Shown one piece after another: positions 1-33,555 of a stretch of DNA of 33,555 nucleotides; position 1 is the stretch's first letter, and each line of letters starts with the position of its first letter. Under the pieces are notes generated by a model, which ran no database searches, had not been told where the DNA came from, and worked only from the letters and a program-made list of their open reading frames with translations. The translations under genes were made by a program, and so were the position numbers. The DNA lies in contig CALXBD010000042.1 in the NCBI GenBank assembly GCA_944386445.1, positions 1 through 33,555 on the forward strand, written 5' to 3'. Source of the stretch: an uncultured Clostridia bacterium (GTDB taxonomy: Bacteria > Bacillota > Clostridia > Oscillospirales > Ruminococcaceae).

Positions 1-890
1 TCAGCTACGCCGCAATCCTCCAGAATCCCCTGGACTGTCTCAGGCGACACTGTCAACGGTTCTTCCACCTTTCGCTCCTTGTGATCCTCGATCATCTCAC
101 GAAGCTGGTGATCCACTGCCTGGACCACCTCACAGCTGCACTGGTCGGCCAGGGTCTCCGAAAGCAAGGCCCGAAAGGTCTCCTGTTGCTGCTGAGCAGG
201 CATGGGAGACGGACAGCAGAACACCGATTCAATGAATTCCGGATGGTTTTCTTCAGCACTTTTGGTATAATAAAGAGCATTATAAAGATTTGTGCTTCGA
301 TCGTCAAAAGCAGGAAACAAAAATCCCAGTTCCGGCGGGGATACCAGCCAGTCAATGGAACAGGTGCGGAACTCGTTGTCATTCAGGTAATAGCCCAGGG
401 CAGGCTTTGTAGTCTTTACCGGACAGACAGCGCAGAGAATATAAGGAAACACTTCAGAAGAAGCGTCCTCCTGCCGCTCCCCGTCTCGGGAACGGTATGG
501 AACATCATAAATTTCGTGGGACAAAAGGATCAGATAATTCCCTTCGATATGCAAAGACGAGGCTGCCCGGCTGAAAAATTCTTCCAAAACAGCCTCATGC
601 GCCAGCCCCGAATCCCGCAACGCCATCAGCAGCCGATGCTCCTCGCTGTCTGCCACCTGTGATGTGGAAAAGGTCAAATCCAGAAGGTTTCGGCCCACTG
701 TCCCGGAAAGCGCCTTCCGCAACAAAGAAAGAAGCTTCTCCGCTTCTTCCTCCGGCATGATGTGCAGAGACTGGGAAAACCGGGAAACAATCTCTCCTTT
801 ATCGTTGACGCAGCATCCGTGTACGCAGGAGATATTATTCTTATCCGGGCGGTAACGCCGCCGAAGTTCAGCGATTTCTTTTTCTGTCAT
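1..890 (-). CDS. DUF4317 family protein (3' end outside window)
   Basis: The reading frame starts at ATG 890 (MTEKEIAELRRRYRPDKNNI) and stays open for 296 codons to the window edge, so the C-terminus is missing. The opening with RRRYRPDKNNI and the following CVHGCCVNDKGEIVS are what I recognise as the start of DUF4317 proteins, which are common in Clostridia and have no established function. There is no signal peptide or membrane segment, so it is probably cytosolic. It is a single gene with its own promoter at 927-955. The family call comes from memory of the N-terminal pattern. Confidence 0.8.
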   Translation of the reverse strand, partial: MTEKEIAELRRRYRPDKNNISCVHGCCVNDKGEIVSRFSQSLHIMPEEEAEKLLSLLRKALSGTVGRNLLDLTFSTSQVADSEEHRLLMALRDSGLAHEAVLEEFFSRAASSLHIEGNYLILLSHEIYDVPYRSRDGERQEDASSEVFPYILCAVCPVKTTKPALGYYLNDNEFRTCSIDWLVSPPELGFLFPAFDDRSTNLYNALYYTKSAEENHPEFIESVFCCPSPMPAQQQQETFRALLSETLADQCSCEVVQAVDHQLREMIEDHKERKVEEPLTVSPETVQGILEDCGVA

Positions 891-926
891 ATTAAAACTG
901 CCTTTCATTAGAAACGTTCTTCTGCC

Positions 927-955
927 ATTATAGCACATTCAATCCGGCTTGTCAT
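927..955 (-). promoter_or_regulatory. Promoter for the DUF4317 gene
   Basis: On the minus strand there is a -35 ATGACA (955-950), a 17-base spacer and a consensus -10 TATAAT (932-927), about 37 bases before the ATG at 890. Confidence 0.65.
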
Positions 956-958
956 GCG

Positions 959-1011
959 AAAAAAGGCGTACAAAGTACCGCTGCCGGACCATTCGATGAA
1001 TGGTCCGGCAG
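959..1011 (-). terminator. Terminator after the minus-strand GH123-like operon
   Basis: A perfect 14-bp inverted repeat (CTGCCGGACCATTC / GAATGGTCCGGCAG, 981-1011, 3-base loop) lies about 60 bases past the stop of the gene at 1074. On the minus strand it is followed by a second weak hairpin (GGTAC-TTT-GTAC) that runs straight into six T residues (964-959). The strong stem has no T-run of its own, so the two may act as a tandem unit. Confidence 0.65.
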
Positions 1012-1073
1012 TTTGACGCTTTGAAGGAGCAAGCCGTTTCGGTCCTCCGAACCCCTGCGGCAATCGCACAAAA

Positions 1074-2876
1074 TTACTGGAACTGGAAATGAACGCCGTT
1101 TTTCTTCTGCTCTCCGCCCAGAAGGCAATCATAGACCTGCGCTTTCAATTCCATAGGCAGCAGCGGATTCTTTCCCCGATAGATCTGGGGCAGCGCTGCT
1201 TCCGGAACCTCCTTGTCAAAGTCCCAATACCGGGGCGGCGTATGGACAAACGCCGGTTTCGGCCGGAACCAACCCTGCTTGCCCGGAATCTCCAACGAAG
1301 CGTTAAGTCTCCGCTCCAGTTCTGCCTGCAGCGGCCCGGCTTCATTTGCCATTGCCAATTCCGTCAGTTCCATGGCGGACCGCAGAGACTTGAGACGAAT
1401 TGACGGCAGCGGTCCTTCAATTCCAAAAGCCGTTCCCGGATAGAACAGCGCTTCGCCGCCCTCCGCAGCCGGACATTCCAATGGATCCTTTCCAAAACCG
1501 GTGGTATTCCACACCGTAAAACCGGTAACTCCGGTCATCATGCAGCGGATCGGCCAAATCCACAACGAGAGTAACGGCTCATCCAGAGCCTGCAGGACGC
1601 TGCCGTAAATCCAAAGAATATTTCCTTTTTGGCGCATGACGTCTACGCTTTCAGGGAACCAGCAAAACATTGAGTCCCCTACAATCCACATACCGCAATA
1701 GTCGGAAAAACGATGATTAAAATGGTTGCCGTAATGATTGCTGGAATCCATCCTGAACACAAATTTTGCCGCGCTATCTTCGAAGGTCCCTTTGATTATA
1801 TTATAGTAGGTATCCACGACGTCCTGGTCATGCTCATACCAAATTTCATCAATGGTATATGGAAAGAAGCGATAATCCTTTTTATTGTTGAGAAAAATTT
1901 CAAAGGTGGTATGGAACCAGCCTTTTTCCTCAAAATGCCGGACAAACTCCTGTAAAATCCGCCGGTATTCAGTACGATACCCCTTTTTTCCCCACTTTTC
2001 ATAGCAGGCAGGCCAGGCTAAGCTGAACGGAAGATAGGCAAATTCCACCGGCTGCTCCCCCTCTGGACAGTCTGAAAAAGCACTGCCGTCAAAATAGGGA
2101 CCGAAATGGGCGTCAAAAAGGCTCCAGTCCTTGACACGGATGGATTTTCCCTCCCCTTCCAGCTCTGGGAAAAAGCTCTCCGGCATGGCCCCGGAATGGC
2201 GGTAGGGAAGATTATGAAAAACGCCCCTATGCTCCCTGGACATCCGGTAGAAGCCCTGCTCCACCGCAAGATAGCTGCCATCTCGATAGCGATTCGGATT
2301 ATTCCGGAGGGTGGCAAAGGAATCTGACAGGGAGTCTGCATAGTTGTTAAAGTCCGCCGTCAGCTTTCCTCGAACCGGGACAGCAAAGGGTTCGACCTCA
2401 CAAACAATAGAAAACATCTTCTCCCCGCCGTCCCAGCGGGCAGTTAGAGCACCCTGATAGCGACCAGCAGGCTGCCCGACTGGAACCCGAAACTCAATCC
2501 AAACCGCCCCTGCTTTTTGATCCGGCAGCCATTTCTTATCCAGTGGGATTTTAAAAGGCAGCGGTCCATCAAAGGGCAGCAACAGGTCCGGCACCAGCTT
2601 TCCATGAAGGCGGTGAAACCACTGGGTATAAAGCCGCACATTTTCTTCTGGAATGGTGCCTACCTCTCCGGTGGGAGTGGTCCAAGAAAGCTCCAGCCCC
2701 GAAAGCTCCCCCGTTTCCGGGGCCACAGCCAGCTGGAAAGACACCCAGGCGTTCCGGGGCGTCCGCAGAAAAATTTCCGTATCCATTCGAGTTCTGGAAG
2801 ATGTTTCCAGAAAGTTCCCGTCCAACCCGTTGATGCGCAAACAGTCCGGAAATAACCACACTTCATTCTGTGTCAT
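1074..2876 (-). CDS. GH123/DUF4091-like glycoside hydrolase, cassette A
   Basis: A 600-residue protein with no signal peptide, so probably cytosolic. The N-terminal half (about 1-165) looks like a beta-sandwich; the C-terminal half looks like a TIM-barrel hydrolase. Residues 341-350 read TIDEIWYEHD, giving an adjacent Asp-Glu pair at 343/344. Known GH123 N-acetyl-beta-galactosaminidases use an adjacent Asp-Glu pair for substrate-assisted catalysis, so this is the likely active site. It is clearly paralogous to the 591-residue protein at 7002-8777, which has the same pair at 344/345. The start is ATG 2876, six bases after AAGGAGGGG. It lies 12 bases downstream of a small unknown gene, as in cassette B. 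Family membership is inferred from layout and motif; the substrate is unknown. Confidence 0.75.
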   Translation of the reverse strand: MTQNEVWLFPDCLRINGLDGNFLETSSRTRMDTEIFLRTPRNAWVSFQLAVAPETGELSGLELSWTTPTGEVGTIPEENVRLYTQWFHRLHGKLVPDLLLPFDGPLPFKIPLDKKWLPDQKAGAVWIEFRVPVGQPAGRYQGALTARWDGGEKMFSIVCEVEPFAVPVRGKLTADFNNYADSLSDSFATLRNNPNRYRDGSYLAVEQGFYRMSREHRGVFHNLPYRHSGAMPESFFPELEGEGKSIRVKDWSLFDAHFGPYFDGSAFSDCPEGEQPVEFAYLPFSLAWPACYEKWGKKGYRTEYRRILQEFVRHFEEKGWFHTTFEIFLNNKKDYRFFPYTIDEIWYEHDQDVVDTYYNIIKGTFEDSAAKFVFRMDSSNHYGNHFNHRFSDYCGMWIVGDSMFCWFPESVDVMRQKGNILWIYGSVLQALDEPLLSLWIWPIRCMMTGVTGFTVWNTTGFGKDPLECPAAEGGEALFYPGTAFGIEGPLPSIRLKSLRSAMELTELAMANEAGPLQAELERRLNASLEIPGKQGWFRPKPAFVHTPPRYWDFDKEVPEAALPQIYRGKNPLLPMELKAQVYDCLLGGEQKKNGVHFQFQ

Positions 2877-2888
2877 AGCTGCCCCTCC

Positions 2889-3335
2889 TTATATATCGAC
2901 ATGAGGCCGGAGGCCTTCCAGCAATTCCAATGCCCCAACAATTTCCCCGTCACTGTTCCGAACAGGATAGTAGTGAGAAGAGCAGCTTTCTGATCGGCGG
3001 GTCGTCACACCAAATTCCCCGGCAAGAGCCTGCCCCAGGGCCGGCGAAACCGGACAGGGCCGGTATCCTTCCAAAGGCAAGGCGGTTCCCGCTGCCACCG
3101 GCACCGCTATTTCCTCGTTATCGGGCCGCAGCTGCCAAAGTACTGCCGTTAGCCCAAGGGTGGGATTCATCCGTTCCAGTTTTAAAAGAGTAATTTTGCA
3201 GCTGTTAAAGTGATCAAAATCGTAGTCCGGATGGCCGTACCGGTCCAGAAGAATATTCTCCAGGGCATCCCCATCCAAAAACATTAATCCGATCCGGGCC
3301 ACGCTGTCAATGTCCAATTCCAGATATGACGCCAT
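2889..3335 (-). CDS. Small unknown PAS/Cache-like protein, cassette A
   Basis: 148 residues, not assigned to a known family. It is paralogous to 6520-7005. Shared blocks are RIGL-FLDGD-LE near the N-terminus, LLDR-GH-DYDF near 29-40, a central LWQ, AG--LP-EG, and a C-terminal HY-PVRNSDG-IVGALELL. That last block resembles the final beta-hairpin of PAS or Cache ligand-sensing domains. There is no output domain, signal peptide or membrane segment. The start ATG 3335 follows GGAGGGGAGG, which overlaps the stop of the DUF6067 gene, so the genes are probably cotranscribed and coupled. It may be a ligand sensor or a partner of the hydrolase encoded 12 bases downstream; this is inference. Confidence 0.7.
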   Translation of the reverse strand: MASYLELDIDSVARIGLMFLDGDALENILLDRYGHPDYDFDHFNSCKITLLKLERMNPTLGLTAVLWQLRPDNEEIAVPVAAGTALPLEGYRPCPVSPALGQALAGEFGVTTRRSESCSSHYYPVRNSDGEIVGALELLEGLRPHVDI

Positions 3336-3342
3336 ACGATTA

Positions 3343-4374
3343 TTACCTCCCCTCCATCAGTTCCCGCAGAGTCAACAGCAATCCGCCGCCGGAGGGAATA
3401 GAAAGCTCCCCGTCAGACGGAAACTCTGATTGTTCCTGGAAGCCCGGAATCCCCGGAATTTCCAAAACTGCTTTCTCCGGATCGAGGCCCAAAGCCTCCC
3501 AATCAAATTCCAGCCGGATCCGTTCCTGCCGCCCGGCCCAGCTTCCCAGCGCGATCAGGCATTGATGGGGCCGCCGGTAGACAGTGGCCTTGATATCCGG
3601 ACAGTCGGTTTTTACCGGACAGGCCGGGTTCCACCAGCCCAGCATCACCGCATCCGCCATGCCGAATTCCGTCCAGAAGGTCCAGAGTCCCGAAGGATCT
3701 TTGGGATTCGGCAGCCGGTTGGTCATTCCAAAGACCATTCCCCGCCAGACGTTGCCACCGTCCTGCAGCATTTCCCCCATCATGCCGAAGGGGATGCCGC
3801 TCATTTCCACCAGCCAGCTGTCAGGAGAAACATCATAATCGAAGCCTTCGCCGAACCACAACCGATCGATAAAGGCAAAGTTGTCAATATAAAGGTTCAT
3901 GCTGTTGGCCCAGCCAGCCAGACGGCTATTATCGACAGTATTGTTGGCAAAATAGTTCCAGGAGTGCAGGTCAATGGTGCAACGGGGATGATCCCGATCC
4001 AGAATTTTTCGGATCCGCTTCATTATGCTCCGGTCAAATGCAACATCGTCAAAATAGAGGCCGTCAATCCCTGTGTTCTCCAGCAGCCACCGAAGACCTT
4101 CCAGAAAATAGTTGTTGAATCTGGACATGGGCGCAGTCAGCACAGAAGCTTCCATGGCATCATGGTAGCAGCCGTGGTTGACCTTCTGCCGCCAGGCGGT
4201 GATATAATCCTTCCCCAACATCCGCTCCATCCAGGCATCCGCCTCCGGAACATCCCCTTGGAAACTCTTCCCAGGCTCGTCAGCTGTCGGGAATATCTCC
4301 CCGTCCAAGCTCTTCATAGCCCAAAACTCTGTCATATGGACGGTCATTTCCGGGCAGCGGACAGCGGAATAAAG
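3343..4374 (-). pseudogene. DUF6067 (GH123-related) hydrolase, 5'-truncated fragment
   Basis: The C-terminal part of a DUF6067-type glycoside hydrolase. Recognised segments are GIDGLYFDDVAFDRSIMKRI (a barrel-strand acidic motif), TIDLHSWN, DRLWFGEGFDYD, and EMSGIPFGMMGEMLQDGG. Homology continues upstream of the first usable ATG (4347): in the same frame the codons spell LYSAVRCPEMTVHMTEFW, matching the family's YTVRE-type strand, and then a TGA occurs at 4377-4375. Intact relatives are, as I recall, much longer (roughly 700 residues or more), so the N-terminal half is missing. Just upstream the sequence changes to a peptidase-like fragment in another frame, which marks a deletion junction near 4370. 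A 334-residue product from ATG 4347 is possible but probably inactive. Confidence 0.75.
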
Positions 4375-4617
4375 TCACTGAGGATTCCTACTGCCCCTCC
4401 TTCCATTGCCAAGGGGATCAGTTCACGAGATGTCCGATCGGTGAGAAGGAGCTTTCCCTTAACAGAAGCCGGATTGACCTGGTTCGGGTCTTCTACGGCA
4501 AGGACCTCTGCCCAGATTCCTTCTGGCGGAGTGGGAGCGCTGTACATGACCAATGAACAGGGTACTGACTGATAGTCTGCCAGCCGCCGTCCATCGGGCA
4601 GCTCCAGATATCTGCGC
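4370..4617 (-). pseudogene. M28-type peptidase PA-domain fragment
   Basis: About 80 codons on the minus strand that look like the protease-associated domain of M28-family aminopeptidases: RYLELPDGRRLADYQSVP, then SLVMYSAPTPPEGIWAEV, then VKGKLLLTDRTSRELIPLAM with GGAVGILSDF. Both ends are broken. The 5' side meets, head to head, the end of a plus-strand permease gene near 4606-4620. The 3' side passes within about ten codons into an out-of-frame DUF6067 fragment. No start codon belongs to the fragment; the ATG at 4715 lies in the antisense of the permease. The family is recalled from the PA-domain pattern and is less certain than the truncation itself. Confidence 0.5.
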
Positions 4618-4794
4618 AACCTGATCATCGTCAACGAAACAGCCAATAAGGCTGGCGTCGAAACCGGCCTGAGCGCGTATGAACAATTTAAGATGGCAGT
4701 CATTATCATCGGCATTATCCCTGTAGTAGCAATTTACCCCTTTGTCCAAAAATACTTCACCAGGGGCATTATCCTTGGTGCAGTAAAAGAATAA
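4606..4794 (+). pseudogene. Sugar ABC transporter permease, C-terminal remnant
   Basis: In frame to TAA 4792-4794 the sequence reads RYLRNLIIVNE, ...GLSAYEQFKMAVIIIGIIPV, VAIYPFVQKYFTRGIILGAV-KE. This is the typical last 60 residues of an LplC/YtcP-type carbohydrate permease, with the final membrane helix and the YPFVQKYF-GI--GAVKE end. The remaining 230 or so residues and the usual first permease gene are absent; upstream sequence is antisense to a peptidase fragment. The binding-protein gene follows 31 bases later, the normal permease-permease-binding protein order, so a deletion has removed the importer channel genes and their promoter. Confidence 0.85.
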
Positions 4795-4825
4795 CTGAGT
4801 ATCTCATTTAGAAAGGAGCATCTCT

Positions 4826-6451
4826 ATGAAATTCAAGCGTACACTGGCAAGCATCTTCTCTTGCATTATGCTGGCTTCCTGCGTAGCTGTGCTGACCTCC
4901 AGCTGCGGTGATGAAGGCGGCAGCGGTGGCACCGGCGGCACTGGCGGCGGCGAAGAGGAACCGGTTACAATCCGCTGGTTCCAGGATCTGCGTGGCATTG
5001 ATCCAGAAACAGACCGGGTAATCGCGGAAATTGAAAAGATCAACAATATTAAATTTGATTTTGTCGCGGCGCCCGGCGGCTCTGAAGAACAGGATCAGAA
5101 GCTGAACCTGATGGTTTCCACCGGGGAACAGCTGGATCTGGTTACTATGCTCAGCGGCATCGACACCCTGCGGCAGCAGTGGGTAACAGATGAAGTACTT
5201 CTGGCCTTTGATGATTACATTGGGGATGACCATCCCAACCTGAACGCAATCATTAATGCCGAGATTTACAACTATCTGAAGATCAATGGAAAATCTTACT
5301 TTCAAGCCATGCCGCTGGCAGCCGGCAACCGCGGCTACATCATCAAACAGGACTGGCTGGACGCAGTCGGACTGGACATTCCTACCAATATCGACGAATA
5401 CTACGAAGTTATCAAGGCTTTCACCTATAACGACCCCGACGGCAATGGCAAAGATGATACCTACGGCTTCTTTGTAGCCGAGCCATATGGCTCTAATGCA
5501 TTTGGATACATCGCCCGGGCATTTATCAACTGCGGCTGCTGGGGCGGTGACTGGGTTGAATTGTCCGACGGCACTGTCACTCAGTTTGTAGCGTCTGACG
5601 AGGCCCGCGAAGCATTCCGTTTCATCAAAAAGTGCTACGATGAAGGCCTTTTCAACAAGAGCTTTGTCAATGAAAAGGACGCAGAAGGCAAAATGGAAGA
5701 CCTGATGGTCCAGGAAAAAATCGGCATGATGGATATCACCGGTGTCAAAGGCCTGTTGCGCCGCTACGAGGACGCAGGCAAAGAAGCAGATATTGCTTAT
5801 CTGCCGCCTCTGAATCTGGCAGACGGCTCTCAGGGCACCCTTCCTCATTCCGGCGGCAGCTGGGGCTACCACATCATCCCCGCCACCTGCAAAAATCCGG
5901 AAAAGGTTGTAGATTTCCTGGAATGGGCTCTGACAGAAGAAGGACGTCTGTTGACCTTCTACGGCATTGAAGGCGTCCACTACACCAATGTTGAGGAAGA
6001 CGGCAGCATGCGGATCTTCACCGTCAATAAGGAAGAGATGGAAAAGGACTGGAGCACCGCAGATTACGGCTTCTCTTACCCGTTGTCTTGGGGCGGCCCC
6101 AACTATGATGGCGGCTACATTCCCATGGAAGACTATGGATACGATTTTGATGCCGCATATCCAAACCAGCAGCTGTACGCTACCTCGGAAGATGTGGGCA
6201 CCGTTCTGGACGATCTGAAGATTCGCAACGCTCAGTATGCTAAGACCTTCCCCTTCCAGGCAAGCATCGATCCTACCGTCGTTGTTGACCAGGCACTGAT
6301 CGATATTGAAATTGAAGGCCGTACCAAAGCAATCGTGGAACCGGCTGAAGACTTTGACGCGAACTGGGATGCCATGCTGGAACAGTGGATGGCAGCTGGC
6401 GGCAAGGAACTGATCGAACGCGGCAACGAAGCTTGGGAAAAACTGAAATAA
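4826..6451 (+). CDS. Extracellular sugar-binding lipoprotein (LplA-like)
   Basis: A 541-residue family-1 solute-binding protein for a carbohydrate ABC importer. The N-terminus has KFKR, a hydrophobic stretch and two possible lipobox cysteines (LASC at 16-19 and TSSC at 24-27), followed by a Gly-rich linker. NDPDGNGKDDTYGF near residue 200 is the EF-hand-like calcium loop typical of LplA-like proteins. It would capture an oligosaccharide at the cell surface. The start follows AGAAAGGAGC. It should work with two permeases, but only the remnant of one is present just upstream, and I see no promoter in the 31-base gap. As assembled it is an orphan. A terminator follows at 6471-6500. Confidence 0.9.
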   Translation: MKFKRTLASIFSCIMLASCVAVLTSSCGDEGGSGGTGGTGGGEEEPVTIRWFQDLRGIDPETDRVIAEIEKINNIKFDFVAAPGGSEEQDQKLNLMVSTGEQLDLVTMLSGIDTLRQQWVTDEVLLAFDDYIGDDHPNLNAIINAEIYNYLKINGKSYFQAMPLAAGNRGYIIKQDWLDAVGLDIPTNIDEYYEVIKAFTYNDPDGNGKDDTYGFFVAEPYGSNAFGYIARAFINCGCWGGDWVELSDGTVTQFVASDEAREAFRFIKKCYDEGLFNKSFVNEKDAEGKMEDLMVQEKIGMMDITGVKGLLRRYEDAGKEADIAYLPPLNLADGSQGTLPHSGGSWGYHIIPATCKNPEKVVDFLEWALTEEGRLLTFYGIEGVHYTNVEEDGSMRIFTVNKEEMEKDWSTADYGFSYPLSWGGPNYDGGYIPMEDYGYDFDAAYPNQQLYATSEDVGTVLDDLKIRNAQYAKTFPFQASIDPTVVVDQALIDIEIEGRTKAIVEPAEDFDANWDAMLEQWMAAGGKELIERGNEAWEKLK

Positions 6452-6470
6452 CTTAATCTAACCGCAAACC

Positions 6471-6500
6471 GGGTCCCGTTTCCGCGGGACCCTATTTTTT
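6471..6500 (+). terminator. Terminator or attenuator between binding-protein gene and cassette B
   Basis: An 8-bp perfect GC-rich stem (GGGTCCCG / CGGGACCC, 6471-6492) is followed by TATTTTTT. Cassette B starts 20 bases later without a visible promoter, so partial read-through is the likely route to its expression. Confidence 0.85.
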
Positions 6501-6519
6501 CAATACAAGGAGGATGTCT

Positions 6520-7005
6520 ATGGAAGAATTATCCATCGGGACCATTCTTCGGATCGGCTTAAACTTTCTCGACGGCGACGATCTGGAGTACGTGCTGCTA
6601 GACCGGAAGGGCCATACCGATTATGATTTTGCCCGGTTTTACCGGCTCAAAAGGACACTGACAAAAATCGAAGAGATTTCCCAAACATTGGACGTCTCCG
6701 CAATCCTCTGGCAGGCATATCCCACCAACCCGGACGTTGGCGCACCGCTGGTAGCAGGCAATTCGCTGCCCTGTGAAGGATGCAAACGCCGTTACCTGAA
6801 CCCCTCCTTACGAAAAGCGCTCCGCGGCGAGCAAAACTTTTTGGACCGGGGAGAGGGCGTTGTTTCCCATTACGCGCCGGTCCGAAACAGCGACGGAGAT
6901 ATTGTGGGCGCCCTGGAACTGCTGGTCGGGAAGACCGAAAAGGTGGACGTCAGCTGCCGGGACATGTTCGTAGAGCCTAGGGAAGAGGAGGATGATGACG
7001 AATGA
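6520..7005 (+). CDS. Small unknown PAS/Cache-like protein, cassette B
   Basis: 161 residues from ATG 6520. An in-frame ATG at 6514 directly abuts the AGGAGG at 6508-6513 and is too close to be used, whereas 6520 has a six-base spacer. Paralogous to 2889-3335: it shares RIGL-FLDGD-LE, LLDR-GH-DYDF, LWQ, AG-SLP-EG and the C-terminal HYAPVRNSDGDIVGALELL, which resembles the end of a PAS or Cache fold. It adds a very acidic tail, EPREEEDDDE. It has no output domain, signal peptide or membrane segment. Its stop overlaps the start of the GH123-like gene (ATGA, 7002-7005), so the two are translationally coupled. The function is unknown; a sensor or partner subunit of the hydrolase is my inference. 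Confidence 0.72.
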   Translation: MEELSIGTILRIGLNFLDGDDLEYVLLDRKGHTDYDFARFYRLKRTLTKIEEISQTLDVSAILWQAYPTNPDVGAPLVAGNSLPCEGCKRRYLNPSLRKALRGEQNFLDRGEGVVSHYAPVRNSDGDIVGALELLVGKTEKVDVSCRDMFVEPREEEDDDE

Positions 7006-8777
7006 AGCTGTACTTGATTTCTGATTACTGCCGCATCGACGGGGAAACCGGGGATTTCGCGGAAAAGGAATTCTGCCAGGACTTCAGCAAGTATGATTCG
7101 GAGATCTCCCTGTTCAGTGCCCGGAATCAGATGGTGTCCTTCCAGCTGGTGGCTGAACGGGAGGATGGCGAATGCCTCTCCGATTTTGATATCTCCTTCA
7201 CGCCCCTGGCCGGACCGACAGGCAGTATTCCTGCCGATTACGAGGTCTTTATCGAGTGGTTCCACAGGGTGGAGGGGGCTTTCATGGCGGATTTGCTCCT
7301 CCCTTTAGGCGGCTGCAATCTGGATTTTCGGGTGCCCCTGGAGCCGGAATACCACAGCACCCAGAAGGCCGGCGCTTTGTGGATCGACCTTTTTGTCCCG
7401 GAATCTGCACAGAAGGGACGCTATCAGGGAGAAATCCATGTAAAGGCCAATGGCTGCGAGAAGATTTTCACCGTCCGGCTGAAGGTATACGCCTGTATGG
7501 TACCCTATGAAAGTCGGATCGTCGCCGACTTGAACAACTACGCGGATAATATTTCTCCCAGCTATCCTTATCTGGCTTCCAATCCCGACCGTTACCGAGA
7601 TGGCAGCTATCTGGCCGTGGAGCGACAATTTTACACCCTGGCGCGAGAACACCGCTGCCTCTTTCAGAACCTTAATTACCTCCATTCCGGTAAACAGGTG
7701 GAATCCTTCGCGCCGGAACTGACCGGCAGCGGCAAAACTATCTGCGTAAAGGACTGGAGCCTTTTTGATGAGCATTTTGGCCCCTATCTGGACGGCAGCG
7801 CCTTCAAGGATTCCCGCCGCGGCGCCATGCCCATTGAATTCATGTTCACCCCTTTCAACCTGGGTTGGCCGGCGGCTCTTTCCAAATGGGGCGAAAAGGG
7901 ATTCAAAACCGAATATCGGCGTATTTTGTGGGAATTCACCCGGCATTTTGAGGAAAAAGGGTGGACTCAAACCAATATGGAGATCATGTTCAACCATAAA
8001 AAAGAATATCGCTTCGTTCCCAGCACCCAGGATGAGATCTGGTATGAACACGACGAAGAGATCTTGGAATATATGGCTGACGTCATGCGCGATATCACGC
8101 CCCACTCTTCGGCCAAGTTTGTTTTTCGTGCAGACTCCAGCAATCATTACGGGGATCACATGGTGAAATACGCCGACATGTTCCAGATGTGGGTATCCGC
8201 CATGACGATGTATGCCTGGTTCCCAGAGCGGGTTCAGATTGCCAAGAATCACGGCAGTATCCTTTGGATCTATGGCTGGTACGGCGAGGGCATGACCATT
8301 GATTTGCCTCTGAACGCGTTCCTGACCCAGCCAATGATCTGCTTTATGACAGGCGCCACCGGCTTCTGCTCCTTCTGGAACGCGGTGGGCTGGGGAGATA
8401 ACTATAAAAAGACGCCTTTTGTAAACGCCGGACAAAGTCTCTTCTATCCGGGCTTTGAATTCGGTGCGGGAGATGTGCTGCCGTCCCTTCGTATGAAGGT
8501 CCTCCGCAATCAGATGCAGCTTGCCGACCTGATGATGACTACCGACGGTCTGGATGTGGAAGCCTTCGATTATCAACGAAAAGACCTGGAGCAGGCAGTT
8601 AACGACTGTTTTGGTTACGCAGACAACAGCGCCTGGTGGAAGGAAAAACCGCCTTTTGTGGATACCCCGCCCCGTTACTGGAAATACGGAGATGAGGTCA
8701 CTCTGAATCACTACAAAGGACGTTCTCCGAAAATCATTGATGATCTTCGCCGGCGTGTTTACCGCAGACTGGGATGA
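7002..8777 (+). CDS. GH123/DUF4091-like glycoside hydrolase, cassette B
   Basis: 591 residues, paralogous over its full length to 1074-2876. Long identical stretches include the RYRDGSYLAVE block near 198-207, VKDWSLFD-HFGPY near 249-262, TEYRRIL, RHFEEKGW, and FRADSSNHYGDH. The likely catalytic pair is Asp344-Glu345 in QDEIWYEHD, matching the adjacent Asp-Glu pair of GH123 enzymes. There is no signal peptide, so it would act on imported glycans in the cytosol. The start overlaps the stop of the small gene by four bases (ATGA). An AraC regulator gene follows 77 bases later with its own promoter. Substrate is unknown; N-acetyl-galactosamine-type linkages are only a family-based guess. Confidence 0.77.
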   Translation: MKLYLISDYCRIDGETGDFAEKEFCQDFSKYDSEISLFSARNQMVSFQLVAEREDGECLSDFDISFTPLAGPTGSIPADYEVFIEWFHRVEGAFMADLLLPLGGCNLDFRVPLEPEYHSTQKAGALWIDLFVPESAQKGRYQGEIHVKANGCEKIFTVRLKVYACMVPYESRIVADLNNYADNISPSYPYLASNPDRYRDGSYLAVERQFYTLAREHRCLFQNLNYLHSGKQVESFAPELTGSGKTICVKDWSLFDEHFGPYLDGSAFKDSRRGAMPIEFMFTPFNLGWPAALSKWGEKGFKTEYRRILWEFTRHFEEKGWTQTNMEIMFNHKKEYRFVPSTQDEIWYEHDEEILEYMADVMRDITPHSSAKFVFRADSSNHYGDHMVKYADMFQMWVSAMTMYAWFPERVQIAKNHGSILWIYGWYGEGMTIDLPLNAFLTQPMICFMTGATGFCSFWNAVGWGDNYKKTPFVNAGQSLFYPGFEFGAGDVLPSLRMKVLRNQMQLADLMMTTDGLDVEAFDYQRKDLEQAVNDCFGYADNSAWWKEKPPFVDTPPRYWKYGDEVTLNHYKGRSPKIIDDLRRRVYRRLG

Positions 8778-8813
8778 CTTTCTGAACTTCTGTGTGCATT
8801 TTTTCGCAAAATG

Positions 8814-8822
8814 TGTTATACT
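8814..8822 (+). promoter_or_regulatory. Extended -10 promoter for the AraC-type regulator
   Basis: TGTTATACT (8814-8822) is an extended -10 element 32 bases before the ATG at 8855. No convincing -35 hexamer is seen at the proper distance, which fits a TGn-type promoter. Confidence 0.5.
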
Positions 8823-8854
8823 TGTTGCGTAAGAATGTGCGGGAGGAGATCAGC

Positions 8855-9727
8855 ATGGAAGAAACCCCGGTAGTTTTTCGAGCCTGTGACGAACTGGAAG
8901 AAAACTTTCCTTTCAAAATATATACCTTTGAAGGAACCCTGCGACAACCGCTCCATGTCCATGATTATATCCAGATCTGGTTTGTTCGCCACGGGATCTG
9001 TACCCACTGGATGAATGGCCGGGCTCATGAACTGACAACAGGAAGTATTTTTGTCCTGCCGCCGGATATCCCTCATTATATGGAGTGCCAAAACCCTGAA
9101 ACTAGCCTGGTTGGAATGGAGTTTACCGAAGCATTTATTCGTTCCGATGTGGAAGGCAGTCCTTTTTGGGACAGCGGTTATCTGGAACCTTTTATTGTCA
9201 GTCTGGAGCAGGTAAAGCCCCGTTTTCCGCTGGAGGGGGCCGCCGTGAAAACTGTGGGTGCTTTATTTGATGAGCTTTTGTGGGAATTCCGCCGGCAGGA
9301 ACCCGGTTATCAGTTATTTATCCGGGCTGATGTTCTGAAGGTACTGGCCCTCATTTCCCGTCAGTACGGGCGCAGCCTGGATGAGGAAAAGCTCCAATAT
9401 CTGGAGCGATATAAGGATTCTGTCGCACGGGCAATCGCGTATATGGATGAGAACTTCCAGAAAAAAATTTATTTGGAAGAGGTCGCCCGCATTGCCATGA
9501 TGTCCGCCACCAGTTTCTCTTATGTTTTTAAGGAGGCTACCGGTCGGACCTTTACGGAACAGCTGAATTTTTTGCGGGTCCGCCGCGCAAAGGAATTGCT
9601 GAAAGACCCCAACCGGACCATACGCGCGGTAGCCTATGAAGTTGGATTTCAGGATATTGCCTATTTTGATCGGGTATTTAAGAAAGAAGCCGGCGTCTCC
9701 CCAAGGGTTTACCGGCAGAATCTTTAA
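8855..9727 (+). CDS. AraC-family transcriptional regulator with cupin domain
   Basis: 290 residues. The N-terminal part (about 25-100) is a cupin-like sensor with LHVHDYIQIW and GSIFVLPPDIPHYMEC; the C-terminal 100 residues hold two helix-turn-helix units, ending in AVAYEVGFQDIAYFDRVFKK-AGVSPRVYRQ, the AraC signature. The start is ATG 8855 after GGGAGGAG; an earlier in-frame ATG at 8792 lies upstream of the -10 element and has no ribosome site. The gene follows cassette B on the same strand, so it probably senses a sugar and activates the glycan-use operons at 1074-8777. The ligand is unknown. Confidence 0.92.
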   Translation: MEETPVVFRACDELEENFPFKIYTFEGTLRQPLHVHDYIQIWFVRHGICTHWMNGRAHELTTGSIFVLPPDIPHYMECQNPETSLVGMEFTEAFIRSDVEGSPFWDSGYLEPFIVSLEQVKPRFPLEGAAVKTVGALFDELLWEFRRQEPGYQLFIRADVLKVLALISRQYGRSLDEEKLQYLERYKDSVARAIAYMDENFQKKIYLEEVARIAMMSATSFSYVFKEATGRTFTEQLNFLRVRRAKELLKDPNRTIRAVAYEVGFQDIAYFDRVFKKEAGVSPRVYRQNL

Positions 9728-9733
9728 GCGACA

Positions 9734-9766
9734 AAATCGCAGCCGTTAATGGCTGCGATTTTTTAT
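9734..9766. terminator. Terminator between convergent araC-type gene and rarA
   Basis: An 11-bp perfect stem (AAATCGCAGCC / GGCTGCGATTT) with a 6-base loop. On the plus strand it is followed by more T residues (TTTTA); on the minus strand the stem overlaps the end of rarA only by its tail and runs into a short T-rich tract, so it may serve both genes. Confidence 0.85.
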
Positions 9767-11028
9767 TTGCCTTTAATTTTTTCCCAATAGGCTTTAGCAG
9801 CCTGCTCCATTTTGTTATCCCCATACTCGTAGTAGACTCTGCCGTTTAAAGCATCGGGCAGATACTGCTGTTCTACCCATCGATTGGGGAAATCATGGGG
9901 ATATTGATAAAATTGCCCTTTGACCTCGGCATCCTCACCATCAAAATGCTTGTTCTGCAAACATCGCGGTATCGGTCCGGAAATCCCTTTTTGGAGATCA
10001 CCCATTGCCTGATTGATCGCATTGTAAGCTGTATTCGATTTCGGCGAAGTCGCTACCAATATCACCGCGTCAGCCAAAGGGATCCGTGCCTCCGGAAGCC
10101 CTACCTGCAAAGCCGCATCCACTGCCGCTTTCACAATGGGGATTATCATCGGATAAGCCAGTCCCACATCCTCACAGGCACAGACCATTAACCGCCGACA
10201 TGCAGATGGCAGGTCTCCCGCTTCCAGTAACCTGGCCAGATAGTGAATCGCCGCATCCGGGTCGGACCCCCGCATGGATTTCTGATAAGCGGAAACGATA
10301 TCATAATGTTCGTCCCCTTCCCGATCATACCGCATGGCGCTCCGCTGAGATAATTCCTCCGCAAGTTCCTTTGTAACGCTTCTTCCCTCTTCACTCTGGG
10401 CTGCTGAAAGAGCCAGCAATTCCACCGTATTCAGAGCTTTCCGGACATCCCCTCCGCAGCTAAGGCCTATATGCGAAATTACGCCGTCCTCTATCTGCAG
10501 CGGCTCGCCCAACTCCTGCTCCACAGCGTGAAAACCGCGTTCCACGGCCTTTTCGACTTCTTCCGGCGGAACCGCCTTGAATTCAAAAACCGTGGACCGG
10601 CTCAAAACCGCATTATAAATATAGAAATACGGATTCTCGGTGGTGGAGGCAATTAAAGTAATCCGACCGTCTTCGATGTATTCCAGCAGGGATTGCTGCT
10701 GCTTTTTGTTCAGGTACTGGATTTCATCCAAATACAGTAAAACCCCATTATATCCAATAATCGAATCTAGTTCTTCTACGATCGCCTTGATATCCGCCAA
10801 AGACGCATTGGTGCCATTGAGTTTATGCAGCCGCTTTTGTGTCTGGGCAGCAATGATTCGGGCAACTGTAGTCTTTCCCACGCCGGAAGGCCCATAAAAA
10901 ATCATATTGGGGATATTCCCGCTTTCGATAATGCGGCGCAGACTCTTTCCCGGCGCTAGCAAATGCTGCTGACCGACTACTTCGTCCAGGGTTTTCGGCC
11001 GCAGGCGGTCAGCCAATGGTGATCCCAT
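9763..11028 (-). CDS. rarA: Replication-associated recombination protein A (AAA+ ATPase)
   Basis: 421 residues with the RarA/MgsA/WRNIP1 plan. RLRPKTLDEVVGQQHLL opens the protein, Walker A GPSGVGKT is at 46-53, Walker B LLYLDE ends at 102, and a sensor-1 STTENP motif is near 129-133. The C-terminal half has the tetramerising domain with RMSGSDPDAA-like MRGSDPDAAIHYLARLLEAG, ACEDVGLAYP and YPHDFPN. It acts in the cytosol at stalled replication forks. The start follows AGGAGGAATTTTGA. It is the second gene of a two-gene operon, 16 bases behind a DUF6054 gene. Length is normal and no motif is missing. Confidence 0.96.
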   Translation of the reverse strand: MGSPLADRLRPKTLDEVVGQQHLLAPGKSLRRIIESGNIPNMIFYGPSGVGKTTVARIIAAQTQKRLHKLNGTNASLADIKAIVEELDSIIGYNGVLLYLDEIQYLNKKQQQSLLEYIEDGRITLIASTTENPYFYIYNAVLSRSTVFEFKAVPPEEVEKAVERGFHAVEQELGEPLQIEDGVISHIGLSCGGDVRKALNTVELLALSAAQSEEGRSVTKELAEELSQRSAMRYDREGDEHYDIVSAYQKSMRGSDPDAAIHYLARLLEAGDLPSACRRLMVCACEDVGLAYPMIIPIVKAAVDAALQVGLPEARIPLADAVILVATSPKSNTAYNAINQAMGDLQKGISGPIPRCLQNKHFDGEDAEVKGQFYQYPHDFPNRWVEQQYLPDALNGRVYYEYGDNKMEQAAKAYWEKIKGK

Positions 11029-11044
11029 TCAAAATTCCTCCTAT

Positions 11045-11371
11045 TCAGAGCAGTTCCTTGAGCTTCTCAAGAAAGGCCTCTTCCCCCCATGTATTGATCT
11101 TAAAAAATACGGCCTGACTTCCGCCGGATGTGATCGCAGAAAGATGAATCCCTTCATCACCATTCTGAAACAGTGTTACACTGAGGCTGACACGATTGTT
11201 CCCAGCCCAGCTGTACCGCTCAAAAACCCGCACGCTGCAACGGGCTTCTCCGCTGCGAAAATCGCTGGACTCTTCCAGAGAGGCAGACATGCTTCCATTT
11301 ACGATCCCTGATTCGATTTTATTCAGTATCGTATTAAAATTCCCATAAAGAGTCTGTTCCAATTTAGCCAT
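11045..11371 (-). CDS. DUF6054 family protein
   Basis: 108 residues from ATG 11371 (MAKLEQTLYGNFNTIL), preceded by GTGAGGTG. A longer frame reaches back to 11425, but its extra residues (MRAGIRWVGRQDG...) look non-coding and have no ribosome site. The pattern GSMSASLEESSDF, RCSVRVFERYSWAGNNRVSLSVTLF and SAITSGGSQAVFFKINTWGE matches what I recall as DUF6054, a short Firmicutes family of unknown role. No membrane segment is present. It is cotranscribed with rarA, 16 bases upstream of it. Confidence 0.75.
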   Translation of the reverse strand: MAKLEQTLYGNFNTILNKIESGIVNGSMSASLEESSDFRSGEARCSVRVFERYSWAGNNRVSLSVTLFQNGDEGIHLSAITSGGSQAVFFKINTWGEEAFLEKLKELL

Positions 11372-11450
11372 AACACACCTCACAAATCCATCCTGACGCC
11401 CGACCCAACGAATACCCGCACGCATTAATTTGCATGCTTTTCTATTTCTT

Positions 11451-11479
11451 ATTGTACGCTCTTATCGCTAAAAAGTAAA
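11451..11479 (-). promoter_or_regulatory. Promoter for the DUF6054-rarA operon
   Basis: Minus-strand -35 TTTACT (11479-11474), 17-base spacer, and -10 TACAAT (11456-11451), 80 bases before the ATG at 11371. Confidence 0.55.
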
Positions 11480-11606
11480 CCTTCTGTTTTCATGTCATTT
11501 ATCTTCGATTACAACTTCCGGCAAGAGATCGATCTATTCACCAGTCCGTATGCCCGGCAGCTGAGACCCAAAAGCGGACAGTGTTTGGCGTTTTCGAGAA
11601 TCATTA

Positions 11607-11635
11607 TTGCCCTTTTCGCTATAATATGGTAAAAT
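11607..11635 (+). promoter_or_regulatory. Putative promoter at the start of the gene-poor stretch
   Basis: TTGCCC (11607-11612), 17-base spacer, TAAAAT (11630-11635). A perfect TATAAT also lies at 11620-11625 but without a -35 at the right distance. It would transcribe toward 12031 and the nitroreductase at 12259. Confidence 0.35.
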
Positions 11636-12030
11636 GGGAATAAATAATATGGGCGTTTATACTTATGTTAGGCAAGGAGAGTATTGTCCCCGTTTCAAAT
11701 GGCCAGGTCATCCGCACGGAGGAGCATGAAAAAAACGACTTTTTCCCCTGTACTGAATGTCAAACCACATTTTATCAGTGGGTTAGTCCCATTGAAGCTG
11801 TTTCGAGTTTTGCCATATATCTGACACCGGGAAAATTGGCCAGCACTGGCACGGCATCTTTTTTGCCATCAATGATAGATGCTCGCTGCGGCAAAAGCGG
11901 CTGCGTGCTATTGTAGGAATAGGCGACTGTAAAGGCGCAAGATACTTGACAAGCCGTCAGATTGAGATTTTGTTCGCGATCACCAATTTGCTGACGGCCT
12001 ACCTGCTGACTTCCAAGGAGGAAAGCTAAA
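11636..12030 (+). other. Stretch without a recognisable gene; possible decayed coding sequence
   Basis: Between the DUF6054 gene and 12031 no convincing gene is seen. Three short frames share the plus strand. One (11665-11916, 83 codons) resembles nothing I know. One starts at ATG 11726 (MKKTTFSPVLNVKPHFISGL) after GGAGGAG and stops after about 30 codons. A third runs to TAA 12027-12029 and ends YLTSRQIEILFAITNLLTAY plus LLTSKEES, which looks protein-like (amphipathic helix) and has a TTG at 11946 behind AAAGG. The coding-looking pieces lie in different frames, as in a decayed gene. No terminator or repeat was noticed. Confidence 0.3.
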
Positions 12031-12240
12031 ATGAAACCTGTAATGAGAGCCCGCAACGGCAAATGGCTCAAACGCCTGCAATTGTTAGCCGCATTGCTTG
12101 CCTTGGCGGCAGCCATCCGCCCGTTTGTACGTCTGGCGTGGGAAGTGGGCACATATCTGCAACAAAACAAACAGCTTCGGTCAGCTCAGTTGAATCGCTA
12201 TTCGAAAAGCTCATCGACTGCTTCAGAAACTATATCATAA
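12031..12240 (+). CDS. Hypothetical small basic membrane-associated protein
   Basis: 69 residues, unrecognised. The start ATG 12031 has a strong site (CCAAGGAGGAAAGCTAAA), which is the main support. The product begins with a very basic segment (MKPVMRARNGKWLKRL), then a hydrophobic stretch, LQLLAALLALAAAIRP, then a polar Ser/Gln-rich tail. It could be a single-pass membrane protein. It starts one base after the stop of the protein-like frame ending at 12029 and lies 18 bases before the nitroreductase start, so the three could be one transcript. It could equally be a leftover of a decayed gene. Confidence 0.35.
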   Translation: MKPVMRARNGKWLKRLQLLAALLALAAAIRPFVRLAWEVGTYLQQNKQLRSAQLNRYSKSSSTASETIS

Positions 12241-12258
12241 TGAAAGGATGCATATTCT

Positions 12259-12765
12259 ATGAACGAAGTAATCCGTACAATTTTAAACCGTCGAAGCATT
12301 CGGTCTTATCTTCCTGACCCAATTCCCCAGGAAACGATGAATACCGTCATCCAGGCTGGTTTGGCTGCTCCCAGCGCTATGAACCAGCAATCCTGGCATT
12401 TTGTCGTGCTGCAGGGAGCAGGTGCTCAACGTTACCGGAACTACTGTATAGAAAAGCTGGGACGGGATCCATATTATGGCGCTCCAGCAATGATTCTGGT
12501 CTTTGCTAAAAAAGATGCCATTGCCCCTATCTGTGACGGAAGTCTGGCGATTGGAAATATTCTCTTAAGTGCTACTTCCCTTGGCCTAGGCTGCTGCTGG
12601 ATCCACTGTGTCAATGATCTTTTCAAAGATGGCATCCATGCAGAAGAATGGGGCGTCCCCGAAGGATATCGACCTGTTGGTTCAGTAGCTTTGGGCTTTT
12701 CTGACGGGCCCGTGCCCGAAGCCAAGCCCAGAGCCGACAGAACTGTAACCATGGTTGAAGCATAA
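12259..12765 (+). CDS. Nitroreductase-family FMN oxidoreductase
   Basis: 168 residues with the nitroreductase fold pattern: NRRSIRSYLPDPIPQETM (FMN phosphate and ribityl contacts by the Arg-Arg-Ser) at the N-terminus, AGLAAPSAMNQQSWHFVVL near 34-52, a central DGSLAIGNILLSATSLGLGC, and GSVALGFSDG--PEAKPR near the end. Such enzymes use FMN and NAD(P)H to reduce nitro compounds, quinones or related acceptors in the cytosol; the true substrate cannot be told. The start follows GAAAGGATGC. It converges on the ROK gene and both end at a shared hairpin (12772-12807). Confidence 0.92.
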   Translation: MNEVIRTILNRRSIRSYLPDPIPQETMNTVIQAGLAAPSAMNQQSWHFVVLQGAGAQRYRNYCIEKLGRDPYYGAPAMILVFAKKDAIAPICDGSLAIGNILLSATSLGLGCCWIHCVNDLFKDGIHAEEWGVPEGYRPVGSVALGFSDGPVPEAKPRADRTVTMVEA

Positions 12766-12771
12766 CTGAAA

Positions 12772-12807
12772 AAAGCAGGCACTCACCATATAGTGAGTGC
12801 CTGCTTT
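12772..12807. terminator. Bidirectional terminator between nitroreductase and ROK gene
   Basis: A perfect 15-bp stem (AAAGCAGGCACTCAC / GTGAGTGCCTGCTTT) with a CATATA loop. The minus-strand side runs into five T residues; the plus-strand side has only TTT. Confidence 0.85.
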
Positions 12808-12831
12808 CGTATGTGAAATCAAAATCGTTTA

Positions 12832-14025
12832 TCATTCGGAAAACATTTCATCATATAAGAGATCGCCGTCAAAAATTGTTTTCAATGCAGTGACCGCAGC
12901 ACCATAAATAGGAGCCTTCCAGCCAAAAGAGGAACGAATCAAGGAAATTTTGCCCATGGCACTTCCCAAAATCCTGCGGTTGACTTCCGATTCTATAAAA
13001 TGAAGCTGGTCGTCTCCTAATGAGGCGCCTTCATGGCCAATCAAGACCATCTGAGGATCGAAAAGGTTGCAGAAGCTGACCAACCCTGTGGCAAATTCTC
13101 CACAGATCCTGTTCATTAAGGAATGACCGGTTTCGTCCACTTCGCTAAACCGGCAGATTTCTTCCAGTCCTGAAAATGTGCGCCCGAATTGCTGGGAAAA
13201 GCGCTCCATAATTCTTGGGACGCTTACAAATGTTTCCAGACAGCCCCGATTCCCGCAATGGCAAAGGATCCCATGGCTATCAATGATAACATGTCCCAGT
13301 TCTCCCGCCACACCCCGGGTCCCTTCAAAGAGACGGTCATCCAGTACGACTCCCGCACCGATGCCGTTCGTGATGCCTACATACGCGAAATTCCGGATAT
13401 CCCGGCCCAATCCGTAGTATTTTTCGGCTAAGGCGGCTGCGTTCATATCATTTTGAAGAACTACCGGCAGTGCCAGCCGATGGGATAACCGTTCACCGAC
13501 TGCAAAATTGCGGATCCCGAAAAAATTCGGAGGATTCAGGATGATTCTGGCCGGGATATTCAACGGTCCGATGGCGGAGATTCCAATTGCCGCAACCCGG
13601 CGTCCGGATTTTTTGATCAGCGTTCCACATAGCTCCGTCAGCTTTTCCAGAATGGAGTCCGCCGTCTCTTCGGCGTGAAACCGGAACGCCCCATGAGCTA
13701 ATTCTTCCAATTCCGGTGTCACAACCATTCCTTCACAGCCGTCGCGGGACAGCCATACGCCGGCCACACATGGTGCTTCTTCTGACAACCGCAATGCCAT
13801 CTGTTTCCGACCTGCACCGGTTTTTCCTTTTTCTACCGGTTTCGTTTCCCGTACCATTCTGTGGACCATGAGGTCGGCAATAATATTGGTTACGGTCATT
13901 TTCGCCAGGCCGGTCTGCCGGGTCAACTCCGTGCGCGACAGGCCGGGCGACGTACACAAGAGTCTCAAAACCAGCAGCCGATTGATTCGCTTTGTTGCCT
14001 CACTGTTAATTCCTTTTTCCTTCAT
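12832..14025 (-). CDS. ROK-family (NagC/XylR-type) transcriptional repressor
   Basis: 397 residues. A winged helix-turn-helix is at about 15-65 (LSRTELTRQTGLAKMTVTNI). The ROK sugar-binding part follows, with QNDMNAAALAE near 191-201 (the Asp in the kinase-type active site) and GITNGIGAGVV. The zinc motif is His245 plus Cys255, Cys257 and Cys262 (CHCGNRGCLE). It most likely represses the divergent PfkB-aldolase operon in the absence of its sugar: two 21-bp palindromes (14088-14108 and 14131-14151) lie in the shared promoter region, and the first overlaps both -35 boxes, which also implies autoregulation. Length and motifs are complete. Confidence 0.92.
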   Translation of the reverse strand: MKEKGINSEATKRINRLLVLRLLCTSPGLSRTELTRQTGLAKMTVTNIIADLMVHRMVRETKPVEKGKTGAGRKQMALRLSEEAPCVAGVWLSRDGCEGMVVTPELEELAHGAFRFHAEETADSILEKLTELCGTLIKKSGRRVAAIGISAIGPLNIPARIILNPPNFFGIRNFAVGERLSHRLALPVVLQNDMNAAALAEKYYGLGRDIRNFAYVGITNGIGAGVVLDDRLFEGTRGVAGELGHVIIDSHGILCHCGNRGCLETFVSVPRIMERFSQQFGRTFSGLEEICRFSEVDETGHSLMNRICGEFATGLVSFCNLFDPQMVLIGHEGASLGDDQLHFIESEVNRRILGSAMGKISLIRSSFGWKAPIYGAAVTALKTIFDGDLLYDEMFSE

Positions 14026-14066
14026 TCCTCCACATCCTCTTACAGCCTCTTACATTCTTTTTCTTT

Positions 14067-14095
14067 AGCATACCATATACTGAATATTTTGTAAA
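14067..14095 (-). promoter_or_regulatory. Promoter of the ROK regulator gene
   Basis: Minus-strand -35 TTTACA (14095-14090), 17-base spacer, -10 TATGCT (14072-14067). The -35 lies inside the left arm of operator 1. Confidence 0.6.
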
Positions 14096-14108
14096 TCCTA
14101 TTTACAAA
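14088..14108. promoter_or_regulatory. Operator 1, probable ROK binding site
   Basis: A perfect palindrome TTTGTAAAT-CCT-ATTTACAAA. It covers the -35 hexamers of both divergent promoters. Confidence 0.7.
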
Positions 14109-14129
14109 AAATTAGGAATCTGCTATAAT
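14101..14129 (+). promoter_or_regulatory. Promoter of the PfkB-aldolase operon
   Basis: -35 TTTACA (14101-14106), 17-base spacer, -10 TATAAT (14124-14129) with an extended TGC in front. Confidence 0.8.
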
Positions 14130-14130
14130 A

Positions 14131-14151
14131 TTTATAAATCAGATTTACAAA
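14131..14151. promoter_or_regulatory. Operator 2, probable ROK binding site
   Basis: TTTATAAAT-CAG-ATTTACAAA, the same 9-3-9 palindrome as operator 1 with one mismatch, just downstream of the -10 and over the likely start of transcription. The ribosome site AAGGAGGAG follows at once. Confidence 0.7.
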
Positions 14152-14165
14152 TAAGGAGGAGTTTT

Positions 14166-14745
14166 ATGAAACGGGTTCTCTGTATCGGGAGTGTTACCAC
14201 CGATATCATCGTGTCACCGGTGGATAACCTTCCGACTCCGGGAACGCTGCAGGCTGTCAGCAACACTGCTTCCTTTGTAGGAGGCTGCGCATCCAATGCG
14301 GCAATGGATCTGGCCAAACTGGGAGTTCCGGTAACTTTGAGCTGTCTGGTAGGAGACGACAATTTCGGAAATTTCGTGCTGGAACAGGTCCGGGCCTCCG
14401 GTGCGGATGTCAGCGGGATCCGGAAGCGCGCAGGAGTCCCCACCACCAGTTCGGTTGTATGCGTGGGGTCTGATGGGGAACGAAGTTTCCTATACAATCC
14501 CGGCTCTACATCAAGATTTACGCTGGAAGACATTCCTGAGGAAATTACCGATAAGGCCGATATTGTGTTTGTAGCAGGCGCCATGCTGCTTACTTCCTTT
14601 GACGGGGAACCCTGCCGGGAATACCTGCGTCAATGCCGCAAGAAAGGAAAATTTACCGTTATGGATACAGCGTGGGATTTTGAAGACCGTTGGCTTGCTA
14701 AAATTGCCCCCTGCCTGCCGATGCTTGACCTGTTTATGCCCAGCT
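14166..14745 (+). pseudogene. PfkB-family sugar kinase, 3'-truncated
   Basis: About 193 codons of a PfkB/ribokinase-type kinase. The N-terminal features are intact: VLCIGSVTTDIIV, the substrate motif GGCASNAAMDLAKLG near 38-52, and a lid region. The protein keeps family character to DLFMPSY; then the frame reads CCLQLLWKSF and stops at 14822. The C-terminal third, with the GAGD catalytic Asp and ATP site, is missing. The following bases are in frame with a class II aldolase whose N-terminus is missing, so a deletion seems to have fused the two genes near 14735-14750. The kinase should be inactive. It is the first gene behind the ROK-controlled promoter. Confidence 0.85.
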
Positions 14746-14746
14746 A

Positions 14747-15442
14747 TTGCTGCCTGCAGCTTCTTTGGAAGAGCTTTCCTGCTTCCTGCTGCCTATGGCA
14801 GAAAAGGCCAGTGTACCGGTAGTCGTCCATTTTGACCATGGTCTGACTGCTGAAAAAACCCGGCTGGCGATGGATTTGGGCTTTACATCGATTATGTATG
14901 ACTGCTCAACGCTGGGATTCGAGGAAAACTGCAAGGCAGTGGCTGAAATGGTTCGGGAAGCCCACAGCAGAGGAATCTCTGTGGAAGCTGAACTGGGACA
15001 TGTAGGCTCCAATGAATCCGCAGCAGAAGCATCTTCCGCTTCAGATACCTCAGCATATACCGATCCCGAAGAAGCACGCCGCTTCATCGAAGCTACCGGT
15101 GCTGATGCACTGGCTGTATCCATCGGAACAGCTCACGGTGCCTATCGTGCGGCTCCCAAACTGCAGCTGGAACTCCTGCGGAAGATTGCAGAAGTGGTTC
15201 CGGTCCCGCTGGTTATGCATGGAGGCTCCGGCCTTTCCGATGATGATTTCCGCAACGCGATTCGCGATGGTATGGCTAAGGTCAATATCTTTACTGACCT
15301 GAACTGTGCCTGTGCCAAAGCTGCCCATGATTTCTATCAGCCCGGCTGTGGCATGACTGACTTAATCCCTCATTTGACAGAGGCTGTTAAGGAAGCTACC
15401 CTTAAAAAGATGAAGCTCTTCGGCTGCGTAGGCCGTGCATAA
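14747..15442 (+). pseudogene. Class II (zinc) sugar-bisphosphate aldolase, 5'-truncated
   Basis: 231 codons from TTG 14747 of an FbaA/GatY/KbaY-type aldolase, where about 280 are usual. Zinc and catalytic motifs remain: VVVHFDHGLT (Asp-His), VEAELGHVG, SIGTAHGAY and LVMHGGSGL, then KVNIFTDLN. The first 50-60 residues, including the first barrel strands, are missing, and no ribosome site precedes the frame. The coding-like sequence continues only a few codons before 14747 and then becomes the kinase gene in another frame. A product could arise only by re-initiation and would probably not fold. In an intact operon it would cleave the phosphorylated sugar made by the kinase. Confidence 0.85.
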
Positions 15443-15481
15443 ACAAAAGCGGCTGTCCTGTTTAGGACAGCCGCTTTTGTT
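15442..15481 (+). terminator. Terminator after the aldolase gene
   Basis: A perfect 18-bp stem (AACAAAAGCGGCTGTCCT / AGGACAGCCGCTTTTGTT) with a GTTT loop that starts at the stop codon of the aldolase. Confidence 0.92.
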
Positions 15482-15512
15482 AAGAAAATATACAAAGATT
15501 CATAAATACTTA

Positions 15513-15541
15513 TTGAATATAAAAGAAATTTTTGGTAAAAT
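15513..15541 (+). promoter_or_regulatory. Putative promoter of the V-ATPase operon
   Basis: TTGAAT (15513-15518), 17-base spacer, TAAAAT (15536-15541), in an AT-rich stretch 57 bases before the first ATG. Confidence 0.55.
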
Positions 15542-15597
15542 AAAATGTGTGCATAATAATATGTAAGCCGCAAGATTCCGGAAGAGGTGGTGAAACC

Positions 15598-15906
15598 ATG
15601 TCTGTTTTGGATACAATTAAGGAAGCAGAAGCAAAAGCACAGCAGGAAAAAAGTGAAGCCTCCCGCCAGGCACGGGAAAAAGTCGCGAGTGCCCAGAACG
15701 AAGCGCGGGAAAAAGCGCAGGAGATACTGAATACGGCCCGACAGCAGGCCAATGAGCTGCTGGCAGAAACCCGTTCCCGTGTGGCAGAGGAAAACCGGGA
15801 AACTTTGACCAGCAGTCAGCAAGCTGACCAGGCAGCAGCATCATCGGCAGAGAAGAACCTCTCTGCAGCGGCTGCTTTCTTGGTAGAAAGGATTGAGAAG
15901 CAATGA
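15598..15906 (+). CDS. ntpF: V-type ATPase peripheral stalk subunit (NtpF/AhaH)
   Basis: 102 residues from ATG 15598, which follows GAGGTGGTG. The frame is open back to 15547, but those residues lack a ribosome site. The protein is almost wholly charged and Ala/Gln-rich helix (IKEAEAKAQQEKSEASRQAR), a long coiled coil without membrane segments, as in the stalk subunit that pairs with subunit E. It is the first gene of the operon, as in the Enterococcus ntp operon, and its stop overlaps the start of the subunit I gene (ATGA). Confidence 0.82.
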   Translation: MSVLDTIKEAEAKAQQEKSEASRQAREKVASAQNEAREKAQEILNTARQQANELLAETRSRVAEENRETLTSSQQADQAAASSAEKNLSAAAAFLVERIEKQ

Positions 15907-17765
15907 TTGTCCCTATGAAAAAAGTGCTGCTGGTTGCACTCAGGGAGGATCGGGAAGCACTGGCACGGGCTTTGCAGCGGGTCGGCGAGGTGATGCCCGT
16001 GGATCCGGAAGGGGACCTTTCCGGAAAAAGCGAAAACCGGGATGCGATACGTGCAGAACAGGCGCTGAAAGTCGTGCGCCAATATCAAGGAAAGCAATCT
16101 TTGTTTGCTCAGCGTCCGCAGGTTCAGTATGGGGAATTTGTGACCAAGAACCAGGCTGCGGAGGAACTTCTGGAAAGAATTGAATCCCTTTCGGCGGAAC
16201 ATGACGTAATTTCGGCGGAAATCGCAGGGCTCCAAGGGAAAATTCAGGAACTCCTGCCCTGGATGCCGATGGACATTCCCGTGGAAGAGATCGGAAGTAC
16301 CCGATATGCCGGCGTTCGCTGCGGGTATGTAGATCGGTCCCGTACTGATGAGGCACGGCAAACGGCAGAGGACGGCGGCGGAATGCTGGAACTTTTAGAT
16401 AGCGGTCCCCAGGGGACGGCAGCTCTGCTGTATACATGGCTCCCGGGGGAGGAAGATTTGCTGAGGGCAATGACTGCGGCAGGGTTCTCTCAGGCGGCTC
16501 CGCCCGGCGGAAAGGGACTGCCGAAAGAGATCTGCGACGGATATCAGGCGCAGATCGCAAAATTGGAGACGCGAAAAGAGGAAATCGCCGGGGAGCTGAC
16601 AGAACTTTCCAAGCGGAAAGCCGAACTGGAAATTCTGGAGGATCAGAGCCGTGCAGAAGGTGCCAGAGAGGATACTCCGTTCGGAGAAACGGTGGAAACG
16701 GTTTTCCTGGAAGGATCGGTCCGGGCAGACAGGACGGAACGGGTGGAAAAAGCAGTGGCAAAGGTGACAGACTGCTGCGTCCTTACGTTCCGGGATCCGG
16801 AAGAAGGCGAAGTCCCGCCCACCGTTACCCAGAACAACCGGTTTATTTCCCAGTTTGAGACAATTACCGATATGTTCTCCCGGCCAAGCAACGGGGAACT
16901 GGACCCGAACCCGGTCATGGGTCCCTGGTACTGGATTATTTTCGGGCTGATGATGGGAGACGCCGGATACGGCCTGATGATGCTGGTGGGAATCTGGGCG
17001 TTCAAGAAGCTCAAGAAACCACGGGGAGATTTCGGAAAGCTGGTCAACGTGTTGTTTTTCTCCAGCTTTACAACGATTTTCTGGGGCATCATATTCGGAA
17101 GCTACTTCGGCGAAACCTGGCATCCGATTTTGTTTGCGCCCCTTGATAATCCTATGGGAATGCTGGTATTCTGTATGATCATCGGCGTGCTGCACATCTT
17201 CTCCGGTATGGTTATGAAGATGGTGGAGGACGCAAAGGCCGGGCATTTCTGGGATGGCGTGTTTGACCAGCTCAGTTGGATGCTGCTGATTACCGGACTG
17301 GGGCTTTTGTTCCTGCCGGTGACCCGGACAGTGGGAATGGTCCTTGCAATTGTGGGGGCCGCGATCATCCTGCTGACCGCAGGACGTGCCAAAAAGGGAA
17401 TTTTCGGCAAGCTTATCGGTGGACTTGGAGGCTTGTACAATATTACGAGTTATATGAGCGATATCCTTTCCTATTCCCGTATTTTGGCATTGGCGCTGGC
17501 TTCCGGCGTTGTGGGTATGGTCATGAATTTGCTGGCCGGTATGGTGCAGGGCTCCGTGATCGGATTTATTTTTTCCCTGCTCATCTACGTGGTAGGACAC
17601 GTCTTTAACCTGGCAATGGGGCTGCTGTCTGCTTACGTTCACGACAGCCGTCTGCAGTATATTGAATTTTTCAACAAATTCTACGAAGGCGGCGGATACG
17701 CCTTCCGGCCCCTGTGCATCGACCCCAAGTATGTGGAGGTCGTGGATAACAAGGATTCAAATTAA
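15903..17765 (+). CDS. ntpI: V-type ATPase membrane subunit I (a-subunit)
   Basis: 620 residues. The N-terminal half is soluble and partly coiled (about 1-330); from PNPVMGPWYWIIFGLMMGDAGYGLMM onward there are about seven membrane helices. GLYNITSYMSDILSYSRILALALASG holds the essential Arg that faces the rotor ring in this family. It forms the ion half-channels and anchors the peripheral stalks. It starts within the ntpF stop. Length is slightly below the usual 640-660 and no segment appears missing. Confidence 0.95.
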   Translation: MIVPMKKVLLVALREDREALARALQRVGEVMPVDPEGDLSGKSENRDAIRAEQALKVVRQYQGKQSLFAQRPQVQYGEFVTKNQAAEELLERIESLSAEHDVISAEIAGLQGKIQELLPWMPMDIPVEEIGSTRYAGVRCGYVDRSRTDEARQTAEDGGGMLELLDSGPQGTAALLYTWLPGEEDLLRAMTAAGFSQAAPPGGKGLPKEICDGYQAQIAKLETRKEEIAGELTELSKRKAELEILEDQSRAEGAREDTPFGETVETVFLEGSVRADRTERVEKAVAKVTDCCVLTFRDPEEGEVPPTVTQNNRFISQFETITDMFSRPSNGELDPNPVMGPWYWIIFGLMMGDAGYGLMMLVGIWAFKKLKKPRGDFGKLVNVLFFSSFTTIFWGIIFGSYFGETWHPILFAPLDNPMGMLVFCMIIGVLHIFSGMVMKMVEDAKAGHFWDGVFDQLSWMLLITGLGLLFLPVTRTVGMVLAIVGAAIILLTAGRAKKGIFGKLIGGLGGLYNITSYMSDILSYSRILALALASGVVGMVMNLLAGMVQGSVIGFIFSLLIYVVGHVFNLAMGLLSAYVHDSRLQYIEFFNKFYEGGGYAFRPLCIDPKYVEVVDNKDSN

Positions 17766-17778
17766 GGAGGAAACCAAT

Positions 17779-18255
17779 ATGTCAACAGGTCTCGTTATCG
17801 CTATTATCGGCGCATTCCTTGCTGCCGCCCTTCCCGGAATCGGTTCCGCTTACGGTGTTCAGATCGGCGGCCAGGCTGCTGCCGGTGTCGTCTCCGAAAA
17901 GCCTGAGCTTTTCGGTAAATTGCTGGTTTTGCAGGCTCTGCCGGGCACCCAGGGTATCTACGGATTCCTGACTGCAGTGTTGATTATGGTCCGTACCGGT
18001 TTACTGGGCGGCGGCGCTGTGGCCCTGACCAATGAACAGGGCTGGGCATTCTTCTTTGCCGCACTTCCCATGGCGCTGGTAGGGCTTCTTTCCGCTGTCA
18101 GCCAGGGCAAAGCCGCTGTGGCTGCCATTCACATGACTGCCAAGCAGCCGGATTCTTCCGCAAAAGGTATCACCATGACCGCTCTGGTCGAGACTTACGC
18201 CATTTTGGCGCTGTTGGTCTCGGTGCTGCTGATTTTCGTCGGCATCCAGCTTTAA
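17779..18255 (+). CDS. ntpK: V-type Na+-ATPase rotor subunit K (c-ring)
   Basis: 158 residues from ATG 17779 after AAGGAGG. Four membrane helices form two hairpins that duplicate the 8-kDa c subunit. The residues that bind Na+ in Enterococcus hirae NtpK (Leu61, Thr64, Gln65, Gln110, Glu139) all have counterparts: Leu54, Thr57 and Gln58 in LPGTQGIYGF, Gln109 in SQGKA, and Glu138 in VETYAIL. Only the second hairpin carries the carboxylate. This points to Na+ rather than H+ as the coupling ion. The numbering of the reference protein is from memory. Confidence 0.95.
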   Translation: MSTGLVIAIIGAFLAAALPGIGSAYGVQIGGQAAAGVVSEKPELFGKLLVLQALPGTQGIYGFLTAVLIMVRTGLLGGGAVALTNEQGWAFFFAALPMALVGLLSAVSQGKAAVAAIHMTAKQPDSSAKGITMTALVETYAILALLVSVLLIFVGIQL

Positions 18256-18288
18256 TCCGGAATCGGTTGCAGAAAGGGTGGAGATCCC

Positions 18289-18903
18289 GTGGGTGCGGAA
18301 GCAATTATTGATAAAATCCGGAAAAATGCGGCCGAAGAGGTCGCGGCTATCCGGAAACAGGGCGAGGAGCGGGCAGCCGCCGCTGCAAAGCAGCTGCTGG
18401 ATGACGCTTCTGCCAACGCGGAGGAGATCCTTCGTACAGCCAAAGCCGAGGCGGCAGACTTGGAACGCCGTGAACGGCTGATGACCGGGCTTGAAACCCG
18501 GAAAAATTCCCTGGCATCCCGGCGGGCAGTGGTGGATAAGGCCTTTGCTCAGGCATTGGAACAGCTGGCACAGCTGCCGGAAGACAGATGGGCGGCATTG
18601 ATCGAAAAGATCGTGCTGGAAGCAGCGGGAACAGGAAAAGAAGTATTGTCGGTCTCTGCGGCGGATCAGCCCCGTTATAAATCTTCCTTCGGCGGCGGGC
18701 CGTCCATGTTGGAACGGCTGAATTCCGCTTTAAAGGCAAAAGGACTGGCGGGGGAACTGACTTTGTCGGAGCAGCCGGCCAACATCCGTGGCGGCGTGCT
18801 GCTCTGCGGGGAACATTACGATGTCAATGCTTCCTTTGAGCTTCTTCTGGCCCAGGCCAGGGAGCAGTGTGAAAAGGAAGTGTACCATATTCTGTATGCA
18901 TAA
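18289..18903 (+). CDS. ntpE: V-type ATPase peripheral stalk subunit E
   Basis: 204 residues with a GTG start at 18289, five bases after GGGTGGAG. The N-terminal 80 residues form an Ala/Glu/Arg-rich helix that would pair with NtpF; the C-terminal half is globular, with VVDKAFAQALEQLAQLP and NIRGGVLLCGEHYDVNASFE, the usual end of the family. Length matches the roughly 200 residues expected. It lies between K and C, as in the Enterococcus operon. Confidence 0.9.
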   Translation: MGAEAIIDKIRKNAAEEVAAIRKQGEERAAAAAKQLLDDASANAEEILRTAKAEAADLERRERLMTGLETRKNSLASRRAVVDKAFAQALEQLAQLPEDRWAALIEKIVLEAAGTGKEVLSVSAADQPRYKSSFGGGPSMLERLNSALKAKGLAGELTLSEQPANIRGGVLLCGEHYDVNASFELLLAQAREQCEKEVYHILYA

Positions 18904-18936
18904 ACAGAGGATTCTGGAAGAAAGGGTTTTACCGGT

Positions 18937-19848
18937 ATGGCGCAAGTGAGTTATCCCTTTGCCTTGGGGAGAATCAAGGCCCTGGAAACCAGGCTGCTGG
19001 ATCAGGGAAAATGGGCGCGCCTGCAGGAGGCGGATCGGGATGAGGCAGTCCGGATTTTAGCCGAAAGCGGTTATGGCGGCGGCAAAACCGGGGCAGCGGA
19101 TGCTGAAACCCTCATCCGGGCTGAAATCGAGGAAACCCGCCGTACGGTAGCGGAGCTTTCTCCGGCACCGGAGTGGACCGGATTGTTTTTGCTGCCTACG
19201 GATGCTCATAACATCAAGGCCCTTTATAAAGGGAAGGTTTTGGGTGAGGACATCTCAAGGCTTCTGGTAGACGGCGGTTCAGTTCCGGTGGAACTGCTGC
19301 GAATCTCCATAGAGAACGAGGAGTATTCCATGCTCCCCAAGGCCTTTGCGGCGGCGCTGGAACAGAAATATCCGGATCTGCTGCACTTCAGTGCGGCAGT
19401 GGACCGGGCGGTCTTTGAGGAGATCCGGACGGTTTTGAAAAAGAAGAAAAACCCGCTGCTCAGCCGGTATTTTTCCGCTCAGGCGGATTTTACCAATGTG
19501 CTGAGTACGCTGCGGGCCTTGGCCCTTCATTGGAACAGTGAAAAGCTGGAAATAGTACTGCTTCCAGGCGGCACCATTTCTTTAGACGCATTTCCGGCGG
19601 CGTTGGAAGCAGGAAATCCGGACTTGCTGGCAAAAGGAGACTTTTCCTTTGCCATCAGCCGGGTCCTTGCCAGTTACGCTCAGTCGGGCAGCCTGACCGG
19701 AGCGGAACAGCAGTTTACCGAAGAACGGCTGGCCCTTTTGAAGGATGGAGATGATTCCTGCTTCAGTATCGGGCCGGTGGTCAGTTACCTGATGCAGCGG
19801 GAAACCGAAGCACGGGAGCTGCGGGTGTTGTTTGCACAAAAATTGTAA
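18937..19848 (+). CDS. ntpC: V-type ATPase subunit C (d/AC39-like)
   Basis: 303 residues, all soluble. YPFALGRIKALETRLL at the start and LLPTDAHNIKALYKGKVLG near 88-106 (matching the YDFHNLK-type motif) are typical of the V0D/AC39 subunit, which sits as a cap on the rotor ring and links it to the central stalk. The start follows AAGAAAGGG. It is a little shorter than the 320-340 residues usual for the family. Confidence 0.9.
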   Translation: MAQVSYPFALGRIKALETRLLDQGKWARLQEADRDEAVRILAESGYGGGKTGAADAETLIRAEIEETRRTVAELSPAPEWTGLFLLPTDAHNIKALYKGKVLGEDISRLLVDGGSVPVELLRISIENEEYSMLPKAFAAALEQKYPDLLHFSAAVDRAVFEEIRTVLKKKKNPLLSRYFSAQADFTNVLSTLRALALHWNSEKLEIVLLPGGTISLDAFPAALEAGNPDLLAKGDFSFAISRVLASYAQSGSLTGAEQQFTEERLALLKDGDDSCFSIGPVVSYLMQRETEARELRVLFAQKL

Positions 19849-19879
19849 TTCGCGATTTGTATCGGGAAGGAGGGTGCTT

Positions 19880-20206
19880 ATGAGCAGCGGAACAGCACAG
19901 GGTTCCCTGGCGGTCATCGGCGACCGGGAATCGGTGATGCTTTTTCAGGTTCTCGGCGTAAAAACTATTACGGCGGAAACCGCGGAGGATACCGCAAAGG
20001 CAATCCACAGACTGGCCAAGGCGGGCTGTTCGGTGATCTATCTGACTGAGGAGCTGGCAAAGCTGGTGCCGGAAGAACTGGCACGATATCAGTCCCGGAC
20101 CTTCCCCGCCATCATTCCGATTCCCGGGAGCAAGGGCTCTCAGGGCTTCGGCGCAGAGCAGATCCGGCAGAATATTTACAAGGCTGTGGGAATGGATCTG
20201 CAATAA
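19880..20206 (+). CDS. ntpG: V-type ATPase subunit F (NtpG), central stalk
   Basis: 108 residues from ATG 19880 after GGAAGGAGGG; the in-frame ATG at 19832 lies inside ntpC and has no ribosome site. SLAVIGDRESVMLFQVLGVK at the start and IPIPGSKGS near 85-93 are hallmarks of this Rossmann-like subunit, which binds subunit D in the rotor shaft. Length is as expected. Confidence 0.93.
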   Translation: MSSGTAQGSLAVIGDRESVMLFQVLGVKTITAETAEDTAKAIHRLAKAGCSVIYLTEELAKLVPEELARYQSRTFPAIIPIPGSKGSQGFGAEQIRQNIYKAVGMDLQ

Positions 20207-20213
20207 CTTGAGA

Positions 20214-20248
20214 AAAGGAGGAGGTTCCCGCCTTGCGAGGGAACCGAT
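20214..20248 (+). promoter_or_regulatory. Hairpin between ribosome site and start of ntpA
   Basis: The only strong site, AAAAGGAGGAGG, ends at 20224, 24 bases before the ATG at 20249. In between lies a perfect inverted repeat GGTTCCC (20223-20229) / GGGAACC (20239-20245) with a 9-base loop. Folding it would bring the ribosome site to a normal distance. A weaker site, GAGGG (20237-20241), lies in the hairpin itself. Confidence 0.5.
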
Positions 20249-22057
20249 ATGGATATGGGAAATCCCAATACCACCGGTGAAGTCCGCTGCGGAACCATCC
20301 TGAAGGTGGCCGGCCCGCTGATTGTGGCCACCGGGATGGCGGATGTGGAAATGTTCGACGTGGTCCGCGTCAGCGAAAAGCGGCTCATCGGCGAGGTAAT
20401 TGAATTGCGCGGAGACCGGGCGTCAATCCAGGTCTATGAGGAAACGGCCGGCTTAGGGCCGGGAGAACCGGTGTACAGCACTGGGGAGCCGCTGTCTGTA
20501 GAACTGGCTCCCGGACTGATTGAGAGTATTTTTGACGGCATCCAGCGCCCCCTCAATGTGATCTATGAGGAAGCAGGCGACCGCATTACCCGGGGCATCG
20601 AGGTTCCGAAGCTGGACCGTGAGAAAAAGTGGGAATTTGTCCCCGTGGCGAAGGTGGGGGATAAGGTCATCGGCGGCGACGTGCTGGGTACTGTTCAGGA
20701 AACTCCCGCTGTTGTCCAGAAAATCATGGTTCCCCCCGGAGTGTCCGGAACTGTAGAGTGGGTCTTTGAAGGAGAAGCGACCATTCTCGAACCAATCGCT
20801 AAGCTGCGCATGGAAGACGGTTCCGTGAAGGAACTGCCGATGCTGCAGCGCTGGCCAGTTCGTCGCCGGCGTCCCTCTGCAGAAAAAATCGCGCCTACCG
20901 AGCCAATGGTCACCGGACAGCGGGTCATTGATACCCTGTTCCCCATCGCCAAAGGCGGTATCGCCGCTATCCCAGGGCCTTTCGGCTCCGGCAAGACAGT
21001 GGTGCAGCATCAGCTGGCCAAGTGGGCCGATGCGGATATCATCGTTTACGTAGGCTGCGGCGAACGCGGCAATGAGATGACAGACGTGCTTCTGGAATTT
21101 CCGGAACTGCATGACCCCCGTACCGGGCTTTCCCTGATGAAACGGACAGTGCTGATTGCAAACACTTCCGATATGCCGGTGGCAGCCCGAGAGGCTTCTA
21201 TCTATACCGGCATCACCATCGCGGAATACTTCCGGGATATGGGATATAAAGTCGCAATTATGGCGGACTCCACCTCCCGCTGGGCAGAGGCTTTGCGTGA
21301 AATGTCCGGCCGTCTGGAAGAGATGCCCGGTGAGGAAGGATATCCGGCATATCTGGGATCCCGCCTGGCGGAATTCTATGAGAGGGCGGGCTTTGTGCGC
21401 TGCATCGGTTCCGAGGAACGATACGGGGCGGTCTCGGCTATCGGAGCGGTTTCCCCTCCCGGCGGAGATACCTCCGAGCCTGTCTCCCAGGCAACTTTGC
21501 GGATCGTCAAGGTCTTCTGGGGACTTTCTGCGGATTTGGCTTACCGGCGGCATTTCCCGGCTATTGACTGGCTGACCAGTTACTCCCTCTACAGTGATAA
21601 TATGGCGGAATATTTCGATAAAAATGTGGCGCCGGCCTGGTCGGCACAGGTGGCGGATACCAGACGGATCCTTCAGGAGGAATCTGAGCTGCAGGAAGTG
21701 GTCCGCTTAGTCGGCGTGGACGCGCTGGCTGTGAAGGACCGTATGGCACTGGAAGCTGCCCGCTCTATCCGTGAGGACTATCTCCATCAGATCGCTTTCG
21801 ACGATGTGGATACCTATACCTCCCCGAAAAAGCAGTTTGGAATGCTGCAGCTGATTTTGGAATGGTATTATAAAGGTCAGGCGGCGGTGGCTGCTGAAGT
21901 GCCCTTTGAGGATATCATGAAGATGCCGGTACTGGAGCAGATCGGGCGTATGAAACGGATCCCAGAAGCAGACTGGGAGACCCGCTATAAGGAAATCTCC
22001 GAGGAACTGGATCGGGAATTTGCAGCACTGACAGAGGAGGATGGCGACCATGCGTAA
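20249..22057 (+). CDS. ntpA: V-type ATPase catalytic subunit A
   Basis: 602 residues. Walker A GPFGSGKT is at 243-250; [42 protein letters not shown] and [13 protein letters not shown] follow, the full catalytic set, with the extra non-homologous region typical of A subunits between about 110 and 200. It hydrolyses or makes ATP in the A3B3 head. The start at ATG 20249 gives a short extra N-terminus ([11 protein letters not shown]); a second ATG at 20255 is also possible. A hairpin separates the ribosome site from the start (see 20214-20248). The gene overlaps ntpB by eight bases. Confidence 0.97.
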
Positions 22058-23432
22058 GGAATATAAGACAATCCGCGAGGTCGTAGGTCCTCTGATGCTG
22101 GTGGAAGGCGTCGAGGGCGTCAAGTACGACGAACTAGTGGAAATCGAAGAGGCCAGCGGAGAAATCCGTATCGGCAAGGTGCTGGAAGTCAACGGGGATA
22201 AGGCCATGGTGCAGCTGTTTGAAAGCGCCCAGGGCCTGCGGATCTCGGACTCCAAAGCGCGGTTTTTGGGCCACGGCATCGAGCTGAAGGTAAGCCCGGA
22301 TATGTTGGGACGGGTTTTTGACGGTATGGGACGTCCCATCGACGGTGGTGTGCCGATTATTCCGGAGGAGTCCCTGAACATCAACGGTTCTCCTATCAAT
22401 CCCGCTGCCCGGGACTACCCTGCTGAGTTTATCCAAACGGGTATTTCCGCTATCGACGGGCTGAATACCCTGGTCCGGGGACAGAAGCTGCCGGTGTTTT
22501 CCGGCTCCGGCCTTCCCCATGCCCAGCTGGCAGCACAGATTGCCCGTCAGGCAAAGGTCCGGGGTTCCGGCGAGAAATTCGCAGTCGTTTTTGCCGCTAT
22601 GGGTATTACCTTTGAAGAAGCTGACTTCTTTATTAAGGATTTCCGGCGGACCGGTGCTATTGACCGAGCTGTACTGTTTATGAATCTGGCAAACGACCCG
22701 GCTGTCGAACGGATTTCTACGCCCCGTATGGCCATTACCTGCGCGGAATATCTGGCTTATGAACTGGGAATGCATGTGCTGGTTATCCTGACGGATATTA
22801 CAAACTATGCCGAGGCCTTGCGGGAAATCTCCGCAGCCCGGAAGGAAGTCCCCGGTCGCCGGGGATATCCCGGATATCTCTATACTGACTTGGCATCTCT
22901 CTACGAACGTGCAGGCCGTATCCGGGGAAAGAAAGGGTCTATTACCCAGCTGCCGATCCTGACCATGCCGGAAGATGATAAGACTCATCCGATCCCTGAC
23001 CTGACCGGCTATATCACCGAGGGACAGATCATCCTTTCCCGGGAACTCCATCATAAAGGCATTACCCCGCCGATTGATGTTCTGCCGTCCCTGTCCCGTT
23101 TGAAGGATAAGGGTATCGGCGAAGGCAAGACCCGGGCAGACCACTCCGGTGTAATGAACCAGCTGTTCTCTGCATATGCCCGTGGTAAGGAAGCCAAGGA
23201 TTTGGCTGTTATCTTAGGCGACGCGGCCCTTTCGGACATTGATAAGCTCTATGCAAAGTTCGCGGATGCCTTTGAGAAAGAATATGTTTCTCAAGGGTAT
23301 AACACCGACCGGAGTATCGAAGAAACGTTGGATATCGGCTGGCGGCTGCTGGGAATCCTGCCTCGCAGCGAACTGAAACGAATCAAGGATGAATTCCTTG
23401 ACAAGTATTATCATCCCATGGAAAAGGAGTAA
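22050..23432 (+). CDS. ntpB: V-type ATPase non-catalytic subunit B
   Basis: 460 residues from ATG 22050, nine bases after AGAGGAGG; the in-frame ATG 22041 touches that site and is too close. The degenerate nucleotide site [18 protein letters not shown] at 151-168 lacks the Walker Lys, as is normal for B subunits. [20 protein letters not shown] and [20 protein letters not shown] are intact. It overlaps the end of ntpA by eight bases, so the two head subunits, needed 1:1, are translationally coupled. Confidence 0.97.
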
Positions 23433-23438
23433 GCGCCC

Positions 23439-24077
23439 ATGGCAACTCGAGTCAACCCTACGCGGATGGAGCTTTCGCGGCAGAAAAAGCGGCTGAAGAC
23501 TGCCGTGAAAGGCCATAAGCTCTTAAAAGACAAGCGGGATGAGATGGTGCGTCAGTTTATGATCTATATTCGCCGCAACCGTCAGCTGCGCCGGGAAGTG
23601 GAAGAAGCCTTATCCGCAGATATGCGGCGGGTGGCGGTAGCAGCTGCCCGGATGGGTGAGGCGGATATCGGGGAAGCGCTGCTGTCCGAAGCCGGCGGCA
23701 GTGTGTCTGTGCAGGTCGGAAGCCGGAACATTATGGGGGTTACGGTGCCTACCTTCGAAGGAGAAGGCGGCGGCGAGATCCGGGAATTGCCCTATAGCTT
23801 CGCATTTACCTCAGCGGAACTGGACGGTGCGGTACTGGACCTGGCAGGGCTGATGCCAAAACTGATCGAGCTGGCACAGGTGGAGAAAACCTGCGCCATG
23901 CTGGCCGATGAGATTGAGAAGACCCGTCGCCGGGTCAATGCGCTGGAACATGTCCTGATTCCGGAAACGAAAAAGAATATCCGCTTTATTACCATGAAGC
24001 TGGAGGATAATGAACGCAGCAACGTTACCCGCTTGATGAAGGTCAAGGACATGATGCTCAAACAGGCGGAAGGATAA
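23439..24077 (+). CDS. ntpD: V-type ATPase central shaft subunit D
   Basis: 212 residues starting MATRVNPTRMELSRQKKRLK, the classic subunit D N-terminus, followed by a long helix, a small middle domain and a second long helix (RRRVNALEHVLIPETKKNIRFI) that together form the antiparallel coiled coil of the rotor shaft. The site AAAAGGAGT overlaps the end of ntpB, six bases upstream. It is the last gene of the operon; no ntpJ-type potassium transporter follows, unlike in Enterococcus. Confidence 0.96.
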   Translation: MATRVNPTRMELSRQKKRLKTAVKGHKLLKDKRDEMVRQFMIYIRRNRQLRREVEEALSADMRRVAVAAARMGEADIGEALLSEAGGSVSVQVGSRNIMGVTVPTFEGEGGGEIRELPYSFAFTSAELDGAVLDLAGLMPKLIELAQVEKTCAMLADEIEKTRRRVNALEHVLIPETKKNIRFITMKLEDNERSNVTRLMKVKDMMLKQAEG

Positions 24078-24095
24078 AATACTTGATACACGCAG

Positions 24096-24126
24096 AAGCG
24101 GTCCAAAATGTTTTGGACCGCTTTTG
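24096..24126 (+). terminator. Terminator of the V-ATPase operon
   Basis: A 13-bp perfect stem (AAGCGGTCCAAAA / TTTTGGACCGCTT) with a two-base centre, followed by TTTG, 18 bases after the ntpD stop. Confidence 0.88.
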
Positions 24127-24194
24127 TAACACTATCTAAGATTTGGTGTATATATAGGCAGATGAAAACCAAAGAAATTTATCGAAAAATGTCC

Positions 24195-24223
24195 TTGTTG
24201 TTTTCTAAAAAAAGTGTTATATT
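24195..24223 (+). promoter_or_regulatory. Promoter for the two small membrane-protein genes
   Basis: -35 TTGTTG (24195-24200), 17-base spacer, -10 TATATT (24218-24223), 31 bases before ATG 24255. Confidence 0.6.
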
Positions 24224-24254
24224 AAAAATGTTGATTTTGAAAGGATGATATGAA

Positions 24255-24815
24255 ATGTCAGAGAATAATGGTTGGGGCGTACCGAACCCTCCTCAGGAAC
24301 CCCAAAACAACAGCGAAAATTCTCAGGGGAATTATCAGAACGTGCAGCCACAGTATACACAGGATGCAGGTGCCTATCAGCAGGGTGGACAGTACCCTCC
24401 AAATGAAAACAGCGCTTATCAGCAATCTCAATACACGCAAAACAATGGTTACTACCAGCAGCAATATCAGGCTCCATATCAGCAGCCGCAGCAGAACTGG
24501 GGACAGCAGCCTCCGAAAAATTGGGGCGGCGTCCAGAGCAACTACTATGCCGGTTATGCAACGGTACTTCGGGTATTTGTGATTCTGGGTTCCCTGGTTT
24601 TGCCTCTGATTATTTGGGCAATCGTCGGATTCTCTCTTGCTGACCAAACCGATGGCAGCAGTTTGATCTTAGCGTTTTTTGGATATATAATCACCGCGTT
24701 CGTGCTGTGGGTCCTTTTGTCTTATAAGGCCAAGCAGTTTGATCTGCTTTCCAGAATTGCCAAGAACACAGAGGCGGTTTACAGAGAACTGGAAAGAATC
24801 AACAGGGGGCAGTAA
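24255..24815 (+). CDS. Gln/Asn/Tyr/Pro-rich two-helix membrane protein
   Basis: 186 residues, no family recognised. Residues 1-95 are of low complexity, dominated by Gln, Asn, Tyr, Pro and Gly (for example YQQSQYTQNNGYYQQQYQ), and resemble disordered cytosolic tails seen in many Firmicutes membrane proteins. Two membrane helices follow (VLRVFVILGSLVLPLIIWAIV and LILAFFGYIITAFVLWVLL), then a basic C-terminal helix (RIAKNTEAVYRELERINRG). The start follows GAAAGGATG. The gene is transcribed with a second membrane-protein gene one base after its stop. Confidence 0.75.
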   Translation: MSENNGWGVPNPPQEPQNNSENSQGNYQNVQPQYTQDAGAYQQGGQYPPNENSAYQQSQYTQNNGYYQQQYQAPYQQPQQNWGQQPPKNWGGVQSNYYAGYATVLRVFVILGSLVLPLIIWAIVGFSLADQTDGSSLILAFFGYIITAFVLWVLLSYKAKQFDLLSRIAKNTEAVYRELERINRGQ

Positions 24816-24816
24816 T

Positions 24817-25224
24817 ATGTTTGCTGCGGGAAATCCGGCAATCAATGTTTTGATTGGCTTATTGGCCCTCATTATGTCGGCAATCGCAATTATTGGTGTC
24901 ATCACTACATATACCGGCGCCGGACATGGAAAAGTCGTGACGCGATCGAGAATCCAACTCTTTGGAGTTTTTGAGATCATTGCCGGATTGCTGCGGATGT
25001 TTGGTGATCCCATCACCGGGATTGTGCTGATCGTGGCAGGAGTTCTGTTTTTGGCCAGTATACAGAAGTTTTCCCTGGCGAAGATATCGTTCCTTTTGAC
25101 ACTGCTTTCCTTGGTAACGCTGGTATTTGTGGGTGTATTTACAATCGTGCTGCAAATTGTTTATTATGGACTGCCGTTTTCAGGGAGATGGGTGTTCCAA
25201 CTGATATTAGAGATCATTTTATAA
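24817..25224 (+). CDS. Hypothetical four-helix membrane protein
   Basis: 135 residues from ATG 24817, behind AGGGGGC; frames opening farther upstream overlap the previous gene. Four hydrophobic segments cover most of the protein (AINVLIGLLALIMSAIAIIG, then FEIIAGLLRMF, ITGIVLIVAGVLFLA, and the segment FLLTLLSLVTLVFVGVFTIV). It has no recognised family. It is coupled to the Gln/Asn-rich membrane protein just upstream, so the two may form a complex. Confidence 0.7.
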   Translation: MFAAGNPAINVLIGLLALIMSAIAIIGVITTYTGAGHGKVVTRSRIQLFGVFEIIAGLLRMFGDPITGIVLIVAGVLFLASIQKFSLAKISFLLTLLSLVTLVFVGVFTIVLQIVYYGLPFSGRWVFQLILEIIL

Positions 25225-25250
25225 GCGTATAAGTAATTGAGGTGTAAATA

Positions 25251-25913
25251 TTGTATAAATTCGATTTGCATTGTCATACCCAGGGCGTTAGCAAATGCGG
25301 CAGGGTTTCTCCGGAAGAAGGCGCAAAATTATACATTGAAGCGGGGTATTCCGGGGTAGTGATCACCAATCATTTTAACCGATTCACCTTTGATGTGTTG
25401 TCTCCCGATGCAACATGGGAGGATACTGTCAACTTTTTCCTGAGCGGATGGAAAAGATTTCGGGATGCTGCAGGGGACAAACTGACGGTACTGTTGGGAA
25501 TGGAAATTCGTTTTGACCAGAATGAAAACGATTATTTGGTTTATGGGATTACAGAAGAATTCTTGTTGACTCATCCGGAAATGTTGGATATGGATGTCAA
25601 GACGTTTTCATCGTTTGCCAGGGAAAACGGGCTCCCTTTTTATCAGGCGCATCCGTTCCGCAATGGAATGACTGTGGTAGACCCCAAATACCTAGATGGC
25701 ATCGAGGTTTATAATGGACATCCCCGGCATGACTCCCGCAATGAAATTGCATTGGCTTGGGCAGAGAAATTCGGACTTCGGCAGATCAGCGGTTCGGATT
25801 TTCACGATCCGGACGGATACGCCTTGGGCGGAATCCTGACCGATCAGCCGATCCGGTGTCAGGAAGATTTGCTTCGTGAATTGGAAAAGGGGCCGAAGCT
25901 GATTCGGCGTTAA
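25251..25913 (+). CDS. PHP-domain metal-dependent phosphoesterase
   Basis: 220 residues with a TTG start at 25251 (GAGGTG seven bases ahead). The PHP motifs are in order: FDLHCHT at 4-10, a central Glu-containing LLGMEIRFD, FYQAHPFR, and GSDFHDPD near the C-terminus, which together supply the metal ligands. Such proteins hydrolyse phosphate esters or nucleotides in the cytosol; the substrate is not evident. It follows the small membrane-protein genes by 26 bases and may be cotranscribed. A strong terminator follows. Confidence 0.88.
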   Translation: MYKFDLHCHTQGVSKCGRVSPEEGAKLYIEAGYSGVVITNHFNRFTFDVLSPDATWEDTVNFFLSGWKRFRDAAGDKLTVLLGMEIRFDQNENDYLVYGITEEFLLTHPEMLDMDVKTFSSFARENGLPFYQAHPFRNGMTVVDPKYLDGIEVYNGHPRHDSRNEIALAWAEKFGLRQISGSDFHDPDGYALGGILTDQPIRCQEDLLRELEKGPKLIRR

Positions 25914-25924
25914 AAAAGGAACAG

Positions 25925-25969
25925 AAAATCCCGCAGCGGCTTTATGTTATGCAGTCGCTGCGGGATTTT
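25925..25969 (+). terminator. Terminator after the PHP gene
   Basis: A 14-bp perfect stem (AAAATCCCGCAGCG / CGCTGCGGGATTTT) with a 17-base loop, starting just after the stop codon. Confidence 0.8.
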
Positions 25970-26076
25970 GGATTGTATAAAGAGAACCACTCACTATGTG
26001 CATCTGTCTAAAGGAATAAACACTCAAAAGCACCACAGAATTAAAAGCTCAAAGGGCTCGCTGGTAGCTTGTTATT

Positions 26077-26118
26077 AAGGTAGACATCATGCTGGTTTCC
26101 CATGGTGTCTACCTTTTC
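26077..26118 (+). terminator. Second hairpin in the convergent gap; terminator-like
   Basis: AAGGTAGACATCATG / CATGGTGTCTACCTT (15 pairs, one of them G-U in RNA, 9-base loop), followed on the plus strand by TTTTC. It lies 110 bases beyond a full terminator and before the end of the convergent ribokinase gene. The rest of 25970-26161 shows no gene. Confidence 0.45.
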
Positions 26119-26161
26119 TTACATCTTCGCCTCGCCGGTGGTACATGGCGTGCTGTCACCT

Positions 26162-27055
26162 TCAAAATGCTGCCAGGAAAGCCTCTACTTCCTCATGCGC
26201 AGGCACCGACGGAGACGCCCCTTCTCTGGAAACCGCGATAGCTGATGCGGCTGATGCCCGACGCAGGCACTCTATTCCGGACAGGCCACGACAAGCACTC
26301 TCCAGAAAATAGCCGGTAAAGGTATCCCCTGCCGCAGTGGTATCAACCACTGTCACCGGAAAAATCGGATGGCTAAACGTCTGTGTGCCGTCAAAATACA
26401 TAGCTCCGTCTTTTCCTAAAGTCAGAACGATTCTTGCGTGCGGAAACCGCTCCCGGAGGCCTTGAAGAATTTCGTCAGGGGTCTTGCCGCCGCCAAGTGC
26501 AGCTCCTTCAATTTCGTTCAGCACGAAAAATTCCACCAACTCCAGCGGAAGGTGTGAAATATTCTCATCAATCGGGGAAGGATTAAACGCAATTCTCATT
26601 CCCCGCTCCTTGGCTTCCGACATCATTTGCTCCAGGCCGTTGACCTCATTCTGGAGCAGCAGCAGATCTCCCTGTCCAAAACAAGACAGCGTTTCCCGAA
26701 TCTGTTCCGGAGTAATGGCCTGATTTGCTCCACCATAGAGCAGAATGCAGTTCTGCCCGGAAGGATCCACCTGAATAATTGCATGACCGGTAGGCACATC
26801 CGACAGAATCCGGACTTGAGAAATATCCACCCCAGCCTGTGTCAGGCCATCTAAAAGCATCTTTCCGTCTTCCCCCACACAGCCGGCATGGTAAACCCCG
26901 GCACCGGCCCGACTAAGAGCCACAGACTGATTGAGCCCCTTCCCGCCCCGGAAGGTGTGCAGACTGCCGGAAGAAAGGGTTTCACCGGGACGGACAAAGT
27001 GATCCACTGCATAAACCTGATCCAAGTTCAGGGAGCCGAAATTCAATATCTTCAA
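26162..27055 (-). CDS. rbsK: Ribokinase
   Basis: 297 residues with the PfkB motifs of ribokinase: NFGSLNLDQVYAVDHFVRPGET, the sugar motif GGKGLNQSVALSRAG near 38-52, and the catalytic DTTAAGDTFTGYF near 237-249 with its GAGD-type Asp. It phosphorylates ribose at O5 with ATP in the cytosol. The gene overlaps the stop of the ADP-ribosylglycohydrolase gene (ATGA, 27052-27055), so ribose released by that enzyme's reaction may be its substrate. Length is normal and the gene looks intact, unlike the other PfkB gene at 14166. Confidence 0.88.
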   Translation of the reverse strand: MKILNFGSLNLDQVYAVDHFVRPGETLSSGSLHTFRGGKGLNQSVALSRAGAGVYHAGCVGEDGKMLLDGLTQAGVDISQVRILSDVPTGHAIIQVDPSGQNCILLYGGANQAITPEQIRETLSCFGQGDLLLLQNEVNGLEQMMSEAKERGMRIAFNPSPIDENISHLPLELVEFFVLNEIEGAALGGGKTPDEILQGLRERFPHARIVLTLGKDGAMYFDGTQTFSHPIFPVTVVDTTAAGDTFTGYFLESACRGLSGIECLRRASAASAIAVSREGASPSVPAHEEVEAFLAAF

Positions 27056-28356
27056 GCCTTCTGTCCTCCTTTTGCCAAGGTCAGAAAACGATTCATAACG
27101 TCGTCCAAAGCAAGCTCAGGATAGCCTTTAATATAAGTATACACTTTATTATGGAAATTCCGTGTCCAGTGGGTGGGAATCCGACGGGAACCAATCACAG
27201 CGCCCAGAATACTGCCGGCTGTAGCCGCGGTACAATCGTTGTCCATTCCCATCGCCACGACTTCTCCGATGGTTTTGGTATAGTCATTTTCGCCCAACAG
27301 CAAGCCGAAAATGGTCAGGCAGACGTTATTGTTGGTATGAACCGCATGCATCCCGGCAAAGCGTTCATCCACCAACCGGCGGGCATCTTCCCAGTTATGG
27401 ACTTCATTCGCATGGTCCAAAGCCCAGCGGATGTCTTCTGCCAGCGTACACTCTGCCGGGATTTCGGTCAAGCCGATCCGCAGAGCTTCTTCAGGGCTGT
27501 CGGTGCAGAATGCTGCTGCCTGAGCGGCTGCAAAAAACATTTCCCCGTAAATTCCGTTGCGGCGGTGGGAAAGATAAGCATCTCTCCAAGCGTATTCAGC
27601 GGCTTTTTCCGGATTGCCCGCGCAGGCCCAGCCCCAGGGATCGCTGCGGATATCTGCTCCGATCCACTGCTGGTAAGGATTGTCGATATCCCCTGCCTTA
27701 TCCGCAGGGATCCCTTTTTTCAGGTTTTCCAAAGCTACCCATTCAGCAGTACAGGCTGCTTCCAGATGTTCCTTCCAAAATTCTCCCACGTCGGCAGTGG
27801 TAAAATCAGGGCCGTATTTTTCCAGGATCAGCAGTCCGATAATGGTATAGGTAATATCATCGTCCACAGCGACGCCGTCCATTCCATCCCGGGTATAACG
27901 GCTCCGGGGGCTGACGCCATACTGAACGCCGCCCGGATTCCATACCTCTGTCCAATAGTCTTCTGGCGGGAAGGCAATACCGCTGTCTTCAGCCAGCTGC
28001 TTCATAGGCTCCGGAGCCCAGCCCTCTACCGGCACTCCCAACAGGCAGCCGGCAAATCTTCCCAAAACTGCGCCGGCCATCCGGTCAGCTAATCCGGCAT
28101 CCTCCGGCAGGGCAAGCTGCCGCGGGCCTTCCGGACGCAAAGCACGAATTTTTTCCAGTTCATTGGGTTCCCGGGCGTACAGTCCTGGTTCCGGGGGAGT
28201 TGTCAAAACCGACTTTTTAGCAGTCTCCAGAGCATCCTGAACCTCTCTGAAAATCTCCTCTGCCCGATCCTTCCGTCCATATTCACAAGCCAGCCGCAGC
28301 CATTCCTGCAGTTCATTTACTTTTGCCACAAGCTCCTCTGTTTTCACATAATTCAT
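27052..28356 (-). CDS. ADP-ribosylglycohydrolase-family protein
   Basis: 434 residues from ATG 28356, seven bases after CGGAGGCG; the frame is open back to 28431 but those residues lie upstream of the ribosome site. An unusual helical N-terminal extension (about 1-85) precedes the family fold: AGAVLGRFAGCLLGVPVEGW at 94-113, the metal-binding VDDDITYT at 164-171, and the second metal motif GMDNDCTAATAG at 370-381. The family removes ADP-ribose from proteins or small molecules, but many bacterial members act on other ribosides. Coupling to ribokinase suggests release and use of ribose. A divergent AraC regulator starts 110 bases away. Confidence 0.85.
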   Translation of the reverse strand: MNYVKTEELVAKVNELQEWLRLACEYGRKDRAEEIFREVQDALETAKKSVLTTPPEPGLYAREPNELEKIRALRPEGPRQLALPEDAGLADRMAGAVLGRFAGCLLGVPVEGWAPEPMKQLAEDSGIAFPPEDYWTEVWNPGGVQYGVSPRSRYTRDGMDGVAVDDDITYTIIGLLILEKYGPDFTTADVGEFWKEHLEAACTAEWVALENLKKGIPADKAGDIDNPYQQWIGADIRSDPWGWACAGNPEKAAEYAWRDAYLSHRRNGIYGEMFFAAAQAAAFCTDSPEEALRIGLTEIPAECTLAEDIRWALDHANEVHNWEDARRLVDERFAGMHAVHTNNNVCLTIFGLLLGENDYTKTIGEVVAMGMDNDCTAATAGSILGAVIGSRRIPTHWTRNFHNKVYTYIKGYPELALDDVMNRFLTLAKGGQKA

Positions 28357-28383
28357 CCTAATCGCCTCCGCTGTTTCAAAGTC

Positions 28384-28425
28384 TTTACAAATACCAGGGA
28401 ATACTGTTATAATAAACAGTATAAT
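28384..28425 (+). promoter_or_regulatory. Divergent promoter region with a palindrome
   Basis: For the AraC-type gene: TTTACA (28384-28389), 18-base spacer, TATAAT (28408-28413); a second TATAAT is at 28420-28425. The palindrome ACTGTT-ATAATA-AACAGT (28403-28420) covers the first -10 and may be a regulator site. Confidence 0.5.
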
Positions 28426-28466
28426 AGACAAAACTGCACATTTCTACCTAAAAAAAGGAGTTTTAT

Positions 28467-29324
28467 ATGCAAAAACAATCAATCCCCGGAGAGTATCGTT
28501 TAACCTATGCGCCCTTCCGTTTTTTGGAGGATGCCACGGTGCAGCCCTTCCACCTGGGAACGGATTCGCCGGCGCTTAAGGATATCGAAGAGCTGCACTA
28601 TCATGATGGCTTGGAGCTTGGGATCTGTGTGGAAGGTTCAGGGATCTTTATCATTGACGGGGAGCCTCTGAGCTTTTCTGCGCCCTGCGCTACCATTATT
28701 TACCCCCAGCAATTTCATAAGGCCAGAAGCAGCCTGCTGCCCAGCCGGTGGTACTTTGCCACCTTCTGTCCGGAGCTGCTCCTGCCGGACCTAGAGGCTG
28801 GTGCCAGCCGGGAACTGTTTTCTCCGGAAAACGTACCGCCAGAACTGAGCCTGTTCGGTCCGGATTCGCCGCTTTATTGGCTGGCGGACAGGATTATTTC
28901 GGAAATGCGGGAACGTCCGCCCCTGTTTTTGGAATGTATCCGGGGGCTGCTTCAGGCACTGGTAATCACCCACAGCCGGATGCTGGAACCGGCAGAGGAC
29001 ATTCCTCGCCGGAACCGGAACCGGCTAGGGCCGGTGGTCAGCTACATCAGTCAGCACTTTCGGGAGGAGCTGACTGTTCCGGAAATCGCAGAGCAATTCC
29101 ATGTCAGCGAGACGACTCTCCGCCGTTGGTTTTGGGAAGCACTGCGGACGACTCCGCTGGAATACCTTCACAAGGTGCGGTTGTCAGCGGCCTGTTCCCT
29201 GATTCGCAGTGGGGTACCTGTACTGGAAGCGGCCTTAACAGTGGGATACAATTCCCTTTCCTCCTTCCACCGGAAGTTTAGGCAGGCTTACGGCTGTTCG
29301 CCCACAGAATATCTCCGTGCCTGA
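28467..29324 (+). CDS. AraC-family transcriptional regulator
   Basis: 285 residues. The N-terminal cupin part has LHYHDGLELGICVEGSGIFI and ATIIYPQQFHKA; the C-terminal 100 residues have two helix-turn-helix motifs (LTVPEIAEQFHVSETTLRRW and AALTVGYNSLSSFHRKFR), ending CSPTEYLRA. The start follows AAAAAAGGAG. It is divergent from the ADP-ribosylglycohydrolase-ribokinase operon and is its likely regulator. It converges on the ABC permease gene with only 13 bases between the stops and no visible terminator. Confidence 0.93.
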   Translation: MQKQSIPGEYRLTYAPFRFLEDATVQPFHLGTDSPALKDIEELHYHDGLELGICVEGSGIFIIDGEPLSFSAPCATIIYPQQFHKARSSLLPSRWYFATFCPELLLPDLEAGASRELFSPENVPPELSLFGPDSPLYWLADRIISEMRERPPLFLECIRGLLQALVITHSRMLEPAEDIPRRNRNRLGPVVSYISQHFREELTVPEIAEQFHVSETTLRRWFWEALRTTPLEYLHKVRLSAACSLIRSGVPVLEAALTVGYNSLSSFHRKFRQAYGCSPTEYLRA

Positions 29325-29337
29325 ACCAAAACGGCCT

Positions 29338-30114
29338 TTACGAGCCTGTCGAGCGGTAATGCCGCAGCCCAAACCGCCAGAAAAGATAGGCCGGTATCAG
29401 GAAAATCAGGGCAGCCAGCGGTGACAAAGCGTTCCAGATGCTGTCTGTCCGACCAAGCAGGAACAGCAGCGGATAATATTGAATCATGGCCATAGGAATG
29501 ACAAAGGTCCAGAATTTTAAGATTGCCTTGCCGTAAATCACTGCCGGGTAAGCACCAAATTCCCGCCCGCCATCAATAAAAATATTTAGCACTTCCAGTC
29601 CCTCAATGGTGAAAAAACTGGCGCCAGCGTAAAAAAGAAACAATCCTGCAAAAATAGCCGTTCCTCCCAGCAGCATTCCACAGAGGGTCAAAACCCGAGG
29701 AAGAGTCCATTCTACCCCGCAGGTAAGAATAGCATAGCAAAAAACCAACAATGCCTGAAAATATTTTCCCAAGCGGGAGAAATCGATTTGGGATACCATT
29801 ACCTGAAAGATCGTACTGCGTGGCCGAATCAAAATACGGTCAAACTGTCCGTTTCCGATAAGGGTGGGAAATCGGTCAAACCCTCGGAAGAAACACTCAC
29901 AAAAAGACAAAGACAGCATCACTGATGCGAAGCAGATGAGCACTTCCTGATAAGTAAAACCCTCCACGGCGTGGAACCGGTCAAAAAGAAAATATATGCT
30001 CAAAAATGCCGAAAATGCTGTTAGAAACTGGCCCCAAAAGGTCATCCAAAAAGAGGCCGGATACTGCATCGTACTCCGCAGATGGATGGAAAAATAACGT
30101 CCATAAAGTTTCAT
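29338..30114 (-). CDS. ABC-2 type exporter permease (COG3694-like)
   Basis: 258 residues with six hydrophobic segments. The pattern YGRYFSIHLRSTMQYPASFW at the start, GNGQFDRILIRPRSTIFQVM in the middle and INIFIDGGREFGAYP-like IFIDGGREFGAYPAVIYGK later is what I recognise as the second permease of COG4586/4587/3694 transporters. It would pair with the permease encoded upstream and the ATPase at 30944. The cargo is unknown. It ends the operon. Confidence 0.85.
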   Translation of the reverse strand: MKLYGRYFSIHLRSTMQYPASFWMTFWGQFLTAFSAFLSIYFLFDRFHAVEGFTYQEVLICFASVMLSLSFCECFFRGFDRFPTLIGNGQFDRILIRPRSTIFQVMVSQIDFSRLGKYFQALLVFCYAILTCGVEWTLPRVLTLCGMLLGGTAIFAGLFLFYAGASFFTIEGLEVLNIFIDGGREFGAYPAVIYGKAILKFWTFVIPMAMIQYYPLLFLLGRTDSIWNALSPLAALIFLIPAYLFWRFGLRHYRSTGS

Positions 30115-30118
30115 GTTC

Positions 30119-30931
30119 TCAGCCTCCTTGTACTACAGCACGTTTCAGAGCGTTCTGAAAGATCAATGCGCCCAGAGCAATCAACGTACCTGTCCAGAAT
30201 ATCTGCAACAAAACTCCCCACAAGATTTCCATCCCGGCAATATCACCGCTGTAAATCCGGAAAGGTAAATTCTGCGCCGATGCAAAGGGTAGAAATTCCA
30301 TAAATTTCTGAATTCTATCCGGCAAAAACGGCAGCGGAATCAAAGCCCCGGAGCAGAATTCTGACAAAGAGCCAAAAATCATTCGTAAACCCAGCGGTGA
30401 CAGGGTATAAAAGGTTAAGCCATACACAATCATGGTCATAGAAACCATCAGCAAGAGGGCCATCCCCATGGTAACTAGAAACAGCGCAAAAATTGGCAAG
30501 TTGACTGGCAATTTCATGTGAAAAGGTTCCGGCAGTAAAAAGGCGATAACCAATACCGGCAAACACCGGAGCGCCGCTTTTGCCACTCGACTAGCCATAC
30601 TGCGGGTGAACCAAAACAGGTACAAATTCATGGGCCGACAAAGCTCATACGCCACATTTCCACTGGTGATGGCCTCAAAAATATCCCCATCAAAATACCA
30701 GCTCATATAAAGGGTTAAAAATGCCTGCTGAAGCCAGATGTAGGAGACCAGGGCGGAGAATTCCATAGGAAACGCCTCCGGATTTGCCTGATAAAAGGCC
30801 TTGTACAGAAGGATTTCCATGAATCCCCAGAAAAACTGGGTAGACAGCCCAGCCAGTGCCGCCAGTCGGTATTGCAAGCCATTGATGAACCGAATACGAA
30901 AAATGGAACGGTATTTGGCAAGCGTACTCAT
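30119..30931 (-). CDS. ABC-2 type exporter permease (COG4587-like)
   Basis: 270 residues from ATG 30931 (MSTLAKYRSIFRIRFINGLQ), eight bases after GGGGG; a GTG nine bases earlier in frame overlaps that site. Six hydrophobic segments are seen, with the middle-loop pattern ITSGNVAYELCRPMNLYLFW shared by first permeases of this exporter type. It lies between the ATPase gene (12 bases upstream) and the second permease (4 bases downstream), a compact three-gene export operon. Confidence 0.87.
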   Translation of the reverse strand: MSTLAKYRSIFRIRFINGLQYRLAALAGLSTQFFWGFMEILLYKAFYQANPEAFPMEFSALVSYIWLQQAFLTLYMSWYFDGDIFEAITSGNVAYELCRPMNLYLFWFTRSMASRVAKAALRCLPVLVIAFLLPEPFHMKLPVNLPIFALFLVTMGMALLLMVSMTMIVYGLTFYTLSPLGLRMIFGSLSEFCSGALIPLPFLPDRIQKFMEFLPFASAQNLPFRIYSGDIAGMEILWGVLLQIFWTGTLIALGALIFQNALKRAVVQGG

Positions 30932-30943
30932 CTGTGGCACCCC

Positions 30944-31918
30944 CTAAATCCGGTATTCACGGTAGAGATTGGCGACAATTTCGTCAATGGGCGGATCCTC
31001 TACTGACACATCCCGCAGTTCCACCTGAGAGGACAAGCTGGAAATAGCCTGAGAGACCGAAAGCATTTCGGGAGTCAACAGCAAAACGCCATGATTCTCG
31101 CCCTTTTCCTGCCAGGAAAGCCCTTCCGGCAATTCCGGGGTATTGCCCTGGTACTCGATCCGAAGGGTTTTTCCGCTAGAAAACTGCTTTTTGAGCCCTT
31201 CCAGAGTCCCGTCCAGCAGGATTTTTCCTTTTCCGATCAGGATCACCCGGGAAGCCAGTGCTTCAATATCCTGCATATCATGTGTGGTCAGGATGACGGT
31301 GGTTCCCCGGCGCTGGTTTAGTTCCCGGATAAAGCTCCGGACCGCCAGCTTGGAAACAGCATCCAGACCAATGGTAGGCTCGTCCAAAAAGAGAATCTTC
31401 GGGCTGTGCAGCAGAGAGGCGGCAATTTCGCACCGCATTCGTTGGCCTAAAGAAAGCTGCCGGGTGGGGGTTTTGATAATCTCTGAAAGATTTAAAAGCT
31501 CTGTCAGTTCCCGGAGGTTCCGGCTGTATTCCGCCTCCGGAACCGCGTAAATATCCTTTAAAAGCTCAAAGGAATCGATGACCGGCACATCCCACCAAAG
31601 CTGGGACCGCTGACCAAAGACTACTCCGATATCCCGGACATGACGGGCGCGGTCCTTCCACGGACACAGGCCGTTTATTTCACACTGCCCGCTGTCGGGG
31701 GTCAAAATACCGGATAGGACCTTGATGGTACTGCTTTTTCCGGCGCCGTTGGGGCCGATATAGCCCACCATTTCTCCCTCCCGGATGGTGAAAGAGATGT
31801 CGTTCAGGGCATGAACCAAATTGTACTGCCGCTTCCAGAGCGCTTTGACCGCCTCCTTCATACCGGCATTTCGCCGGGCCACCCGGAAGGTTTTGGAAAT
31901 GTGTTCCACCGTAATCAT
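30944..31918 (-). CDS. ABC exporter ATP-binding protein (COG4586-like)
   Basis: 324 residues from ATG 31918 after AAAGGAGGAATTCAG; upstream frame extension to 32020 would read through the leader hairpin. Walker A GPNGAGKS is at 55-62, the signature LSLGQ at 155-159, Walker B LFLDEP with Asp179-Glu180, and a switch His in TTHDMQD. VFGQRSQLWWDVPVIDSFELL is characteristic of the COG4586 subgroup. It powers the two ABC-2 permeases encoded next. Expression is probably set by the leader region at 31936-32034. Confidence 0.93.
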   Translation of the reverse strand: MITVEHISKTFRVARRNAGMKEAVKALWKRQYNLVHALNDISFTIREGEMVGYIGPNGAGKSSTIKVLSGILTPDSGQCEINGLCPWKDRARHVRDIGVVFGQRSQLWWDVPVIDSFELLKDIYAVPEAEYSRNLRELTELLNLSEIIKTPTRQLSLGQRMRCEIAASLLHSPKILFLDEPTIGLDAVSKLAVRSFIRELNQRRGTTVILTTHDMQDIEALASRVILIGKGKILLDGTLEGLKKQFSSGKTLRIEYQGNTPELPEGLSWQEKGENHGVLLLTPEMLSVSQAISSLSSQVELRDVSVEDPPIDEIVANLYREYRI

Positions 31919-31935
31919 CTGAATTCCTCCTTTAC

Positions 31936-31973
31936 AAAACGAAAGGCCCCTGACCGCAGTCAGAGGCCTTTCG
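31936..31973 (-). terminator. Leader terminator/attenuator before the ABC exporter operon
   Basis: On the minus strand, CGAAAGGCCTCTGAC-TGCG-GTCAGGGGCCTTTCG (one mismatch in a 15-bp stem) followed by TTTT. It lies between the stop of a 16-residue leader peptide (31984) and the ribosome site of the ATPase gene, the usual place for a transcription attenuator. Confidence 0.75.
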
Positions 31974-31983
31974 CAGTTTCCGA

Positions 31984-32034
31984 TTATCCCTGCAAAAAAG
32001 CGGCCTTCTGACGATAGCACAGGTTCTTCTTCAT
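31984..32034 (-). CDS. Putative leader peptide MKKNLCYRQKAAFLQG
   Basis: A 16-residue reading frame from ATG 32034 to TAA 31986-31984 with its own ribosome site (AAAAAAAGGAGCGG). It is the first frame after a consensus promoter and ends about ten bases before a terminator hairpin. The arrangement resembles leader peptides that sense ribosome stalling and set read-through into resistance or export genes. The peptide sequence itself matches none that I can recall. Confidence 0.55.
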   Translation of the reverse strand: MKKNLCYRQKAAFLQG

Positions 32035-32067
32035 ACTGACCGCTCCTTTTTTTAAAAATGGAATTTT

Positions 32068-32096
32068 ATTATATAGTTTTCAATTTATAATGTCAA
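32068..32096 (-). promoter_or_regulatory. Consensus promoter of the ABC exporter operon
   Basis: Minus-strand TTGACA (32096-32091), 17-base spacer, TATAAT (32073-32068): a perfect sigma-A consensus in an AT-rich stretch, 34 bases before the leader-peptide ATG. Such a strong promoter followed by a terminator fits control by attenuation. Confidence 0.85.
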
Positions 32097-32150
32097 TATT
32101 TTAATCAAAATTTTGTAATAAAATACAATTTTATTTCTAAAAACACAGCG

Positions 32151-32849
32151 TTATTCCCGAAAAATTTGATATAATTCTTCCAGTTTGCAAATTCGAGAAC
32201 AGTAATCGTGTCCCCATTTGCTTTCGTCGAAAAGCAGCACTGCCCGGCGGCTCCCAGCTATATAAGCGCGTTTCACCAAGGCTTCTTCCTCATTGGGCTC
32301 AGTAGCACCGTTTTCGCTGCTGACGCCGCGGCTGGAAAAAAATGCGTAATCAGCACAATGGGCACGGACAAAATCGCAGGCTGCCGTCCCGATAAAAGAT
32401 TTGGAATGGGGCCGCACCCGGCCGCCGGTGGTAAAAACCGTAAGGCTCGGAAAATCACTGAGCACATCCGCAGTCCGGATTCCGTTGGTAATGATGGTCA
32501 GCTCTTGAAACGCTCCCAGCCGCTGGGCCAGACGCAGCACCGTTGAACTGGAATCCAGAAACAAGGTCATCCCATCGGAGATCAGCGACAAAGCTTGTTC
32601 AGCCAGACGCTCTTTGGCGGCGGCGTTCTCCCCCGCCCGAATGGTAAAGGGGGATTCCGATGCGGCTCCCCGCAAGAGTGCCGCTCCGCCATGGGTGCGA
32701 CGAATCAACCCTTCTTTTTCCAGAAACTGAAGATCCCGCCGAATCGTCGGCGCACTGGCATACAAAGCGTCGCATAGTTCCGAAACGGATACTGCCGTTT
32801 TTCGCTCCAAGAGGGTAAGGATTTCTTTCTGACGGATATACCCGGACAT
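32151..32849 (-). CDS. DeoR-family transcriptional regulator
   Basis: 232 residues. The N-terminal winged helix-turn-helix has the DeoR signature (VSELCDALYASAPTIRRDLQ then FLEKEGLIRRTHGGA); the C-terminal part is the sugar-phosphate sensor with LFLDSSSTVLRLAQRL, TIITNGIRTADVL and FTTGGRVRPHSKSFIG. The start follows GGAGGAAAAG. It is divergent from the class II aldolase-like gene at 33024, which it probably represses until a phosphorylated sugar is present. Confidence 0.92.
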   Translation of the reverse strand: MSGYIRQKEILTLLERKTAVSVSELCDALYASAPTIRRDLQFLEKEGLIRRTHGGAALLRGAASESPFTIRAGENAAAKERLAEQALSLISDGMTLFLDSSSTVLRLAQRLGAFQELTIITNGIRTADVLSDFPSLTVFTTGGRVRPHSKSFIGTAACDFVRAHCADYAFFSSRGVSSENGATEPNEEEALVKRAYIAGSRRAVLLFDESKWGHDYCSRICKLEELYQIFRE

Positions 32850-32887
32850 ATCTTTTCCTCCGAATGATCTTTTTTGATTGAATTTGA

Positions 32888-32918
32888 GCGAAATTGCGCG
32901 TTTTCATGATTTTTTCGC
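32888..32918. promoter_or_regulatory. Possible DeoR operator region
   Basis: GCGAAA (32888-32893) and TTTCGC (32913-32918) form a spaced inverted repeat with further GCGC/CGCG pieces between and beside them, in the gap between the DeoR gene and its divergent partner. The match to any known operator is not established. Confidence 0.3.
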
Positions 32919-32935
32919 GAGTTTAACGCCGGTTA

Positions 32936-32965
32936 TTTACAAAACCGATCATTTTTTATTATAAT
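32936..32965 (+). promoter_or_regulatory. Promoter of the fuculose-phosphate-aldolase-like gene
   Basis: TTTACA (32936-32941), 18-base spacer, TATAAT (32960-32965), 58 bases before ATG 33024. Confidence 0.6.
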
Positions 32966-33023
32966 GAATAAAAAGACAAAGTGCAAGTGTTGCGGATACT
33001 ATTAAAAATAAGGAGAGATTGTG

Positions 33024-33555
33024 ATGATTGAAAATCTGGATGCCGTAAAAGATCAGATTTGTGATGTCTGCCACAAAATGTGGCAGTTGGGTTGGGTTGC
33101 CGCCAACGACGGAAACGTTTCGGTTCGGCTTGGTGATGGAACCTTTTTGGCGACTCCAACCGGAATCAGCAAAAGCTTTATTACTCCCGAAAAGCTGGTT
33201 CGGATCAACGACAAAGGAGAGGTTCTGGAAGGCGCTCCCGGATATAAGCCCTCTTCCGAAATCAAAATGCACCTGCGCTGCTATCAGGAACGCGATGATG
33301 TAAACGGGGTCGTTCATGCCCACCCGCCCACTGCTACCGGTTATGCGGTAGCCGGCCTCAGCCTGGACGAGTATTCCATGATTGAAACCGTTATCGCCAT
33401 CGGCTCCATTCCCCTGACCCCCTACGGCACGCCCTCCACCAACGAGGTCCCGGAAGCAATCGCCCCCTATCTGCAGGAGCATGACGTGCTGCTGCTGCAG
33501 AACCACGGCGCCCTGACGGTGGGCGCAGACCTGCTGACCGCTTACTACCGGATGG
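33024..33555 (+). CDS. Class II aldolase/adducin-family sugar-phosphate aldolase (partial)
   Basis: The frame from ATG 33024 (after AAGGAGAG) is open to the window end, giving 177 residues. The motifs of L-fuculose-1-phosphate-type aldolases are present in order: AANDGNVSVR (phosphate site), TPTGISKSFI, KPSSEIKMHL with the catalytic Glu, VVHAHPPTATGYA with two zinc His, and NHGALTVG with the third. It would split a deoxy- or ketose-1-phosphate to dihydroxyacetone phosphate and an aldehyde. The exact sugar cannot be told. The DeoR gene is its divergent neighbour. Confidence 0.9.
   Translation, partial: MIENLDAVKDQICDVCHKMWQLGWVAANDGNVSVRLGDGTFLATPTGISKSFITPEKLVRINDKGEVLEGAPGYKPSSEIKMHLRCYQERDDVNGVVHAHPPTATGYAVAGLSLDEYSMIETVIAIGSIPLTPYGTPSTNEVPEAIAPYLQEHDVLLLQNHGALTVGADLLTAYYRM

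Follow-up and report, generated by a model that had tools for sequence, protein, structure and literature searches.

The exporter operon described here raises the question of whether the short stretch between its promoter and its first gene works as a ribosome-sensing switch and, if it does, which kind of ribosome stall it would answer to. The operon lies on the minus strand of a 33,555-nucleotide stretch of DNA from an uncultured Clostridia bacterium (Ruminococcaceae; contig CALXBD010000042.1), which was analysed as a whole and is called the window below. In our reading the element is probably a ribosome-mediated transcription attenuator, with the exporter being induced by an early stall in the leader.

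Parts of the element and of the exporter operon

An earlier note on this DNA had placed on the minus strand a TTGACA-17-TATAAT promoter, a leader ribosome site with a 16-codon ORF, a hairpin with a T-run and the ribosome site of an ABC exporter ATPase, and all of these parts are present as placed there. The sigma-70/A-type promoter (32068–32096) is the only perfect TTGACA-(16–18)-TATAAT sequence in the window, and one of 100 shuffled windows contained such a match; transcription would be expected to start near 32061, 7 nt after the −10 box. The leader ribosome site, AAAAAAAGGAG (32043–32053), is strong as judged from sequence and stands eight bases ahead of the ATG of the leader ORF (31984–32034), which encodes the peptide MKKNLCYRQKAAFLQG in 16 codons and ends in TAA. 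A short ORF with its own ribosome site is thus found between promoter and structural gene, as in leaders of the vmlR/bmrB type. Just upstream of the promoter we noticed by eye the inverted repeats TTGTATTTTATTACAA and CAAAATTTTG (window 32106–32128), which, lying between the promoter and a DeoR-family gene, may possibly be an operator.

The ORF is followed by a hairpin (31940–31973, from sequence and fold) of 15 bp, one of them G-U, with the 4-nt loop TGCG and a predicted stability of −29 kcal/mol with flanks, and directly 3′ of it by the T-run TTTTGT (31934–31939). Sequence and fold therefore place an intrinsic terminator ahead of the structural gene, with a moderate T-run; this tract, TTTTGTAAAG, is short and interrupted and is the weakest part of the layout. 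Its T-score was 3.45 after the full stem and 3.34 after GGCC, at the low end of the values of five gene-end terminators from relatives (3.34–4.96), and the tail of one of these five (L149) is nearly identical to it. A simple terminator scan of the window did not pick up the leader hairpin and T-run. None of 200 shuffles folds as stably as the leader RNA as a whole (z = −5.5). The ATPase ribosome site AAAGGAGG (31926–31933) comes next, with the ATPase ATG at 31918. An alternative ATPase start, the GTG at 32020, was discarded, as it has no visible ribosome site ahead of it and the congeners are homologous only from 31933–31934 onwards.

The presumed regulated gene encodes the 324-aa ATPase of the exporter (30944–31918, minus strand like the two genes that follow), which matches ABC_tran; its best NCBIfam match, drrA, was below the cut-off, and its best PDB matches were nucleotide-binding domains of ABCA-type lipid transporters. 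The second gene (30119–30940, 273 aa) is a presumed permease from its position, its product having no Pfam or NCBIfam match at E 0.001. The third (29338–30114) encodes a 258-aa permease with the domain PF06182 (ABC2_membrane_6) and without a PDB match by sequence. The operon had been assigned to the COG4586/4587/3694 type: our domain searches support ABC_tran and PF06182 and do not back the COG numbers themselves. The exporter is of another transporter type than BmrC/BmrD of Bacillus subtilis.

Alternative helices and the position of the ribosome

A pairing of the leader coding region with the terminator hairpin had been suggested as a check of the attenuation layout. Running this check, we found such a pairing of 18 bp, beyond what chance would give, together with an alternative helix that sequesters the leader ribosome site. 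In this alternative, the predicted anti-antiterminator, segment 1 (32038–32049, including the leader ribosome site) pairs with 32005–31994, the core of segment 2, which begins with the third base of codon 10 and reaches codon 14. In the antiterminator, segment 2 (31990–32012, codons 8–15) pairs with segment 3 (31976–31959), which without its first three bases is the terminator 5′ arm; codons 8–15 thus pair with all 15 bases of that arm and with the three bases preceding it. The helix of 18 bp is interrupted by one bulged A and one 4-base bulge, and has an energy of −25.0 kcal/mol as a duplex and −24.6 in the nascent transcript.

This strength was equalled by none of 5,000 dinucleotide-shuffled leaders and by four of 5,000 random synonymous recodings. 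Among the 1,043 ATG-started 51-mers of the window the leader alone reached the value, and no match was found among 33,296 window 51-mers outside the element (every second one, both strands); in a random draw of 5,000 window 51-mers, which included the element itself, seven did so. The anti-antiterminator duplex has −17.4 kcal/mol; 19 of 5,000 synonymous recodings and 12 of 5,000 shuffles were at least as strong. According to the folds, anti-antiterminator, antiterminator and terminator are mutually exclusive and follow one another in the classical order. As expected of an attenuator, the antiterminator overlaps both the leader ORF and the terminator, and the anti-antiterminator involves the leader ORF and its ribosome site. 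With three exclusive helices and an antiterminator beyond chance, the layout of ribosome-mediated attenuation that had been proposed for this locus is well supported in silico. In translational attenuators of the ermC type, it is the ribosome site of the structural gene that the leader RNA sequesters; here, the full fold paired the ATPase ribosome site with the 5′ end of the transcript, with little gain (−51.3 vs −50.5 for a shorter stretch).

The same logic of 1:2, 2:3 and 3:4 helices with a leader peptide is known from the E. coli trp attenuator, which differs in having regulatory Trp codons and an amino-acid signal. It differs also in that its antiterminator is not notable in our duplex test (1,746 of 5,000, not significant), unlike that of the window leader; because this control was unremarkable, the test serves here as a gauge of pairing strength and not as a calibrated attenuator detector.

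We then considered which stall would matter, by masking the bases that a ribosome would cover, with its edge set 16 nt past the first base of the P-site codon (edges of 14 and 18 nt were tried too), and folding the rest up to the terminator loop. With the 16-nt edge, the antiterminator kept −24.6 kcal/mol with the model ribosome at codons 1–2, −21.1 at codon 3 and −16.0 at codon 4, and fell to −8.4 at codon 9 and to −1.4 or weaker from codon 13. The model thus predicts that only stalls at about codons 1–4 leave a strong antiterminator, and therefore a sensor of arrest at initiation or early elongation. These energies suggest a sensor of the kind seen in Bacillus vmlR rather than one that reads the RQK motif of the peptide or a shortage of charged tRNA. 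In unconstrained folds the anti-antiterminator returned with the ribosome at codon 5 of the nascent transcript, and partly at codons 4–6 of the complete one. In the complete transcript, every ribosome position from codon 1 to codon 16 still let the terminator form, wholly or partly, which means that antitermination has to act kinetically. When the stop codon occupied the P site, the terminator arm was clipped by the mask and the terminator did not form. Even without a ribosome, the core antiterminator pairing is present (−28.9) in the nascent RNA folded as far as the terminator loop, and hence the state without translation depends on the order of folding.

The same attenuator might instead sense an elongation arrest within the peptide, caused by a macrolide at RQK or by chloramphenicol or linezolid at Ala-Ala. 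We take the RQK of codons 8–10 to fit the +X+ macrolide arrest motif, and the AA of codons 11–12 presumably fits the context of chloramphenicol and linezolid. Induction of bmrCD by antibiotics that target protein synthesis, as given in the part of the report considered here, also speaks for this idea (PMC4191407). However, a ribosome with its P site at codon 9 or later covers most of segment 2 and leaves an antiterminator of −8.4 or weaker, so the RQK motif comes too late to free it, and we regard arrest within the peptide as unlikely.

Shortage of a charged tRNA had likewise been put forward as the signal; such an attenuator would follow the logic of trp and his. A stall at the two adjacent Lys codons (2–3) and the Asn after them would indeed expose the antiterminator, but the leader has no run of one regulatory codon beyond this early AAG AAG, and the downstream genes encode a transporter, with no biosynthetic gene among them. 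An amino-acid attenuator is therefore not favoured, and we consider it very improbable.

The leader and the operon in relatives

The ATPase is present in all seven genomes of the genus examined, including that of the window, and is 79–89% identical in the other six. All six of these congeners have it without the window's leader; their operon is preceded by the tail end of another gene and by a terminator-like hairpin. Loose filters pick out a few short frames ahead of their ATPase, but the order promoter, ribosome site, ORF and terminator was absent there. At the nucleotide level the six match the window from 29335–29342 up to 31933 (up to 31934 in one congener, and as two pieces in two of them), so that homology ends at the ATPase ribosome site. 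The leader being missing from six of six congeners and the homology stopping at this site, the promoter, leader and attenuator are lineage-specific among the genomes examined, and so they would form a module that has joined, or has grown next to, a genus-wide operon. The surroundings differ as well: the DeoR-family gene directly upstream (32151–32849) had no counterpart in 12 relatives at E 1e-60, which marks the neighbourhood as rearranged or acquired, and no match to the flanking AraC, ADP-ribosylglycohydrolase and PfkB genes was seen in the six congener stretches of 14–20 kb.

Such a rearrangement might have left behind a strong promoter and, next to it, a terminating or stabilising hairpin, without any regulation. 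The new neighbourhood and the moderate T-run fit this explanation, as does the origin of the contig in an incomplete assembly (85.9% complete, 154 contigs). The pairing between codons 8–15 and the terminator arm, however, is not expected by chance, and an unregulated operon seems to us highly unlikely.

The short ORFs that the loose filter listed before the congeners' ATPase were rejected as leaders, as all but one begin with TTG or GTG. The frame MKKNRSITVPVFLTDF of the congener locus L023, which lies between 102 and 51 bases ahead of the ATPase start, resembles the window leader in its length and first four residues. This 16-codon ATG frame was also rejected, since it spans a terminator hairpin and the nearest GGAG is 13 or more bases away; its likeness to the window leader is probably due to chance. 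In the last ~88 bases before the ATPase start, the six congeners (L018–L023) share a 5′UTR hairpin with CCUCC/GGAGG inside an outer CCGyU/AryGG helix. It differs from the hairpin of the window and directly precedes the ATPase ribosome site; in the congener alignment 2 of 25 predicted pairs, one of them in the shared hairpin, are changed on both sides. In these congeners the hairpin may serve as a different regulator of the operon.

Conservation of the peptide had been named as a further check, and its lack as one part of a refutation; our searches found no leader-like relative. Searched as a protein against 20 relatives, the leader peptide had a single weak match (E 0.79), which fell within a frame of 241 codons. 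Allowing two mismatches, a degenerate peptide pattern matched 14 times in 394 genomes of the order, the window included, vs nine times for the reversed control pattern, and none of the 13 matches outside the window had an SD-led start within 15 codons upstream. The same was true of the four stretches that matched the exact pattern in a species-wide genome collection, a search that may omit records very near the window; in viral contigs the exact pattern had no match. At the nucleotide level, plasmids and phages gave short matches only (E 0.7 or worse). Among 396 family genomes, 51 had matches to the leader DNA at E up to 0.01, the window's own included and the others of 59 bases or less. A covariance model of the element, built from the window sequence entered twice and run against 198 genomes, reported 25 genomes at E up to 0.1, again with the window's own, and 28 matches outside the window; the 19 of these that were inspected resemble the ends of genes, with terminators of the ordinary kind.

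Conservation of leader or structure, a supporting but not a required feature of the vmlR/bmrB type, was thus not seen in the genomes searched. Without peptide or RNA relatives there is no conservation or covariation that could serve as comparative proof. Non-conservation of the peptide is nevertheless weak evidence against function, because with a stall at the start the RNA switch may matter rather than the peptide.

We also examined 75 regions upstream of ATPase homologues. They comprise 15 of the 25 places of a first homologue set (the ten weakest, L031–L040, were dropped) and, from 65 further places, 27 new loci and 33 stretches, after the removal of four duplicates and of one place whose match starts at residue 48. 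A terminator-like hairpin stood close upstream in 15 of the 75, the window included (2–6 in 12 shuffle sets), and a promoter preceded the hairpin in three, again with the window (0–1 in shuffles). The hairpins inspected differ in sequence, and some of them may be terminators of the preceding gene. Their excess fits a remark, in the part of the ABC-leader study considered here, on a possible tendency of this gene family to attract attenuators (PMC2965389).

Among the 27 regions inspected, the one most like the window was L030, with an SD-led mini-ORF (MIAKVILL) and a later hairpin. It precedes a distant homologue (L030:150–347, G406; 49% identical over part of the ATPase) and holds an AT-rich hairpin and a strong terminator; TTGACA and TATAAT boxes lie upstream at a non-standard spacing, and no convincing antiterminator pairing was found in it (−5.6). 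In L028, the 260 bases before position 1501 contain a TATAAT box (by eye), a structured 5′UTR and a terminator-like hairpin 40 bases before the ATPase homologue. This 5′UTR had no Rfam match at the gathering score and is possibly an unclassified RNA regulator.

The homologues bear on a further explanation, in which the element is a leaderless attenuator or riboswitch-like RNA and its short ORF an accident. SD-led short ORFs do arise by chance, and in the regions inspected the terminator-like hairpins before the ATPase mostly come without a leader-like ORF. Against this, no Rfam family, be it riboswitch, T-box or known leader, matched the element at or above its gathering score, and permissive matches fell far below; the best, RF02637 (E 7e-6), had 28.4 bits vs a gathering score of 440, was carried by AT-rich and hairpin stretches, and was rejected. 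Moreover, it is within the ORF and its ribosome site that both the antiterminator and the anti-antiterminator are found, and we judge an accidental ORF to be quite unlikely.

Proposed mechanism and known attenuators

We propose that RNA polymerase would use the promoter and begin near 32061. When the 16-codon leader is translated normally, ribosomes would reach the stop codon and cover segment 2, leaving segment 3 to pair with segment 4; the terminator would form and most transcription would stop before the exporter. When the leader is not engaged by a ribosome, segment 2 would instead tie up the ribosome site in the anti-antiterminator, and the terminator would again be free. A stall on the start codon or within the first few codons after it would break the anti-antiterminator and leave codons 8–15 bare, and these would capture the entire terminator 5′ arm in the antiterminator (about −25 kcal/mol), so that RNA polymerase would read on and the exporter would be made. 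We infer that the trigger would be agents that stall initiating or early-elongating ribosomes, such as pleuromutilins, lincosamides, streptogramin A and possibly tetracyclines, and that the exporter would handle such a compound.

Both halves of this scheme have precedents. B. subtilis vmlR has an experimentally tested uORF and a three-helix logic, with inducers expected to stall ribosomes at initiation (PMC9226507). As described in the sections of that report considered here, its uORF likewise lies inside an anti-antiterminator that overlaps an antiterminator, followed by an intrinsic terminator. vmlR, however, encodes an ABC-F resistance factor behind a three-codon uORF, whereas the window has a membrane exporter behind a 16-codon leader, and only the vmlR leader has an additional pause hairpin and an SD-sequestering hairpin before the gene (PMC9226507). 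In B. subtilis bmrBCD, attenuation through an experimentally tested leader ORF precedes an ABC multidrug transporter that ribosome-targeting antibiotics induce, and the part of the report considered also gives a predicted anti-antiterminator, antiterminator and terminator, as in the window (PMC4191407). It differs in the length of BmrB (53 codons), in the position of the terminator inside the BmrB coding region and in an additional control by AbrB (PMC4191407). The ABC-leaders of Naville and Gautheret (2010) are predicted premature terminators and antiterminators before ABC transporters, one of them ahead of a multidrug export operon in lactobacilli (PMC2965389). Unlike the element studied here, they are described as conserved sequence and structure motifs with a mechanism to be determined, and the part of the paper considered names no leader peptide (PMC2965389).

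Since leader-ORF attenuation (bmrBCD) and the three-helix logic of an early stall (vmlR) are already known, the element would be a new example and not a new principle. In the open-licence PMC literature, mostly judged by title and start of the abstract, we found no report of a ribosome-sensing leader on a PF06182-type exporter, and no paper on two or more of COG4586/4587/3694. More tentatively, and with less than even confidence, we suggest a fuller reading: a lineage-specific module, recently acquired or newly made and joined exactly at the ATPase ribosome site, might use a mimic of the terminator 3′ arm in the leader gene to sense that initiating ribosomes are arrested, and so switch on an uncharacterised ABC-2 exporter.

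As six congeners have the operon without the switch, the locus would be a clear-cut example of one lineage having gained (or kept) a regulatory RNA. The signal that induces a transporter is a strong hint at its cargo, and if initiation-stage ribosome arrest induces this operon, transport of ribosome-targeting compounds becomes a testable candidate role for the exporter. If the reading is true, the exporter family would be a candidate for the export of such compounds in one species, and other members of the genus would control their exporter differently.
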